Below the pieces are notes generated by a model. That model had not been told where the DNA came from. It did not search any database and saw nothing but the letters and a program-made list of their open reading frames with translations. DNA of 64,000 bases from Amycolatopsis granulosa (GTDB lineage Bacteria; Actinomycetota; Actinomycetes; Mycobacteriales; Pseudonocardiaceae): NCBI RefSeq assembly GCF_011758745.1, contig NZ_JAANOV010000001.1, positions 2,604,001-2,668,000 on the forward strand, written 5' to 3'. A program made the translations under genes and the position numbers. Shown here piece after piece: positions 1 through 64,000 of this stretch (positions are counted from its first letter, which is position 1; every line of letters begins with the position of its first letter).

Positions 1-49
1 CCTCCAGCACCTCGGGCCCGCCCAGGGCCCGCACATCGACAGCTCTCAT
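1..49 (-). CDS. NADPH:quinone oxidoreductase-like protein, N-terminus only (runs off the left edge)
   Basis: Reading down from an ATG at 49-47 gives MRAVDVRALGGPEVLE, the classic beginning of zinc-independent quinone oxidoreductases of the medium-chain dehydrogenase family, in which MRAvxVxxxGGPEVLE is highly conserved. Only 16 codons lie in the window, so cofactor and catalytic motifs cannot be checked. It is divergent from the HxlR regulator at 117, a common pairing in which the regulator controls the oxidoreductase. The assignment rests on this short N-terminal match plus the context. Confidence 0.6.
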   Translation of the reverse strand, partial: MRAVDVRALGGPEVLE

Positions 50-125
50 GCCGAAGATCGTCGACTCGCACGGTATCCGTTGTAAAGAAGGCACCTTCCT
101 GATATCCAGGTACCTCATGGATACC
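50..125. promoter_or_regulatory. divergent control region with repeated GGTATCC half-sites
   Basis: The 67-base gap between the oxidoreductase start (49) and the HxlR start (117) must hold both promoters. It contains GGTATCC at 72-78, GATATCC at 101-107 and the inverted copy GGATACC at 119-125, plus the near-palindromes AAGGCACCTT (88-97) and GGTACC (109-114). Repeated and inverted short sites are what is expected for dimeric HxlR regulators. Which repeat is bound is an inference. Confidence 0.4.
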
Positions 126-500
126 GTCCAGTCCTACCTGAAGGCCTGCCCGGCCCGCACCGTGCTCGACACGCTCGCCAACAAGTGGAGCCTGCTGGTA
201 CTCAGCTCACTGCGCCGCCACGACGGCCCGATGCGGTTCAACGAGCTGCGCCGCCTGCTCGAGGGCATTACGCAGAAATCGCTCACCCAGACGCTGCGCG
301 TCCTGGAGCGCGACGGCCTGGTCGACCGGGCCGTCTACCCGACCGTGCCGCCGCGGGTCGAATACGCGGTGACGGACCTGGGCGCGCAGGTCGGGGACAT
401 GTTCTCCGTCCTCGGCGACTGGGCCCAGGAGCACGTGGACGAGATCCTGGCGGCCCGGGAGGCGTTCGACAACCGGCCGACACCCGGACCGGTCCGGTAG
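117..500 (+). CDS. HxlR-family winged-helix transcriptional regulator
   Basis: A 127-residue HxlR/MarR-like DNA-binding protein. The family signature is clear: a Cys near the N-terminus (KACPARTVLD), then NKWSLLVLSSL, then the helix-turn-helix and wing region with RFNELRRLLEGITQKSLT and LRVLERDGLVDR, and a dimerisation helix. HxlR proteins often sense reactive electrophiles or oxidants through that Cys. An ATG at 48 is in frame but would put the start inside the divergent promoter. The ATG at 117, preceded by CAGG, gives the usual family length. It probably represses itself and the divergent oxidoreductase; the inducer cannot be told from sequence. Confidence 0.88.
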   Translation: MDTVQSYLKACPARTVLDTLANKWSLLVLSSLRRHDGPMRFNELRRLLEGITQKSLTQTLRVLERDGLVDRAVYPTVPPRVEYAVTDLGAQVGDMFSVLGDWAQEHVDEILAAREAFDNRPTPGPVR

Positions 501-555
501 TTCCCAACCGGGTTGACCGTCGGTAGTTTCCTCGCTACAGGACGAGGGAGGCTGC

Positions 556-2475
556 ATGACGTCGATCACCCGCCGCCACGCGCTGCGCGCGTTCGCCGCC
601 GGAACCGCGGGGGCCACCGTGGTCTCCGGCGCGTCGCTCAGCACGCCGCCCGGTGCGTTGGCCGCCACGGGCGGGGCGCGGCAGCGCGCCTTCGCCGCCG
701 CGGCCGCGGAGTTCGGCGTCCCGGAACCCGTGCTGCTCGCCGTGTCGTACCTGAAGTCCCGCTGGGACTCGCACGGCGGCGCGCCGAGCACCGGTGCCGG
801 TTTCGGCCCGCTGCACCTGACCGACCTGCGTGCCGTCGCCGCCGGCGGCAGCCATCACGACCACGGCGCCGAGGACCCGCGCGGGGACAGCGCGCGCCGG
901 GTGCTCGCGCCGCACACGTCGCCGGCGTTGCAGACGGTCGACCTCGCCGCGTCGCTGACCGGGGTGGACGCCGAGACGCTGCGGACCGACCCGGTGCAGA
1001 ACATCCGGGGCGGCGCCGCGGTGCTGGCCCACTACCAGCGCGAGCTGGGTGTGCGGGCGGACGGGCCGGACGGCTGGTACGGCGCGGTCGCCCGTTACAG
1101 CGGGGCGCCGGACACCGGGACAGCGACGTTCTTCGCCGACGAGGTGTACGCGACGATCATCTCCGGCGCGAGCCGCACCACCGACGACGGCCAGGTCGTC
1201 ACGCTCCCCGCGACGCCGGTGTCGCCGCGCCGCGAGCAGGTGCTCACACTCGGGTTGACCACCATCGCCGAGGGTGCTCCGGAAGCGCCACCCGGGCTGC
1301 CCGTCGAGTGGATCCCGGCCCCGTACCAGGACCTCGGCAACGGCGACCACGGCAACTACGACCAGGCCGACCGGCCGAACTCCCAGCGCATCACGCACAT
1401 CGTCATCCACGACACCGAATGCACCTACGACGAGGCGATCGGCCTGGTGCAGGACCCGACGTACGTGTCCTGGCACTACACGCTGCGCTCGACCGACGGG
1501 CACGTCGCGCAGCACGTGCTGACCAAGGACGTCGGCTGGCACGCAGGGAACTGGTACCTCAACGCGAAGTCGATCGGCATCGAGCACGAGGGGTTCGCCG
1601 CGCAGGGCACCTGGTTCACCGAGGCGATGTACCGGACCTCGGCCACGCTGGTGCGGTACCTGGCCGAGACGTACCAGATCCCGCTGGACCGCGAGCACAT
1701 CGTGGGCCACGACAACGTGCCCGGCCCGACGCCGTCGAACGTGGCGGGGATGCACTGGGACCCGGCGCCGTACTGGGACTGGGCGCACTACTTCGACCTG
1801 CTCGGCGCACCGCTGAACCGGCGGCCGCTGCGGCAGCCGACCGGGATGGTCATGATCAAGCCGGACTTCGCGTCGAACACCACGGGCTACACGGGATGCG
1901 ACACGTCGGCGCCCGCCGCCGCGTGCCCCGCACGCGGGTCCTCGGCGCTGTTCCTGCGCACCGAGCCGCGCGACGATGCACCGCTGTTGCCCGACCCCGG
2001 CCTGCACCCCGACGGCGGGCCCTCGACCACCGGGATTTCCGACGTGGGCAGCCGGGTGTCGACCGGCCAGCGGTACGCGGTGGCGGAGACGCGCGGCGAG
2101 TGGACCGCCATCTGGTTCCTCGGCCGGCAGGGGTGGTTGCGCTCCTCGGGCGTGGTGCCGGTGCTGGGTCAGGTGGTGACGCCGCGTCCTGGCCTCGACT
2201 CGGTGCCGGTGTACGGACGGGCGTATCCGGAGCCCGAGGCGTACCCGGCCGACATCCCGCCGCAGGAGATCGTGCCGCTGCAATACACGCTGCCCGCGGG
2301 CCAGAAGTACGCGGCGGGCCCGGCACTGCCCGGCGAGTACTTCTGGGCGGCGACCTTCGACCCGGCGCAGCACGTCGTGGTGCGCGGCACGACGCAGTAC
2401 GTGCAGATCCAGTTCGGCCACCGCGTGGCCTTCGTCAAGCTGGACGATGTGCTGCTGTCACGCACGCGCCCCTGA
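556..2475 (+). CDS. secreted N-acetylmuramoyl-L-alanine amidase (Amidase_2/PGRP) with a degenerate SLT-like region
   Basis: A 639-residue exported peptidoglycan hydrolase. The N-terminus (TRRHALRAFAAGTAGA, ending near PPGALAA) looks like a Tat signal. Residues about 50-220 resemble the lysozyme-like SLT fold (EFGVPEPVLLAVSYLKSRWD, then GFGPLHLTDL), but the catalytic Glu of the usual QxES motif is Lys here. Residues about 250-420 are a zinc amidase domain: first ligand His near 285 in THIVIHDTE, then VGWHAGNW, then HIVGHDNVPG with DPAPYWDW. The C-terminus contains an SH3-like stretch (TGQRYAVAETRGEWTAIWF) that may bind wall. GGGAGG precedes the ATG with good spacing. It faces tsaD convergently with only 23 bases between stops. 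The amidase call is firm; the SLT-like region is an inference. Confidence 0.88.
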   Translation: MTSITRRHALRAFAAGTAGATVVSGASLSTPPGALAATGGARQRAFAAAAAEFGVPEPVLLAVSYLKSRWDSHGGAPSTGAGFGPLHLTDLRAVAAGGSHHDHGAEDPRGDSARRVLAPHTSPALQTVDLAASLTGVDAETLRTDPVQNIRGGAAVLAHYQRELGVRADGPDGWYGAVARYSGAPDTGTATFFADEVYATIISGASRTTDDGQVVTLPATPVSPRREQVLTLGLTTIAEGAPEAPPGLPVEWIPAPYQDLGNGDHGNYDQADRPNSQRITHIVIHDTECTYDEAIGLVQDPTYVSWHYTLRSTDGHVAQHVLTKDVGWHAGNWYLNAKSIGIEHEGFAAQGTWFTEAMYRTSATLVRYLAETYQIPLDREHIVGHDNVPGPTPSNVAGMHWDPAPYWDWAHYFDLLGAPLNRRPLRQPTGMVMIKPDFASNTTGYTGCDTSAPAAACPARGSSALFLRTEPRDDAPLLPDPGLHPDGGPSTTGISDVGSRVSTGQRYAVAETRGEWTAIWFLGRQGWLRSSGVVPVLGQVVTPRPGLDSVPVYGRAYPEPEAYPADIPPQEIVPLQYTLPAGQKYAAGPALPGEYFWAATFDPAQHVVVRGTTQYVQIQFGHRVAFVKLDDVLLSRTRP

Positions 2476-2498
2476 CCACCGCGTCCCGGCCGGGCGGT

Positions 2499-3551
2499 CT
2501 ACGCCTCGATCGAGACGATCTCCACCGGCAGCGCCGGGTTCGCCGACAGGTCCAGCGCCGACGGCTTCCGGCCGGCGGCGACCACGTGCGCACCCAGCGC
2601 GGCGATCATCGCACCGTTGTCGGTGCACAGCCGGGGCCTCGGCACCCGCAGTTCGATCCCCGCGGCCGCGCACCGCTCACGCGCCAGGGCCGACAGCCGG
2701 GAGTTCGCGGCGACCCCGCCGGAGATCACCAGCGTGCCGATGCCCTCCTCCCGCGCCGCGCGGACCGCCTTCGCGGTCAGCACATCGGCCACCGCCTCCT
2801 GGAAGGACGCCGCGACGTCGTCGACCGGGATCTCCTCACCCCGGCGCTCGGCGTTCTCGACCCACCGCGCCACCGCGGTCTTCAGCCCGGAGAACGAGAA
2901 GTCGTACTTCGCGTCGCGCGGCCCGGTCATGCCACGCGGGAAGGCGATCGCCGACGGGTTGCCCGCCCGCGCCGCCTGGTCGATCGGCGGCCCGCCCGGG
3001 TACGGCAGGCCCAGCACGCGGGCGACCTTGTCGTACGCCTCACCGGCGGCGTCGTCCACAGTGGATCCCAGCTCGGTGATCCCGCCGGCGATGTCGTCCA
3101 CCCGCAACAGTTGCGTGTGGCCACCGGACACCAGCAGTGCCAAGCACGGCTTCGGCAGCGGGCCGTGCTGCAACGTGTCCACCGCGATGTGCCCGGCCAG
3201 GTGGTTGACGCCGAAGAGCGGAACGTCCAGCGCCGCCGCGTACGCCTTCGCGGCCGAGACCCCGACCAGCAGTGCACCGGCCAGGCCCGGCCCGGCCGTC
3301 ACCGCGATCGCGTCCACATCGGACAACCCGAGCCCGGCCGTGGCGAACGCGCGCTGCGCGGTCGGCACCATCGCCTCCAGGTGGGCGCGGCTGGCGACCT
3401 CCGGCACCACCCCGCCGAAGCGCGCGTGCTGCTCGACGCTGGACGCCACCTCGTCCGCGAGCAGCTCGACGGTGCCGTCGTCGTGCAACCGCACGAGACC
3501 GACACCGGTTTCGTCGCAGGAGCTCTCGATGCCGAGGACGACACGGGACAT
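2499..3551 (-). CDS. tsaD: tRNA N6-threonylcarbamoyladenosine synthase subunit TsaD
   Basis: The 350-residue catalytic subunit that transfers threonylcarbamoyl to A37 of ANN-decoding tRNAs, together with TsaB and TsaE. It begins [17 protein letters not shown], typical of the ASKHA-fold TsaD/Kae1 family, and has the metal-binding pair in [10 protein letters not shown] and the late motif [12 protein letters not shown] longer open frame exists upstream, but the ATG at 3551 matches the family start and overlaps the rimI stop by one base (TGATG), so the two are translationally coupled. Order tsaB-rimI-tsaD is the same as M. tuberculosis Rv3421c-Rv3419c. Confidence 0.97.
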
Positions 3552-4021
3552 CAGCCCACCTCCTGCTCGCTCGCGCCGGGGCGCATCATCGTGTACGCGT
3601 CCGCCCCGGACGGGTGGTAGTAACGCTTGCGCAGGCCGATCCGCTCGAAACCGTGGCGCCGGTACAGCTCCTGCGCGCGGTGGTTGTCCGTGCGGACCTC
3701 CAGGAACACCGGCGCGCGCAGCTCGTCGGCCCGGTCCAGCAGGGCACGCAGCAGCGCGGTGCCGACACCCTGCCCCTGGTAACCCGGGTCGACGCCGATG
3801 GTGTGGATGCTCGCCTCGTAGTCGCCGCGGGGGCCGACGACCGCCAGGCCCGCGTAGCCGATCAGGACGTCCTCGGAGCTGTACGCGCCGAGGTAGTAGG
3901 CCCCGGACTCCAGCTCGCTGTGGAACGCCCGGGCACTCCACGGGTCGTCGACGGCGAACAGCACCTTCTCGATCTCCACGCAGCGCGGGACGTCCTTGCG
4001 GCGCAGCTTGCCGAGCTTCAC
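3551..4021 (-). CDS. rimI: ribosomal protein S18-alanine N-acetyltransferase RimI
   Basis: A 156-residue GNAT acetyltransferase. The acetyl-CoA-binding motif is [19 protein letters not shown], followed by [17 protein letters not shown] and the aromatic C-terminal loop RKRYYHPSG common to RimI. The start is GTG, within GTGA, overlapping the tsaB stop by four bases. It lies between tsaB and tsaD, the conserved place for rimI in actinobacteria. RimI classically acetylates the N-terminus of S18; in actinobacteria it may have other N-terminal targets. Confidence 0.93.
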
Positions 4022-4671
4022 GACGCGGTCACCCGCTTCCGCGCGCCGGGCTCGACCGCGTCCGGGCGACGCAGGTACAGCGGCGTCAGCGGGGCGGGCT
4101 CGGCCCCACCGAGCAGGGCGTCCCGGGCGGCTTCGGCCAAACCGGCGGTGCTGGGGTAGTACGGCTCGACCACACGCGCGCCGAGCTGCTCGGCGTACCG
4201 GCGGGCGCCGTCCCCGGCGGCGACGGAGAAGGACAGCTCAGCGGGCGCCTGGACGTGCGGGCCGTCGGTGCGGGTGCCGTCGGCGGCGTAGGCCGCCCAG
4301 TAGACCTCGCGGCGCCGCGCGTCGGTCACGACGTGGAAGGGCTCGCCCACGGTGACCTGCCGGGCGATCGCGTCGAGGCTGCACACCGGGTGGACCGGCA
4401 CGCCGAGCGCGTGCCCGAGGGCGGCTGCGGTGGCGAGACCGGCGCGCAGCCCGGTGAACGGCCCGGGCCCGGCGCCGACGACGATCGCCGCGACGTCCGT
4501 CACCGCGGCACCCGCGTCCCGCGCGGCCTCCAGGGCGTGCGGCGTGATCAGTTCGCCGTGCGCCCGCGCGTCGAGCGTCACCCGCTCACCCAGCACGGCG
4601 ACGCCCGCGCCGAGCTCGGCGACCCCGGCGGTCACCGCGGGCGTCGACGTGTCCAGAGCCAGTACCAGCAC
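4018..4671 (-). CDS. tsaB: t6A biosynthesis adaptor protein TsaB
   Basis: A 217-residue paralogue of TsaD that dimerises with it and recruits TsaE. It begins [16 protein letters not shown] and contains [15 protein letters not shown], the TsaB family signature, but lacks the two metal-binding His residues of TsaD. The start is GTG at 4671. A TACGCT element lies about eight bases upstream and GGAGAG directly before the codon, so this may be the first gene of the tsaB-rimI-tsaD operon with a very short leader. TsaE, usually adjacent, is at 8439, separated by the malonate genes. Confidence 0.95.
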
Positions 4672-4737
4672 AGCTCTCCAGCGTACGGCGTGCGCGCCGA
4701 CCTGCGGTTACCGGGTTGGCCGGGCTGGTGGAACACC

Positions 4738-5445
4738 TCAGGTGTCCTCGGGATCCCAGCTCAGCAGGCGCACCTCGGCGACCGTGCGCAGGTGCTGCCG
4801 CATCGCGGCGGAGGCGGTTGCCGGGTTGCAGTCGCGGATCGCCTCCGCGATCGCGATGTGCTGCTCCAGCGAGCGCGGTGGGCGGCCCGGCTGCCGCAGC
4901 GATTCGGTGCGGCTTTCGGTGATCTGGTCGGCCATCGCGTCCATGAACTCGGCCAGCAGGGCGCTGTGCGCGGCCGCCGTCACCGCGGCGTGGAACCGCC
5001 GGTCGCCCTCGACGCCGGCGCCGCCGTCCGCCAGTTCGGACGCCATCAGCTCCAGCGCCGACTCCAGCGCGCGCAGATCGTCCTCCGTCCGGCGCATCGC
5101 CGCCAGCTCGGCCAGCTTCGTCTCCAGCGCCTCGCGCGCGTCCAGCACGTCCGGCAGGCGCCGGCGGCGATCGACCAGCCGCTCCACCGGCTCGGTCGCG
5201 TCCAGGGTGTCCCGCACCAGGTACGTCCCGCCGCCGTGCCGGGTCTCGACCAGGCCCTGCACCTCCAGCACCACGATCGCCTGCTTCACCGACGCCCGGC
5301 TCACGCCCAGCCGCTGCGCCAGCTCCCGCTCGGCCGGCAACCGGTCGCCGGTGCGCAGCCCGGCTTCCGCGGCGTACGCCCGCACCCGCTCCAGGACCTG
5401 CTCGTACAGCCGCGGGCGGGCCATCGGACTCAGCGCATCGGACAC
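4738..5445 (-). CDS. GntR-family (FadR subfamily) regulator of the divergent malonate genes
   Basis: A 235-residue regulator. The N-terminal winged helix is plain (RLPAERELAQRLGVSRASVK, then QAIVVLEVQGLVETRHGGG) and the C-terminal helical FCD ligand domain has the metal/ligand-type residues in EALETKLAELAAMRR, DRRFHAAVTAAAHS and EQHIAIAEAIRD. The GTG at 5445 is preferred because TAGGCT ends seven bases before it, the layout of a leaderless actinobacterial promoter. It is divergent from matB, and a large palindrome sits upstream, so it probably represses both, with a malonyl- or malonate-type ligand by analogy with MatR. That ligand is an inference. Confidence 0.88.
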   Translation of the reverse strand: MSDALSPMARPRLYEQVLERVRAYAAEAGLRTGDRLPAERELAQRLGVSRASVKQAIVVLEVQGLVETRHGGGTYLVRDTLDATEPVERLVDRRRRLPDVLDAREALETKLAELAAMRRTEDDLRALESALELMASELADGGAGVEGDRRFHAAVTAAAHSALLAEFMDAMADQITESRTESLRQPGRPPRSLEQHIAIAEAIRDCNPATASAAMRQHLRTVAEVRLLSWDPEDT

Positions 5446-5452
5446 GAACCGC

Positions 5453-5458
5453 AGCCTA
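5453..5458 (-). promoter_or_regulatory. -10 element TAGGCT of a leaderless promoter for the GntR gene
   Basis: TAGGCT matches the actinobacterial TAnnnT -10 consensus. Seven bases separate it from the GTG at 5445, so transcription would begin at or next to the start codon. No convincing -35 is seen, and the operator palindrome occupies that place. Confidence 0.55.
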
Positions 5459-5468
5459 GCCCTTGACA

Positions 5469-5510
5469 GGCTGAGGTGGCTGAGCCGCAAAGTGGTTCAG
5501 CCACTCAGCC
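5469..5510. promoter_or_regulatory. 42-base interrupted palindrome, probable GntR operator
   Basis: The arms GGCTGAGGTGGCTGA and TCAGCCACTCAGCC are inverted copies (one extra base in the left arm) around GCCGCAAAGTGGT. The palindrome lies immediately upstream of the GntR -10 and about 140 bases before matB, as expected for a FadR-type dimer site controlling both directions. TTGACA at 5463-5468 abuts it on the plus strand, but no -10 follows at the right distance. Confidence 0.65.
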
Positions 5511-5651
5511 AGTTGTCGGCCGCGGTGTGGGTCCAGCGGGTTTCCTTCTTCCGGCACCGCTCGTCCGCGGCGGATCATGGGCGCGTGGTACCCGCCGTCG
5601 TCCGGCTCGTGTGCATCGTGCCCGGGCGCGGCTGATCTGTGAGGAGTTGAC

Positions 5652-7091
5652 GTGACCGAACGGCTGTTCCCGGCTCTGGCGGAGCCGCCCGAGAAGGAGG
5701 CCCTGCGCTTCGGCGAGGTCTCGCTCGACTACGCCGAACTGGCGGTGATCGCCGGTTCGCTCGCCCGGGAGATCCGCGCCCAGTCACCCACCCGCGTCGC
5801 GGTCTGGGCGACGCCGACCGTCCACACGAGTGTCGCGGTGGTCGCGGCGCTGCTCGCCGGGGTCGCGGCGGTTCCCGTCAACCCCAAGATCGGCGAACGC
5901 GAACTGGACCACATCGTGAGCGACAGCACTCCGTCGCTGGTGCTCACCGAACCCGGCGCGAAGCTGCCCGAGCGGCTCGCCGCCCTGCCGCGTCAGCAGG
6001 TCCCGCTGATCGGCAGCCCGGGCGACCTGCCCGAGGAGCCCGGAGACGAGGCGCCCGCCCTGATCGTCTACACCTCCGGGACCACCGGGCCGCCCAAGGG
6101 TGTGGTCCTCCCGCGCCGCGCGATCTCCAGCACCCTGGACGCGCTGGCGGACGCGTGGCAGTGGACCGCCGACGACGTGCTCGTCCACGCGCTGCCGCTG
6201 TTCCACGTGCACGGGCTGATCCTCGGCATCCTCGGCCCGCTGCGCCGCGGCGGCACCGTGCACCACACCGGGCGGTTCGCCACCGAGGTGATCGCCCGTG
6301 AGCTGGCCACCGAGGCCACGATGATGTTCGGCGTCCCCACCATGTACCACCGGATCGCCGAGGAGGTCGGCGGCAACCCCGAGCTGGCGCAGGCGCTGAG
6401 CGGGGCCCGGCTGCTCGTCTCCGGGTCGGCGGCCCTGCCGGTGCACGACCACGAGCGCATCCACGCGGCCACCGGACAGCGCGTGGTCGAGCGGTACGGC
6501 ATGAGCGAGACGCTGATGAACACCAGCGTGCGCGCCGACGGCGAGCGCAAGCCGGGCACGGTGGGCGTGCCGCTGCGCGGGGTCGAGGTGCGGCTGGTCG
6601 ACGAGTCGGGCGCGGTCATCGAAGCCGGTGACGGCGAGACGGTCGGCGAGATCCAGGTGCGCGGGCCGAACCTGTTCACCGAGTACCTCAACCGCCCGGA
6701 CGCCACCGCCGAGGTGTTCACCGACGGCTGGTTCCGCACCGGCGACATGGCCACCCGGGACGCCGACGGCTACTACCGGATCGTCGGGCGCAAGGCCACC
6801 GACCTGATCAAGAGCGGCGGCTACAAGATCGGCGCCGGGGAGATCGAGAACGCATTGCTGGAGCACCCGGGCGTGGCCGAGGCCGCGGTGACCGGCGAGC
6901 CGGATCCGGATCTGGGTGAGCGGATCGTGGCGTGGATCGTGCCCGCCGGTGAGCGACCCGCGGAGCGGGAACTGGCCGACCACGTGGCCCGGCTGCTGTC
7001 GCCGCACAAGCGGCCGCGAGTGGTGCGGTTCCTGGATGCCCTGCCGCGCAACGACATGGGCAAGGTCATGAAACGGGCCCTGCATGCGTGA
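5652..7091 (+). CDS. matB: malonyl-/methylmalonyl-CoA synthetase MatB
   Basis: A 479-residue adenylate-forming enzyme that activates malonate or methylmalonate with ATP and CoA. It has the AMP-binding loop VYTSGTTGPPKG near residue 140, FHVHGLILGILGPLRRGG, ERYGMSETLMNTSVRADGE, FRTGDMATRD, KSGGYKIGAGEIE and the C-terminal catalytic Lys in RNDMGKVMKRAL. It reads almost throughout like Streptomyces coelicolor MatB as I recall it. GTG start with GAGGAG upstream. It overlaps the carboxyltransferase gene by eight bases. The product could feed polyketide extender units or fatty-acid synthesis. Confidence 0.95.
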   Translation: MTERLFPALAEPPEKEALRFGEVSLDYAELAVIAGSLAREIRAQSPTRVAVWATPTVHTSVAVVAALLAGVAAVPVNPKIGERELDHIVSDSTPSLVLTEPGAKLPERLAALPRQQVPLIGSPGDLPEEPGDEAPALIVYTSGTTGPPKGVVLPRRAISSTLDALADAWQWTADDVLVHALPLFHVHGLILGILGPLRRGGTVHHTGRFATEVIARELATEATMMFGVPTMYHRIAEEVGGNPELAQALSGARLLVSGSAALPVHDHERIHAATGQRVVERYGMSETLMNTSVRADGERKPGTVGVPLRGVEVRLVDESGAVIEAGDGETVGEIQVRGPNLFTEYLNRPDATAEVFTDGWFRTGDMATRDADGYYRIVGRKATDLIKSGGYKIGAGEIENALLEHPGVAEAAVTGEPDPDLGERIVAWIVPAGERPAERELADHVARLLSPHKRPRVVRFLDALPRNDMGKVMKRALHA

Positions 7092-8406
7092 GGGTGCCCG
7101 CGCCGTGATCGGCGCGGTGTGCTCCGGGTTCACCGAGCTGCCCGCACCACCGGAGGGCGGGTCCGCCGCGGACGGCCCGATCGGCTGGCCCGGTTACGAC
7201 GACGCGCGTGCCCGGGCGGCCGAGCGCACCGGTGAAGCGGAATCGGTGGTGTGCGGGGTCGGCGACTTCGGCGGCACCGCGGCCGTCGTGATCGCCTGGG
7301 AGTTCGGGTTCCTCGGCGGCTCCGTCGGGCGGCGCACCGGTGACCGGATCGAGGCCGCGTTCACCCGGGCGCGGGAGCTGCGCACGCCGGTCGTGTCGAT
7401 GATCGCGACCGGCGGCAGCCGCATGCAGGAAGGCATGGCGGCACTGTCCCAGCTGCAGCGGATCGCGCGGCAGGCGGCATTGATGCGCGACGCCGGGTTG
7501 CCGCAGATCGCCGTGGCGCGCGACCCGACGACCGGCGGCGGCTGGGCGACGCTCGGCGCGGGTTCGGACGTGACGCTGGCCCTGCCGGGCGCGCAGATCG
7601 GGTTCGCCGGATCGCGCGTGCGACCGCCCGGCGACACCTCGGCGTACACGGCGGAGTCCCAGCTGGCGTCGGGACACGTGGACCAGATCGTGCCGGCCGC
7701 GGAGCTGGGCGAGCGGCTCGGCCGGTGGCTGTCGCTGCTCACCGGCGCGGACGGCCGGCCGGCTGCGCCTCCGGCGGCGCTGGGCTCGGTGGATCTGCCC
7801 GCGGACGGCTGGGCGGCGGTGCGGGCGGCCCGCGCTCCCACCCGACCACGCGCGGAGTCCTATTTGGACGCCTACTTCGACTGGCGGGAAGAACTCGGCG
7901 GCGACCGGTGTGGCGGCGTCGACCCGGGCGTGCGGTGCGGGTTCGGGATGCGTTCCGGTGCCGCGATCGCCTATGCGGCCCAGTGCGGGACCGCGACGTT
8001 GCCCTCCGGCTTCCGGACCGCGGCGCGGCTGATCCGGCTGGCGGACCGCCTCGGGATCCCGGTGCTGACCCTGGTGGACACCCCCGGCGCGGCGAACGAC
8101 CCGGACGCCGAGCGGTCCGGGGCGGGCGCGGCCATCGCGGAGGTGTTCGCGGCGGTGGCCGGTGCGCGGGTACCGGTGACGACGCTGGTGATCGGCGAGG
8201 GCGGGTCGGGCGGCGCGCTGGCGTTCGCGCACCCGGGGCGGACGTGGGTGACGCCGGACAGCTACTTCTCGGTGACCTCACCGGAAGCGGCCACCTCCAT
8301 CCTCAAGCGACCGTCCGAAGAGGTCCCGGCGACCGCGAACCAGCTGCGGTTGCGGCCGCAGGACCTCGTGGAACTGGGTGTCGCGCGGGGCATCGTGGGC
8401 CGCTGA
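7084..8406 (+). CDS. acyl-CoA carboxylase carboxyltransferase (fused beta-alpha halves)
   Basis: A 440-residue carboxyltransferase with an AccD-like half (MIATGGSRMQEGMAALSQLQ, about residues 100-120) and an AccA-like half (TLVDTPGA near 330 and VIGEGGSGGALAFAHPG near 370). There is no four-Cys zinc ribbon and no biotin-carrier domain, so it needs partners encoded elsewhere. It is shorter than the roughly 520-residue actinobacterial AccD/PccB proteins. The ATG at 7084 lies inside the end of matB, so the two are coupled. A similar neighbour accompanies matB in Streptomyces. It probably interconverts malonyl-CoA and acetyl-CoA, or carboxylates another acyl-CoA; the substrate is unknown. Confidence 0.85.
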   Translation: MREGARAVIGAVCSGFTELPAPPEGGSAADGPIGWPGYDDARARAAERTGEAESVVCGVGDFGGTAAVVIAWEFGFLGGSVGRRTGDRIEAAFTRARELRTPVVSMIATGGSRMQEGMAALSQLQRIARQAALMRDAGLPQIAVARDPTTGGGWATLGAGSDVTLALPGAQIGFAGSRVRPPGDTSAYTAESQLASGHVDQIVPAAELGERLGRWLSLLTGADGRPAAPPAALGSVDLPADGWAAVRAARAPTRPRAESYLDAYFDWREELGGDRCGGVDPGVRCGFGMRSGAAIAYAAQCGTATLPSGFRTAARLIRLADRLGIPVLTLVDTPGAANDPDAERSGAGAAIAEVFAAVAGARVPVTTLVIGEGGSGGALAFAHPGRTWVTPDSYFSVTSPEAATSILKRPSEEVPATANQLRLRPQDLVELGVARGIVGR

Positions 8407-8407
8407 C

Positions 8408-8424
8408 CCCGCGCCGGACGCGGG
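8408..8424. terminator. short hairpin between convergent genes
   Basis: CCCGCG (8408-8413) pairs perfectly with CGCGGG (8419-8424) around a five-base loop, in the 32-base gap between the stops of the carboxyltransferase and tsaE. It could end transcription from both sides. There is no T tract. Confidence 0.4.
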
Positions 8425-8438
8425 ACCCCGCGAGCCGG

Positions 8439-8897
8439 TCAGGCAGCCGGCCCGGGCACCCGTCCGACCCACGAACCGTGCGGCTCCAGGGTCAGCTCAC
8501 GCACGTCGTCGGGCCGGCGTTCCAGCCGCACCACCAGGTGGTCCGCGGACAGCCGGCCGGCGGCACCCTCCCCCCATTCCACCACCACCGCGGCGGACTC
8601 GAGGTCGGTGTCCAGGTCGAGGTCGTCGAGCTGGGTCAGATCGCCGCCCAGGCGGTAGGCGTCCACGTGCACCAGCGGGACACCGCGCTCCCCCGCCGGG
8701 TGCACGCGCGCGAGCACGAAGGTCGGCGAGCTGACCCGCCCGGACACGCCGAGTCCGGCCGCGATCCCGCGCGTCAGCACGGTCTTGCCCGCGCCGAGCG
8801 GACCGGCGAGCAGAACCAGGTCACCCGCCCGCATCGTGCGGCCCAGCGATTCGCCGAACGCCACCGTGTCCTCGGCCGTCTTCAGTTCGACGCTCAT
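8439..8897 (-). CDS. tsaE: tRNA threonylcarbamoyladenosine biosynthesis ATPase TsaE
   Basis: A 152-residue P-loop ATPase that drives turnover of the TsaB-TsaD complex. It has the Walker A motif AGPLGAGKTVLTRGIA, then SSPTFVLARVH and VHVDAYRL, the standard TsaE order. The chosen ATG at 8897 gives MSVELKTAEDTVAFGESLG and overlaps the hydrolase stop by four bases (ATGA). It lies downstream of alr as in M. tuberculosis (Rv3423c-Rv3422c), but is parted from tsaB by the malonate block. Confidence 0.95.
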   Translation of the reverse strand: MSVELKTAEDTVAFGESLGRTMRAGDLVLLAGPLGAGKTVLTRGIAAGLGVSGRVSSPTFVLARVHPAGERGVPLVHVDAYRLGGDLTQLDDLDLDTDLESAAVVVEWGEGAAGRLSADHLVVRLERRPDDVRELTLEPHGSWVGRVPGPAA

Positions 8898-9991
8898 GGG
8901 TTCAACCACCGCCACTTCCCCCGCGCGCCGGACTCCTCGGTCACGCCCGCGCATCGCTGTACCAGGTCGATGAGGTGGCTGTCGACCACCTCGGGCTGTT
9001 CGAGCTGCACCATGTGCCCGGCACCGCGCACCCGCACCAGCTCGGCGTCGGGCAGTTCGGCCGCGATCCGCTCGGCGTGCGAGTACGGCGTGAACCGGTC
9101 GGTGTCACCGCCGATCACGAGTACGTGCGCGTGCTTGAGACCGGCCAGCGCGGCGTACCGGTTGTGGCTGCCGAGCGTGTCGACGAACCCCACCAGCTCC
9201 TTCACCGACGTCACCGCCAGCATCTCCAGCATGAAGTCGACCAGCCGCGGGTCGACGTCACGGGAGCCGAACGCGAGCAGCCGCACCGCCTGCCGGGTCA
9301 GCTGCCCGCCGGCCGCGCGCACGAACTCGACCAGCCCCGGCTGCCACCCGGCGAGCTCGCCGACCCCGCGGGTGAGCGGGTTGTACTTGGAGAGCAGCCC
9401 CCGCGGCAGGCCCTTGCGGCCGACCTCGCCGGCGGCGGTGGCGATGAACGCGACACCGCAAATGCGGTCGGCGAACAGCTCCGGGTTCTGCTGGGCAAGC
9501 TCCATGATCACCATGCCACCCAGGGAGTGGCCCACGAGCACGATCGGCCCCTCGGGCGCGACCGCGCGCAACACCGCGTCCAGGTCCCTGGCGAGCTGTT
9601 CGATGGTGCTGGCGTTCTCGCTCGCCGGGCCGGACGTGCCGTGCCCGCGGTGGTCGTAGTAGACCTGACGGACGCGGGGCAGCGTGAGCGACGCCAGGTC
9701 GCGGCGCTGGAAGTGCCAGCTCAGCTGCGACAACGCGAACCCGTGCACCCCCACCACGGTCAGCTCCGGCTCACCGCCGTCCGCCGGGTCGATCTCGGAC
9801 ACCGACAGCGGGGTGCCGTCGTCGGCGGCGACGGTGGAGGTGCGGTCCGGGGCGAGGCTGCCCAGCGGTTCGGCGTCGAGCTGGTCGCGCTGACGCTGCT
9901 GCTGGGCGGTTACCGCGATGGTCGCCGCGGCGGTGCCGGTCACGAGCGCGACCGCGCCACCGAGCACGGTGAGCATCCGGCGGGACGCCAT
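8894..9991 (-). CDS. membrane-anchored alpha/beta hydrolase
   Basis: A 365-residue protein starting with a hydrophobic segment (MLTVLGGAVALVTGTAAATI), probably an uncleaved anchor or signal, followed by an alpha/beta-hydrolase domain. The nucleophile elbow is LVGHSLGGMVIME, the acid is likely the Asp in IGGDTDRFTPY, and the base His is in RGAGHMVQLEQPE. HGFALSQLSWHFQ supplies the oxyanion region. The start overlaps the alr stop by one base (TGATG) and the stop overlaps tsaE by four, making an alr-hydrolase-tsaE operon. The substrate is unknown. Confidence 0.88.
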   Translation of the reverse strand: MASRRMLTVLGGAVALVTGTAAATIAVTAQQQRQRDQLDAEPLGSLAPDRTSTVAADDGTPLSVSEIDPADGGEPELTVVGVHGFALSQLSWHFQRRDLASLTLPRVRQVYYDHRGHGTSGPASENASTIEQLARDLDAVLRAVAPEGPIVLVGHSLGGMVIMELAQQNPELFADRICGVAFIATAAGEVGRKGLPRGLLSKYNPLTRGVGELAGWQPGLVEFVRAAGGQLTRQAVRLLAFGSRDVDPRLVDFMLEMLAVTSVKELVGFVDTLGSHNRYAALAGLKHAHVLVIGGDTDRFTPYSHAERIAAELPDAELVRVRGAGHMVQLEQPEVVDSHLIDLVQRCAGVTEESGARGKWRWLNP

Positions 9992-11115
9992 CAGGCGTCC
10001 TCCCCCACGTACCGCCGGTGGATCCGCGGCCGGTACATGCCGGTGACGATCTCGTAGTCGATGGTGCCGATCTTGTCGGCCCATTCGCGCGCGGTCGGCT
10101 CACCGCGGTCGCCGTTGCCGAACAGCACCACCTCCGCGCCCAGCGGCGGCTCGTCGTCACCGCAGTCGACGACGAGCTGGTCCATGCACACGCGCCCGGC
10201 GACCGGGCGGCGCTTGCCGTGCAGCCACACGTCCATGCGGCCGGACAACGTGCGCGGGACACCGTCGGCGTAGCCGGTGGGCACCAGAGCCAGGGTGGTG
10301 TCCCGCTCAGCGGTCCACGTGTGTCCATAGGAGACGGACTCGCCGGCGCGGATCCGTTTGGTGTGCACGACCGAGGACCGGAAGGTCATGACCGGCCGCA
10401 GGTCCTCGGGCTCCGGGTTGGGGTTGAGTCCGTACGCCGCGATGCCCGGCCGGACCAGGTCGAAGTGCAGGTCCGGCCGGTTCAGCGTCGCGGCCGAGTT
10501 CGCGATGTGCCGCAACGGGTCCAGACCCGCGTCGCGCGCGATCCGGTAGGCGGCGTGGAAACGTTCGGCCTGCCGGTCGATCGACGGGTGGCCCGGCTCG
10601 TCCGCGCACGCGAGGTGCGACCAGATCGCGACGACCTCGACGTGCGGCTCCGCGGCGGCTTCCTTGACCAGGGCGGGCCAGTCCTCGGCGGGACAGCCGT
10701 TGCGGGACAGGCCGGTGTCGATCTTCAGGTGGACGCGGGCACGGGTGCCGGTGCGGCGGGCGGCGTCGGCGATGCGAGACAGCTCGGTCAGCGAGCTGGC
10801 GGCGAGATCGACCCCGGCGGTGACGCCCGGCGCGAAGTCCATGGTGGGCAGGTCGAGCCAGCTCAGGATGGGCGCGGTGACACCGGCCTCGCGCAGCGCG
10901 AGGGCTTCGCCGAGGGAACACGCACCGAGCCAGGTCGCACCGGCCTGGAGCGCGGCGCGCGCGACGGGCACGGCGCCGTGACCGTAGCCGTCGGCCTTGA
11001 CGACGACCATCGTGGCGGCGCCGGAAGCTGCCGCCCGGCTCGCGAGCAGGGTGACGTTGTGCCGCAGGGCAGTCAGGTCGACGACGACCTCGGCGCGGGG
11101 GAGGTGAGAGCTCAT
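9991..11115 (-). CDS. alr: alanine racemase
   Basis: A 374-residue PLP enzyme making D-alanine for peptidoglycan. The PLP-binding Lys is in MVVVKADGYGHGA near residue 40 and the catalytic Tyr in ALVPTGYADGVPR. CMDQLVVDC is also conserved. The ATG at 11115, after GGGGG, gives MSSHLPRAEVVVDLTALRHN, the usual beginning; a GTG six codons upstream is in frame but less well placed. It is the first gene of the alr-hydrolase-tsaE operon. Confidence 0.97.
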   Translation of the reverse strand: MSSHLPRAEVVVDLTALRHNVTLLASRAAASGAATMVVVKADGYGHGAVPVARAALQAGATWLGACSLGEALALREAGVTAPILSWLDLPTMDFAPGVTAGVDLAASSLTELSRIADAARRTGTRARVHLKIDTGLSRNGCPAEDWPALVKEAAAEPHVEVVAIWSHLACADEPGHPSIDRQAERFHAAYRIARDAGLDPLRHIANSAATLNRPDLHFDLVRPGIAAYGLNPNPEPEDLRPVMTFRSSVVHTKRIRAGESVSYGHTWTAERDTTLALVPTGYADGVPRTLSGRMDVWLHGKRRPVAGRVCMDQLVVDCGDDEPPLGAEVVLFGNGDRGEPTAREWADKIGTIDYEIVTGMYRPRIHRRYVGEDA

Positions 11116-11216
11116 CGACCCCCATTTTCCCACGTCGGCGACAACACCGCGGCAGCGGCCGGGAACCGCCGTGAGCGGCCCGGGCGGCGGTCACCCAGCT
11201 GGTGCGGCACCCGAGG

Positions 11217-12635
11217 TCAGGCCCCTTGAACCGGCACGTCGTGCACCAGCTGCCGCACCGCCAGGTGCCGTCCCCTGATCTCCTCGCCCACCTCGGGCGA
11301 GGCGGGCCGCTCCAGGGTCACCTGGGTCTTCGCCTCCCACGCCGGCGGTTCGGCGCCGCCCGCGAGGGCCCATGCCGCCTGCCGCGCGGCGCCCAGCGCC
11401 ACGTGCTCCGCCGGATCCGGCACCACCACCGGCGCCCCGAACACGATGGGCGCGACGGCCCGCACCGCTGCCGACTGGGCCGCACCGCCGATCAGCAGCA
11501 CGCGCCGCACCGGCACACCCTGCGCCGCCACCGCGTCCAGGCCCGCCGACAACCCGCACAACATGCCCTCGACCGCGGCGCGGGCCAGGTTCTCCGGCGT
11601 CATGTTGCTCCGCCGCAACCCGTGCAGCGAACCGGCCGCAGACGGCAGGTTCGGGGTGCGTTCGCCGTCCAGGTACGGCAGCAACGTCAGGCCCCCGGCC
11701 CCCGGCGGCGCGGACAACGCCAGCCGGTCCAGACCCGCCAGGTCGGTGCCCAGCATGCCGGCCGTGGCGGTCAGCACACGCGCCGCGTTCAGCGTGCAGG
11801 CCAGCGGGAGGAACCGCCCCGTGGCGTCCGCGAACCCGGCGACCAGGCCGGACGGGTCCGCCGGTGCCGTCCCGCTCACACCGAACACCGTCCCGCTCGT
11901 GCCCAGCGACACCACCACGTCACCGTCACCGAGGCCCAGTGCCAGCGCCGCGGCCATGTTGTCGCCGGTGCCCGCCGACACCAGCACGCCGGTGGGAGTG
12001 CGTCCCGCCGCCTCCGCCGGACCCAGCACCCGCGGCAGCTCCGGGTCGCGGCCACCGAACGCGTGCTTGAGGATGTCCCGGCGGTACACCCCGCCGGCAG
12101 GTGAGAAGTAGCCGGTGCCCGACGCGTCACCGCGGTCGGTGACGGCATCGCCACCGGTCAGGCGCCAGGTCAGCCAGTCGTGCGGCAGCAGCACGCGCGC
12201 GACCCGGTCGGCCGGCCCGGGCTCGTGCTCCGCCAGCCACCGCAGCTTGGTGACCGTGAAGCTGGCGACGGGCACCGACCCGACCGCCTCCGTCCACGCG
12301 GCCGGCCCGCCCAGCTCCCGCACCAGGTCCCCGGCGGCCCGGCTGGACCGCGTGTCGTTCCACAGCAGCGCCGGGCGCACGACCTCGCCGTCCTCGTCGA
12401 CGGTCACCATGCCGTGCTGCTGACCGCCGACCCCGAGCGCCACGACCCCGTCCAGCAACCCGTCGCTCGCCTCGGTGAACGCCCGCCACCACTCGCGCGG
12501 GTCGACCTCGGTCGCGTCGGGGTGGGCCGCCCGGCCGGTGCGGACCACGGCGCCGGTCCCGGCGTCGCAGACGACGACCTTCGTGGACTGCGTGGAGGAG
12601 TCGATCCCGGCCACGAGTGCGGGCTTGCCCGTCAT
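11217..12635 (-). CDS. xylB: FGGY-family carbohydrate kinase, probably xylulokinase
   Basis: A 472-residue sugar kinase. The N-terminal phosphate loop [15 protein letters not shown] and the later [12 protein letters not shown] and [16 protein letters not shown] segments are typical of the XylB branch of FGGY kinases. [10 protein letters not shown] matches the xylulokinase substrate loop. GGGAGG precedes the ATG at 12635 at good spacing. No xylose isomerase is adjacent, and M. tuberculosis lacks this gene at this place, so it looks like an insertion in the alr-nnr stretch. The exact sugar is inferred. Confidence 0.85.
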
Positions 12636-12692
12636 GCGTCCTCCCGAAAGTTCGGCGACCAGCACTTCCACACTCAACACGAAATCCGGTGA

Positions 12693-14126
12693 CTAGAGAG
12701 CCCGTATCCGCCGGATGGCGGCCGGGAGCGCGGCGACGATGCCGGACGCCGACACCGGCACCCCGCGCGCCGCGAACTCGCCGGCGAGCGAGTGCACGTG
12801 CGCGGCGCACCCCGCGGCGAGCCAGGGATCCAGGCCGCTCGCCAGGAGCGAACCGATCAGGCCGGACAGCACGTCGCCGGACCCGGCGGTGGCCAGCCAC
12901 GATCCGCGCGCCACGTTCACCAGCACCCGCCCATCCGGGTCCGCGACGATGGTGACGTTGCCCTTGAGCAGCACCACCGCATCGAACTTCGCCGCGGCCT
13001 CGCGCACGGACGCCACGCGGTCCTCGCCCGGCGGGCGTCCCATCAGCCGTTCGAACTCGCCCGCGTGCGGGGTCAGCACCAGGGGCGTGCCCGGGTCGCG
13101 GGCGTCCAGCACGTCCGGCCGGTGAGCCATCAGCGTGGTCGCGTCGGCGTCCGCGCAGACCGGCACCCCGGCGCCGAGCACCTGGGCGAGCACGTCGAGC
13201 CCCTCGCGGCCGGTGCCGGTACCCGGCCCGACCACCCACGCCTGCACCCGTCCGGCGTCGGTCACCGAACCGGTGGCGATGACCTCCGGCCACCGGGACC
13301 GCACCACATCTGCCGCCGGGCCGGCGTAGCGCACCATGCCGGACGTAGCCAGCACCGCGGACCCGGTCGCGAGCACCGCGGCCCCCGGGTAGGTCGCCGA
13401 ACCGGCGGCGATACCCGTCACGCCCTGGCTGTACTTGTTGTCCTCGGGACCGGGCACCGGCCAGGCGAGACCGACGTCGACGGCGTCCAGCTGACGCAGA
13501 TCCGGGTCGTCGAGCTCCAGCCCGATGTCGACGAGCTCGACCCGCCCGCAGCGGGACGGGTTGAGCACGTGCACCGGCTTGCGTGCGCCGAACGTCACCG
13601 TCCGGGTGGCCGTGACCGCCTCGCCCGGCACCACTCCGGTGTCCGGTTCGACACCGCTGGGCAGGTCGACCGCCAGCACCGGCGCGGCGATGCGCGCGAC
13701 CAGCTCCGCCGCGTCCGGACGCAGCCCACCGTGCGCGGACAGGCCGACGATGCCGTCGATCACCAGGTCGGCGGCCGCCAGCACGGCCGGACCGTCGTCG
13801 GCGGCCACCACCCGGCCCCGCGCGCGGCGCAACGCGGCCAGCCCCGCGGGGTGCGCCTTGCCGGGCTGGAGCAGGATCGCGGTGACGCTCACGTTGCGCC
13901 GTCGGAGGAACGCACCGGCCCACAACGCGTCACCGCCGTTGTTGCCCGCCCCGACCAGCAGCGCGACGCGGCGGCCGGACACCTTCCCGGTGTGCTCGGC
14001 CAGCATCTCGGCGGCGTGCACGGAGACCGCGAACGCGGCCTTGCGCATCAGCGCCCCGTCCGGGGTGACGGCCAGCAGCCGTTCCTCGGCCGCGCGGATC
14101 CGGTCGGTCTTCCAGAAGCCTCGCAT
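12693..14126 (-). CDS. nnr: bifunctional NAD(P)H-hydrate repair enzyme (epimerase plus dehydratase)
   Basis: A 477-residue fusion. Residues about 1-210 are the YjeF-type epimerase (LVGAGNNGGDALWAGAFLRR, LAVDLPSGVEPDTG). The C-terminal half is the ADP/ATP-dependent dehydratase (VLTPHAGEFERLMG, KGNVTIVADPDG, WLATAGSGDVLSG). Together they repair hydrated NADH and NADPH. TAGATT ends six bases before the ATG, suggesting a leaderless transcript. The position next to glmS follows the mycobacterial order (Rv3433c-Rv3436c). Confidence 0.95.
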   Translation of the reverse strand: MRGFWKTDRIRAAEERLLAVTPDGALMRKAAFAVSVHAAEMLAEHTGKVSGRRVALLVGAGNNGGDALWAGAFLRRRNVSVTAILLQPGKAHPAGLAALRRARGRVVAADDGPAVLAAADLVIDGIVGLSAHGGLRPDAAELVARIAAPVLAVDLPSGVEPDTGVVPGEAVTATRTVTFGARKPVHVLNPSRCGRVELVDIGLELDDPDLRQLDAVDVGLAWPVPGPEDNKYSQGVTGIAAGSATYPGAAVLATGSAVLATSGMVRYAGPAADVVRSRWPEVIATGSVTDAGRVQAWVVGPGTGTGREGLDVLAQVLGAGVPVCADADATTLMAHRPDVLDARDPGTPLVLTPHAGEFERLMGRPPGEDRVASVREAAAKFDAVVLLKGNVTIVADPDGRVLVNVARGSWLATAGSGDVLSGLIGSLLASGLDPWLAAGCAAHVHSLAGEFAARGVPVSASGIVAALPAAIRRIRAL

Positions 14127-14132
14127 CGCTCG

Positions 14133-14138
14133 AATCTA
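14133..14138 (-). promoter_or_regulatory. -10 element TAGATT of a leaderless promoter for nnr
   Basis: TAGATT fits the TAnnnT consensus and is followed after six bases (CGAGCG) by the nnr ATG at 14126. No ribosome binding site lies between, so the message probably begins at the start codon. Confidence 0.5.
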
Positions 14139-14167
14139 GCGGCGCGCGGCGCCGCGGGTGCGGTGAT

Positions 14168-16030
14168 CTACTCGACCGTCACCGACTTCGCCAGGTTCCG
14201 CGGCTTGTCGACGTCGTACCCGCGGGAGCGCGCGATCTCGGCCGACAACACCTGCAGCGGCACCGTCGAGACCAGCGGCTGCAACAGGGTCGGCACCGCC
14301 GGCACCTCGATCAGCTCGTCGGCGAACGGGCGCACGGTGTCGTCGCCCTCCTCGGCGATGACGATGGTGCGCGCGCCACGGGCCTGGATCTCGCTGATGT
14401 TGGACACCAGCTTGGCGTGCAGCACCGCGCGGCCCTTCGGCGACGGCATGACGACGACGACCGGCAGGCCCTCCTCGATCAGCGCGATCGGGCCGTGCTT
14501 GAGCTCACCGGCGGCGAACGCCTCGGCGTGCATGTACGCCAGCTCCTTGAGCTTGAGCGCACCCTCCAGCGCGACCGGGTAACCGACGTGCCTGCCGAGG
14601 AACAGCACCGCCTTCGAGTCGGCGATACCGCGGCTCACCGCACGCACCTGGTCCACAGTGGACAGTACCTTGTGCACGGCGGCCGGCATGGCCTCCAGCT
14701 CGGCGAACTCACGCGCCACCTCGTCCGGGTACTTGGTGCCGCGCGCCTGCGCGAGCGCGAGGCCGACGAGGTAGTTCGCCGCGATCTGCGACAGGAACGT
14801 CTTCGTCGCCGCGACACCGACCTCCGGGCCGGCGTGCGTGTAGAGCACGGCGTCGGACTCGCGCGGGATCTGGGCGCCGTTGGTGTTGCAGACCGCCAGC
14901 ACGCGGGCCTTCTGGTCGCGGGCGTGGCGGATCGCCTCCAGCGTGTCGGCGGTCTCCCCGGACTGCGACACGGCCACGACCAGCGTGTCGCGGTCCAGCA
15001 CCGGGTCCCGGTAGCGGAACTCGCTGGCCAGCTCGACCTCGACCGGCAGGCGGCACCAGTGCTCGATCGCGTACTTCGCGACCAGCCCGGAGTGGTAGGC
15101 CGAACCACAGGCGACCACGAACACCTTGTCGACCTCACGCAGGTCCTGGTCGGAAAGGCGCTGCTCGTCGAGCACCACGCGGCCGCGGTCGAAGTGCCCG
15201 CGCAGCGTGTTCGCGAGCGCCTCCGGCTGCTCCTCGATCTCCTTGAGCATGAAGTAGTCGTGGCCGCCCTTTTCCGCGGCGGAGAGGTCCCAGTCGACCG
15301 TGAACGGCTTGCCCTGCGCGGGTTCGCCGGCGAAGTCGGAGATGTCGTAGCCGTCTCGCGTGATGACCACGACCTGGTCCTGTCCCAGCTCCACGGCCTC
15401 GCGGGTGTGCTCGATGAACGCCGACACGTCGGAGGCGACGAAGTGCTCACGCTCGCCGACACCCACGACCAGCGGGGACGACCGGCGGGCCGCGACGATC
15501 ATGTCCGGCTCGTCGGCGTGGGTCACGACCAGCGTGAACGCACCCTCCAGTCGGCGGCAGACCGTGCGGACACTGGCGGGCAGGTCACCGGCGGTGGGGC
15601 CGTCGGCGTAGGCACGGGCCACCAGGTGGGCGGCGGTCTCGGTGTCGGTGTCGCTGGTCATCTCGACACCGTCGGACTCCAGCTCGGCGCGCAGGGCGGC
15701 GAAGTTCTCGATGATGCCGTTGTGCACCACGGCGACGCGCTGGGTGGCGTCCCGGTGCGGGTGCGAGTTGCGGTCGATCGGCGCGCCGTGCGTGGCCCAC
15801 CGGGTGTGGCCCATGCCCGCGGTGCCGGCGAACCGGCCGAGCCCGGTTTCGGCGAGGGCGCCCTCCAGGTTTGCCAGGCGACCGGCCTTGCGTTCGACGG
15901 TCAGCGCTCCCGTGCCGTCCAGCACGGCCACACCGGCCGAGTCGTAGCCCCGGTACTCCATCCGGCGAAGCCCGCCGAGCACGACGTCCAGCGCCGGCCG
16001 GTGACCGACATATCCCACGATTCCGCACAC
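14168..16030 (-). CDS. glmS: glutamine--fructose-6-phosphate aminotransferase (isomerising)
   Basis: A 620-residue enzyme catalysing the first step to UDP-GlcNAc. The nucleophile is Cys2 (MCGIVGYVGHRPALD), followed by the glutaminase motifs MEYRGYDSAGVAV, GHTRWATHG and VVHNGIIEN. Two SIS sugar-isomerase domains follow (SQSGETADTLEAI and FLGRHVGYPVALEGALKLKE), ending in the conserved DKPRNLAKSVTVE tail. The start is GTG, six bases after a TAGGCT element, so translation is probably leaderless. No glmS-ribozyme-like leader can exist upstream. With glmM at 20612 it supplies amino-sugar precursors. Confidence 0.97.
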   Translation of the reverse strand: MCGIVGYVGHRPALDVVLGGLRRMEYRGYDSAGVAVLDGTGALTVERKAGRLANLEGALAETGLGRFAGTAGMGHTRWATHGAPIDRNSHPHRDATQRVAVVHNGIIENFAALRAELESDGVEMTSDTDTETAAHLVARAYADGPTAGDLPASVRTVCRRLEGAFTLVVTHADEPDMIVAARRSSPLVVGVGEREHFVASDVSAFIEHTREAVELGQDQVVVITRDGYDISDFAGEPAQGKPFTVDWDLSAAEKGGHDYFMLKEIEEQPEALANTLRGHFDRGRVVLDEQRLSDQDLREVDKVFVVACGSAYHSGLVAKYAIEHWCRLPVEVELASEFRYRDPVLDRDTLVVAVSQSGETADTLEAIRHARDQKARVLAVCNTNGAQIPRESDAVLYTHAGPEVGVAATKTFLSQIAANYLVGLALAQARGTKYPDEVAREFAELEAMPAAVHKVLSTVDQVRAVSRGIADSKAVLFLGRHVGYPVALEGALKLKELAYMHAEAFAAGELKHGPIALIEEGLPVVVVMPSPKGRAVLHAKLVSNISEIQARGARTIVIAEEGDDTVRPFADELIEVPAVPTLLQPLVSTVPLQVLSAEIARSRGYDVDKPRNLAKSVTVE

Positions 16031-16036
16031 ACCACC

Positions 16037-16042
16037 AGCCTA
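16037..16042 (-). promoter_or_regulatory. -10 element TAGGCT of a leaderless promoter for glmS
   Basis: TAGGCT is followed by GGTGGT and then the GTG start at 16030. The six-base spacing leaves no room for a leader or ribosome binding site. Confidence 0.6.
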
Positions 16043-16138
16043 ACGAGGGATGCGCGGGACGCTCCCCCGGCTCATCTCCGCTCCGGTGAAACCGCGCTTC
16101 CGATGGATGTTGCGCGGCCGGGACGGGGTGGGCTGCCC

Positions 16139-16144
16139 TAAGCT
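16139..16144 (+). promoter_or_regulatory. -10 element TAAGCT of a leaderless promoter for the hydrolase at 16152
   Basis: TAAGCT is followed by seven bases (GCCGACC) and the ATG at 16152. No Shine-Dalgarno sequence is present, which supports leaderless initiation and fixes the start codon. Confidence 0.5.
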
Positions 16145-16151
16145 GCCGACC

Positions 16152-16964
16152 ATGGTCAGCAAGCCCAAGGAGCTGCTCGAAGAGCTGTCGCACGCGGGAC
16201 CGCACGAGGTGCTGCGCGGCAACCTCGCGCTCGCCGGATTGCCGGGTGTGGTGTTCACCCCACGAACCGGCCTGAACCTGCCTGCGGTGGCGTTCGGCCA
16301 CGGGTGGCTCCAGCCGCCCGGCCGGTACCGGGGGCTGCTGAGCCACCTGGCGAGCTGGGGTGTGATCGCGGCCGCACCGGCGACGCAGCAGGGACCGCTG
16401 CCGTCGCACCGCCTGCTGGCCGCCGACCTGCGCACGACCCTCGACGTGGTCACCGGCGTGCGCCTCGGGCAGGACGACATCAGCGTCGACGCCGAGCGGC
16501 TCGGGCTGGCGGGCCACTCCACCGGCGGCGGCGCGGCGGTGCTGGCCGCCGCTTCGGGAGGTGTCCGGGCAGTGGCCACCTTCGCCGCCGCGCAGACCCT
16601 GCCGTCGGCGAGCGCGGCGGCGGTGAAGATCACCGCGCCGGGGCTGCACCTGGCCGTCGACGGCGACCTGGTGGCCCCCGCGGGCGGCAACGCCGAGGCG
16701 ATCGCCCAGGCATGGGGCGGACCGGTCCAGTTCCGCAAAGTCGGCAAGTCGACCCACCTCGGGTTGACCGAGGGCAGCCACTGGAGCCAGCGGCTGCTGC
16801 ACGGCAAGCCGAACCACCGGACGCAGGTGCTGGTCCGCGCGCTGTTCACGGCGTTCTTCCTGACGCACCTCACCGGGACCGACAAGTACCGCCCCCTGCT
16901 GGAGTCGGATGTGAAACGCGCGTCGATCGGCTTCGAGCGCGGCCCGGAGCCGGTGGCCGCCTAG
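16152..16964 (+). CDS. alpha/beta hydrolase, dienelactone-hydrolase/cutinase-like fold
   Basis: A 270-residue cytoplasmic hydrolase without a signal peptide. FGHGWLQPPGRYRGLLSHLA supplies the oxyanion loop and GLAGHSTGGGAAVLAA the nucleophile elbow. The probable acid is in HLAVDGDLVAP and the base in KSTHLGLTEGSHWSQ. Overall it resembles the chlorophyllase/PET-hydrolase-like group, but those are normally secreted. It is divergent from glmS with 121 bases between starts. A longer frame begins at 16050, but the ATG at 16152 follows a good -10 element. The substrate is unknown. Confidence 0.8.
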   Translation: MVSKPKELLEELSHAGPHEVLRGNLALAGLPGVVFTPRTGLNLPAVAFGHGWLQPPGRYRGLLSHLASWGVIAAAPATQQGPLPSHRLLAADLRTTLDVVTGVRLGQDDISVDAERLGLAGHSTGGGAAVLAAASGGVRAVATFAAAQTLPSASAAAVKITAPGLHLAVDGDLVAPAGGNAEAIAQAWGGPVQFRKVGKSTHLGLTEGSHWSQRLLHGKPNHRTQVLVRALFTAFFLTHLTGTDKYRPLLESDVKRASIGFERGPEPVAA

Positions 16965-17169
16965 CCGGGGCGATCCCCTGACCGCTCACGTGCCGGCAGG
17001 GCGGCCCCGTCGCAGCTCGCCCGCAGACGCGGCGGCCCCGTGACCGCTCGACTCGTAGCCCGGCCCAGTCCGGCCCGGCCGTGCCCTAGCGTGGCCGGCG
17101 GGCCGGAAACCGCCCCTCCCGGCGAGCATCCGGTCCGGTTGTCGGCGAACGTGAGAGCACGGCCCCGCA

Positions 17170-17186
17170 CCACCCGCTCCGGGTGG
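17170..17186. terminator. hairpin in the convergent gap before the T7SS-type cassette end
   Basis: CCACCCG pairs with CGGGTGG around CTC, followed by the palindrome CCCGATCGGG. It lies in the 240-base gap between the hydrolase stop (16964) and the stop of the 123-residue gene (17205). The rest of the gap shows no coding signal, only two copies of TGACCGCTC. Confidence 0.35.
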
Positions 17187-17204
17187 CGTCCGCCCGATCG
17201 GGCC

Positions 17205-17576
17205 TCAGCCGAGCCAGTCCTTGGTGGAGTAGTCGTCCTCGGCTTCCTCCGGGCGGGCGTGGCGGCCCCGGCGACCCGTCGGCCGGGGCGGGGACGCGTG
17301 GCGGTTGGTCGGCTCGGTGGACATCTCCGGATCTTCGAAGGCCATGCCGAGTGCGGCGTTGGGGTCGGGCTTCTCCCGCAGTTCCCAGCCCGCGGCGGTC
17401 TTCGCGCGAGCGGCCTGCTCGACGAGGCGCTGCACGGTGGCCGCGGCCGCCGCCGTCAGGTCGTCGGTGCGGGTCCGGCTGTCCGCGAGGCTCGCGGCGA
17501 CGCGGCGGCTGATCAGGTCCTGGCGGGCGACCCGCTCGGCCGCGATCGCGTCGAGCCTGGCCTGGAACTCACTCAC
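17205..17576 (-). CDS. small coiled protein, last gene of a T7SS-substrate-type cassette
   Basis: A 123-residue protein of unknown function. The first 85 residues are helical and charged (MSEFQARLDAIAAERVARQD, then TAAAAATVQRLVEQAARAK) and could form a coiled coil. The last third is a disordered Pro/Arg/Glu tail ending STKDWLG. The GTG start sits in GTGA, overlapping the stop of the 887-residue gene by four bases, so the two are made together. Small coiled proteins (for example EspL-like YbaB-fold chaperones) often accompany EspC/EspB-type substrates, but I cannot place it in that family. Confidence 0.7.
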   Translation of the reverse strand: MSEFQARLDAIAAERVARQDLISRRVAASLADSRTRTDDLTAAAAATVQRLVEQAARAKTAAGWELREKPDPNAALGMAFEDPEMSTEPTNRHASPPRPTGRRGRHARPEEAEDDYSTKDWLG

Positions 17577-20236
17577 CTTCGGCTCTCCTCGTCGTCCAGG
17601 GAGCCGCTGATGCGGCCACCGGAGTGGGCGGTGTCGAAGATGCCGCCGTCGATGCGGTAGGCGCGGGACGTCCGTTCGTGGTCGTCGCTGTCCTGGTTGC
17701 CGCCGGCCGCGGGCAGGCCGCCGAGCATGCTCATCGCGCTCGGATCGCCGGGCACGCCGCTGCCGACCGGATCGAGCCCCGGCGCGGCACCGAGAGTGGC
17801 ACCGGATTCCGCGGGCGCCGTGGAGTGGCTCAACGAGCCGGCGTGCCCGAGCCCCCCGCCGGCCGGGATCCCGTCCGCGACACCGCCGAGCTCGTGCACC
17901 GGGGCGGTCCGGTCGGAGCCGCCGCCGAGGCCGTGACCGGTGGGCGCCGGCCCGGCGGCAGCGGCAACCGAATCGGGCGGAGCGCCGGGACCACCGCTTC
18001 CAGCGGGAGATGGCCCGGGCGGGCTTGCGGCAGCCTCGCCACCAGCGTCCGCAGCTGCGACACCCCCAGCCCCGGCGGCACCACCAGCACCACCAGTGGC
18101 ACCATCGCCCGAGTCCGCGGCACCAGCAGCACGCCGGGCGCCGACCGGGCCAGGCACGTCATACGAGTCGCCCGCTCCGCCACCACCAGCGGCACCGATC
18201 CCCGGATCCCCAGCGCCGGCAGCGCCTGCCCGGCCGGGCACGTCGTCCGGGCCACCACCCCCGGGGCCCGCGGCGCCGCCGGCATCCCAGGCCCCCACTC
18301 CGCCAGGCACGTCGAACGCACCACCGGCGGCGCCCCAAGCCCCCACCCGGTCGGCAACCCCGCCAGCGTCCACCGTCCCGGCCGCCCCATCGACGGCCGG
18401 GAAAGCGCCAGCGGCGCTGACGGCGTGCGCACCGCCGATGCCGAGCGCCGGCTGACCCGTGCCACCGCTCACGGCACCGCCCTGCCCGGCGCGGTAGGCA
18501 GCCTCCGTCAGGCGACCGCCACGCGTATCGGCCGGCCCGGCGGCGGGGTCCGGCTTCTCACCCAGGGTGTACGTGGTGGGGGCGGCCGTGCCGTCGTCGA
18601 CGGTGACCACCGTGGGACCGGTCTCGCCTCCCGGGCGTTCCGCCGTGATGTGCAGCGCACCGTCGTCGACGTGGATCTTGCCGTCGGCGCCGGGGGTGTA
18701 GGCGGGGCGGGCCGGGTCGGCCGCGCCCCAGTCGAGCTGGTAGTCCTTCGCCGCGCCGGGACCGGAGTCGATCTTGATGTTCATCCGGCCGGTCCGGTCC
18801 GGCTCGGTCATCTCCAGCGTGCTGTCGCCGCGCTGAACCGTCAGCGTGTCCAGGTCATCCGCCGCCGGAGCGGTCACCGGTGGGATCACCGGGGGCACCG
18901 CGGCCGCCGGTACGGCCGATGGCGCAGCGACCGGCGGCACGACCGGTGGCGCACCAGCACCGCCGCCACCGGCGCCCCCGCCCGCCGCGCCACCGCCGTT
19001 GCCCTTCGCGGAACCCGGCCCGTGGGAATCCTGCCCGGAACCGCCGCCGGAGCGAGGCGGCACGGCCTCGCCGACTCCCGAGAACGGGTTGTCCGGCACC
19101 TTCTGCAGTTCGGCGTTCAGCGCCGCCCACTGGCTCGCCACGGCGACGCGGGTGTTTTCGCACATCGCCTGGAACTCGCCCATCAGCCCGGCGAACCAGC
19201 CGCAGAATTCGGCCAGCCAGCTCTTCGCCCAGGACTGCACCGCGTCCAGCAGCTCGTCCGACAACCCGAAGTAGGCAGAGCTGACCAGCTGAGCGGCCAG
19301 GGGCGACTGCTGACCGGCCAGGAACGGGATGAAGTGCTTGAAATCGTCCGCGCTCGCGTTCCGGCCCAGCTGGGCGATCCGCGCCAGCCGGTCCGTGTCC
19401 TGCGCCGTGAGGCCCTGCTGCTGCGGCCACGACTGGAACGAGTGCTGCAACACCCAGGAAGCCTTGTCGCGGCACGATCCGGCGATCGCGGCGATCGTCC
19501 GGTTGATCACGTCGGCCGCGTGGTCGAGCGCCTGCTCGACCACCTTGACCCCGTCCCCGAACTTCGCCCAGGACGCCGCCGCGGCGTTCTTCCCGTCGCC
19601 GTCCCACTGGCCGAACAGGCTTTGCACCGCCGAGTTCTGCGCCGGCGCGGCGTCGGCCACCGACTCCCGCACCTGCACGATCTCGCCGGCCCCGGCGGTG
19701 AACTTGTCGAACGGGATGTCGCGCTGCTCGTCGTACCGGTCGATCAGCTCCTGGAGCCGGAAGTCGGGCAGGCCCGGCGCGGCGACCGCCCGCGCCGCGC
19801 CGTACACCGGCAGCCAGGTGCGGAAACAGTCCAGCCCCGGCACTCCGGTGTCCAGGATCTCGTTGGAATTCCGCGCCCCCGGGCTCGTTTCCGACCCCTT
19901 GAGCGAGTCGAGCCGCGCCTTGCCGTCCTCGACCGCGCGCTGCTGCTCCTCGCGCAACGCGTTCATGTTCGCGTCGTGCCGGCCCTGCGCCCGGGAGTAG
20001 GCGTCGTAGGCGAGGTGGCCGTCCTTCAGGTCCCGCTCGGCGAAGCCGAACCTGTCCGCGAAGGACTTCAGCAGCTCCTGCTTCTCGTTCTTGTTCTGGA
20101 ACCCGTAAACGACCGGGTCGACGTTGTCGATGGCATCGAAGTAGCGCACGAGGAGGGTCCGTTTGGTGTCGTCGTCGATCTTCGGATCGTCGACGAGCTG
20201 CTGGACCTCCTGGATCGTCGGCAGCCGCTCCGCCAT
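17573..20236 (-). CDS. large Gly/Ala/Pro-rich protein, candidate T7SS substrate
   Basis: An 887-residue protein. Residues 1 to about 400 are mostly helical with many Trp/Phe (AERLPTIQEVQQLVDDPK, VQSLFGQWDGDGKNAAAASW, LAEFCGWFAGLMGEFQAM), in the style of the N-terminal helical bundles of ESX substrates. A low-complexity Gly/Pro linker follows. Then a beta-rich stretch (DTLTVQRGDSTLEMTEPDRT, TVVTVDDGTAAPTTYTLG) and a long Gly/Ala region with repeated DVPGxxGAxxAG units. There is no signal peptide or membrane segment, so export would need T7SS. It overlaps the EspC-like gene by one base (TGATG) and the 123-residue gene by four. The function is not recognised. Confidence 0.75.
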   Translation of the reverse strand: MAERLPTIQEVQQLVDDPKIDDDTKRTLLVRYFDAIDNVDPVVYGFQNKNEKQELLKSFADRFGFAERDLKDGHLAYDAYSRAQGRHDANMNALREEQQRAVEDGKARLDSLKGSETSPGARNSNEILDTGVPGLDCFRTWLPVYGAARAVAAPGLPDFRLQELIDRYDEQRDIPFDKFTAGAGEIVQVRESVADAAPAQNSAVQSLFGQWDGDGKNAAAASWAKFGDGVKVVEQALDHAADVINRTIAAIAGSCRDKASWVLQHSFQSWPQQQGLTAQDTDRLARIAQLGRNASADDFKHFIPFLAGQQSPLAAQLVSSAYFGLSDELLDAVQSWAKSWLAEFCGWFAGLMGEFQAMCENTRVAVASQWAALNAELQKVPDNPFSGVGEAVPPRSGGGSGQDSHGPGSAKGNGGGAAGGGAGGGGAGAPPVVPPVAAPSAVPAAAVPPVIPPVTAPAADDLDTLTVQRGDSTLEMTEPDRTGRMNIKIDSGPGAAKDYQLDWGAADPARPAYTPGADGKIHVDDGALHITAERPGGETGPTVVTVDDGTAAPTTYTLGEKPDPAAGPADTRGGRLTEAAYRAGQGGAVSGGTGQPALGIGGAHAVSAAGAFPAVDGAAGTVDAGGVADRVGAWGAAGGAFDVPGGVGAWDAGGAAGPGGGGPDDVPGRAGAAGAGDPGIGAAGGGGAGDSYDVPGPVGARRAAGAADSGDGATGGAGGAAGAGGVAAADAGGEAAASPPGPSPAGSGGPGAPPDSVAAAAGPAPTGHGLGGGSDRTAPVHELGGVADGIPAGGGLGHAGSLSHSTAPAESGATLGAAPGLDPVGSGVPGDPSAMSMLGGLPAAGGNQDSDDHERTSRAYRIDGGIFDTAHSGGRISGSLDDEESRR
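18010..18480 (-). repeat. degenerate DVPG/GGAAG-type repeats in the 887-residue protein
   Basis: Within the Gly/Ala-rich region the units FDVPGGVGAWDAGGA, DDVPGRAGAAGAGDP and YDVPGPVGARRAAGA recur at roughly 25-30 residue intervals. The encoding DNA is correspondingly repetitive (GGCACGTCG and CCGGCGGCA blocks). Such repeats can expand or contract and usually form flexible extended chains. Confidence 0.5.
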
Positions 20237-20544
20237 CAGCTCGCCGCCTTCCGGACGTCCGACCCGGACTGATCGTCCGCCCCGTGGTAGGACTTGCCCG
20301 CGCCGGACAGCCGGTCGGCGAACTCACCCGACGCGCGCACGTAGCTGTCCACACAGGCCACCAGCCGCTGCACACCCGCCTGGTAGCCCGCGAAGGACTC
20401 GTGGTGCTTGCGGCCGAAGTCCTCGGCCCGGATCTGCACGTCCTTCAGGTTGGGCAGCGTGTACTTCAGCTGCGACCCGGGCTCGTCCCGGACCGTTCCC
20501 GCCGCGGCGGTCACCTGCTGCGGATCCACCTCGTACCCGGCCAC
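20236..20544 (-). CDS. EspC-like type VII secretion target protein
   Basis: A 102-residue helical-hairpin protein like the EspC (ESX diderm) family. It begins AGYEVDPQQVTAAAGTV, the typical yxVdpxxL opening, and carries FAGYQAGVQRLVACVDSYVR in the second helix. YHGAD near the C-terminus matches the YxxxD/E secretion signal. The start is the second GTG after GAGCGAGGGGGA (20544): the first, two codons upstream, directly abuts the Shine-Dalgarno sequence. It is first in a coupled three-gene cassette and could escort the 887-residue protein to the T7SS encoded at 25232-39277. Confidence 0.75.
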   Translation of the reverse strand: MAGYEVDPQQVTAAAGTVRDEPGSQLKYTLPNLKDVQIRAEDFGRKHHESFAGYQAGVQRLVACVDSYVRASGEFADRLSGAGKSYHGADDQSGSDVRKAAS

Positions 20545-20576
20545 GACCACTCCCCCTCGCTCAGCGTCGTGCACCG

Positions 20577-20606
20577 AATGTACCGAGCGGGTACGACAGT
20601 TCGCAG
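20577..20606 (-). promoter_or_regulatory. possible promoter of the EspC-like cassette
   Basis: On the minus strand CTGCGA (20606-20601) and TACATT (20582-20577) are separated by 18 bases, in the 67-base gap between glmM and the EspC-like gene. The -10 is reasonable and the -35 weak. Confidence 0.35.
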
Positions 20607-20611
20607 TCGGT

Positions 20612-21946
20612 TCAGGAGACGGACGACACGACTCCGGCAAGCCGGTCGGCCGCGGCCTGCGCGATCTCCTGCGCCGGCGCCTCGACCATCACGCGCACCA
20701 GCTGCTCGGTGCCGGAGGGCCGCAACAGGACGCGGCCCTCGTCGCCCAGCTCGGCCTCCACGGCCTCGACCGCCTCACGCACCACGTCGGACTTCGCGAC
20801 CGTCGCCTTGTCCGACACACGCACGTTGACCAGCACCTGCGGCAGCTTCCGCATCACCCCGGCGAGCTCGGCCAGCGGCTTGCCGGTCGAGGCGACCCGG
20901 CTCATCACCCGCAGCGCCGTGAGCAGGCCGTCGCCGGTGGTGGCGAGCGCGGGGAACACGACGTGACCGGACTGCTCGCCGCCCAGCGCGTAACCACCGG
21001 AGCGGAGCTCCTCCAGCACGTACCGGTCGCCGACCGCGGTCGTGCGCAACGTGACGCGGTGGTCCCGCATGGCCAGGTGCAGGCCGAGGTTGCTCATCAC
21101 CGTCGCGACCAGCGTGTCGTGCGCTAGCTCACCGGCCTCGGCCATCGCGAGCGCCAGGATCGCCATGATCTGGTCGCCGTCCACCAGCTCGCCCGAGGCG
21201 TCCACCGCCAGGCAGCGGTCGGCGTCGCCGTCGTGCGCGATGCCCAGGTCGGCGCCGTGCTCGACCACCATCGCCTGCAGCATCTCCGGGTGCGTGGACC
21301 CGCACCCGTCGTTGATGTTGATGCCGTCCGGCTCGGCGTGGATGGCGATGACCTCGGCCCCGGCCTTGCGGTAGACCTCGGGCGCGGCGAACGACGCCGC
21401 ACCGTTGGCGCAGTCGACGACGATCCGCAGGCCGGTCAGCGGGTGCGGGGTGGCGGCCAGCAGGTGGTCGGTGTAGCGGTCGACGGCGTCCGGGACGTCG
21501 CTGACCCGGCCGATGCCGGCACCTGTCGGGCGGGGCGCGTCGCCGGTCAGTCCGGCTTCGATCTCGTCCTCGATACCGTCCGGCAGCTTGTGCCCGCCGG
21601 AGGCGAACAGCTTGATCCCGTTGTCCGGCATGGGGTTGTGCGACGCGGAGATCATCACGCCGAGGTCGGCCTCCAGCGCGCCCACCAGGTAGGCGACGGC
21701 GGGGGTCGGCTGGATCCCGGCGCGCAGCACATCCGCGCCGGCCGAGGCGAGTCCGGCCACCACGGCTGCCTCCAGCATCTCGCCGCTCGCGCGGGGGTCG
21801 CGGCCGACGACCGCGACGGGGCGGTGCGAGCGGTCGTGCGCGGCGAGCACGCGGGCCGCACTGGCCGCCACGGACAACGCCAGCTCGGGCGTCAGCTCCC
21901 CGTTGGCCAGACCACGAACCCCGTCGGTGCCGAAAAGGCGAGCCAT
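20612..21946 (-). CDS. glmM: phosphoglucosamine mutase
   Basis: A 444-residue enzyme converting glucosamine-6-phosphate to glucosamine-1-phosphate. It starts [20 protein letters not shown]. The phosphorylated catalytic Ser is in [17 protein letters not shown] near residue 103, and the metal-binding loop is [13 protein letters not shown]. The sugar-specificity loop [10 protein letters not shown] and phosphate loop [14 protein letters not shown] complete the set. An AGGAG site precedes the ATG. Its place downstream of rplM-rpsI matches M. tuberculosis Rv3443c-Rv3441c. It works with glmS. Confidence 0.97.
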
Positions 21947-21978
21947 GTCATCCTCTCCTCGAGCCGAGCAACCCCGAC

Positions 21979-21984
21979 AACCTA
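21979..21984 (-). promoter_or_regulatory. possible -10 element TAGGTT for glmM
   Basis: TAGGTT lies 32 bases before the glmM start, leaving a short leader that contains GAGGAGAGG. No clear -35 is seen. Confidence 0.35.
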
Positions 21985-22103
21985 GCGTCCTGGAGCGTCG
22001 ACCGTAGCGCCCCCCACACGGTCGCCGGAGGGGTGCACAACGCTGGACGAACGCGGTTTTCGCACGTTACATAATGCGCCCGCCTGTCACTTGGCGGGAA
22101 CGA

Positions 22104-22138
22104 CGAAGGCGCCCATCCGGACCGGATGGGCGCCTTCG
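22104..22138 (-). terminator. intrinsic-type terminator of rplM-rpsI
   Basis: A perfect 16-base stem (CGAAGGCGCCCATCCG and its complement) with loop GAC lies 19 bases after the rpsI stop. There is no long T run, as is common in actinobacteria. Confidence 0.8.
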
Positions 22139-22156
22139 AAACAGCCTGGGCGCAGG

Positions 22157-22674
<518 letters not shown>

Positions 22675-22678
<4 letters not shown>

Positions 22679-23127
22679 TTGGCGACCTGCGCGATCTTGG
22701 TGATCTGGAACGGCTGCGGCTGCTGCGCGGCGTGCGGGTGCTGCGGGCCGGCATAGACCTTCAGCTTCTTCGCCTGAGCGCGACCGAGCTTGTTCTTCGG
22801 CAGCATGCCCTTGACGACCTTCTCCAGCAGCCGGTCCGGCCGGGTGTCGAGAAGCTCGCCGAAGGAGCGCTTGCGCAGACCGCCGGGGTAACCGCTGTGC
22901 CGGTACGCGAACTTCTGGTCGCGCTTGTTACCGGTCAGCCGGACCTTCTCGGCGTTCACGATGATGACGAAGTCACCGGTGTCCACGTGAGGTGCATACG
23001 TGGGCTTGTGCTTGCCGCGCAGCAGCGTAGCGACCTCGGTCGCGAGCCGGCCGAGCACGACATCCTCGGCATCGATCACATGCCAGGCACGGGTGACATC
23101 GCCAGGCTTAGGGCTGTACGTGGGCAA
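22675..23127 (-). CDS. rplM: 50S ribosomal protein L13
   Basis: The 150-residue L13. It begins [20 protein letters not shown], and [20 protein letters not shown] and [18 protein letters not shown] are conserved. The start is TTG at 23127, six bases after GAGGT, and matches the family N-terminus exactly, so this rare start is well supported. It is first gene of rplM-rpsI. The promoter must lie in the 200-base divergent gap with the lipoprotein. Confidence 0.98.
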
Positions 23128-23235
23128 GGGTCTACCTCGTGGTCAACGGTGCGTTTGGGGTCGAGTGCGTACCCAGCGCGGACGCTTGCTGCACGCACAA
23201 CGACATATAAAGATACCCGCCGGGTTCGGCGACCT

Positions 23236-23261
23236 TGTAGGCGGGGTGTCCCCGGCCTACA
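23236..23261. promoter_or_regulatory. inverted repeat between rplM and the divergent lipoprotein gene
   Basis: TGTAGG-C-GGGG and CCCC-GG-CCTACA face each other around TGT. TAGGGT at 23265-23270 on the plus strand and TATCTT/TATATG on the minus strand just beyond are possible -10 elements. The repeat could be an operator shared by both directions or a leader hairpin. Confidence 0.4.
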
Positions 23262-23326
23262 TACTAGGGTTACGCGGAGTCGACGACGTCGACAACACGG
23301 GCAATCACCTGGAGGGGACCATCCGC

Positions 23327-24226
23327 GTGTCCGCGCGTGCGAAATCCAGCCTACCGAGGTTCATCGCCGTGCTCGCCACGGTGGGCCTGCTCACCGGGTG
23401 CGGCAGCGCCCGGGCCGGCAGCCCGGTCGCGAACGGCGAGGACGCGGCCGCCTACGTCAGCGCGAAGTTCGACGACACGCTGGACGCACTGTCCGACCAG
23501 TTCAGCGCCAACGACACCCGCAAGACACGGCTGGACCAGGTCGTGCGGTTCGACCAGAAGCGCATGAACTCGACGGTCACCGCGGTGCAGCTGGGACACC
23601 CACCGGCCCGGCTGAGCCGCAACCACTCGAACCTCGACTCGAACGAGTACCTGGACGTCTACCACCCCGCCAACAGCCCGGTCGAGTACATGCTGCTGGG
23701 ACCGGTGTACGCGAGCCTCGCGCCGACGCCGTGGGTGCAGATGCCCTACACCGAGGGCGCGTACAACGAGTGCGTCTGGCCGGGCGCGCGCACAGTGTGC
23801 AAGATGCTGGGGGCCATGCAGGACTCGGCGCAGGCGGGGCGGGCCGCGAAGAGCGCCAACCGCAAGCCCGACGGCAGCGTCGAGCTCATCGCCGAGGTCA
23901 CCCTGACGGCGTTCATCCACGCCGACGTGATGACCTTCCCGGCGGCGATCGGGAACGAGCTCACGCCCGAGATGCGCAACCAGACGCTGCGCACCCGGGT
24001 CGCGCTCGACCCACGCGGCAAGCTCACCGAGATCGAGATGTCAGGCAAGATCAGCGGCAACGGGCACGAACTGGAGATCGACTACCACTACCAGCTCGAC
24101 GGCACCCCGAGCGACGTCGATCTGCCCAAGATCCCGGACCCGTCGCAGGTCACGGTGCTCTCGAACAGCGCCGCGGTGGACGACTTCTACGACCGCCTGG
24201 GCGACATCCAGAGGCAGGGCAAGTGA
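23327..24226 (+). CDS. secreted lipoprotein of unknown function
   Basis: A 299-residue protein with a lipoprotein signal: RFIAVLATVGLLTGCGSA with lipobox LTGC, acylated Cys25. The mature part is mixed alpha/beta (FDDTLDALSDQFSANDTRKT, VELIAEVTLTAFIHADVMTF, GHELEIDYHYQLDGT) and has two further Cys residues (NECVWPG, TVCKMLG) about ten residues apart that may form a disulfide. GTG at 23327 follows GGAGGGG; a longer frame starts upstream but ignores this site. It lies next to the T7SS locus with a DUF4333 protein; whether it belongs to that system is unknown. I do not recognise the family. Confidence 0.8.
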   Translation: MSARAKSSLPRFIAVLATVGLLTGCGSARAGSPVANGEDAAAYVSAKFDDTLDALSDQFSANDTRKTRLDQVVRFDQKRMNSTVTAVQLGHPPARLSRNHSNLDSNEYLDVYHPANSPVEYMLLGPVYASLAPTPWVQMPYTEGAYNECVWPGARTVCKMLGAMQDSAQAGRAAKSANRKPDGSVELIAEVTLTAFIHADVMTFPAAIGNELTPEMRNQTLRTRVALDPRGKLTEIEMSGKISGNGHELEIDYHYQLDGTPSDVDLPKIPDPSQVTVLSNSAAVDDFYDRLGDIQRQGK

Positions 24227-24350
24227 GCGCGTACGAACCGGGACGGGCTCCCCTGGCTGATCACCTGCGGTCGCGCACGGCGGGCGGGGATGGCGTGCGA
24301 GGCTGCCGTCGGCCTGGATCGCAGTTCTCGGCGAGCGGGGTGAGCGGTCG

Positions 24351-25181
24351 GTGAACCAGCCGGAGTGGCAGCGCCAGAGCGGGTGGGGCAGGCAGGGGGC
24401 TCCGCAGAACGAGGGGGCCCACGGGTCGCCGAACACACCCGGGCAGCAGGGTGGTGCGCCGCACGGCCCGGCCACACCGCCCGCGCAGCCCGGCACCCAC
24501 CCGGCGTCGGGGCAGGCGGGGCCTGCCGGACCGCCGCCCGCCGGCCAGCCGGCCGCCTGGGGTCGACCGGTTCAGCCGATCGGCGCATCCGGCTCCGGGA
24601 GCGGACCGGTGCCCCAGCCGTGGAGCCAGACCGGCCGGCCGGGCACCACCAGCGGACCCGTGCCCCAGCCCTGGGGCCACGCGGGGCGTGCCCCTGGCCA
24701 GGTCGGCGACCCGCGGAGCGGGCCGATTCCCCAACCCTGGAACCAGGCGAGCCAGCAGACCTGGGCACCGCCCCCCACCTCGGCACGGCAGCATCCGGCC
24801 GGAGCGGGTGGGCAGCCGTGGCAATCGACCTACGGCGGGTTCGGCGCGTTCGACGAGCGGACGCCGAAGCGCTCGCGCAAGCCGCTCCTCGTCGGCGTCG
24901 TGGTCGTCGTTCTGCTCGCCCTGGGTGGCGTCGGCGCGTGGCTGCTCGGCGCCTTCCAGGGTGACACCCTCGACCAGGCCGCGGTGCAGGACGGGGTCGC
25001 GCGGATCCTGCACGAGGACTTCGGCGAAGGGGATGTCGCGAACGTCCAGTGCCCCGACGACCAGCCGGTGAAGACGGGCACCACCTTCGACTGCACGGTG
25101 ACCGTCGCGGGGCAGCCGAAAAAGGTGACGGTTCGCGTGCTCAACGAACAGGCCCAGTACGAAGTGGGCATGCCGCGCTGA
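24351..25181 (+). CDS. Pro/Gln-rich single-pass membrane protein with C-terminal DUF4333
   Basis: A 276-residue protein. Residues 1 to about 175 are a disordered Pro/Gln/Gly-rich cytoplasmic tail with three spaced copies of SGPVPQPW or close forms. A membrane helix follows (PLLVGVVVVVLLALGGVGAW), then an outer domain of about 75 residues with two Cys (VQCPDDQPVKTGTTFDCTV), typical of DUF4333 and probably disulfide-linked. The start is GTG at 24351. A strong hairpin follows the stop. Similar proteins are common cell-envelope proteins in mycolata and relatives; their function is unknown. Confidence 0.85.
   Translation: MNQPEWQRQSGWGRQGAPQNEGAHGSPNTPGQQGGAPHGPATPPAQPGTHPASGQAGPAGPPPAGQPAAWGRPVQPIGASGSGSGPVPQPWSQTGRPGTTSGPVPQPWGHAGRAPGQVGDPRSGPIPQPWNQASQQTWAPPPTSARQHPAGAGGQPWQSTYGGFGAFDERTPKRSRKPLLVGVVVVVLLALGGVGAWLLGAFQGDTLDQAAVQDGVARILHEDFGEGDVANVQCPDDQPVKTGTTFDCTVTVAGQPKKVTVRVLNEQAQYEVGMPR
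24590..24760 (+). repeat. three SGP(V/I)PQPW motif repeats
   Basis: The encoded motifs GSGPVPQPWSQ, TSGPVPQPWGH and RSGPIPQPWNQ recur about 21-26 residues apart in the cytoplasmic tail of the DUF4333 protein. The DNA copies differ at third positions, so the peptide rather than the nucleotide sequence seems to be kept. Confidence 0.65.
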
Positions 25182-25186
25182 CGACG

Positions 25187-25216
25187 AAGGGCCCCGGCGG
25201 GACAGCCGGGGCCCTT
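25187..25216. terminator. bidirectional terminator hairpin
   Basis: AAGGGCCCCGGC pairs perfectly with GCCGGGGCCCTT around GGGACA, between the convergent stops of the DUF4333 gene (25181) and the WXG100 gene (25232). T or A runs flank it modestly on both sides. Confidence 0.8.
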
Positions 25217-25231
25217 TCCGCACAACCGGAA

Positions 25232-25525
25232 TCAGCCGCCGAACATCCTCGTGACACCCTTGTCCGTCTCCTGGTAGCCGTCCGCGATCTGCGGCAGTGC
25301 GGTGGCGATCCGAGCCAGCAGACCCTTCAGGTCCTCCAGCGCGCGGTTCCACTCGTCCTGACGCGCGTGCCACGCGTCCTTCGCTTCACCGGACCAGCCA
25401 TCGGTCAGCGGCCTGATGTCCGACTTCAGCTTCTCGAACAGGTTCCCCAGCTCGCCACCGGTCTTGTTGCAGTCCTCCGCCGCCTGGTGGATGGTGGCGT
25501 AATCGACCTTCATCGGGCCCGACAT
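25232..25525 (-). CDS. WXG100 family type VII secretion protein (EsxA/EsxT-like)
   Basis: A 97-residue helix-turn-helix protein with the WSG turn (TDGWSGEAKDAWHAR) near the middle and YQETD, a YxxxD secretion signal, near the C-terminus. It forms a pair with the 104-residue WXG100 protein 56 bases upstream; such pairs make a four-helix heterodimer that is the core T7SS substrate. It corresponds by position to EsxT (Rv3444c) of mycobacterial ESX-4. The final gene of the minus-strand eccC-Hsp70-esx run. Confidence 0.92.
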   Translation of the reverse strand: MSGPMKVDYATIHQAAEDCNKTGGELGNLFEKLKSDIRPLTDGWSGEAKDAWHARQDEWNRALEDLKGLLARIATALPQIADGYQETDKGVTRMFGG

Positions 25526-25581
25526 GATTGTCCTTTCTGGTCAGGGAAGTCTCAACGGGAATGACGGCGCGCAGGCCGCGA

Positions 25582-25896
25582 TCACAGACCCTCGAGAGCG
25601 GCCTGGAGCGGGCTCAGCGTCTGCTGAACGTCCTGGTCGTGCGTCTCGTACTTGATGCCAGAGGACTTCAGCAAATCGGCGATGTGGTCGAGCGCGTCGT
25701 TCAGCTTCTTCGACTTTTCCGCGAAAGCGTCCATTACCTGGGTGAAGACCGTCGCCGCCGGTCCGGTCCAGCCCGCACGGGTGGCGTCGATGTTGTTGGC
25801 CAGCTGCATCAGGTTCTGATCCATGGCGAGCTTGGTCTCGGTCACCTTCGAGTGCGCGTCCGCGAACTGTGCCGGGTCCCCGGTAAATCCGTCCAT
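25582..25896 (-). CDS. WXG100 family type VII secretion protein (EsxB/EsxU-like)
   Basis: A 104-residue partner protein with the WTG turn in ATRAGWTGPAATVFTQ and YETHD as YxxxD signal close to the C-terminus. It resembles EsxU (Rv3445c) by position. The C-terminal tail would contact the EccC ATPase. The ATG at 25896 lies after a GGGGG-containing site. The 163-base gap to the Hsp70-like gene upstream holds no recognisable gene and may carry a separate esx promoter. Confidence 0.92.
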   Translation of the reverse strand: MDGFTGDPAQFADAHSKVTETKLAMDQNLMQLANNIDATRAGWTGPAATVFTQVMDAFAEKSKKLNDALDHIADLLKSSGIKYETHDQDVQQTLSPLQAALEGL

Positions 25897-26059
25897 CAGG
25901 AGCTACCCCCTTCGTCGTGGTGTCGTCCGCAACGTTCCCAACCGCCTGCGGATCTCCGACGATGACCTTGCCACGGCCGGTTCCGCCTTGTCCTGGGCTA
26001 CGTGGAAGTAGTTGCGAGAGTGAATGCCAAGCTCACCCGGTCGAGTGGGAAAGATCCAC

Positions 26060-27970
26060 TCATCCGCTGATGTTCAGCGTGCCGATGACCTGGGTACAGG
26101 CCGCGTTCACCCGCTCGCGCACGGGTTCATTCGCGTACACGCATCCCACGTTCACCTGGACATTGCCCTGGGCGAGGGCATACCAGTCGATCGACGCGTT
26201 CCGGTCCGGCAGGGCCTGGTGGTAGAAGACCACCTTCCGGCCGGCGTAGGTCGCCGCCGGGTTGAACCCGGAGTACTGCGCGGGATTCTGCTGAACCTGC
26301 GCGCGCAACTCGGACACGAGCCGGCCCGGATCCGCGGACGCGTCGTAGGACAGCGGATGCTCCTGCACCGACACCGCATCGAACTGCTGCGGCGCATCGG
26401 CCGGCTTGATCAACGTCTCCCGCCACTCGGGAGAACCGCCCGTCTGCGTCCAGTCCTGCGGCGCGGTGAACTGGTAGTGGTACTGCGCGACGACCTTCCC
26501 GGGCGGGGGCTGCTGGTCCCCGTCGGCGTGCAGCGCCAGCAGCAGTCCGGCCACCGCCGCGGCGACGAGAACCACCACACCACCGGCGATCCACGGCAGT
26601 TTCCGCTTCCGCGCGGACGGCGGCGCGGGAATCCCTCCCGGCGGTGACGGCGGATGCGGCGGCCGCGGCGGCCCGGGCGGCGGACGGCGCACACCCTGCG
26701 GACCCTGGCGCGGCATGGCCGGACCGCTGAACCCGCCCGGCGGTGTCGGCGGGCGCGGCGCGAAACCGGGGCGCGGCGCGTTCGGGTTGCGCACCACCTC
26801 GGTGCGCTGGTCCGCGAGCTGCCGCGCCGGGACGCGCGGCGGCGGCGCGGACGGGCGCTCCGGCGGCTTCTGCACAGCCAGCAGCGCACCACGCGCCACC
26901 ACCGTCTCCGGCTGGTCCAAAGTGGTCGGCACCACCCCGGTGCGCTCGTGGATCAGCCGCGAGATCATCGGGATCCGGCTCGACCCGCCGACCAGGAAGA
27001 TCGCGGTGAGCTGCTTCGGACGGAGCCCGGCGTCCTCGATCGCGGCGCAGGTCAGCTCGACCGCCCGGCCCAGCGGGGCGGCCACCAGCCGCTCCAGGTC
27101 CTCGCGTGTGACGTGCGCGTCCGCGAACGGCGGCGGCATCGGGACGTCCGTGTAAGCGTGCCGGGAAAGCGTTTCCTTCGCCCCCCGGACGTCCTGACGC
27201 AGCACGCGCCGGCGGCGCCGGTCGGTCAGTTCCCGGCCCTCGACGAGCTGCCGCCACGCCGACTGATCCACAGAGGACACCAGACCACCGACGTGCTCCA
27301 GCAGCAACTGGTCGACGTCGGCACCGCCGAAGCTCGGGTCACCGCGCGTGGCGAGCACCTGGAAGCCGCGGTTGCCGGAGACCCGGCTCACCACACTCAC
27401 GTCGACGGTGCCGCCGCCGAGGTCCAGCACGGCCAGCGTCGCGCCCGGACGGGTGCTGATCTCGACCGTGCGATCGGAGTTGATCTCCTCCGGCGCGAAC
27501 GTGGCGGCGTGGAACACCGCGGCCGCGACCGGCTCCGGCACCAGCGTGACCTCGCGGGCCAGCCCGCTCGCGGCCTGACGCAGGAGCCGGGTGCGCACCG
27601 CACCCCACTCCGCCGGGTGCGTCAGCACGAGCAGGTCGACCTCCGCGTTGCTCGCCAGCCGCCGCGCCTCGGCGACGGCGCGGCCCAGCACCGTGCGCAC
27701 CACGTCGGTGACCCGCAGGACGCGGTCACCGAGCAGCAGTTCGCCCTCGTCGATGCGGCGCTTCGGGTTCGGCTCGTACCGCGACGGGTCCATCGCCGCC
27801 TGCCGGTCCGCCTCCTGACCCACGAACACCGTGCCGTCCGGCGCGGCGTACACCGCCGACGACATCAACGGCTGCCCGTCGACCACCACCACCTGCGGCG
27901 GCCGGCCGTTCAACGCGGCCACCACACAGGTGCTCGAGGTGCCGAAATCCACGGCGACACGCAGAGTCAC
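26060..27970 (-). CDS. Hsp70-like ATPase fused to a membrane anchor and T7SS-associated C-terminal domain (Rv3446c position)
   Basis: A 636-residue protein. Residues 1 to about 360 are an actin/Hsp70 nucleotide-binding domain: VAVDFGTSSTCVVAAL (phosphate 1), AVLDLGGGTVDVSVV (phosphate 2) and IFLVGGSSRIPMISRL (adenosine). There is no DnaK-type substrate-binding domain. Instead a Pro-rich linker leads to a membrane helix (PWIAGGVVVLVAAAVAGLLL) and an outer domain of about 115 residues that resembles the C-terminal domain of the Rv3446c T7SS-associated family. It lies between eccC and the esx pair, as Rv3446c does. It could couple ATP state inside the cell to the secretion apparatus outside; this is an inference. 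Confidence 0.85.
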   Translation of the reverse strand: MTLRVAVDFGTSSTCVVAALNGRPPQVVVVDGQPLMSSAVYAAPDGTVFVGQEADRQAAMDPSRYEPNPKRRIDEGELLLGDRVLRVTDVVRTVLGRAVAEARRLASNAEVDLLVLTHPAEWGAVRTRLLRQAASGLAREVTLVPEPVAAAVFHAATFAPEEINSDRTVEISTRPGATLAVLDLGGGTVDVSVVSRVSGNRGFQVLATRGDPSFGGADVDQLLLEHVGGLVSSVDQSAWRQLVEGRELTDRRRRRVLRQDVRGAKETLSRHAYTDVPMPPPFADAHVTREDLERLVAAPLGRAVELTCAAIEDAGLRPKQLTAIFLVGGSSRIPMISRLIHERTGVVPTTLDQPETVVARGALLAVQKPPERPSAPPPRVPARQLADQRTEVVRNPNAPRPGFAPRPPTPPGGFSGPAMPRQGPQGVRRPPPGPPRPPHPPSPPGGIPAPPSARKRKLPWIAGGVVVLVAAAVAGLLLALHADGDQQPPPGKVVAQYHYQFTAPQDWTQTGGSPEWRETLIKPADAPQQFDAVSVQEHPLSYDASADPGRLVSELRAQVQQNPAQYSGFNPAATYAGRKVVFYHQALPDRNASIDWYALAQGNVQVNVGCVYANEPVRERVNAACTQVIGTLNISG

Positions 27971-28055
27971 GAGACGCCCCCGCGGCGCGCGCGCACTCGA
28001 GCCGGGCCGTGGCCCTGGTACCCCTGACGGACCGGCCCTGGACGGACCCCTTCGA

Positions 28056-31000
28056 TCACTCCGGCTGGATCCACGACACCTGCATCAACTGCTTGCCGAC
28101 CTTGCGGCTCACCAGCACTCCACGGCCCGGCGGCATCGCGGACGGCTTGACGTTGCCCAGCAGCTGGCCCTCGTCCTTGCTGCCGTTCATGACGAGGCCC
28201 GGAGCGACGATCTCCTTCAGCTTGCCGATGATCGGGTCGTAGGAGGCCCGGGAGGCACCACCCGTGCGCCGCACGACGATCATGTGCAGGCCGACGTCCT
28301 TGGCCTGGGCCAGGAACTCCGACAACGGCTTGAGCGGGTTGGACGTCTGCGTGGCCACCAGGTCGTAGTCGTCGACCACGATGAACAGCTCCGGACCCTT
28401 CCACCAGGACCGGTTGCGCAGCTGCTCCTGCGTCACGTCCGGCCCGGGCAGCCGGCGGGTCATCGAGCCGACGATGTCCTTGACCATGCCCTCCAGCTGG
28501 TTGGACGACACCGCGTAACCGAGCAGGTGGTCGCCCTCGACGAACCCGAGCATCGTGCGCCGGTAGTCGACCAGCACGATGACCGCTTCCTTGGCCGTGT
28601 ACCGCTCGGTGATGCCGCGCGTGATCTGCCGCAGCAGGTTCGTCTTGCCGGACTCGCCGTCGGCGAACGCGAGGAAGTGCGGGTCGGCGTCGAAATCCAG
28701 GTACACCGGCGCGAGCTCGTCCTCGTTGATGCCGATCGGGATGAGCCGGGTGTGCCGCTGCTTGTCCATGGACAGCACGTCCGCGTAGGACACCATCTCC
28801 GGCAGCAGCCGCACCTGCGGCGCCGGCCGGCCGGGCCAGGCGGCCCGGATCTTGGCGACCGCGTCGGCCACGCCCGCGCCGATGGTCTGCGGATCGCTGG
28901 ACCCGTCGATGCGTGGCAGGCCGATCAGCATGTGCAGCCGGTCCCGGGTGAGACCGCGGCCGGGCCGCCCCTCGGGCACGTTCACCGCGACCCGGCGGTC
29001 GATGTCGGACTCGCTCGGATCACCGAGGCGCAGCTCGAACCGCGTGCCCAGCATGTCCTTGATCGCCGGGCGGATGTCGGCCCACCGGTTCGCCGAGACG
29101 ATCACGTGCACGCCGTAGGCCAGGCCGCGCTGGGCCAGCGCCGTGATCTGCGGCTCCAGCTCCTCGAAGTCGTCGCGCAGCGCACGCCACCCGTCGACGA
29201 TCAGGAACGCGTCGCCGAACGGGTCCTGCTCCGGCGTGATCTCACCGCGGCGCTTGCGGTTGCGGAAGTCGCTCATCGAGTCGATGCCCAGCTGGCCGAA
29301 CAGGCCCTCGCGCTCGTTGGCGAGCGCGTTGAGCTCCGCCACGATGCGCCGGGCCTTGTCCGGCTCGCGCCGGGCCACCGCCACCCCGCCCACGTGCGGT
29401 AGGTCGGACAGACCGGCGAGGGTGCCGCCACCGAGGTCGATGCAGTAGAACTGCGCCTCCTCCGGGGTGTTCGCCAGCGACAGCGACATGATCAGCGTGC
29501 GCAGCAGGGTGGACTTGCCCGACTGGGGACCACCGACGATGACACCGTGCCCGGCGGCACCGGAGAAGTCCGCCCACAGCGGGTCGCGCCGCTGCTCGAA
29601 CGGCCGGTCCACGATGCCGATCGGCACCTGCAGCTTGCCGTTGCCGAAGAAGCCCACCGGCGACAGACCGCGGTCGTCGGTCGGGTTCAGGTTCGGCAGC
29701 AGGGTGTCCAGCGAGTTCGACTCGTCCAGCGGTGGCAGCCAGACCTCGTGCGCCGGCGGGCCCTGGCCGACCAGCCGGTCGACGACGACCTCCAGCTCGG
29801 TGGGCTCGGTGCCCTCCTGCTGCTGCGGCTGCTTCGGGGCGTCCACCCGCGCCGCCTCGGGCTCCGGCGCCGGCGGCAGTTCGACGTAGTCCGGGACGAA
29901 CAGCTGCGGCCGCTTGTCCGCGCGGACCACGTTCGCCACCGGACCGGCCGCCTGCATCCCGGCCGGCCGGTAGGGACCGGACACGTAGGACGCCTTGAAG
30001 CGGACCATCGTGTTCGTGTCGTACTTGAGGTAACCGGAGCCCGGGATCGACGGCAGCTCGAACGCGTCCGGCACCCCGATCGCGGCACGGGACTCCGCCG
30101 CGGAAAAGGTCTTCAGGCCGATCCGGTAGGACAGGAACGTGTCCAGACCACGCAGCTTGCCCTCCTCCAGGCGCTGCGAGGCGAGCAGCATGTGCATCTG
30201 CAGCGACCGGCCGACCCGGCCGATCTGCAGGAAGATGTCGATGAAGTCCGGCTTCGCCGTCAGCATCTCGGAGAACTCGTCGATGCAGATGAACAGCGCG
30301 GGCATCGGGTCGAGGTCCGCGCCGTTCTCGCGCGCCTTCTCGTAGTCCCAGACGTTCTTGTAGTTGCCCTTGGCGAGCACTTCCTGGCGCCGCGCGACCT
30401 CCCCGGCGATCGCGTCCTTCATCCGGTCGACCAGCGTCAGGTCACCGGCCAGGTTGGTGATGGTGGCCGCGACGTGCGGCGCCTTGTCCAGGCCGAGGAA
30501 GGTCGCGCCGCCCTTGAAGTCGACCAGGATCATGTTCAGCGTCGTGCTGGAGTGCGTGGCCAGCAGGCCGAGCACCAGCGTGCGCAGGAACTCCGACTTG
30601 CCGGAACCGGTGGCGCCGATGCACAGGCCGTGCGGCCCCATGCCCTCCATCGCCGCTTCCTTGATGTCGAGCTCCACGGCCTGGCCGAACTCGCCGATCC
30701 CGAACGGGACCCGGTAGCGGTCGCGCACCGGGCGCGGGCGCCACGCCTGCTGCACGTCGAACGTCATCGGGTCGCCGGGGATGCCGAGCAGCTCCAGCAG
30801 CGTCGGGTTGGACAGCAGCGGCTCGTCGTCGCCGGCCTCCTGCGCCGCACCGCCGACGCGGTACGGCGCCAGCTTGCGGGCCAGCGCCTCGCACTCCACG
30901 GCGCTCAGGCTGTCCGGCTTGCCGAACCACTCGATGCCACCGCCGCTGCGCGCGCCGACCCGCTCCTTCTCCACCACCAGGCGCAGGCCGCGGCGCGCGG

Positions 31001-32066
31001 GAAGGTTGCCCAGCGAGTCCGACAGGTCGATCAGCGTGACCCCGACGAGGCCCTCCTCGAGGATGATCTGCTCCTCGCGGGTGATCTCGGCGTCGTCGAG
31101 CACGATCACGATGTGCGGCTGGTCCGGCGACGGCGTGGCGTTGCGGGAGAACCGCGGCCGGTCGCGCAGCTCGGCGTCCAGCCACTGCTCGATCTGCGCC
31201 AGCGAGCCTGCCATCATCCGCAGCTGGCCGATGCCGTCGGACAGCTCCGGGTGCTGGACGTGCGGCAACCACTTCGCCCATTCCCACTCGGCCTTCGCGC
31301 GACCGGTGGTGGCGAACGCGAGCAGCACGTCGTCACAGCTGTGGAAGGTGACCAGCTGGGCCAGCATCGCCCTGGTCAGCCCGCGGGTCAGCTCCTTGTC
31401 GCCGCTCACGCTGACCGCCGCGAAGCCGCGCAGCGTGATCTGGGTGGGCAGGTCCGGGACGATGGAGTGGGCGCGCACGAACCTGCGCAGCGCGAGGGTG
31501 GCGATCGGCTCCAGCTCGTCGACCGGGCCGGTCTGCGGCGGGACCAGGCGCGTGGCCAGCCGGTGCGAGCTGCGGCCCACCCGCAGGTGCAGGAAGTCCT
31601 GGTCGTTCTGACGGCGCTCCCACATGCGGCGGCTCGCGGCCAGCGACCACAGCGACTGCGGGTCCGGGTGCACCCACTCCAGCGAGGCGCGCTGATCGGC
31701 CATCGCCTCGCGGGCGCGCTCCCGCATCTGGCCGAGGTACCGCAGGTAGTCCTTGCGGTCCTCGTTCATCTCGGCCTTCTTGGCGCCGCCGCTCTTGCCG
31801 CCGCCGGCGAACATGCCACCCATCGACATGAGCATCATCAGCGGGAACATCAGCGTCAGCGGGCTGCGCGCGGCGGCCCCGCCGGTGGTGAACATGACCA
31901 CGACCATGCCCAGCGTGGCCACGATCATGACCACGGGCATCATCTTCTGGACGATGTTGCCGGGGATCGTGCGGGGCACCTCCGGTGGCGGTTCGAGGTG
32001 GACCTCACCGCCCGGTGGACGCGGTGCAGCAAGCCGTGGTGACCTCTTGAACTGCAGCGTGCTCAC
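28056..32066 (-). CDS. eccC: type VII secretion ATPase EccC (fused EccCa-EccCb)
   Basis: A 1336-residue FtsK/SpoIIIE-type motor. Two membrane helices lie near residues 40-90 (MMPVVMIVATLGMVVVMFTT). Three ATPase domains follow, with Walker A motifs GATGSGKSEF near 482, GGPQSGKSTLL near 845 and DGESGKTNLL near 1135. Domain 1 has a normal Walker B (ALFICIDEFSEML). All three domains are in one chain, as in ESX-4 EccC4. It powers substrate recognition and export. Read divergently from eccD; 85 bases separate it from the Hsp70-like gene downstream. Confidence 0.97.
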   Translation of the reverse strand: MSTLQFKRSPRLAAPRPPGGEVHLEPPPEVPRTIPGNIVQKMMPVVMIVATLGMVVVMFTTGGAAARSPLTLMFPLMMLMSMGGMFAGGGKSGGAKKAEMNEDRKDYLRYLGQMRERAREAMADQRASLEWVHPDPQSLWSLAASRRMWERRQNDQDFLHLRVGRSSHRLATRLVPPQTGPVDELEPIATLALRRFVRAHSIVPDLPTQITLRGFAAVSVSGDKELTRGLTRAMLAQLVTFHSCDDVLLAFATTGRAKAEWEWAKWLPHVQHPELSDGIGQLRMMAGSLAQIEQWLDAELRDRPRFSRNATPSPDQPHIVIVLDDAEITREEQIILEEGLVGVTLIDLSDSLGNLPARRGLRLVVEKERVGARSGGGIEWFGKPDSLSAVECEALARKLAPYRVGGAAQEAGDDEPLLSNPTLLELLGIPGDPMTFDVQQAWRPRPVRDRYRVPFGIGEFGQAVELDIKEAAMEGMGPHGLCIGATGSGKSEFLRTLVLGLLATHSSTTLNMILVDFKGGATFLGLDKAPHVAATITNLAGDLTLVDRMKDAIAGEVARRQEVLAKGNYKNVWDYEKARENGADLDPMPALFICIDEFSEMLTAKPDFIDIFLQIGRVGRSLQMHMLLASQRLEEGKLRGLDTFLSYRIGLKTFSAAESRAAIGVPDAFELPSIPGSGYLKYDTNTMVRFKASYVSGPYRPAGMQAAGPVANVVRADKRPQLFVPDYVELPPAPEPEAARVDAPKQPQQQEGTEPTELEVVVDRLVGQGPPAHEVWLPPLDESNSLDTLLPNLNPTDDRGLSPVGFFGNGKLQVPIGIVDRPFEQRRDPLWADFSGAAGHGVIVGGPQSGKSTLLRTLIMSLSLANTPEEAQFYCIDLGGGTLAGLSDLPHVGGVAVARREPDKARRIVAELNALANEREGLFGQLGIDSMSDFRNRKRRGEITPEQDPFGDAFLIVDGWRALRDDFEELEPQITALAQRGLAYGVHVIVSANRWADIRPAIKDMLGTRFELRLGDPSESDIDRRVAVNVPEGRPGRGLTRDRLHMLIGLPRIDGSSDPQTIGAGVADAVAKIRAAWPGRPAPQVRLLPEMVSYADVLSMDKQRHTRLIPIGINEDELAPVYLDFDADPHFLAFADGESGKTNLLRQITRGITERYTAKEAVIVLVDYRRTMLGFVEGDHLLGYAVSSNQLEGMVKDIVGSMTRRLPGPDVTQEQLRNRSWWKGPELFIVVDDYDLVATQTSNPLKPLSEFLAQAKDVGLHMIVVRRTGGASRASYDPIIGKLKEIVAPGLVMNGSKDEGQLLGNVKPSAMPPGRGVLVSRKVGKQLMQVSWIQPE

Positions 32067-32345
32067 CGAAGGGTCCCCTCTTCACACTCGATGTCGCCTG
32101 CTCCTCCAGCGCCCACACGGTAGCGAACACCAGCCCTGTCCAGGGTCGAGACCGCCCAGCCCGGCACCGATCGCCCGAATCCACCCCCGTGGCAGAGCCA
32201 GGTGCAGTAATACTAGGACCGCCCACCGACAGTCCGGAACGATCCGCGGGCACGCGTCGGGCAGGATTCACAGGCAGCGGCTGCCGCGGACGAGGGCGTT
32301 CGGTATAAGTAGCCCGCAGCATTCTCTCGGGTAGGGGGCAGGCAG
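32067..32345. promoter_or_regulatory. divergent promoter region of eccC and eccD
   Basis: A 279-base gap with no supported gene. On the minus strand TAGTAT (32215-32210) and on the plus strand TATAAG (32304-32309, about 37 bases before the eccD start) are good -10 candidates; -35 elements are weak. The eccC start is preceded by AGGGGA. Separate promoters for the two arms of the T7SS locus are likely. Confidence 0.4.
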
Positions 32346-33737
32346 GTGGCAACGGGCACGACGGTGTTCAGCAGGGTGACGGTGGTCGCGCCCCGCACCA
32401 GGATCGACGTGGCGCTGCCCGCCGACGTCGCGGTCGCCGACCTCATGCCGATGCTGCTCGAGATGGCCAGGGAAACCTCCCCGGACGGTGGCGCCCGCCA
32501 CGGCGGCTGGGCGCTGGCCAAGCTGGGCGACGCCCCGCTCGACCCGAGCCGCACGCTCGCCTCGCTCGGCATCGTCGACGGTGACCTGCTCCAGCTCCGC
32601 AAGCGCAACGACAACCCGCCCCCGCCGCTGTACGACGACGTGGTCGACGCGATCGCCGACGCGCAGCCGGACACGTTCCGGCCGTGGACCAAGGAAACGG
32701 CACGGCGCATCGGGCACATCGCGGGCGGGCTGGCCCTGTTCACCGCGGCCGTGGCGCTGTTCACGGGCGGCCCGCTGTTCGGCGGGAACGCCCTGGCCGC
32801 CGCGCTCACCGCCGGTGTCGCCGCGATCGCGTGCCTCGCCGTCGGCGCGACCCTGGCCAAGGCATACCAGGCCGAGGCGACCGGTGTGGTGATCGCCGCC
32901 GCGGGCGGGCTGCCGTTCGCGTTCGTCGCCGGCTTCTCCGCCGTGCCCGGCCTGACCGTGCGCGCCAACCTGCTCCTGGCCAGCGGTCTGGTGGTGATCC
33001 TGGCCGCCGTCGCGATCATGATCATGGGTGCGGGTATCACGACGTTCATCGCCGCCGCCACGGCCGGGGTGATCGGGGTGGTCGCGTTCACCGTCGCGAC
33101 CCTGATCGCCCACCCGGCCCCGGGCATCGCCGCGGGCACCGCGGCCGGTGCGCTGGCGCTGATCTCCCTGCTGCCGCGCGCGACGATCTGGCTGGCCAAA
33201 CTGCCGCTGCCGCACGTGCCCAGCACCGCCGAGGAACTCAAGGAAGACACCGCGTTCCCCGACTACGCCGAGATCGAGCGCCGCACGGCGGTGGCGCACA
33301 AGTACATGACCGGGCTGCTGATCGGTTGCGGCGGCGCGACCGCGATCGCGGCGATCATCACCGCCACCGCGCCCGGCGTGTGGGGCATCCTGACCGCCGC
33401 CGTCGCGACGATGGTCCTGCTGCTGCGGGCCCGCTCCTACGCCAACGGCAGCCAGGCCGTCGCGTTGCTGACCACCGGCATCGTCTCCGGCGCGGGCATC
33501 CTGATCGGCTGGCTGGGCACGCAGAGCCCGGCGGGCCGGCTGCTGTGGGTGTTCGGGGTGCTGGTCATCATCGGCGCGGGTGCGCTGGTGGCCGGCGTGG
33601 TGTTCCCGAACCAGCGGTTCTCGCCGCCGTTGCGCCGCACCGTCGAGATCTTCGAGGCCGTCTGCATCGCGACCGTGCTGCCCCTCGCGCTGGCCGTCAT
33701 GGACCTCTACGCCACGCTGCGGCACATCTCGTTCTGA
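32346..33737 (+). CDS. eccD: type VII secretion membrane channel protein EccD
   Basis: A 463-residue integral membrane protein. Residues 1 to about 85 are the ubiquitin-like YukD domain (FSRVTVVAPRTRIDVALPAD, then GIVDGDLLQLRKRND). From about residue 115 there are some eleven hydrophobic helices, for example GGLALFTAAVALFTGG and LLASGLVVILAAVAIMIMG. Two EccD copies line the pore of each T7SS protomer. The GTG start follows a GGGGGCAGGCAG site. mycP follows at once. Confidence 0.96.
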   Translation: MATGTTVFSRVTVVAPRTRIDVALPADVAVADLMPMLLEMARETSPDGGARHGGWALAKLGDAPLDPSRTLASLGIVDGDLLQLRKRNDNPPPPLYDDVVDAIADAQPDTFRPWTKETARRIGHIAGGLALFTAAVALFTGGPLFGGNALAAALTAGVAAIACLAVGATLAKAYQAEATGVVIAAAGGLPFAFVAGFSAVPGLTVRANLLLASGLVVILAAVAIMIMGAGITTFIAAATAGVIGVVAFTVATLIAHPAPGIAAGTAAGALALISLLPRATIWLAKLPLPHVPSTAEELKEDTAFPDYAEIERRTAVAHKYMTGLLIGCGGATAIAAIITATAPGVWGILTAAVATMVLLLRARSYANGSQAVALLTTGIVSGAGILIGWLGTQSPAGRLLWVFGVLVIIGAGALVAGVVFPNQRFSPPLRRTVEIFEAVCIATVLPLALAVMDLYATLRHISF

Positions 33738-33760
33738 GCATGACCCGAGGGGGAACTCGC

Positions 33761-35227
33761 GTGCGGAGATTCGGGGCGCCCGGACGGACGGTCACCGTCC
33801 TGCTGGCGGCGTCGATCGGCGTCCTGGGGACCGGTTCGGCCGAGGCGCAGACGGACGGCACCGGTTCCGGTGGTTCGTGGGCCGTGCCGCCCCCGTTCGT
33901 CGCCGGCTACCTGCCGACCGACAACGGCGGCCGCAACGGCTTCGACTACCAGCCCAAGAACGCGTGCGTGACCCGCGATCTCGGGCAGAAGAACGTCGTC
34001 CTGCGGGAGAAGCCGTGGGGTCAGCAGTACCTGCAGATCGAAGAGGCCCAGCAGCTCGCGCGGGCGAGGACCGGTTCCGCCGGCGGCGGGATCCGGGTGG
34101 CCGTGATCGACACCGGCGTGACGCGGCACCCGTACCTCCCCCGGCTGGAGGGCGGCGGGGATTACGTCGTGGCAGGCGACAACGGCCTGAACGACTGCGA
34201 CGGCCACGGCACCGAGGTGGCCGGGATCATCGCCGCGCAGACCCCGCAGGACCAGATCGGGTTCACCGGCGTCGCCCCGGACGCCACGATCGTGTCGATC
34301 CGGCAGTCCAGCCAGAACTACGCCAAACCGAACACCGCGGGCGGCACCAGCGGGCAGCAGACCGGTGGCCGCCAGCAGAACGACGCCAACGGCGCGGGCA
34401 CCACGACGTCGCTCGCGCAGGCGATCGTGCGAGCGGTCAACCTGCACGTCAACGTCATCAACATGTCGGTGGACAACTGCCGTCCGGCGGACGGCACGAT
34501 CACCGACGGCGAACGAGCCGTGCAGGCGGCGGTCCGCTACGCCGTGGACCAGAACGTGGTGGTGGTCGCTGCCGCGGGCAACACCTCCGAGACGTGCCCG
34601 CAGAACGACCAGGCCGACCCGAACGAGCCGCGGTCGATCGTGACCCCGCCGTGGTTCTCCGACGACGTCCTGTCCGTGGCGGCGATCGACGAAACCGGTG
34701 GGGTCGCACCGTTTTCGGTGCACGGTCCGTGGGTGAGCGTCGCCGCGCCGGGCACCAACATCATCTCGCTGGACCCGTCGAAGGGTTCGAACCAGCTGGC
34801 GAACCAGACGATCGAGAACGACAAGGCCATGCCGATCCAGGGCACCAGCTTCGCGGCGCCGTACGTGGCCGGGGTCGCTGCGCTGGTGGCCGCGCAGTAC
34901 CCCGGGCTCTCGGCGCGGCAGATCATGAACCGCATCCGGGTGACGGCGCAGCACCCGGGTGCGCAGGACGGACGGGACAACTTCACCGGCTACGGCGTGG
35001 TGAACCCGGTGGCGGCGCTCACCGCGATCGTGCCGTCCGAGGAGAACGTGGCCGCGCACGCGCCGCGGCAGCTGCCGTCCGGGCTGCCCGACGCGTCACC
35101 GAAGAACTGGACGCCGATGGTCGTCGCACTGGCCGGCACCGGCGGCGGCCTCGTGGTGCTGCTGGTGGTGATGTTCGTGATGCGGACGATCCGCCGCACC
35201 CGCGAAGGCGCACCACGAACACAGTGA
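33761..35227 (+). CDS. mycP: type VII secretion-associated subtilisin-like protease (mycosin)
   Basis: A 488-residue membrane-anchored serine protease. A signal peptide (TVTVLLAASIGVLGTGSAEA) is followed by an S8 domain with catalytic Asp in VAVIDTGVTRHP, His in DCDGHGTEVAGI, oxyanion Asn in AAAGNTSE and Ser in QGTSFAAPYVAG. Four Cys lie at the usual places for two disulfides. A C-terminal membrane helix (GGLVVLLVVMFVM) and short basic tail end the protein. An ATG exists at 33740, but GAGGGGGA lies between it and the GTG at 33761, so the latter is the start. Mycosins process substrates and stabilise the EccB-EccE complex. Confidence 0.96.
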   Translation: MRRFGAPGRTVTVLLAASIGVLGTGSAEAQTDGTGSGGSWAVPPPFVAGYLPTDNGGRNGFDYQPKNACVTRDLGQKNVVLREKPWGQQYLQIEEAQQLARARTGSAGGGIRVAVIDTGVTRHPYLPRLEGGGDYVVAGDNGLNDCDGHGTEVAGIIAAQTPQDQIGFTGVAPDATIVSIRQSSQNYAKPNTAGGTSGQQTGGRQQNDANGAGTTTSLAQAIVRAVNLHVNVINMSVDNCRPADGTITDGERAVQAAVRYAVDQNVVVVAAAGNTSETCPQNDQADPNEPRSIVTPPWFSDDVLSVAAIDETGGVAPFSVHGPWVSVAAPGTNIISLDPSKGSNQLANQTIENDKAMPIQGTSFAAPYVAGVAALVAAQYPGLSARQIMNRIRVTAQHPGAQDGRDNFTGYGVVNPVAALTAIVPSEENVAAHAPRQLPSGLPDASPKNWTPMVVALAGTGGGLVVLLVVMFVMRTIRRTREGAPRTQ

Positions 35228-35283
35228 GCCGGGTGTCCTCCCGGAGCCTGCGCGGCGGGCGCCTCGCGGTTGTCGCTTGTGGA

Positions 35284-36888
35284 CTAGTTGCCCGCCGCTC
35301 GCTGTTGCCGGCTGGGGAAGCTGCCCGCGTCCGGTGAGACCGGGACCGAGTCGTAGCTTCGCTGCGCGTCCTGCACGTTGAGGGATGCGCCGGTCGGCAG
35401 CAGGCGCACGATGGCGTCCGGGGCGGGCCGCGGGTCGGTCAGGCCCAGGGCGTTCGCGGTGTTCGCGTCGGGCACTCCGTAGCGCAGGCCGCGGTCGGTC
35501 ACCAGGGAGATCGGTCCCGTGGCGAAGGACTGCTTCGACGTCGCCGAGCGGACGACGGCTCCGCGGCCCGGCGGCAGGTAGAAGTTGTCGATCTTCAGGC
35601 CGTCCGGGCTCGGCTGTCCGATCTGGATGAGTTTCGCGTCGGCCGGGACCGGGAGCTGCGTGCCCATGTACACGGCGGTGTGCTGGTCCTCGGTCGTCGG
35701 ATCGCCCGGGTTCACCACGTTCCAGCCCAGGCACGTCACCGGCGTCTGCGTCGGGTCCAGGACCGTCGGGATCGTGTTCGGCATGGTGTCGACCTTGAGC
35801 GCGTCGGCGTCGCCGGACTGGATCTGGCGGATCGCGGTGATCGTGTTCGGCGGCAGCTCCTGGGGGCGGGGCGCCGCGGCCGAGCTGCCCGAGAAGCGGA
35901 TCAGGTCCGCGACCGCGGGCGAGACGCGCTGGATCCCGTTCTGCAGCACCACGTAGCTGCTGCGGGTGCCGTCGGAGAACGAGACGACGAACACGTCGCC
36001 CACCGCGAGCCCGGCCGTGCCGAGCGGCTGGAACTGCGACGCGCTGCCCTTGCCCGGGATCGCGGGCGGCGTGAACGGCGTCACCTGCGGGATGGCGTTC
36101 AGCAGACCGATCGAGATGCGCCGCGCGTTCTGCGGGTTCAGACCGAGTGCCGTGTAGACGCCCGCGCGCGACGGGTCGAGCTCGGCCCGGACGGTGTTCG
36201 CGTTCGGCTGGTTCGGGTTCCGCTCCAGCCGGTAGATCAGGTACGGCTTGCCGTTGTCGCCGACGGCGAGGACGGCCTCGTTGCCGCCCAGCTCACGTCC
36301 GGGGTTGGGCACTCCGGCGAGCACCGTCGTGGCGTTCGTGGCCTGCTGCAACGCGAGCTGGCTGGGCAGGTCGGAGCGGATGGTCAGCCGGTCGCACACC
36401 GCCCAGTCGTCGGAAACCCGCTGCGACGTGGTCGGCAGCAGCTGCGGACCGTCCACAATGCCCGTCAGCCGCCCGCGCGGGATGTCCTTGAGCTGGTCGT
36501 CCGGAACCACCGACGGCTGCACCGCCGCGGTCGCCGCACCGCCGTTCTGCCCCTGCTGCGCCATGAGCAGCAGGCGCGCCGACGCCAGGTTGAACGTCGG
36601 GACGAGCTGCTTCGGGTTTCCGGTCACGACGTAGATCGCGCCGGACTCCTCACCGATCACGATGTTGCCCGAACCCGGCACCGCCGGTTTCGGGCTGATC
36701 AATCCGAAGATCGCGAAGCCGACGATCCCGAGCAGCGCCACGAGGAAGCCGACGATCGTCGCCCGGCCGTGTGTCCGCATCGGATCGTGGAGCATGACCG
36801 AGTCACGCCGGACCAGCGCGGACTGCATCCGGCGCAGCACGAACTGGTAGGCGTGAACCTGGGATTTCGTTGTCGGTGTTGACGGCAT
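35284..36888 (-). CDS. eccB: type VII secretion protein EccB
   Basis: A 534-residue protein with a short cytoplasmic start (TKSQVHAYQFVLRRMQSALV, a strong EccB signature), one membrane helix near 48-66 (VGFLVALLGIVGFAIFGLIS) and a large periplasmic part with EccB repeat-type segments (GSGNIVIGEESGAIYV, GIVDGPQLLPTTSQRVSDDW). Two Cys (AVCDRLT, VTCLGWN) may bond. Minus strand, convergent with mycP and divergent from eccE, as in ESX-4 where eccB4 faces mycP4. EccB links the membrane ring to the mycosin. Confidence 0.96.
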   Translation of the reverse strand: MPSTPTTKSQVHAYQFVLRRMQSALVRRDSVMLHDPMRTHGRATIVGFLVALLGIVGFAIFGLISPKPAVPGSGNIVIGEESGAIYVVTGNPKQLVPTFNLASARLLLMAQQGQNGGAATAAVQPSVVPDDQLKDIPRGRLTGIVDGPQLLPTTSQRVSDDWAVCDRLTIRSDLPSQLALQQATNATTVLAGVPNPGRELGGNEAVLAVGDNGKPYLIYRLERNPNQPNANTVRAELDPSRAGVYTALGLNPQNARRISIGLLNAIPQVTPFTPPAIPGKGSASQFQPLGTAGLAVGDVFVVSFSDGTRSSYVVLQNGIQRVSPAVADLIRFSGSSAAAPRPQELPPNTITAIRQIQSGDADALKVDTMPNTIPTVLDPTQTPVTCLGWNVVNPGDPTTEDQHTAVYMGTQLPVPADAKLIQIGQPSPDGLKIDNFYLPPGRGAVVRSATSKQSFATGPISLVTDRGLRYGVPDANTANALGLTDPRPAPDAIVRLLPTGASLNVQDAQRSYDSVPVSPDAGSFPSRQQRAAGN

Positions 36889-37043
36889 TCTCGACCTGCT
36901 GCTCCCCGAGTCGCGGTACGGTTCCGCAGGATAGCGGTACGGGAACAGGGGCGGTGTGGGTTTCTCCCATCTCCGGCTAGGGTCAGGTTCCCGGCCGACC
37001 GGCTTGCCGGGATCGCTGTAGGCACGAGGGGAAGAACGCGCGG
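36889..37043. promoter_or_regulatory. divergent promoter region of eccB and eccE
   Basis: In this 155-base gap TATCCT (36933-36928, minus) and TAGGGT (36978-36983, plus) are possible -10 elements for eccB and eccE. No -35 is convincing. GAGGGGAAG lies about eight bases before the eccE ATG as its ribosome binding site. Confidence 0.35.
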
Positions 37044-38558
37044 ATGTCCGTCACCACTCCGCCACGTCCGGGTGGGCCTCCGGGTCCGCCGCCGCCGGGA
37101 GGTCGTCCGCCGGGCCCGCCGCCGCACCAGGGGCGACCGGGCGGCCCCGCCGGACCGCGCATCCCGCAAGGACCTGGAGGCCCGGGAGGACCTGGTGGAC
37201 CAGGCGGCCCCGGCGGTCGTGGCCCCGGCGGACCCGGTGGACCTGGTGGACCCGGTGGACCCGGTGGACCTGGTGGACCGGGCGGGCCACCACCCGCGCA
37301 GCCGCCGCCCGAGCCGCCGGCGCCGGTCGCTCCCCCGGCTCGCCGCCGCGCCCGGAACACCCGGCTCGGGCCGGTTCCGGTGGCGAACCTCGTGGTGCTC
37401 GAAATCGGCCTGGCGGTCGGGCTGATCCTCGTCGCCATCAACCAGTCGCTGCTCTACGCCGGCGTCGGGGTGCTCGCCGCCGCCCTGATCGTCGCGGTGC
37501 TGCGCTGGCGCGGTCAGTGGTTCACCCAATGGGTTGGACTGACGCTGCGTTATTCGTTCCGCGGCCACGACCGGGTGGCCACACCGCCCTCGCCCGACAC
37601 CCGCGAGACCGCCCCGGGCGAGGTGTCCGTCACCGGACCCGACGACGTGCGCGTCAGCCTGCTGCGGCTCGTCGTGCCCGACCTCGTGGTCGCCCACGGC
37701 AAGGACCACGAGCTGCAGGAGGTCGGGCTCGCCTGGCACGAGGGCACCTGGACCGCCGTGCTGCTGGTGGAGCCCGCGCCCGCGCTGATCACCCAGGCCG
37801 GCGGCGCGCCGAGCCTGCCGCTGTCGGCGCTGGCACCGTGCCTGGAGGACCGGGGCGTGGTGCTGGACTCCATCCAGATGATCTGGCACTGCTACCCGGG
37901 CAGCGCCGCGCTGCCCGCCGACTCCCCCGCGCTCACGTCCTACCTGGAGGTCCTCGGGCCGCTCCCGGCGGCGGCGCGCCGCACGACGTGGGTCGCCATC
38001 CGGCTGGACCCGCGGCGCTGCCCGACGGCGATCCGGGAGCGCGGCGGCGGTGTGGTCGGTGCCCACCGTGCCCTGATCGGCGCGTTGTCCCGCGTGCGCA
38101 ACGCCCTGGAGTCGCAGGGGGTGCCGACGCGCCCGCTGAACCCGGACGAGCTGCTGCGGGCGGGGATCTCGGCCGCCGAGTTGACGGCGGCGGTCGCCGG
38201 CGGGTCGGCGGTGAACCTGAAGGAGAACTGGACCAGCGCGACCGCGGCCGGCATCGGGCACGCCAGCTACGCGATCACCGGCTGGCCGAAGGGCCGGGTC
38301 ACGGCCACGCTGAACGCGTTGACCAGCGTGCGGACCCTGTCCTCGACGGTGGCGCTGTCCATGTCACCGTCGGACGACGAGGGCAAGATCGGGCTGCGCG
38401 GCGTGGTACGGCTGAGCGCGCGCAGTCCGCGCGAACTGGACGCCGCCGACGAGCGGCTGACCGCCCTCGCCGAGCGCATCGGGGTGTCGCTCACCCCACT
38501 GCGGGGAGTGCAGGTCGGCGGTCTCGCCGCCACCATGCCGATGGGAGGCACCGCATGA
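37044..38558 (+). CDS. eccE: type VII secretion protein EccE with a Gly/Pro-repeat N-terminus
   Basis: A 504-residue protein. Residues 1 to about 105 are Pro/Gly-rich, including an unbroken run of GPG/GGP triplets. Then [20 protein letters not shown] leads into two membrane helices ([14 protein letters not shown] and [16 protein letters not shown]) followed by the conserved [15 protein letters not shown] segment and an EccE cytoplasmic domain of about 350 residues. EccE is the outer membrane-ring component in ESX-1, -2, -3 and -5 and is absent from most mycobacterial ESX-4 loci, so its presence here is informative. The stop overlaps the next gene in ATGA. Confidence 0.93.
37180..37290 (+). 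repeat. nine-base tandem repeat coding for Gly-Pro-Gly in eccE
   Basis: GGACCTGGT and GGACCCGGT alternate about ten times, giving collagen-like (GPG)n in the reading frame. The synonymous C/T differences show it is not a recent perfect expansion throughout, but the 37225-37280 part is nearly uniform and could slip. Confidence 0.8.
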
Positions 38559-39277
38559 GCCTGCGGCTTCGTGATCCGGGCCGGAACACCGGCGTGGCGC
38601 CGGAGTTCGTCGTCGACCCGGCGCTGCTCGACGCGATCAGCCCGTCCGGCGACCGCGGCGGGATCGTGGTCGGCTCCGGGCTCAAGGGCGAGCCGCTGAC
38701 GATCTCCGCCCTGCGTGCCGCGCCCACCCGGATCGTGCTGGTGGGCGGTCTCTACCTGGCGCGCCAGGTCGCGTTGCGGGCGGTGGCCGTCGGAGCGTGG
38801 GTGACCATCGCGACCGGACGGCCCGCGGCGTGGCAGGTGCTGCCGAAGGCGGCCGGGAACCAGCCGAACGGACGGCCGTCGCCACTGGTGACGATCCGCC
38901 GGCTGTCCCCGGTCGAGCTGCCGCGCCCGTCCGAGGACGCGCCCCTGCTGGTGGTCACCGATGGCGGGCCGACGCCGCAGGACCTGTTCCCGCCGCGCTC
39001 CCCCTGGCACACGACGATGTACGTGCTGCCGTACCTGCACCCCCAGGCAACGACGATCGCCAACGCCGCGGACGTGGTGCTGATGCAACGGCTGCCGGTC
39101 GGGCAGGCCGAGCTGGCGGCCCGCATCTGGCGACTACCGCCGCAGATGATGCGCCAGCTGACCACGCTGAAGGACGACCAGGTGGTGGCACTGGGCCAGA
39201 ACCTGTGGCGCCCCCTGCGGCTGGTCACCACACCGAAGGAGCAGGCTCTCCTGGGCCCCGTCCGCCGCGGTGACTGA
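38555..39277 (+). CDS. protein coupled to eccE, unknown T7SS-linked function
   Basis: A 240-residue soluble protein without signal or membrane segments. It begins [20 protein letters not shown] and later has RIVLVGGLYLARQVALRAVA and TTMYVLPYLHPQATTIANAA, suggesting an alpha/beta fold. GPGS-like glycine loops are present but no clear nucleotide-binding motif. The ATG overlaps the eccE stop (ATGA) with GGGAGG upstream, so it is made with EccE and probably acts with it. I do not recognise the family; similar genes may follow eccE in other Pseudonocardiaceae. Confidence 0.75.
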   Translation: MSLRLRDPGRNTGVAPEFVVDPALLDAISPSGDRGGIVVGSGLKGEPLTISALRAAPTRIVLVGGLYLARQVALRAVAVGAWVTIATGRPAAWQVLPKAAGNQPNGRPSPLVTIRRLSPVELPRPSEDAPLLVVTDGGPTPQDLFPPRSPWHTTMYVLPYLHPQATTIANAADVVLMQRLPVGQAELAARIWRLPPQMMRQLTTLKDDQVVALGQNLWRPLRLVTTPKEQALLGPVRRGD

Positions 39278-39405
39278 CCCACCGAGCCCGCCGAAGCACC
39301 TGCGCCGGGTGAGCCGGACGGCTTTCGCTGATCCCGGAGGCTGATCGTCGGGCGAGGACTCTTGTGGTGGCGGTGGCAAAAGCTCTCCACAGGCACGCTC
39401 CGACC

Positions 39406-39434
39406 TGTGGACAACTCCTGTGGATTGTGGATAA
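39406..39434. promoter_or_regulatory. cluster of DnaA-box-like sites
   Basis: TGTGGACAA (39406-39414) is the exact complement of the actinobacterial DnaA box TTGTCCACA. TGTGGATAA (39426-39434) is the complement of the classic TTATCCACA. TGTGGATTG (39419-39427) matches seven of nine. All are in one orientation within the 159-base convergent gap between the eccE-coupled gene and truA. Function as DnaA sites is an inference from the sequence match. Confidence 0.5.
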
Positions 39435-39436
39435 CC

Positions 39437-40279
39437 CTAGGAAGCCTCGGAGGCCGCGCGCATGTTGCGGGTCTGTTCCGCGCGGGCCGCGAGCTCCTCG
39501 TCCGCGGGGTAGTCGACCCCGATCAGGGTCAGCCCGTGTGCCGGGGCCACCGCGCTGTCCCGCACTCCCCCGCTCAGCAGCTCGGCCGGCCAGGACACCG
39601 GCCGACGCCCGTCGCCCACCAAGAGCATGGCGCCGACCAGGCTGCGCACCATCGAGTGGCAGAAGGCATCGGCGGACACCGACGCCTCCACGACGTGCGT
39701 GCTGATTCGCCGCCAGGCGAACCGCTGCAACTCGCGGATCGTCGTGCCACCCGCGCGCTGCTTGCAGAACGCGGCGAAATCGCGCAGGCCCAGCAGCTTC
39801 TCCGACGCCTCGTTCATCGCGGTCAGCGACAGCGGTCGTCCCCACCCCAGCGTGTCGAAGCGGTGCAACGGGTCGACGCCCCACGGCGCGTCCGACACCC
39901 GGTACCGGTAGTGCCGCCGGATCGCGGAGAACCGGGCGTCGAATCCCGCCGGCGCCACCCGCGCGTCAAGCACCCGTACATCCCCCGGCAGGAACCGGTT
40001 CCACCGGTGCCGCATGCGCTCGAGATCGGGGATACCGCGGGCATCCACGGCCAGGCGTCCGGACGGCGCGGACAGCGGCACCACGTCCACGTGCACGACC
40101 TGCCCGGTGGCGTGCACCCCGGCATCCGTGCGCCCCGCCACGACGACCGGCTTCGGCACCGCGGCACCGGGCGGCTGCTTCGCGAGCGCGTCCTCGAGCA
40201 GGCCCTGGACCGTCCGGCGCCCCGGCTGCCGGGCCCAGCCCGAGAACGCCGTGCCTTCGTAGCTGACGTCCAGGCGCAG
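39437..40279 (-). CDS. truA: tRNA pseudouridine(38-40) synthase TruA, non-canonical start
   Basis: The catalytic Asp is in [41 protein letters not shown] and the upstream [17 protein letters not shown] and [12 protein letters not shown] segments identify TruA, which isomerises U38-40 of tRNA anticodon arms. The frame is open from a TGA at 40379-40381, but contains no ATG, GTG or TTG before the GTG at 40159, which would remove the conserved first 40 residues. I place the start at CTG 40279, giving 280 residues. CTG at 40345, overlapping the rplQ stop as CTGA, is an alternative that would resemble the longer mycobacterial N-terminus. Order rplQ-truA is conserved. Confidence 0.85.
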
Positions 40280-40282
40280 ACG

Positions 40283-40321
40283 AACGAGCCCGCCCTCCCC
40301 AGAGGGAGCAGCGGGCTCGTT
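40283..40321 (-). terminator. strong hairpin after rplQ, inside the truA open frame
   Basis: AACGAGCCCGC and GCGGGCTCGTT form a perfect 11-base stem, and inside it CTCCC and GGGAG pair again around TCTG. It lies 21 bases after the rplQ stop and directly before or within the truA start, so it probably attenuates rather than fully ends transcription. No T run follows. Confidence 0.7.
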
Positions 40322-40341
40322 GCCTGGACCGAACGCAGCCG

Positions 40342-40920
40342 TCAGGACTCGTCCTTCTTGTCCTCGGCCGGGGTCTCCTCAGCGGCACCCTCGGCCGGTT
40401 CGGCGGTCGCCTCGGTCGTGGCCGACACGGGCGCCTCGGCGTCCTGGTCGGTCACCTCCGCGGCGGTCTCCTCGGCCTTGCTCTCCTCAGCCGCGGGCGA
40501 CGCCTCGGCCGAGTCCTTGGCGAACTTGGTCCGGCGCGCCTTCTCGGCCTCCGAGGTGACGGTCTTCTCGGACACCAGCTCGATGACCGCCATCGGGGCG
40601 TTGTCGCCCTTGCGCGGCAGCGTCTTGGTGATCCGGGTGTAACCGCCCTCGCGGTCGGCGAAGAACGGGCCGATCTCGGCGATCAGCTTGTGAACCACGT
40701 CCTTGTCGCGGATCACACGCTGGATCTGCCGCCGGTTGTGCAGGTCACCGCGCTTCGCCTTGGTGATCAGCTTCTCGGCGAGCGGCCGCATCCGGCGGGC
40801 CTTGGCCTCGGTCGTGGTGATCTTGCCGTGCTCGAACAGCGACCTGGCGAGGTTCGCCAGCATCAGCCGCTCGTGGGCCGCGGATCCACCGAGACGGGGG
40901 CCCTTCGTGGGGGTGGGCAT
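40342..40920 (-). CDS. rplQ: 50S ribosomal protein L17
   Basis: A 192-residue L17. The core ([39 protein letters not shown]) covers the first 120 residues. The last 65 are an acidic Ala/Glu/Thr-rich tail, typical of actinobacterial L17 and likely disordered at the ribosome surface. GAGGAG precedes the ATG. It follows rpoA with two hairpins between. Confidence 0.98.
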
Positions 40921-40937
40921 TGCTTCTCCTCGTAAAT

Positions 40938-40991
40938 CCGGCCGCTTTCAGGCCGGCGCCCGCCCCGCACGCATCACCGAGCGGGGCGGGC
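40938..40991 (-). promoter_or_regulatory. two hairpins between rpoA and rplQ
   Basis: Read on the minus strand, GCCCGCCCCGC (40991-40981) pairs with GCGGGGCGGGC (40968-40958) around 12 bases. Then CCGGCC (40956-40951) pairs with GGCCGG (40943-40938), followed by ATTTACG. The second is terminator-like. As rplQ must still be expressed, they may be attenuators or mRNA processing/stability elements. Confidence 0.5.
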
Positions 40992-40999
40992 CGCCGTCC

Positions 41000-42067
41000 T
41001 TACAGCTGCTCCGTCTCTGCGTAGTCCTGGCCGTCGTCGTGGCCGTTGTCCGACAGACCGCCGACACCCTCGGCGGACCAGCTCTCGCCGCCCTCGTAGG
41101 ACGCGGCAGCCGCGGTCGGGTCGAACCCGGGCGGGCTGTCCTTCAGCGAGAGGCCGAGACCGACGAGCTTCATCTTGACCTCGTCGATCGACTTCGCACC
41201 GAAGTTGCGGATGTCGAGCAGGTCGGCCTCGCTGCGCGAGACCAGCTCGCCGACCGTGTGGATGCCCTCGCGCTTGAGGCAGTTGTACGACCGGACGGTC
41301 AGGTCCAGGTCCTCGATCGGCATCGCGTAGGCGGCGATGGTGTCCGCCTCCTGCGGCGACGGCCCGATCTCGATGCCCTCGGCGTCGACGTTGAGCTCCC
41401 GGGCCAGGCCGAACAGCTCGACCAGCGTCTTGCCGGCGGAGGCGACGGCGTCGCGCGGGGTGATCGACGGCTTGGTCTCGACGTCCAGAATCAGCTTGTC
41501 GAAGTCGGTGCGCTGCTCGACACGGGTCGCCTCGACCTTGTAGGTGACCTTCAGCACCGGCGAGTAGATCGAGTCGACCGGGATCCGGCCGATCTCGGCA
41601 CCCGCCTGCTTGTTCTGCTGAGCAGGCACGTAACCGCGGCCGCGCTCGACGACCAGTTCGATCTCCAGCTTGCCCTTGCCGTTCAGCGAGGCGATGTGCA
41701 GATCCTGGTTGTGCACGGTGACACCGGCGGGCGGGACGATGTCCGCCGCGGTGACCTCACCCGGGCCCTGCTTGCGCAGGTACATGGTGACCGGCTCGTC
41801 CTCCTCGGAGGAGACGACCAGTTCCTTGAGGTTCAGGATGATGTCGGTGACGTCTTCCTTCACCCCGGGGACCGTGGTGAACTCGTGCAGCACGCCGTCG
41901 ATGCGGATGCTGGTGACCGCCGCGCCCGGGATGGACGACAGCAGCGTGCGCCGCAGCGAGTTGCCGAGGGTGTACCCGAACCCGGGCTCCAGCGGCTCGA
42001 TGGTGAACCGGGACCGGGTCTCGTTGATCGGCTCCTCGCTGAGGGCCGGTCGCTGGGAAATCAGCAC
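41000..42067 (-). CDS. rpoA: DNA-directed RNA polymerase alpha subunit
   Basis: A 355-residue subunit. The N-terminal dimerisation domain ([40 protein letters not shown]) and the C-terminal domain ([39 protein letters not shown]) are complete, and a short acidic tail ends the protein. The alpha-CTD residues for UP-element and activator contact are present. GGAAAG lies before the ATG. It sits between rpsD and rplQ, the universal alpha-operon order. Confidence 0.98.
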
Positions 42068-42123
42068 TTTCTTCTCTTCCTTTCCTGCCGGCGCCCGCCA
42101 TATGACGCCGAAAGGGATGGCGA

Positions 42124-42153
42124 AGCGGCGGCGCGCGGGTGCGCGCCGCCGCT
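42124..42153 (-). promoter_or_regulatory. 13-base perfect hairpin between rpsD and rpoA
   Basis: AGCGGCGGCGCGC pairs completely with GCGCGCCGCCGCT around a four-base loop, starting six bases after the rpsD stop. TTCGCC follows. It is strong enough to be a partial terminator, and could set the ratio of ribosomal protein to rpoA mRNA. Confidence 0.6.
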
Positions 42154-42158
42154 GCCGA

Positions 42159-42764
42159 TCACTTCGAGTAGTACTCGACGATCAGCTGTTCCTGGACCGG
42201 AACGTCGATCTGCGCCCGCTCGGGGAGCTGGTGCACCAGGATGCGCAGGTTCGACGGCACGACCTGCAGCCAGCCGGGGATCGGCCGGTCGCCGAAGGAC
42301 TCCTTGGCGGCCACGAAGGGCAGCATCTGGAGCGACTTCGGCCGCACGTCGATGATGTCGAACTTCTCGACCTGGTAGCTGGGGATGGTCACCTTCACGC
42401 CGTTGACGGTGAAGTGACCGTGCGCCACCAGCTGACGCGCCTGACGGCGGGTCCGGGCCAGACCGGCCCGGTACACGACGTTGTCCAGGCGCGACTCGAG
42501 GATCTGCAGCAGGTTCTCACCGGTCTTGCCGGGGCGCCGCGCGGCCTCCTTGTAGTAGCGGCTGAACTGCCGCTCCAGGACACCGTAGGTGTAGCGCGCC
42601 TTCTGCTTCTCCTGCAGCTGGAGCAGGTACTCGGATTCCTTGACCCGGCCGCGGCCGTGCTGGCCGGGCGGGTACGGGCGGCGCTCGAAAGCCTGGTCGC
42701 CGCCGACGAGGTCAACCTTGAGGCGCCGCGAGATGCGAGTCGCGGGGCCGGTGTAGCGAGCCAT
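42159..42764 (-). CDS. rpsD: 30S ribosomal protein S4
   Basis: A 201-residue primary 16S-binding protein. [20 protein letters not shown] is followed by the S4 RNA-binding domain ([20 protein letters not shown], then [14 protein letters not shown]). It has no N-terminal four-Cys zinc site, the C-minus form. In many bacteria S4 autoregulates the alpha operon. GGAG lies before the ATG, 23 bases after rpsK. Confidence 0.98.
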
Positions 42765-42787
42765 GTGTTGTTACTCCTCCCCGTTCC

Positions 42788-43189
42788 TCAGACCCGGCGC
42801 CGCTTGGGCGGGCGGCAGCCGTTGTGAGGCTGCGGGGTCACGTCCTGGATGGTGCCGACCTCGAGACCGGCGGCCTGCAGCGAGCGGATCGCCGTCTCCC
42901 GGCCGGAACCCGGGCCCTTGACGAACACGTCGACCTTCTTCATCCCGTGCTCGGCGGCCTTGCGGGCCGCGTTCTCGGCGGCCATCTGGGCGGCGAACGG
43001 GGTGGACTTGCGGGAGCCCTTGAAGCCGACGTGGCCGGACGAGGCCCACGAGATCACGGCACCGTTCGGGTCGGTGATCGACACGATCGTGTTGTTGAAC
43101 GTGCTCTTGATGTGCGCGTGGCCGTGGGCCACGTTCTTCTTTTCCTTCCGCCGGACCTTCTTGGCCCCGGCGCGAGCCTTGGGTGGCAT
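42788..43189 (-). CDS. rpsK: 30S ribosomal protein S11
   Basis: The 133-residue platform protein. [40 protein letters not shown] and the C-terminal [18 protein letters not shown] are invariant features. AGGAG precedes the ATG by eight bases and lies just after the stop of the small gene at 43208. Confidence 0.98.
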
Positions 43190-43207
43190 GTGGGTGGTGT
43201 CTCCTGC

Positions 43208-43414
43208 CTAACGCGAGTTTTCGGTCTGTGCGGCGGCCGCGGCGGCCTCGCGGGCCTCCTGCTGGCCACGCCGGATCAGCGAACCGGCGTCGGTGTAGAG
43301 CTGGCGAAGCGCCATCGGGCGGGCATACAGGGCCTTCGGCGAGACGCACGAATTGTTGCGGCGGCGCATCTGCCCGGCGCCGGTCCGCACGACCTTCTTG
43401 CCCTGGACGCTCAC
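43208..43414 (-). CDS. small basic protein coupled to rpsM, unknown
   Basis: A 68-residue protein starting [20 protein letters not shown] and continuing [20 protein letters not shown], with an Ala/Glu-rich end ([14 protein letters not shown]). Its GTG lies in GTGA, overlapping the rpsM stop by four bases, and its TAG is followed directly by the rpsK ribosome binding site. Third positions are mostly G or C, as in true genes here. The N-terminal half is very basic (GKK, RRR), with one Cys, suggesting RNA or ribosome binding; the C-terminal half is likely a helix. I do not recognise it. It may be lineage-specific, filling the gap between rpsM and rpsK. Confidence 0.72.
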
Positions 43415-43791
43415 TTCTTGCCAGCCTTCTTCTTGCCGGCGACCGTCTTCTTGGGACCCTTGCGGGTGCGGGCGTTGGTCTTGGTCCGCTGACCGCGGAC
43501 GGGCAGACCGCGGCGCCACCGCAGGCCCTCGTAGCAGCCGATCTCGATCTTGCGACGGATGTCGGCCTGCACCTCGCGGCGGAGGTCACCCTCGACCTTG
43601 AAGTTCTCTTCGATGTGATCCCGCAGCTTGACGAGGTCGTCGTCGGTGAGGTCGCGGACCCGGGTGTCCGGGTTCAGCGACGTCGCCGCGATGAGCTCCT
43701 TCGAGCGGGTACGACCGATGCCGTAGATGTAGGTCAGCGCGATCTCCAACCGCTTCTCGCGGGGGAGGTCGACGCCGGCGAGTCGTGCCAT
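43411..43791 (-). CDS. rpsM: 30S ribosomal protein S13
   Basis: The 126-residue head protein. [34 protein letters not shown], and [20 protein letters not shown] are invariant. The start at 43791 follows AAGGAG; a longer frame upstream to 43878 has no support. 208 bases separate it from rpmJ; that gap shows no coding signal. The stop overlaps the small gene downstream. Confidence 0.98.
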
Positions 43792-43999
43792 GGCGCTTGA
43801 TGCTCCTTGTCGGTGTTCGTCGCTCCAGGTGTTCTCCCCGCCCGGTTCCGGGACCGACTCGCACGTCGTCCGGTGCACTTGCGTGCCCGGTGTCCCGGCC
43901 CCGGCCTGGAGTCCGGGGGTCGGCCGGTTCGCTCACGCGACCCGGCAGGTGCGGGGAGGGTGTTCAGCTGTCCGTCCGCTCTGCGTGTGCAGGCGGTGA

Positions 44000-44113
44000 T
44001 CAGCCCTGCCGCTGCTTGTGCCGCAGGTTCTCGCAGATCACCATGATCCGGCCGTGGCGGCGGATCACCTTGCACTTGTCGCAGATCTTCTTGACGCTCG
44101 GCTGGACCTTCAC
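44000..44113 (-). CDS. rpmJ: 50S ribosomal protein L36 (zinc-binding form)
   Basis: A 37-residue protein reading [20 protein letters not shown] and ending [10 protein letters not shown]. The CxxC, Cys27 and His32 zinc ligands are all present, the C-plus form. Start is GTG at 44113, preceded closely by AGGAG. It lies between infA and rpsM as in most actinobacteria. Confidence 0.97.
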
Positions 44114-44145
44114 GTCTCCTGCTTCCTTATGCGTTGCTCACCGTG

Positions 44146-44367
44146 TCACTTGTAGCGGTAGACAATGCGCCCGCGAGACAGGTCGTACGGCGACAACTCG
44201 ACGACAACCCGGTCCTCCGGGAGGATGCGGATGTAGTGCTGCCGCATCTTGCCGCTGATGTGCGCCAGGACCTTGTGACCGTTCTCCAACTCGACTCGGA
44301 ACATCGCGTTGGGGAGTGGCTCGATGACCCGACCCTCGACCTCGATGGCCCCGTCTTTCTTAGCCAT
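44146..44367 (-). CDS. infA: translation initiation factor IF-1
   Basis: A 73-residue OB-fold factor that binds the A site with IF-2 and IF-3. [40 protein letters not shown] and [20 protein letters not shown] match the family end to end. GGAGG lies before the ATG at 44367. The 237-base gap upstream to map has no supported gene. It probably holds a promoter (a TACACT element at 44506-44501 is possible). Confidence 0.98.
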
Positions 44368-44604
44368 GTCCTCCGCGTTTCGTGACTTGGTAGAGAGCGT
44401 TCGGCTTCTCTCGGTGTAAGCGCACACGCCACACCGACCCCTGAGAACCCGAACATTTACGAGCACGTTGGAACCGGCGTGATGAGTACGCCGACTAGAC
44501 AGTGTACGCAGCCGGTGTCGCACCTCGCGAGGCGGGGTGGGATGTGGTAGGCGATGTCACCCCTACGATACCCCGCGCCGCGGGCGACGGGAGGAAACCG
44601 CAGG

Positions 44605-45417
44605 TCAGGCGTCTTCGGGGAGGGTCAGGACGCGGGGGCCGTCCTCGGTCACCGCGACGGTGTGCTCCCAGTGGGCGGCACGGGAGCCGTCCGCGGTCAC
44701 GACGGTCCAGCCGTCCTCGAGCTCGACCGTCTCGGCGCTGCCGCCGGTCAGCATCGGCTCGATCGCCAGGGCCATGCCGGGCTTGAGCCGCGGCCCCTTG
44801 CCGGGCTTGCCGACGTTCGGCAGGAACGGCTCCATGTGCATCTCGGTGCCGATGCCGTGCCCGCCGTACTCGACGATCTGGCCGTAGTCGATGCCGTCGG
44901 CGGCGGCCGACGTCTCCGCCGAGGTCTGCACCGCGTGCGAGATGTCGGTGAGCCGTGCGCCGGGCACCGCGGCCTCGATACCGGCGAGCATCGCCGCGCG
45001 GGTGGCCGCGGAGAGGGCCTGGTCGGCCGGTGCGACGGTGCCGATCGCCAGGGTCACGGCGGAGTCGCCGTGCCAGCCGTCGAGGATGGCGCCGCAGTCC
45101 ACGGACAGCAGGTCCCCGTCGGCGAGCACCGTCGACGAGGCGGGGATGCCGTGCACGATCTGCTCGTTCACGGAGGCGCAAATGGAGGCCGGGAAGCCGT
45201 GGTAGCCCTTGAACGAGGGCACCGCCCCGGCCGCCCGGATGGTTTGCTCGGCGATCTCGTCGAGGTCGGCCGTGCTGACGCCGGGCTTGGCGGCCTCGGC
45301 GACCGCCGCGAGGGTGCGGGCCACCACGATCCCGGCGGCCCGCATCGCGTCGAGCTCGCCCGGCGTCTTGATCTCGATGCCGCGGTGGCGGCGGAGCACG
45401 GAAGGCACCAGGTTCAC
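44605..45417 (-). CDS. map: type I methionine aminopeptidase
   Basis: A 270-residue metalloprotease removing initiator Met. The metal-binding residues are seen in [19 protein letters not shown] (two Asp), [20 protein letters not shown] (His), and in MALAIEPML and [12 protein letters not shown] (Glu residues). GTG start overlaps the adk stop in GTGA. The order secY-adk-map is conserved. Confidence 0.97.
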
Positions 45418-45968
45418 GCGCGCGCGTCGAGGGCGTTCACGATCCGCGAGGACACCTCGTCGACCTCGCCGACGCCGTCCACCTTGACCAGGATGTCCCG
45501 GTAGTAGTCGAGCAGCGGGGCGGTCTCCGACTGGTAGACCTGCTGCCGCCGACGGATGACCTCTTCGGTGTCGTCCGTGCGGCCGCGGCCGAGCAGGCGC
45601 TCGACCAGCACGTCCTCCGGCACGTCCAGCTGGATCACGGCGTCGAGCTCGCTGCCCGACTCCGCCAGCATCTCGCCGAGGACCTCGGCCTGCTTGGCGT
45701 TGCGCGGGAATCCGTCCAGCAGGAAGCCGGCCTTGACGTCGGACTCGGCCAGGCGCTCGCGGACCATCTCGTTGGTGACGCTGTCCGGGACCAGCTCGCC
45801 GGAGTCGAGGTAGCGCTTCGCCTCCTCGCCCAGCGGCGTCTGCTCCGCGACGTGGGCGCGGAAGAGGTCACCGGTGGAGATGTGCGGGATGGAGAGCCGC
45901 TGCGACAGCGCTACCGCCTGAGTTCCCTTTCCTGCTCCGGGCGGGCCGACAAGAACCAGGCGCGTCAT
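45414..45968 (-). CDS. adk: adenylate kinase
   Basis: A 184-residue kinase interconverting AMP, ATP and [20 protein letters not shown] is the P loop, [12 protein letters not shown] binds AMP and [14 protein letters not shown] is the family signature. The LID is the short form ([13 protein letters not shown]), without the zinc Cys residues, as in mycobacteria. The ATG overlaps the secY stop (ATGA). Confidence 0.98.
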
Positions 45969-47272
45969 CGCAAGAACCCTTCGTAATTCCGCTGCATCAG
46001 CTGGCTTTCGATCTGCTTCACCGTGTCCAGTCCGACGCCGACCATGATCAGCACGGCGGTACCGCCGAACGGGAAGTTCTGGTTGTTGCCCTCCTGCGTG
46101 ATCGACAGGAAGAAGTTCGGCAGGATCGCGATGATGCCGAGGTAGAGCGACCCGGGGAAGGTGATCCGGCTGAGCACGAAGCTCAGGTATTCGGCGGTCG
46201 GCCTGCCGGGCCGGATGCCCGGGATGAAGCCGCCGAACTTCTTCATCTCCTCCGCGCGCTCGTCCACGTTGAACGTGATGGTGATGTAGAAGTACGTGAA
46301 GAAGATGATCAGCGCGAAGTACAACAGGATGTGCACCCAGTTGGACTGGCTGACCAGGTAGGTCTTCACGAACGCCTGCCAGCCCGACCCGCTCGTCGGG
46401 TCACCGAACAGCCGGCTGATCAGGTCGGGCAGGTACAGCAGGGACGAAGCGAAGATGACCGGGATGACGCCGGCCTGGTTCACCTTGATCGGCAGGTAGG
46501 TCGACGTGCCGCCGTACATCCGGCGGCCGATCATCCGCTTGGCGTACTGCACCGGGATCCGGCGCTGGCCCTGCTCGACGAAGATGACGCTGGCGATGAT
46601 CACCAGGCCGAACACGCACACCAGCGCGAACACGATGCCGCCCTGGCCGCTGAGGATGGCGCCACCCTCGGCGGGGATCCGGGCCGCGATGTTCAGGAAG
46701 ATCAGCACCGACATGCCGTTGCCGACGCCGCGCTCGGTGATGAGCTCGCCCAGCCACATCATGACCGCGGTACCCGCCGTCATCGTGACGACGATGAGCG
46801 CCAGCGAGAAGATGCTGTTGTCCGGGATGATCGCCTGCTCGCACGAGGGGAACAGCAGGCGGCGGTCGGCGAGCGCCACGACACCGGTCGCCTGCAGGAT
46901 CGCCAGCGCAATGGTGAGGTACCGGGTGTACTGCGTCAGCTTGTTCTGGCCGGCCTGGCCTTCCTTCTTCAGCTCCTCGAACCGCGGGATGACGACGGTG
47001 AGCAGCTGGATGATGATGCTGGCCGTGATGTACGGCATGATGCCGGTCGAGAAGATCGACAGCTGCAGGAGCGCCCCGCCGCTGAACAGGTTCAGCAGGG
47101 AGTAGATGCCCGACTGGTCGGCACCGGCCTGGCAAGCCTGCACATTGGGATAGGAGACCCCGGGCGCCGGCGTGACCGCACCGATCCGGTAGACGGCCAC
47201 GATCAACAGCGTGAACAGGATCTTCTTGCGCAGGTCCGGCGTGGCGAGAGCCGAGCGAAAGGCGCTGAGCAC
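45965..47272 (-). CDS. secY: Sec translocon subunit SecY
   Basis: A 435-residue membrane channel with ten helices. [20 protein letters not shown] (second helix and plug edge), [20 protein letters not shown] and [20 protein letters not shown] (cytoplasmic loops that contact SecA and ribosome) are conserved. The GTG at 47272, after GAGGAGG, gives the normal length; a frame extending to 47383 is leader. The stop overlaps adk. Confidence 0.98.
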
Positions 47273-47430
47273 GCGGGGGACCTCCTCGGCGTCGCCGGTG
47301 GGTGTCACCGGCGATCGGCTTGGCCGGCACAGGGGCCGGCAGGAACACCATGTCGCTGGCAAGCCAGCAGCGCTCCGGGGCACGAATTACCCCGCAGCGC
47401 GTTCGTCCGACTCTAACAGCCGGGCGTTGC
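47273..47430 (-). promoter_or_regulatory. structured leader and possible promoter of secY
   Basis: TAGAGT (47415-47410) is a possible -10. Between it and the start lie three successive inverted repeats: GCTGGC/GCCAGC (47355-47368), GCCGGC/GCCGGC (47323-47340) and CGCCGGTG/CACCGGCG (47293-47313). The last ends about five bases before the GAGGAGG ribosome binding site (47287-47281), so folding could affect access. The remaining stretch to 47566 shows nothing else. Confidence 0.45.
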
Positions 47431-47566
47431 AGGCCTGTGAGGTAGGCCGTGTTATGCGGTGGCACGGCCGGCGCTCCGGCCATCCGGAGCAGGACGGCTT
47501 CCCGCGGACGCGGGCGGTGGCTGAACGGCGCGAGCCGGTTCCGGCCGCGGAACACCGCCCCGGCGG

Positions 47567-48328
47567 CTACCGGTCGCCGTGGGGGAACCCGGGCGACGGC
47601 GGATAGTGCTGGTAGCCCCCGCCGCCGGGCGGCTGCGGGGCGCGCCGGTACGGGTCGGCCGTGGGCCACTGGGGCGGCGCGGCGAACGGCGGCTGGTGCC
47701 CCTGCGGCAACGGAACGCCGTACCGCGGAGTGGTCACGTCGGACCGGGGCGCGCGGCGGAGCGCGGCCAGGACCGCCGACGCGATGCTCGCCACCGCAGC
47801 TCCCCCGACGAGCCAGAACCCGAGCCCGAAGCTGTCCGCCGTCGCGAAACCACCGATCCCGGCGGCCGCGCCCGTCGGCCGGAAGCTCTCGTGCAGGCTG
47901 ACCCCCTGCAGGGCGATCCCCAGGGCCGTCGCCATCAGGAACGCCGATCCCACCGCCGTCAGCAGCGCCGCGGCGAACTTCCGGCCGGGCGGCGATGCCC
48001 GCCGCGCCGCCGCCAGCCCCACCACGGCCGCGACGAGCAGCAGCAGCCCGGCCACGGCCAGCGGGTACCCGTTCCGCACCGGGCTGCCGAACGTGCCGGC
48101 CGGCACACCGGGCCGGACCGTCTCCGCGGACAACCCCCACCCGGTCACCGCGATCGTCAACTGGGTCTCACCCTGGAACAGCAGCGAACCCTGGAACAAC
48201 GGCAGGAGCGAACCCGTCACCGCCGAGGCGGCGGCCAGCAGCGCCAGCACCGCCCCGGCGACCCGGCCGCCCTGGCGGCCGCTCGGCGCCGGTGGACGAA
48301 CCACGGGTGGCCCCGGAACCGACATCAT
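47567..48328 (-). CDS. four-helix membrane protein of unknown function
   Basis: A 253-residue protein with about four hydrophobic helices (RVAGAVLALLAAASAVTGSL, PLAVAGLLLLVAAVVGLAAA, FAAALLTAVGSAFLMATALG, GFWLVGGAAVASIASAVLAA) and a cytoplasmic Pro/Tyr/Gly-rich tail of about 60 residues with repeated PP and QP pairs. No enzymatic motif. It lies between the spc-operon terminator and secY, which are usually contiguous, so it is an insertion there. Not recognised as a family. Confidence 0.7.
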   Translation of the reverse strand: MMSVPGPPVVRPPAPSGRQGGRVAGAVLALLAAASAVTGSLLPLFQGSLLFQGETQLTIAVTGWGLSAETVRPGVPAGTFGSPVRNGYPLAVAGLLLLVAAVVGLAAARRASPPGRKFAAALLTAVGSAFLMATALGIALQGVSLHESFRPTGAAAGIGGFATADSFGLGFWLVGGAAVASIASAVLAALRRAPRSDVTTPRYGVPLPQGHQPPFAAPPQWPTADPYRRAPQPPGGGGYQHYPPSPGFPHGDR

Positions 48329-48360
48329 CCGATGGTGACACCCGGGCCGGACAAAAGGAA

Positions 48361-48391
48361 CGGCCCGCCGGTCACGAAGACCGGCGGGCCG
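48361..48391 (-). terminator. terminator of the spc operon after rplO
   Basis: A perfect 13-base stem CGGCCCGCCGGTC/GACCGGCGGGCCG with a five-base loop is followed on the minus strand by TTCCTTTTG. It lies 16 bases after the rplO stop. It splits rplO from secY transcriptionally. Confidence 0.88.
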
Positions 48392-48406
48392 TGCCCGTCG
48401 AACAGG

Positions 48407-48853
48407 TCAGAGCTCGGTGGCCGAGCCGCCCGCCGCCTCGAGCTTCTCCTTCGCGGACGAGGAGAACTTGTCGGCGGTGACGTTCAGCTTCACGCCGTTC
48501 AGGTCACCGTTGCCGAGGACCTTCACGAGCTCGTTCTTGCGGACCAGCCCGCGCGCGACCAGCTGCTCCTTGGTGACGTCGCCACCGTCCGGGAAGGCCC
48601 GGGCGATGTCACCGACGTTCACCGGCTGGTATTCGGTGCGGAAGCGGTTCTTGAACCCACGCAGCTTCGGCAGCCGCATGTGGATGGGCATCTGCCCACC
48701 CTCGAACCCGGCGGGCACGTTCTTCCGGGCCTTGGTGCCCTTCGTACCGCGACCGGCGGTCTTGCCCTTCGAACCCTCACCACGACCGACGCGGATCTTC
48801 TCCCGCTTCGAGCCCGGGGCCGGGCGCAGGTGGTGGATCTTGATGGCCGTCAT
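48407..48853 (-). CDS. rplO: 50S ribosomal protein L15
   Basis: A 148-residue late-assembly protein. [40 protein letters not shown] and [20 protein letters not shown] are typical. ATG overlaps the rpmD stop (ATGA). Last gene of the spc operon here. Confidence 0.98.
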
Positions 48854-49035
48854 GCCTGGACCTCCTCAACAGTCACGAGGTGGCGGACGGTGTGGATCAG
48901 ACCGCGGACCTCCGGGGTGTCCTCGCGCACCACGGACTGCCGGATCTTGCGCAGCCCGAGGGTCCGCAGGGACTCCCGGTGGTTGTGCTTGGTGCCGATC
49001 TTGCTCTTGACCTGGGTCACCTTGAGCTGAGCCAT
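48850..49035 (-). CDS. rpmD: 50S ribosomal protein L30
   Basis: A 61-residue protein; [20 protein letters not shown] and [20 protein letters not shown] match L30 throughout. It begins one base after the rpsE stop and ends overlapping the rplO start. Confidence 0.98.
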
Positions 49036-49036
49036 G

Positions 49037-49666
49037 TCAGACCCCCTGTCCCGCGCGCTGACGCAGCATCCGGGCCGGGGCGACGTCCTCGAGCGGCAGA
49101 CCGCGACGAGCCGCCACCTCCTCCGGGCGCTGGAGACCCTTCAGGGCCGCCACCGTCGCGTGCACGATGTTGATCGCGTTGTCGGAGCCGAGCGACTTCG
49201 ACAGCACGTCGTGCACGCCCGCGCACTCCAGCACCGCACGCACCGGGCCACCGGCGATGACACCGGTACCGGCGCTGGCCGGGCGGAGCAGGACCACACC
49301 GGCGGCCTCCTCACCCTGGATCGGGTGCGGGATGGTGCCGGCGATCCGGGGCACGCGGAAGAAGTTCTTCTTCGCTTCCTCGACGCCCTTGGCGATGGCC
49401 GCGGGAACTTCCTTGGCCTTGCCGTAGCCGACGCCGACCTGACCGTCGCCGTCACCCACGACCACGAGGGCGGTGAAGCTGAAGCGACGACCACCCTTCA
49501 CGACCTTGGCGACGCGGTTGATCGCGACGACGCGCTCGAGGTGCGGGGTCTTCTCCTGGCCGGCCCCGCCACGGCCACCGTCGCGACGGTCGCGGCGGTC
49601 ACGACGGTCGCGGTCGTTGCCGCCCGGACCGCCCTGCCCACCGGACTGCCGTGTACGTCCCGGCAT
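49037..49666 (-). CDS. rpsE: 30S ribosomal protein S5
   Basis: A 209-residue protein. The double-stranded RNA-binding domain ([40 protein letters not shown]) and C-terminal domain ([20 protein letters not shown]) are complete. The first 40 residues are a Gly/Arg/Asp-rich stretch ([17 protein letters not shown]), typical of actinobacteria but unusually regular. ATG at 49666 follows GGAAGG; a longer frame upstream lies in rplR. Confidence 0.98.
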
Positions 49667-49703
49667 CAGGCTTTCCTTCCATTCGCGAGCATGTGCATGG
49701 TTC

Positions 49704-50129
49704 TCAGAACTCCAACCCCGCCTCGCGAGCGGCGTCGGCCAGCGCGGCGATCCGGCCGTGGTAGCGGTTGCCACCGCGGTCGAACACGACGCTGGAGATG
49801 CCCGCACCCTTCGCGCGGGCGGCCACGAGCTCGCCGACCTTGGCGGCCTTGGCCTTCTTGTCGCCCTCGAGCGCACGCACGTCGGCCTCGAGGCTCGACG
49901 CCGAGGCCAGGGTGTGCCCGGCCACGTCGTCGATCACCTGGACCGTGATGTGCCGCGAGGACCGGTGGATGACCAGCCGGGGCCGCGCAGCGGTCCCGCC
50001 GACCTTCTTGCGAAGCCGGAAGTGACGGCGCGCCTTCGCGACGCGGCGCCGGGTCGAGATGTCCTTGCCGACCGGCTTCCGCTTCTTCGTCGACGGCTGA
50101 GCCGTCAATGTGCTCTGCGTTTCGCTCAT
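49704..50129 (-). CDS. rplR: 50S ribosomal protein L18
   Basis: A 141-residue 5S-rRNA-binding protein. [40 protein letters not shown] and [20 protein letters not shown] are conserved. Start ATG at 50129 (a GTG lies one codon upstream, touching the rplF TAG). Confidence 0.97.
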
Positions 50130-50131
50130 CA

Positions 50132-50671
50132 CTACTTACCCGTCTTTCCGACCTTGCGACGGATGCGCTCACCCTCGTAGCGCAGCCCCTTGCCCTTGTA
50201 CGGGTCCGGACGGCGAAGCCGGCGGATCACCGCGGCGATCTGGCCGACCTTCTGCTTGTCGATACCGGACACCGAGAACCGGGTCGGGGTCTCGACCTTG
50301 AAGGTGATGCCTTCCGGCGCCTCGATCAGCACGGGGTGGCTGTAGCCGAGGGCGAACTCGAGGTCGCTGCCCTTGGCCTGGACGCGGTAACCGACACCGT
50401 GGATCTCGAGCTTCTTCTCGTAACCCTCGGTGACACCCACGACCAGGTTGTTGACCAGCGTGCGGGTCAGCCCGTGCAGGGCACGGCTCTCCCGCTCGTC
50501 GTCCGGGCGCTTCACCAGCAGCGCACCGTCCTCACCGCGCTCGACCCTGATCGGCTCGGCGACAGTGTGGGAAAGGGTCCCCTTGGGCCCCTTCACCGAG
50601 ATGTTCTGGCCGTCGATGGTCACCTCGACCCCGGAAGGGACGGTGATCGGCTGCTTACCGATGCGCGACAT
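50132..50671 (-). CDS. rplF: 50S ribosomal protein L6
   Basis: A 179-residue protein with two similar domains. [20 protein letters not shown] and the signature [20 protein letters not shown] are plain. GGGAG lies upstream. Confidence 0.98.
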
Positions 50672-50688
50672 GCCTGCTCTCCCTTCCG

Positions 50689-51087
50689 TTACCAGACGTA
50701 GGCGAGGACTTCCCCGCCCACACCGTTGCGCTTGGCCTGCCGGTCGGTCTGAAGGCCGCCCGACGTCGAGATGATCGCGATGCCCAGCCCGCCCAGCACG
50801 CTCGGCAGCTCGGTCGACTTGGCGTACACCCGCAGACCCGGCTTGGACACCCGGCGCAGACCGGCGATGCTGCGCTCGCGGTTGCGGCCGTACTTCAGTT
50901 CCACGATGAGGTTCTTGTGCTTCTCACCCGGCTCGTCCCGGTAGCCCGAGATGTAACCCTCGCGCTTCAGGATCTCGGCGATGTTCGCCTTGAGCTTCGA
51001 GTGGGGCACCACGACCTCGTCGTGGTACGCCGAGTTGGCGTTGCGCAGACGTGTCAGGAAGTCTGCGATGGGGTCGGTCATCGTCAT
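50689..51087 (-). CDS. rpsH: 30S ribosomal protein S8
   Basis: A 132-residue protein. [20 protein letters not shown] and the C-terminal [20 protein letters not shown] match S8. An in-frame ATG four codons upstream (51099) exists, but AAGG spaced before 51087 and the family length favour 51087. In E. coli S8 represses the spc operon; such a site was not sought in detail here. Confidence 0.97.
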
Positions 51088-51161
51088 GGTGACCTTCAAC
51101 CTTTCTCGCCTGGTTCCCCCTGCTCAGAGGGCCTGTGGCGAAGTGGGAGCTTCTGTCGTTC

Positions 51162-51347
51162 CTACCAGCTGGACTTGGACACACCGGGCAGCTCGCCCGC
51201 GTGCGCCATCTCGCGCAGGCAAACCCGGCACAGTCCGAACTTGCGGAACACCGAGTGGGGCCGGCCGCACCTGTTGCAGCGCGTGTAGGCACGCACCTTG
51301 AACTTCGGCTTGCGGGCCGCCTTGGCGATCAGAGCCTTCTTGGCCAT
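51162..51347 (-). CDS. rpsZ: 30S ribosomal protein S14 type Z
   Basis: A 61-residue zinc-ribbon S14. [20 protein letters not shown] and [20 protein letters not shown] show the four Cys ligands as CxxC...CxxC. This is the housekeeping zinc form; zinc-independent rpsN copies, if present, lie elsewhere. Start overlaps the rplE stop by one base (TGATG). Confidence 0.98.
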
Positions 51348-51910
51348 CAGTTCTCCTTGAACGGGAAGCCGAGCTTGCGGAGCAGCGCGCGGCCCTCGTC
51401 GTCGGTGGTAGCGGTGGTGACAACGGTGACGTCCATGCCGCGCGGGCGGTCGATGGAGTCCGGGTCGATCTCGTGGAACATCGACTGCTCGTTGAGACCG
51501 AAGGTGTAGTTGCCGTTGCCGTCGAACTGCTTGGCCGACAGCCCGCGGAAGTCACGGATACGCGGCAGCGCGATCGTCAGCAGCCGGTCCAGGAACTCCC
51601 ACATGCGGTCGCCGCGCAGGGTCACGCGCGCACCGATCGGCTGGCCCTCACGCAGCTTGAACTGCGCGATGGACTTGCGGGCCCGGCGCACCTCGGGCTT
51701 CTGACCGGTGATGGCCGCGAGGTCGCGGATCGCACCGTCGATCAGCTTGCTGTCCCGCGCGGCGTCGCCGACACCCATGTTGACGACGACCTTGACCACG
51801 CCCGGGATCTGGTGGACGTTCTCGTAGCCGAACTCGCTGCGGAGCTCGCCCTTGATCTCTTCGCGGTACCGCGTCTTCAACCGCGGCACGATCTTCTCTG
51901 CGGTCGTCAT
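51347..51910 (-). CDS. rplE: 50S ribosomal protein L5
   Basis: A 187-residue 5S-rRNA-binding protein. [40 protein letters not shown] and [20 protein letters not shown] are conserved. One-base overlaps with rplX upstream and rpsZ downstream couple all three. Confidence 0.98.
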
Positions 51911-52224
51911 CAGATGTCCTTACCGGTCCGGCGCGAGATGCGAACCTTCTTGCCGTCCTCGCCGATGCGGTAACCCACGCGGGTCGGCTTGCCGTCGGAG
52001 TCCACGACCATCACGTTCGACACGTGGATCGGGGCCTCCTGGGTCACGATGCCGCCGGACTGCGCGCCGCGCTGGGTCTGCGAGATCCGGGTGTGCTTCT
52101 TGATCCGGTTCACGCCCTCGACCAGCACCCGCTGACGCTCCGGGTAGGCCTTGATGACCTTGCCCTTGGCGCCCTTGTCCTTGCCGGCGATGACGACGAC
52201 CGTGTCGCCCTTCTTCACCTTCAT
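51910..52224 (-). CDS. rplX: 50S ribosomal protein L24
   Basis: A 104-residue assembly initiator. [20 protein letters not shown] is the KOW motif. [20 protein letters not shown] follows. Overlaps rplN and rplE by one base each. Confidence 0.98.
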
Positions 52225-52592
52225 CAGAGCACCTCCGGCGCCAGCGAGATGATCTTCATGAACTTGCGGTCACGCAGCTCGCGGCCGACCGGTCCGAAGA
52301 TGCGGGTGCCACGCGGCTCGTTGTCGTTCTTGATGAGCACCGCGGCGTTCTCGTCGAACTTGATGTAGGAGCCGTCCGGGCGACGCCGCTCCTTCGTCGT
52401 GCGGACGACGACGGCCTTGACCACGTCACCCTTCTTCACCCCGGCAGCCGGGATGGCGTCCTTGACGGTGGCGACGATGATGTCGCCGATACCCGCGTAG
52501 CGCCGTCCCGAGCCACCGAGCACGCGGATGCAGAGGATCTCCTTGGCACCCGTGTTGTCGGCGACTCGCAGCCGCGACTCCTGCTGGATCAC
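52224..52592 (-). CDS. rplN: 50S ribosomal protein L14
   Basis: A 122-residue protein. [20 protein letters not shown] and [20 protein letters not shown] are invariant. The start is GTG. It opens the spc operon, with a hairpin in the 77-base gap from rpsQ. Confidence 0.98.
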
Positions 52593-52646
52593 GTCAACTC
52601 CTGTATGTCGCGCCGGTTCTCAGCTGACTGAGCCTGGCGGAACGGA

Positions 52647-52667
52647 GGAGGCCCGAGATGGGCCTCC
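52647..52667 (-). terminator. hairpin at the S10/spc operon border
   Basis: GGAGGCCC and GGGCCTCC pair around GAGAT two bases after the rpsQ stop. It lies exactly where the S10 operon ends and the spc operon begins in E. coli. Only weak T content follows (TCCGTTCC), so partial termination or a processing site is as likely. Confidence 0.55.
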
Positions 52668-52669
52668 GA

Positions 52670-52981
52670 TTACTTGGCCTTCTCCACGATCCGCACGAGC
52701 CGCCACCGCTTGGTGGCCGAGGTCGGGCGGGTCTCCATGAGGATCACGCGGTCACCGATACCGGCGGTGTTCTCCTCGTCGTGCGCCTTCACCTTGCTGG
52801 TGGTGCGCAGGACCTTGCCGTACCGGCGGTGCTTCTTGCGGTCCTCGAGCTCGACCACGATCGTCTTGTCCATCTTGTCCGAGACGACGTAGCCCTCACG
52901 GACCTTGCGGTAGTTGCGATCGGTCGCGGAAAACACAGCGCTCTGGTCCGTGCCCGCGAGCTCTGGGGTCTGCTCACTCAT
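52670..52981 (-). CDS. rpsQ: 30S ribosomal protein S17
   Basis: A 103-residue protein. The OB-fold core is [40 protein letters not shown] and [20 protein letters not shown]. About 22 residues precede the core as an N-terminal extension. The ATG overlaps the rpmC stop. Confidence 0.98.
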
Positions 52982-53228
52982 CAGGCAGCACCTTCTTCAT
53001 TCTCGGCGTCGGGGGAAACGGACAGACCGAGCTCGCGCTCCCGCATGACCGTGTAGATCCGAGCGATGTCGGCACGGACGGTGCGGAGGCGGCGGTTGTT
53101 GTCCAGCTGCCCGGTAGCCATCTGGAAGCGGAGGTTGAACAGCTCCTCCTTGGCCTCCTTCAGGCGCAGCACGAGCTCCTCGTTGGTGAGCTCACGCAGC
53201 TCTGCGGCGGCGACACCAGCCTGCGCCA

Positions 53229-53229
<1 letters not shown>
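52981..53229 (-). CDS. rpmC: 50S ribosomal protein L29
   Basis: An 82-residue exit-tunnel protein. [20 protein letters not shown] and [20 protein letters not shown] are the family hallmarks. One-base overlaps with rplP and rpsQ. Confidence 0.98.
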
Positions 53230-53648
<419 letters not shown>

Positions 53649-53651
53649 GCC

Positions 53652-54497
53652 TCAGCCCTCCGTCTTCTCGGCCGCGTCCGGCGAGCCCTGCGCGGGCGCC
53701 TCGCTGGTCGCGACATCCGTGTCGGCCTTCGCGGCGGCAGCGGCGCGGCCGGCTTCGGTCGAGGTCGGCGTCGTGCCCTGGGCGCCGGACCGGCGCGGGC
53801 GCGACGGACGCTCCCGGCGCGGACGCTCGTTGGCGGCCGCGGCGTCCCGCTCGGCCTTGGCCTTGAGGCCGCCGACCAGGTCGCCCTTGTAGATCCACAC
53901 CTTCACGCCGATGCGGCCGAAGGTGGTGCGGGCCTCGAAGAAGCCGTAGTCGATGTCCGCGCGCAGCGTGTGCAGCGGGACCCGGCCGTCGCGGTAGTGC
54001 TCCGACCGCGACATCTCGGCACCGCCGAGACGGCCGCTGCACTGCACGCGGATGCCCTTGACCTGCGACGAACGCATGGTCGTCTGGATCGCCTTGCGCA
54101 TCGCGCGGCGGAACGCCACGCGGTTGGACAGCTGCTCGGCGACGCCCTGCGCGACGAGCTGGGCGTCGGCCTCGGGGTTCTTCACCTCGAGGATGTTCAG
54201 CTGCACCTGCTTGCCGGTCAGCTTCTCCAGCGAGCCGCGGATCCGGTCGGCCTCCGCGCCGCGGCGGCCGATCACGATGCCCGGGCGCGCGGTGTGGATG
54301 TCGACGCGCACGCGGTCACGGGTGCGCTCGATCTCGACCTTGGAGATGCCGGCGCGCTCCATGCCGGTGGAGAGCAGCTTGCGGATCTTGACGTCCTCGG
54401 CCACGTACTCCGCGTACTGCTTGTCGGCGTACCAGCGCGACTTCCAGTCGGTGGTGATTCCCAGCCGGAAGCCGTGCGGGTTGATCTTCTGGCCCAC
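53652..54497 (-). CDS. rpsC: 30S ribosomal protein S3
   Basis: A 281-residue protein. The KH domain ([20 protein letters not shown]) and C-terminal domain ([20 protein letters not shown]) are complete. About 65 residues of Ala/Arg/Glu-rich tail follow, longer than in E. coli. GTG start overlaps the rplV TAG by one base. Confidence 0.98.
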
Positions 54498-54898
54498 TAG
54501 CGGCCACCTGCCTTCTTCTTACCGCTCTTCTTGGCCTCGGGACGCGACTCCACCTCGACGGTGATGTGGCTGGTCCGCTTGCGGATCCGGTACGCACGGC
54601 CCTGGGCGCGCGGCTGGATGCGCTTGAGGGTCGGTCCCTCGTCGGCGTACGCGTTCTTCACGAACAGCGTGTCCGGGTCCAGGTTGAGGTTGTTCTCGGC
54701 GTTGGCCACGGCGCTGGCGAGCACCTTCGCCACCGGCTGGCTCGCCGCGTACGGCGAGAACCGGAGCACGGCGAGGGCTTCGGCGGCGCTAAGACCCTTG
54801 ATGAGCTCGATCACCCGGCGCACCTTCGTCGGCGAGTCCCGGACGAAGCGAGCCCGCGCCACGGCCACCTGGGCCGGAGCGGTTTCTGGGGCTGTCAT
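54497..54898 (-). CDS. rplV: 50S ribosomal protein L22
   Basis: A 133-residue exit-tunnel protein. [40 protein letters not shown] and the tunnel loop [20 protein letters not shown] are present. The C-terminus ends in a short Lys-rich tail. Confidence 0.98.
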
Positions 54899-54929
54899 CG
54901 CTTGCTTTCCCTAACTCTCGTGTGCCCGC

Positions 54930-55211
54930 TCAGCGGCGGCGCGACTTCCGGTCATCCTTGACGTGACCCTTGAAGGTCCGCGTCGGAGCGAACTCACCCA
55001 GCTTGTGGCCGACCATGGCCTCGCTGACGAACACCGGCACGTGCTTGCGGCCGTCGTGCACCGCGATGGTGTGACCCAGCATGTCCGGGATGATCGTGGA
55101 CCGGCGGGACCAGGTCTTGATCACCGTCTTCTTGCCCGACTCGTTGAGCGCGTCCACCTTCTTGAGCAGGTGGTCGTCCACGAACGGGCCCTTCTTCAGG
55201 CTACGCGGCAT
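54930..55211 (-). CDS. rpsS: 30S ribosomal protein S19
   Basis: A 93-residue head protein: [40 protein letters not shown] and [20 protein letters not shown]. Follows rplB after 18 bases. Confidence 0.98.
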
Positions 55212-55229
55212 GTTGTCTTACCTCCCTGC

Positions 55230-56063
55230 TCAGCGCTTCTTGCCGGTACGCCGGCGGCGGACGATCAATGCGTCGGACGGCTTGCGACGGCGGGTGCGGC
55301 CCTCCGGCTTGCCGTTCGGGTTGACCGGGTGGCGACCACCCGAGGTCTTGCCCTCACCACCACCGTGCGGGTGGTCGACCGGGTTCATGACGACACCCCG
55401 GACGGTCGGGCGCTTGCCACGCCAGCGGTTGCGGCCCGCCTTGCCCCAGTTGATGTTCTGGTGCTCGGAGTTGCCGACCTCGCCGACGGTGGCGCGGTTG
55501 CGCACGTCCACGTTGCGGATTTCGCCCGAGGGCATCCGCAGCTGGGCGTACGGGCCGTCCTTGGCCACCAGCTGCACGCGGGCGCCGGCCGAGCGGGCGA
55601 TCTTCGCGCCGCCGCCGGGGCGGAGCTCGATCGCGTGCACCACGGTGCCGACCGGGATGTTGCGCAGCGGCAGGTTGTTGCCCGGCTTGATGTCGGCGCG
55701 CGGGCCGGCTTCGACCTTGTCGCCCTGCTTCAGCTTGTCCGGCGCGATGATGTAGCGCTTCTCGCCGTCGGCGTAGTGCAGCAGCGCGATGCGGGCGGAC
55801 CGGTTGGGGTCGTACTCGATGTGCGCGACCTTGGCCGGGATGCCGTCCTTGTCGTTGCGCCGGAAGTCGATGACCCGGTAGGCCCGCTTGTGGCCGCCAC
55901 CCTTGTGGCGGGTGGTGATCTTGCCCGAGGAGTTGCGGCCGCCGCTCTTGCTCAGCGGGCGAAGCAGCGACTTCTCCGGCTCCGACCGGGTGATCTCGGC
56001 GAAGTCCGACACGCTCGAGCCACGGCGGCCCGGGGTGGTCGGCTTGTACTTACGAATACCCAT
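55230..56063 (-). CDS. rplB: 50S ribosomal protein L2
   Basis: A 277-residue protein needed for subunit joining. [40 protein letters not shown] and the key [20 protein letters not shown] loop with its His are intact. Confidence 0.98.
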
Positions 56064-56078
56064 GACAGCTTCCGTCCC

Positions 56079-56390
56079 TTACGCGGCGGGTCCGCCGAAG
56101 ATCTCGATCGGCTTGCTCTCGGCGGACAGCGTCACGACGGCGCGCTTGACGGCCTTGCGCTTGCCGAAGCCGTAGCGGGTCCGCTTGCGCTTGCCCTGCC
56201 GGTTCAGCGTGTTCACGCTGACCACCTTGACGCCGAAGATCTGCTCGACGGCGATCTTGATCTGCGTCTTGTTGGCGTCCGGCCGGACCTCGAACGTGTA
56301 CTTGTGGTCCTCGAGGAGCCCGTAGGACTTCTCGGAGATCACCGGCGCGAGCACGATGTCACGAGGGTCCGGGATGGCGACGCTGCTCAC
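56079..56390 (-). CDS. rplW: 50S ribosomal protein L23
   Basis: A 103-residue protein at the tunnel exit, docking site for trigger factor and [43 protein letters not shown] and [20 protein letters not shown] match. GTG start in GTGA overlaps rplD. Confidence 0.98.
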
Positions 56391-57078
56391 TGCGCTTCAC
56401 TCCCTTCAACCTCACTGGCCCGAGCGGAAGCCTTGGCCGCCTTGCCCTTGACCGGGCCGGCGATGAAGGCGTCGTACGCGGCCTTGGTGAACACCACGTC
56501 GTCGTTGACCAGCACGTCGTAGGTGTTGAGCTGGTCGGGGTTGATCAGGTGCACGTTCGGCAGGTTGCGGGCGGACAGCCAGCCCTGCTCGTCCTCGCGG
56601 TGCAGCACGACCAGCAGGCGCTTGGCCTGGGTCACGGCAGCGAGGGCCTTCTTCGCCTCCTTGGTGTTGGGCTTCTCACCCGACACCAGCTCGGTGATGA
56701 CGTGCACCTGGCCGGCGCGCGCCCGGTCGGAGAGGGCACCGCGGAGGGCGGCGGCCTTCATCTTCTTCGGGGTGCGCTGCGTGTAGTCGCGCGGCGTGGG
56801 GCCGTGGACGGTGCCACCGCCGGCGAACTGCGGGGCGCGGGTCGAACCCTGGCGGGCGCGGCCGGTGCCCTTCTGGCGGTACGGCTTCTTGCCGCCGCCG
56901 GAGACCTCGCCGCGGGTCTTCGTGTCGTGCGTGCCCTGGCGCGCGGCGGCCTGCTGGGCCACCACGACCTGGTGCATCAGCGGCACGTTGGCCTGGACGT
57001 CGAAGATCTCCGCGGGGAGCTCGACGGTGCCACCGGAGACGCTGCCGCCGCCGGCCGGGTCTTTCAATTCGATCGTGG

Positions 57079-57082
<4 letters not shown>
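56387..57082 (-). CDS. rplD: 50S ribosomal protein L4
   Basis: A 231-residue protein. The tunnel loop [20 protein letters not shown] and [20 protein letters not shown] are conserved. A short Lys/Ala-rich C-terminal tail follows. In E. coli L4 represses the S10 operon. ATGA overlap with rplC. Confidence 0.98.
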
Positions 57083-57735
<653 letters not shown>

Positions 57736-57766
57736 GAGTCTCTTATCTCCGCCGCTCGCCCAACGC

Positions 57767-58072
57767 TTACTGGATGTTGACGTCGACGCTCGCCGGGAGG
57801 TCGATGCGCATGAGCGCGTCGACCGTCTTCGGCGTCGGGTCGAGGATGTCGATCAGCCGCTTGTGCGTGCGCATCTCGAAGTGCTCGCGCGAGTCCTTGT
57901 ACTTGTGCGGCGAGCGGATGACGCAGTAAACGTTCTTCTCGGTGGGCAGCGGCACAGGTCCGACGACCGAGGCGCCGGTGCGCGTCACCGTCTCGACGAT
58001 CTTGCGCGCGCTGGCATCGATCGCCTCGTGGTCGTAGGCCTTGAGCCTGATGCGGATCTTCTGTCCCGCCAT
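57767..58072 (-). CDS. rpsJ: 30S ribosomal protein S10
   Basis: A 101-residue protein, also the NusB partner in antitermination. [20 protein letters not shown] and [20 protein letters not shown] are typical. It opens the S10 operon. GAAGGA lies about 12 bases before the ATG. Confidence 0.98.
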
Positions 58073-58396
58073 GGTCGCAGCTCGTTCCTTCGTCTTGTGC
58101 CGCTATCTCTACCCGCGCTTTCGCGCCGGTTTCCGCACGTCAACGCCCTCGCGTCCGATCCACGCGGTCGGGCGTGTCGCGCCCGCTGCGCAGACTGATC
58201 CCGCAGGAGGATCGTCGTCGTGCCGGTTGGTCTTCACCGCGAGACGGCCGTGCCGGCCATCTGACGCGCCCGCGGTCTCCCCCTTGGAGAAACCCACGGA
58301 CCAAGGCCACTCGCGCCGGGGCGGCCGATTTCTCTGCAGATATCGGCCGCCCCGCAACGAGCAACTCAACTAGTGTCGCACACGTGCTTTCGCAAC
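58073..58396 (-). promoter_or_regulatory. S10 operon promoter and leader region, with a perfect inverted repeat
   Basis: The 324 bases between the tuf terminator and rpsJ carry no supported gene. GGGGCGGCCGAT (58318-58329) and ATCGGCCGCCCC (58342-58353) form a 12-base perfect stem with a 12-base loop, about 245 bases before rpsJ. TTGACG (58144-58139) is -35-like, but no -10 lies at 16-19 bases. The hairpin could be a second tuf terminator or part of the leader. Confidence 0.45.
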
Positions 58397-58430
58397 CCGG
58401 CCCCGGGGTGCTATAGCGCCCCGGGGCCGG
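58397..58430 (-). terminator. terminator after tuf
   Basis: CCGGCCCCGGGG (58397-58408) and CCCCGGGGCCGG (58419-58430) form a 12-base stem, extended by TGC/GCG toward a TATA loop. It lies seven bases after the tuf stop and closes the str operon. Confidence 0.85.
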
Positions 58431-58437
58431 TACGAAA

Positions 58438-59631
58438 TCACTTGATGATCTTGGTGACCTGGCCCGCGCCGACGGTCCGGCCACCCTCGCGGATGGCGAA
58501 CCGCAGACCCTCGTCCATGGCGACCGGCTGGATGAGCGACACCTTGATCTCGGTGTTGTCACCCGGCATGACCATCTCGGTGCCCTCGGGGAGGGTCACG
58601 ACGCCGGTCACGTCGGTCGTCCGGAAGTAGAACTGCGGGCGGTAGTTGTTGAAGAACGGCGTGTGTCGGCCACCCTCGTCCTTGGACAGGATGTAGACCG
58701 AACCCTCGAACTCCGTGTGCGGAGTCGTGGTGCCGGGCTTCACGACGACCTGGCCGCGCTCGACGTCCTCGCGCTTGATACCACGCAGCAGCAGACCGAC
58801 GTTGTCACCGGCCTGGCCCGAGTCGAGCAGCTTGCGGAACATCTCGACACCGGTGACAGTCGTCTTCTGCGACTTCTCCTTGATGCCGACGATCTCGACC
58901 TCTTCGTTGACGTTGATCTGGCCGCGCTCCACGCGACCGGTCACGACGGTGCCGCGGCCGGTGATGGTGAAGACGTCCTCGATCGGCATCAGGAACGGCT
59001 TGTCGAGGTCACGCACCGGGTCCGGCACGTTGTCGTCGACGGCCTGCATGAGCTCCAGAACCGACTCCGACCACTTCGGGTCGCCCTCGAGGGCCTTCAG
59101 GCCGGAGACCTTGACCACCGGGGCGTCGTCGCCGGGGAACTCCTGCGAGGACAGCAGCTCGCGGACCTCCAGCTCGACCAGCTCGAGGATCTCCTCGTCG
59201 TCGACCATGTCGGCCTTGTTCAGCGCCACGACGATGTAGGGCACACCAACCTGGCGGGCGAGCAGCACGTGCTCACGGGTCTGCGGCATCGGGCCGTCGG
59301 TCGCGGCGACCACCAGGATCGCGCCGTCCATCTGGGCGGCACCGGTGATCATGTTCTTGATGTAGTCCGCGTGACCGGGGGCGTCCACGTGGGCGTAGTG
59401 GCGCTTCTCGGTCTGGTACTCGACGTGCGAGATGTTGATCGTGATACCGCGCTGCTTCTCTTCCGGCGCGTTGTCGATCTGGTCGAACGCCCGGGACTCG
59501 TTGAGCTCCGGGTACTTGTCGTGCAGAACCTTGGTGATCGCCGCGGTCAGCGTGGTCTTGCCGTGGTCGACGTGACCGATGGTCCCGATGTTGACGTGCG
59601 GCTTGCTCCGCTCGAACTTCGCCTTCGCCAC
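58438..59631 (-). CDS. tuf: translation elongation factor Tu
   Basis: A 397-residue GTPase delivering aminoacyl-tRNA. G motifs [10 protein letters not shown] (G1), [12 protein letters not shown] (G2), VDAPGHADY (G3) and NKADMVDD (G4) are present; DAPGH replaces the DCPGH of E. coli, as in many actinobacteria. The C-terminal [20 protein letters not shown] looks wild-type at the region where elfamycin-resistance changes occur. GTG start after AGGAGG. 130 bases separate it from fusA. Confidence 0.98.
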
Positions 59632-59761
59632 TGGAATGTCCTCCTGGACTCTTGCTTTGCTTCACCGGACGGCGTGGCAGCCGAACGGCGACTCAATCTG
59701 GTCGGTTGTGCGGACCCTAGGGGAGGCCCCTGTGCGCGCCCGCGTTGGGTGCTGCGGGGTG

Positions 59762-61861
59762 TTACTCCCCCGTCGCCTTCGCGATGATCTCCTTCGCGAC
59801 GTTCGACGGAACCTCGGCGTAGGAGTCGAACGTCATCGAGTAGTTCGCCCGACCCTGGGTACGAGACCGCAGGTCGCCGACGTACCCGAACATCTCGGAC
59901 AGCGGAACCAGTGCCTTCACGACCCGGGTGCCTGCCCGCTCGTCCATGGCCTGGATCTGGCCACGGCGCGAGTTGAGGTCGCCGATGACGTCACCCATGT
60001 AGTCCTCGGGGGTGGTCACCTCGACAGCCATGACCGGCTCCAGCAGAACCGGGCTGGCCTGGCGCGCGGCCTCCTTGAGCGCCATCGAACCGGCGATCTT
60101 GAAGGCCATTTCCGACGAGTCGACCTCGTGGTAAGCGCCGTCCAACAGGGTCACCTTCAGCCCGACCAGCGGGTAACCGGCGAGGACACCGTACTGCATG
60201 GCGTCCTGGGCACCGGCGTCCACCGACGGGATGTACTCCCGCGGCACGCGGCCACCGGTGACCTTGTTGTCGAACTCGTAGAGGGCGCCGTCACCGGTGG
60301 ACAGCGGCTCCAGCTTGATGATCACGCGCGCGAACTGACCGGAACCACCGGTCTGCTTCTTGTGCGTGTACTCGTGCTTCTCGACCGTGCGGCGGATCGT
60401 CTCGCGGTAGGCGACCTGCGGCTTACCGATGTTCGCCTCGACCTTGTAGTCGGACTTCATGCGGTTGACCAGCACCTCGAGGTGCAGCTCGCCCATGCCC
60501 GCGATGATCGTCTGACCGGTCTCCTCGTCCAGCTGGACCTGGAAGGTGGGGTCCTCCTCGGCCAGCTTCTGGATCGCGGTCGACAGCTTCTCCTGGTCGG
60601 CCTTCGTCTTGGGCTCGATGGCCACCTTGATGACCGGCTCCGGGAAGGTCATCGACTCGAGCACGATCGGGTTCTGCGGGTCGCACAGGGTGTCACCGGT
60701 CGTGGTGTCCTTCAGGCCGATGACCGCGTAGATGTGGCCGGCCTGGGCCTCGTCGACCGGGTTCTCCTTGTTGGAGTGCATCTGGAAGAGCTTCCCGATG
60801 CGCTCCTTGCGCTCCTTGGTCGAGTTGATGACCTGCGCGCCGGCGGCGACCTTGCCCGAGTACACCCGGACGTAGGTCAGCTTGCCGAAGAACGGGTGCG
60901 CGGCGATCTTGAACGCCAGAGCCGCGAACGGCTCGTCGACCGACGGCTTGCGCGACGCCGGGGTCTCACCGTCGGTGAGGGTGCCCTCGACGGCCGGGAC
61001 GTCCAGCGGCGACGGCAGGTAGTCGATCACCGCGTCGAGCATGGGCTGCACGCCCTTGTTCTTGAACGCGGAACCGCACAGCACCGGGTACGCCTCGCGG
61101 GCGACGGTCAGCTTGCGGATGCCGGCCTTGATGTCGGCCTCGGACAGCTCCTCGCCGCCGAAGTACTTCTCCATCAGGGCGTCGTCGGTCTCCGCGACGG
61201 CCTCGATCAGCTTGTCGCGGTACTCCGCGGCCTTGTCGGCGAGGTCGGCCGGGATCTCCTCGACCTCGTAGTCCTCGCCCTTCTTGACCTCGCCCCGCCA
61301 GGTCAGCGCCTTCATGCGGACCAGGTCGATGACGCCCTGGAAGTCGCTCTCGGCACCGATCGGCAGCTGGATGACCAGCGGGCGGGCACCGAGGCGCTCC
61401 TCGATGGTGCGCACGGTGAAGTAGAAGTCCGCGCCCAGCTTGTCCATCTTGTTGACGAAGCAGATGCGCGGGACCTCGTACTTGTCGGCCTGGCGCCAGA
61501 CCTGCTCGGACTGGGGCTCGACACCCTCCTTGCCGTCGAAGACGGCGACCGCACCGTCGAGCACCCGCAGCGAACGCTCCACCTCGACGGTGAAGTCGAC
61601 GTGGCCGGGGGTGTCGATGATGTTGATCTGGTGGTCGGCCCAGAAGGTGGTGGTAGCAGCCGAGGTGATGGTGATACCCCGCTTCTGCTCCTCCTCCATC
61701 CAGTCCATCGTCGCGGCGCCGTCGTGCACCTCGCCGATCTTGTAGTTGATCCCGGTGTAGAACAGGATCCGCTCGGTGGTGGTGGTCTTACCGGCGTCGA
61801 TGTGAGCCATGATGCCGATGTTGCGGACCTTGTTCAGGTCGGTCAGCACGTCGCGTGCCAC
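59762..61861 (-). CDS. fusA: translation elongation factor G
   Basis: A 699-residue translocase. [20 protein letters not shown] (G1), [14 protein letters not shown] (G2), [20 protein letters not shown] (G3) and [14 protein letters not shown] (G4) lie in the N-terminal domain. Domains II to V follow, with [20 protein letters not shown] at the end. GTG start. Same-operon neighbours rpsG and tuf. Confidence 0.98.
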
Positions 61862-61925
61862 TGCACTGTTCCCCTGTCTCGAAGCTTGGGGCCCGGCCTG
61901 GCTTGTCTCGGCAGCCGGGCTACGT

Positions 61926-62396
61926 TCACCACCGGTAGTGGGCGAACGCCTTGTTGGACTCGGCCATCTTGTGGGTGTCCTCGCGGCGCTTCACGCTGGC
62001 CCCGAGGCCGTTGCTCGCATCGAGCAGCTCGTTCTGCAGACGCTCGATCATGGTCTTCTCGCGGCGGGCCCGCGAGAAGCTGACGATCCAACGCAGCGCA
62101 AGGGTGGTCGAGCGGCCGGGCTTGACCTCGATCGGCACCTGGTAGGTGGCACCACCGACGCGGCGGCTCTTCACCTCGATGCTCGGCTTCACGTTGTCCA
62201 GCGCACGCTTGAGCGTGACGACGGGGTCCGTGCCGGTCTTCTCCCGGGCACCTTCCAGCGCGCCGTACACGATGCGCTCGGCCAGCGATCGCTTGCCGTC
62301 GGTCAGCACCTTGTTGATCAGCTGGGTGACCAGCGGGGAACCGTAGACCGGGTCGGAGATCAGCGGCCGCTTCGGGGCCGGACCCTTGCGGGGCAT
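61926..62396 (-). CDS. rpsG: 30S ribosomal protein S7
   Basis: A 156-residue head protein. [40 protein letters not shown] and [20 protein letters not shown] are typical, ending [20 protein letters not shown]. The ATG overlaps the rpsL TAA by one base (TAATG). The frame extends far upstream but that part is rpsL in another frame. Confidence 0.98.
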
Positions 62397-62770
62397 TAGC
62401 TCTTCTCCTTCTTCGCGCCGTACCGGCTGCGCGCCTGCTTGCGGTTCTTCACACCCTGGGTGTCGAGCGAACCGCGGATGATCTTGTAGCGAACGCCGGG
62501 CAGGTCCTTCACACGACCACCGCGCACGAGCACCATCGAGTGCTCCTGCAGGTTGTGGCCCTCGCCCGGGATGTAGGCGGTGACCTCGATGCCGCTGGTC
62601 AGCTTCACACGCGCGACCTTGCGCAGCGCCGAGTTCGGCTTCTTGGGCGTCGTGGTGTACACGCGAGTGCACACGCCACGCCGCTGCGGACTCCCCTTGA
62701 GGGCCGCGGTCTTCTGCTTGGCAGCCTTGTCCTGGCGGCCCTTGCGGACCAGCTGCTGGATCGTGGGCAA
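62396..62770 (-). CDS. rpsL: 30S ribosomal protein S12
   Basis: A 124-residue decoding-centre protein. [40 protein letters not shown] and [20 protein letters not shown] are conserved. Lys43 and Lys88, where streptomycin-resistance changes arise, are both wild-type. The start is TTG, as in M. tuberculosis, with AAGG about nine bases before. First gene of the str operon. Confidence 0.98.
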
Positions 62771-63277
62771 TGGACCAGCCTTCTGTCGCGTCTTGCTTGT
62801 TCCGTCTTTGTTTCTCCCCGGTCCCCGAGGTCGGGCGTGTCGGCCCGCGTCTGGGCCTTCCGGCCGTTAACGTTCCCTCGGATTTTCCGCGGAGCTCCGC
62901 TTCGCCGCGGCCGTCGCCACGATGCCGGAGCATCCCCGCTTGGCCGAAAAGCACGCAGAGCGGCCCGACACATGCCGGGCACAGTCGTCAAAGATACCCG
63001 CCCGTGGACAAGGGGACGACTTGGGGGTCGTTTCCGGCACGAGGAGGGCGCAGATGGCGCTGTCCCAGCTTATCCGATCGAACCCGCCCGCGGGGCTCGC
63101 CGGAGATCATGTTCCACCGCGCACCTGCATGGGGTGCAACGCGCGACGGCCCGCGACCATTCCCCCGACCAGGGGTCCGGCGGGCATTTTCGGAGATTTC
63201 GCCCACCCGGTCGGCGACTGCCGCCATGCTTGGACCACGCGACCCCGGAGTCGCGCGACATCGTGGGGAGGTTCGTC
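62771..63277. promoter_or_regulatory. divergent region between the str operon and a YbaB-like gene
   Basis: A 507-base gap that must hold the str-operon promoter. I see no clear -10/-35 pair: TTGACG and TATCTT occur on the minus strand (62985-63000 area) but not at proper spacing. On the plus strand a strong GAGGAGGGCG lies before ATG 63054, yet the frame it opens runs into the YbaB-like gene in another phase and uses atypical codons. Nothing else is supported. Confidence 0.35.
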
Positions 63278-63886
63278 GTGTCACCCGAGTTCGATCGGCT
63301 CGTGGCCCAGTTCGAGCAGTTCCGGTCCCGGTTGCGGCGGGCCGACGAGCGGTTCGCCGCCGTCGGCCGGATGAGTCAGGAGCTGGCCGGGCTGGAGGTG
63401 GTCGCCACCTCGCCCGACCGCGCGGTCACGGTCGTCGCCGGCCCGTCCGGCGCGATCAAGGACATCCGGCTCACCGAGCAGGCGATGCGCCGGCCGCCGC
63501 AGGCGCTGTCCACCGCGCTGATGACCACCCTGCGGCAGGCCGTCGCCGAGGCCGCGCGGCGACAGGCCGGAATCGTGGAGAACGCGGTCGGTGGCGAGAT
63601 GAACCTCACCGACCAGGTGCTCGAGACCCAGGCCCAGCTGTTCGGGACCACCGCCGAGGAGCTGCGCGCCACGATGGGGCGGACCACGCCCGCACCGGCC
63701 TCCCCGGCTCCGCAGGCGGAGACTGCGCCCGCGGACCCGGCTCCCGCGCGCCGTCCCGGCCACGAGGAAGGCGAAGACTTCTCGCAGGAGGACTTCTTCG
63801 ACGACAAGGCGTCACCGGCTCCCCCGCCCCCGCCCGAGGACCACCAGGACGACGACTTCCTCGGCCTCGACGAGGAGGACCGGTGA
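63278..63886 (+). CDS. YbaB/EbfC-like protein with acidic Pro-rich tail, coupled to an EspC-like gene
   Basis: A 202-residue protein. Residues 1 to about 115 have the YbaB fold pattern: an N-terminal coiled helix (EFDRLVAQFEQFRSRLRRAD), beta strands (LEVVATSPDRAVTVVAGPSG, AIKDIRLTEQAMRR) and C-terminal helix (LSTALMTTLRQAVAEAARRQ). The last 65 residues are disordered, Pro- and Asp/Glu-rich. GTG at 63278 follows GGGGAGG. The stop overlaps the next gene (GTGA). YbaB-fold EspL accompanies substrates in mycobacterial ESX-1, so a T7SS role is likelier than nucleoid binding. That role is an inference. Confidence 0.8.
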   Translation: MSPEFDRLVAQFEQFRSRLRRADERFAAVGRMSQELAGLEVVATSPDRAVTVVAGPSGAIKDIRLTEQAMRRPPQALSTALMTTLRQAVAEAARRQAGIVENAVGGEMNLTDQVLETQAQLFGTTAEELRATMGRTTPAPASPAPQAETAPADPAPARRPGHEEGEDFSQEDFFDDKASPAPPPPPEDHQDDDFLGLDEEDR

Positions 63887-64000
63887 GCGCGGGCGGCTAC
63901 TCGGTCGATCCCGCCGCGCTGACCAGGTACTCCGGCGAACTGAACGCCAACCGGGCCGCGGTCGCGCAGGTCACCGGCAAGGTCGGCCAGGCCGACGTGG
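63883..64000 (+). CDS. EspC-like type VII secretion target protein, N-terminus only (cut by the right edge)
   Basis: Thirty-nine codons are visible: SAGGYSVDPAALTRYSGELN then ANRAAVAQVTGKVGQADV. The GYxVDPxxL opening is the same as in the EspC-like protein at 20236-20544 (GYEVDPQQV). The GTG overlaps the YbaB-like stop by four bases. The rest, and any large partner gene, lie outside the window. Confidence 0.65.
   Translation, partial: MSAGGYSVDPAALTRYSGELNANRAAVAQVTGKVGQADV

Follow-up and report, generated by a model that had tools for sequence, protein, structure and literature searches.

A gene for a small basic protein between rpsM and rpsK in part of the Pseudonocardiaceae, with a possible role at the 30S subunit

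The frame between rpsM and rpsK

The window analysed here is the whole stretch of 64,000 nucleotides from Amycolatopsis granulosa. On its minus strand lie, in this order, secY, adk, map, infA, rpmJ, rpsM, an extra frame, rpsK, rpsD, rpoA, rplQ and truA, as assigned by eye from translations and sequence. In its gene order, the S13-S11-S4 operon ranks with the most conserved in bacteria, and the two genes flanking the extra frame encode 30S proteins. The locus is composed as follows:

43208..43414, minus strand: extra gene between rpsM and rpsK, 68 codons, GTG start and TAG stop, recognised from homologues and dN/dS
43411..43414, minus strand: GTGA, start of the extra gene overlapping the rpsM stop codon, a putative site of termination-reinitiation coupling
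43411..43791, minus strand: rpsM (uS13), upstream partner of the extra gene, with Trp at residue 92 (43516-43518), a position held by His in most relatives lacking the gene
42788..43189, minus strand: rpsK (uS11), downstream partner of the extra gene, from the open reading frames of the window and the reading of the locus

The extra gene shares the TGA of rpsM with its own GTG as GTGA, encodes 68 amino acids and is present as a single copy in its own genome. The original prediction took this overlapping frame to be a real gene, and it was right: homologues occupy the same place, and dN/dS lies below 1 within the sequence type of the window, as detailed below. The frame was also said to end just before the rpsK ribosome binding site and to carry G or C at third positions. 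Indeed, the rpsK ATG follows 18 nt past the TAG, with AGGAG in between, and GC3 is 0.88. The codon adaptation index of the extra gene was 0.64, whereas S13, S11, S4, RpoA and L17 reached 0.74-0.79 and five other frames of the same stretch only 0.19-0.44; the reference consisted of those five operon genes, which were themselves scored. The codon index of the extra gene is closer to those of its ribosomal protein neighbours than that of any other frame, yet below them.

We compared the position of the gene across genomes with a synteny set of 114 loci, some of which are the same genome fetched from two collections, and read the rpsM-rpsK gap in 60 more loci, of which 41 belong to the family and 19 to other families of the order. 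S13 and S11 flanked the extra frame in 113 of the 114 loci, the exception (L025) being an unrelated weak match, and at every gene-bearing locus read the gene was located in the rpsM-rpsK gap. The length of this gap is bimodal within the family: 194-224 nt with the gene, and -1 to 57 nt in 29 gene-lacking loci. No frame of 20 codons or more was present in the gap at any of the 19 loci from other families, so that the earlier statement that the gap is normally empty is true for the relatives. As a separate observation, one genome (G205, locus L314) has an additional S13, followed by a 41-nt gap that lacks the gene; it resembles that of genus g3 and is probably a contamination of the assembly.

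All 125 gene-bearing loci showed an open frame in the gap. The 93 distinct loci that we counted encode 59-69 amino acids; locus L096 was left out of this count owing to a mis-called frame and, read separately, was open as well. Taking the first start at or after the overlap, the start codon was GTG in 92 of the 93 and ATG in one. The overlap with the rpsM stop was 4 nt in 86 of them, while six had an offset of +3 and one the form TGATG. Even where the rpsM stop is placed further upstream, in six loci, the first start was the aligned GTG, and its retention there argues that it is the true start. A Shine-Dalgarno sequence with GGAG preceded rpsK in 93 of 93.

The members fall into two sequence types. 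The A-type includes the window, Amycolatopsis, Prauserella, Saccharomonospora and others; the B-type includes Actinokineospora and others, and its members are 39-45% identical to the protein of the window. Compared with the window gene, A-type members gave dN/dS values of 0.05-0.48, mostly 0.13-0.38 (for L003, dS was zero and no ratio was obtained). Over all 2183 pairs with dS of 0.1-1.5 the median was 0.33, and 76% of the pairs were below 0.5. Ratios between the A-type and the B-type were 0.56-1.21, which at such distance speak neither for nor against selection. Mean entropy at codon positions 1, 2 and 3 of 60 A-type members was 0.39, 0.35 and 0.95 bits. Judged from these substitution patterns, the extra frame is under purifying selection, and the predicted dN/dS clearly below 1 was recovered within the window's type. 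On the other hand, the strand of the extra gene showed no RNA structure beyond shuffled sequence (z +0.45, for the window's own sequence), and nothing matched Rfam up to E 1 across 40000-48000. The low dN/dS, the variation at third positions and the lack of a fold or Rfam signal together indicate a protein-coding frame, and we regard it as near certain that this is a real protein-coding gene.

Elsewhere in the operon, the rpmJ-rpsM spacer (43792-44000, minus strand) folds far better than shuffled sequence (z -3.71; none of 200 shuffles as good) and has no Rfam match. This spacer is a candidate autoregulatory leader of the alpha operon.

The protein of the window had no match in Pfam or in NCBIfam. 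Over 30 members, Pfam returned two matches, one member each (0.056 and 0.19), and PHROGs four, also one member each (0.083-0.68), none of them a convincing relative. An ABC transporter match in NCBIfam (0.0072; 4 of the 30 members) was taken as chance, as were the best matches in the PDB (0.96 for the single protein, 0.56 for the profile), whose chain set includes mycobacterial ribosomes. Homologues on plasmids and phages were absent at E 1. In a literature search, from which subscription journals were mostly missing, we came across neither an account of a gene at this position nor one of a signature protein for these genera. On the evidence searched, the family is new as a described family, and an earlier mention is possible. 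Its members presumably carry the automatic annotation 'hypothetical protein'.

Distribution and origin within the Pseudonocardiaceae

The original prediction expected a homologous frame at the same gap in related genomes, and such frames are indeed there. Among 61 near genomes, there were 26 matches at E 0.01 or better, of which 23 were at 5.3e-18 or better and three were weak; the 19 genomes of the genus among these 61 all had a homologue. Two of the weak matches (G026 and G029) are B-type members in the same gap, and the third (G059, the source of L025) is unrelated. A scan of named genomes yielded 74 loci in Amycolatopsis, Prauserella, Qaidamihabitans, Saccharomonospora, Thermocrispum, Haloechinothrix, Actinophytocola (MAGs), Actinokineospora and one MAG named Actinomycetes, with the closest match in A. 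thermalba. A profile search of 390 Pseudonocardiaceae genomes then gave 179 matches at E 0.05 or better. Strong matches (E 1.6e-8 or better) occurred in 169 of the 390 genomes and, counted from the match table, in 19 of 46 genera; G013 and G080 had second matches. The ten weak matches (E 9.7e-4 to 0.041) were set aside as chance; the gap of one of them, G410, was read and measures 36 nt without a gene. The remaining 221 of the 390 genomes had no strong match. Since this is more than half of the family genomes searched, ribosomes in general manage without the extra protein.

Beyond the family, the signal stopped. From 397 genomes drawn evenly across the order, we obtained 52 matches at E 0.01, comprising 45 strong ones, all in Pseudonocardiaceae, and seven weak ones (E 3.1e-4 to 0.0099), which were set aside as chance; three of the seven were fetched, and none lay beside S13 or S11. 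In a sample of 396 genomes of the phylum, the sole strong match was the window's own genome, and a second match (E 9.2e-4), which has an internal stop, was set aside as chance. No strong match outside the Pseudonocardiaceae was thus found among the 397 order and 396 phylum genomes, and, as far as searched, the extra gene appears confined to part of this family.

We built a tree from Map, IF1, S13, S11, S4, RpoA and L17 (61 tips, 1254 columns), with SecY and Adk excluded by the coverage filter. All 26 gene-bearing tips fell in a single clade (UFBoot 76), along with two gene-lacking tips. Strict monophyly of the gene bearers, with zero losses, stayed unrejected in an AU test (p-AU 0.20) run with 5000 replicates, where the program advises 10000. 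One gain followed by two losses fits the tree. The gene probably had a single origin inside the Pseudonocardiaceae, in an old spacer, to which the following feature points:

43201..43217, minus strand: last codons of the extra gene and rpsK Shine-Dalgarno (CTCGCGTTAGGCAGGAG), similar to the spacer in relatives that lack the gene

G237 and G034 are examples of genomes lacking the gene, and their spacer has the sequence TAAGACCTCGCGCTAGCTAGGAGA. The motif CTCGC was present in 16 of the 29 family spacers without the gene (dinucleotide shuffles: mean 2.5, maximum 7 in 300 shuffles) and in none of the 19 spacers from other families of the order. We took as tail the final 12 nt of the gene together with the spacer that follows. 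Of 48 distinct A-type tails, 37 contained CTCGC (mean 3.8 and maximum 10 in shuffles; 5.4 expected from same-length windows elsewhere in the frame), as did two of eight B-type tails (0.4-0.5 expected), and TCGCG stands there in three B-type tails. The shuffles overstate independence because the sequences are related. The likeliest course, as far as these comparisons suggest, is that some 165-190 bp entered after the rpsM stop and ahead of the older spacer, which would now provide the last codons, the stop and the rpsK Shine-Dalgarno.

The predicted protein and residue 92 of S13

Two regions of the product are distinguished by conservation and by prediction:

43268..43324, minus strand: conserved core, residues 31-49, from the alignment of 30 members (A4)
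43214..43315, minus strand: predicted C-terminal helix, residues 34-67, from the AlphaFold2 model and the hydrophobic moment

Ten residues are invariant in 30 of 30 diverse members (P33, A35, L36, R37, L39, Y40, D42, A43, G44 and R48), and R17, A31, R32 and I47 are kept in 90% or more of the 30 aligned members. The invariant core has the pattern P-x-A-L-R-x-L-Y-x-D-A-G and is located on the predicted C-terminal helix. By contrast, the N-terminal half and the C-terminal tail vary in length and sequence; the A-type consensus has RR flanked by variable positions and the ending E....ENSR. Net charge ranges from +6 to +13 with a median of +8 in the 93 distinct loci. The single Cys noted in the original prediction is found in 78 of these loci, and as a conserved feature it failed, with 11 loci having none and four having two. 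A metal site is unlikely, given that the Cys is not kept throughout.

For the A-type (44 sequences), AlphaFold2 predicted an N-terminus lacking regular structure, followed by a helix at 34-67, at a mean pLDDT of 66.3 and with block means of 79 and 86 within residues 41-60. A B-type member was predicted to have a low-confidence N-terminal hairpin, with a helix like that of the A-type at 33-58 (mean pLDDT 56.2). Confidence of these predictions is modest, and the A-type and B-type models differ at the N-terminus. The hydrophobic moment was 0.63-0.68 for 14-residue windows starting at residues 35-37, with a peak of 0.68 at 36-49, and one face of the predicted helix holds L36, L39, Y40, A43 and I47. 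A helix with such a conserved face suggests docking on some partner.

Among the 1254 columns of the tree alignment, column 92 of S13 (Trp with the gene, His without) ranked fourth in mutual information with presence of the gene. Over the 61 tips, Trp was present in 26 of 26 gene-bearing ones and in five of the 29 gene-lacking ones of the family. Counting genomes, 168 of 169 gene bearers have Trp (162 assigned by pattern and six read directly), with G029 as the exception, and so do 12 known genomes of several genera without the gene (nine by pattern, plus G413, G024 and G412). In the two genera with possible gene loss, the residue was His in four of four genomes. The His lies in the LRHRRG motif of S13, and its change to Trp requires three base changes, so a repeated change of this kind is odd. 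A Pagel-type test of residue 92 against the gene gave a likelihood ratio of 20.4 with a nominal p of 4e-4; other columns gave 17.0 (S13 95), 16.2 (S11 52) and 10.4 (RpoA 239). S11 52 tops the ranking by mutual information, yet looks like a plain clade marker. Moreover, the gap and residue 92 are physically linked, so that a single recombination could alter both together, and the unrejected strict monophyly of the gene bearers also speaks against the association. Because the p of 4e-4 is nominal among 1254 columns, the column was picked after the fact, exceptions occur, linkage is present and rival columns exist, we did not count residue 92 as evidence. As a pointer to a binding site it may serve as a lead only.

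Possible roles of the product

The product is small (59-69 aa), basic (+6 to +13), conserved and taxonomically restricted, with strong matches in 169 of 390 family genomes and in none of the sampled genomes outside the family. Its position in the operon, charge, size and conservation are most simply read as those of an accessory 30S protein or a 30S assembly companion. Our best explanation of the locus is a gene gained once and coupled to S13, whose product would serve the 30S subunit as an accessory component or assembly companion specific to the lineage, and we hold it with evenly divided confidence. Location in this operon alone is no proof of a ribosomal role, and for such a role, weighed on sequence evidence, the chances may be put at about even. 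We infer that the gene is translated and coupled and that its product binds the ribosome by way of the helix. Ribosomes ending S13 would re-initiate at the overlapping GTGA and yield a basic protein of 59-69 residues, and S11 would then be begun from its own Shine-Dalgarno. With re-initiation after S13 followed by the start of S11, the product would be made in step with both. Its basic N-terminal part may touch rRNA, and the face formed by L36, L39, Y40, A43 and I47 may dock on a ribosomal protein or an rRNA groove near S13 or S11. The stronger form, a true new 30S ribosomal protein that was born within one family, derived its final codons and stop codon from the former spacer and came to sit next to the Trp at S13 92, is a tentative possibility.

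Other readings have to be weighed against a role at the 30S subunit. The protein might act elsewhere, for example on RNA polymerase, and use the operon for high expression. rpoA is downstream in the operon and infA, map, adk and secY are upstream, as assigned by eye, and homology to any ribosomal family is lacking, all of which would suit this account. However, the gene is directly between S13 and S11 at every locus read and single in its own genome, and the product is small and basic like ribosome-associated proteins, so that we find action elsewhere rather unlikely. Alternatively, translation of the frame, and not its product, could tune the S13:S11 ratio through a relay or a pausing nascent peptide. 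A location between two ribosomal genes, in the gap at every locus read and with a 4-nt overlap in 86 of 93, is what such a regulatory frame would have. Arrest peptides act at their C-terminus, whereas conservation here is strongest in the middle of the protein (residues 31-48), and third positions vary within conserved columns. Nor does rpsK seem to depend on a relay, with its own Shine-Dalgarno in 93 of 93 distinct loci and with gene-lacking relatives that need none; RNA structure beyond chance (z +0.45) and an Rfam match are absent too. Taken together, a regulatory frame is clearly improbable. That the locus is a conserved RNA element, of which the open frame is a by-product, is hardly credible: the DNA beside the rpsK Shine-Dalgarno does partly resemble the older spacer, but variation falls mostly at third codon positions, length changes by whole codons (59-69 aa) with the frame open in 93 of 93 distinct loci, and neither the fold (z +0.45) nor Rfam (up to E 1) gives a signal. 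The restricted range and possible loss in two genera could also be expected of a decayed or selfish insertion without function. An insertion of this kind has scarcely any chance against an open frame in 125 of 125 gene-bearing loci, dN/dS of 0.05-0.48 within the window's type and the absence of a phage or plasmid homologue at E 1.

Kinship with a known family of the 30S platform was considered as well. bS18 is situated near S11 on the platform, and bS21 is a small, basic, helical 30S protein near S11. By eye, a 15-residue stretch of the extra protein resembles the bS18 stretch LLRKYISDRGKIRAR, and PF01165 (bS21) turned up in none of 46 genomes searched from the order, the window's own included. 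The missing bS21 would suit such a kinship and would suit the accessory 30S role as well. But hhalign gave a probability of 0.5% over 12 columns against bS18, for which the profile ran only from the DYK motif to the stop in 18 of 30 loci, and with no profile similarity kinship to bS18 was dropped. Of the 46 genomes searched, 45, including the window's own, have bS18 as a gene apart, and the extra family has no Pfam match to PF01084 or PF01165; it is like bS21 in being small, basic and helical by prediction, and differs in this lack of a match. A diverged bS18 or bS21 is accordingly very unlikely. As an aside, many genomes of the family have two bS18 genes, and a single one is found in the window's own genome and in some others.

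The proposed accessory or assembly role at the 30S subunit has a parallel in mycobacteria. bL37 and uL41, the latter later named bS22, are very small and basic proteins. These small mycobacterial ribosomal proteins were not identified until cryo-EM, and bL37 is reported only in actinobacteria (PMC5876184). The predicted product of the extra gene resembles them in being small, basic and lineage-restricted. It differs in that its gene belongs to the alpha operon, codes for 59-69 aa and, as far as searched, is restricted to part of one family, with no convincing PDB match.

The order of the S13-S11-S4 operon is so conserved that a gene gained inside it and selected across 19 genera is unusual. 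Amycolatopsis and its relatives are producers of important antibiotics. If the protein is on the ribosome, the ribosomes of the Amycolatopsis group would differ from the models in use, and the family would show the birth of a ribosomal protein in a datable lineage, with gene-lacking sisters for comparison.
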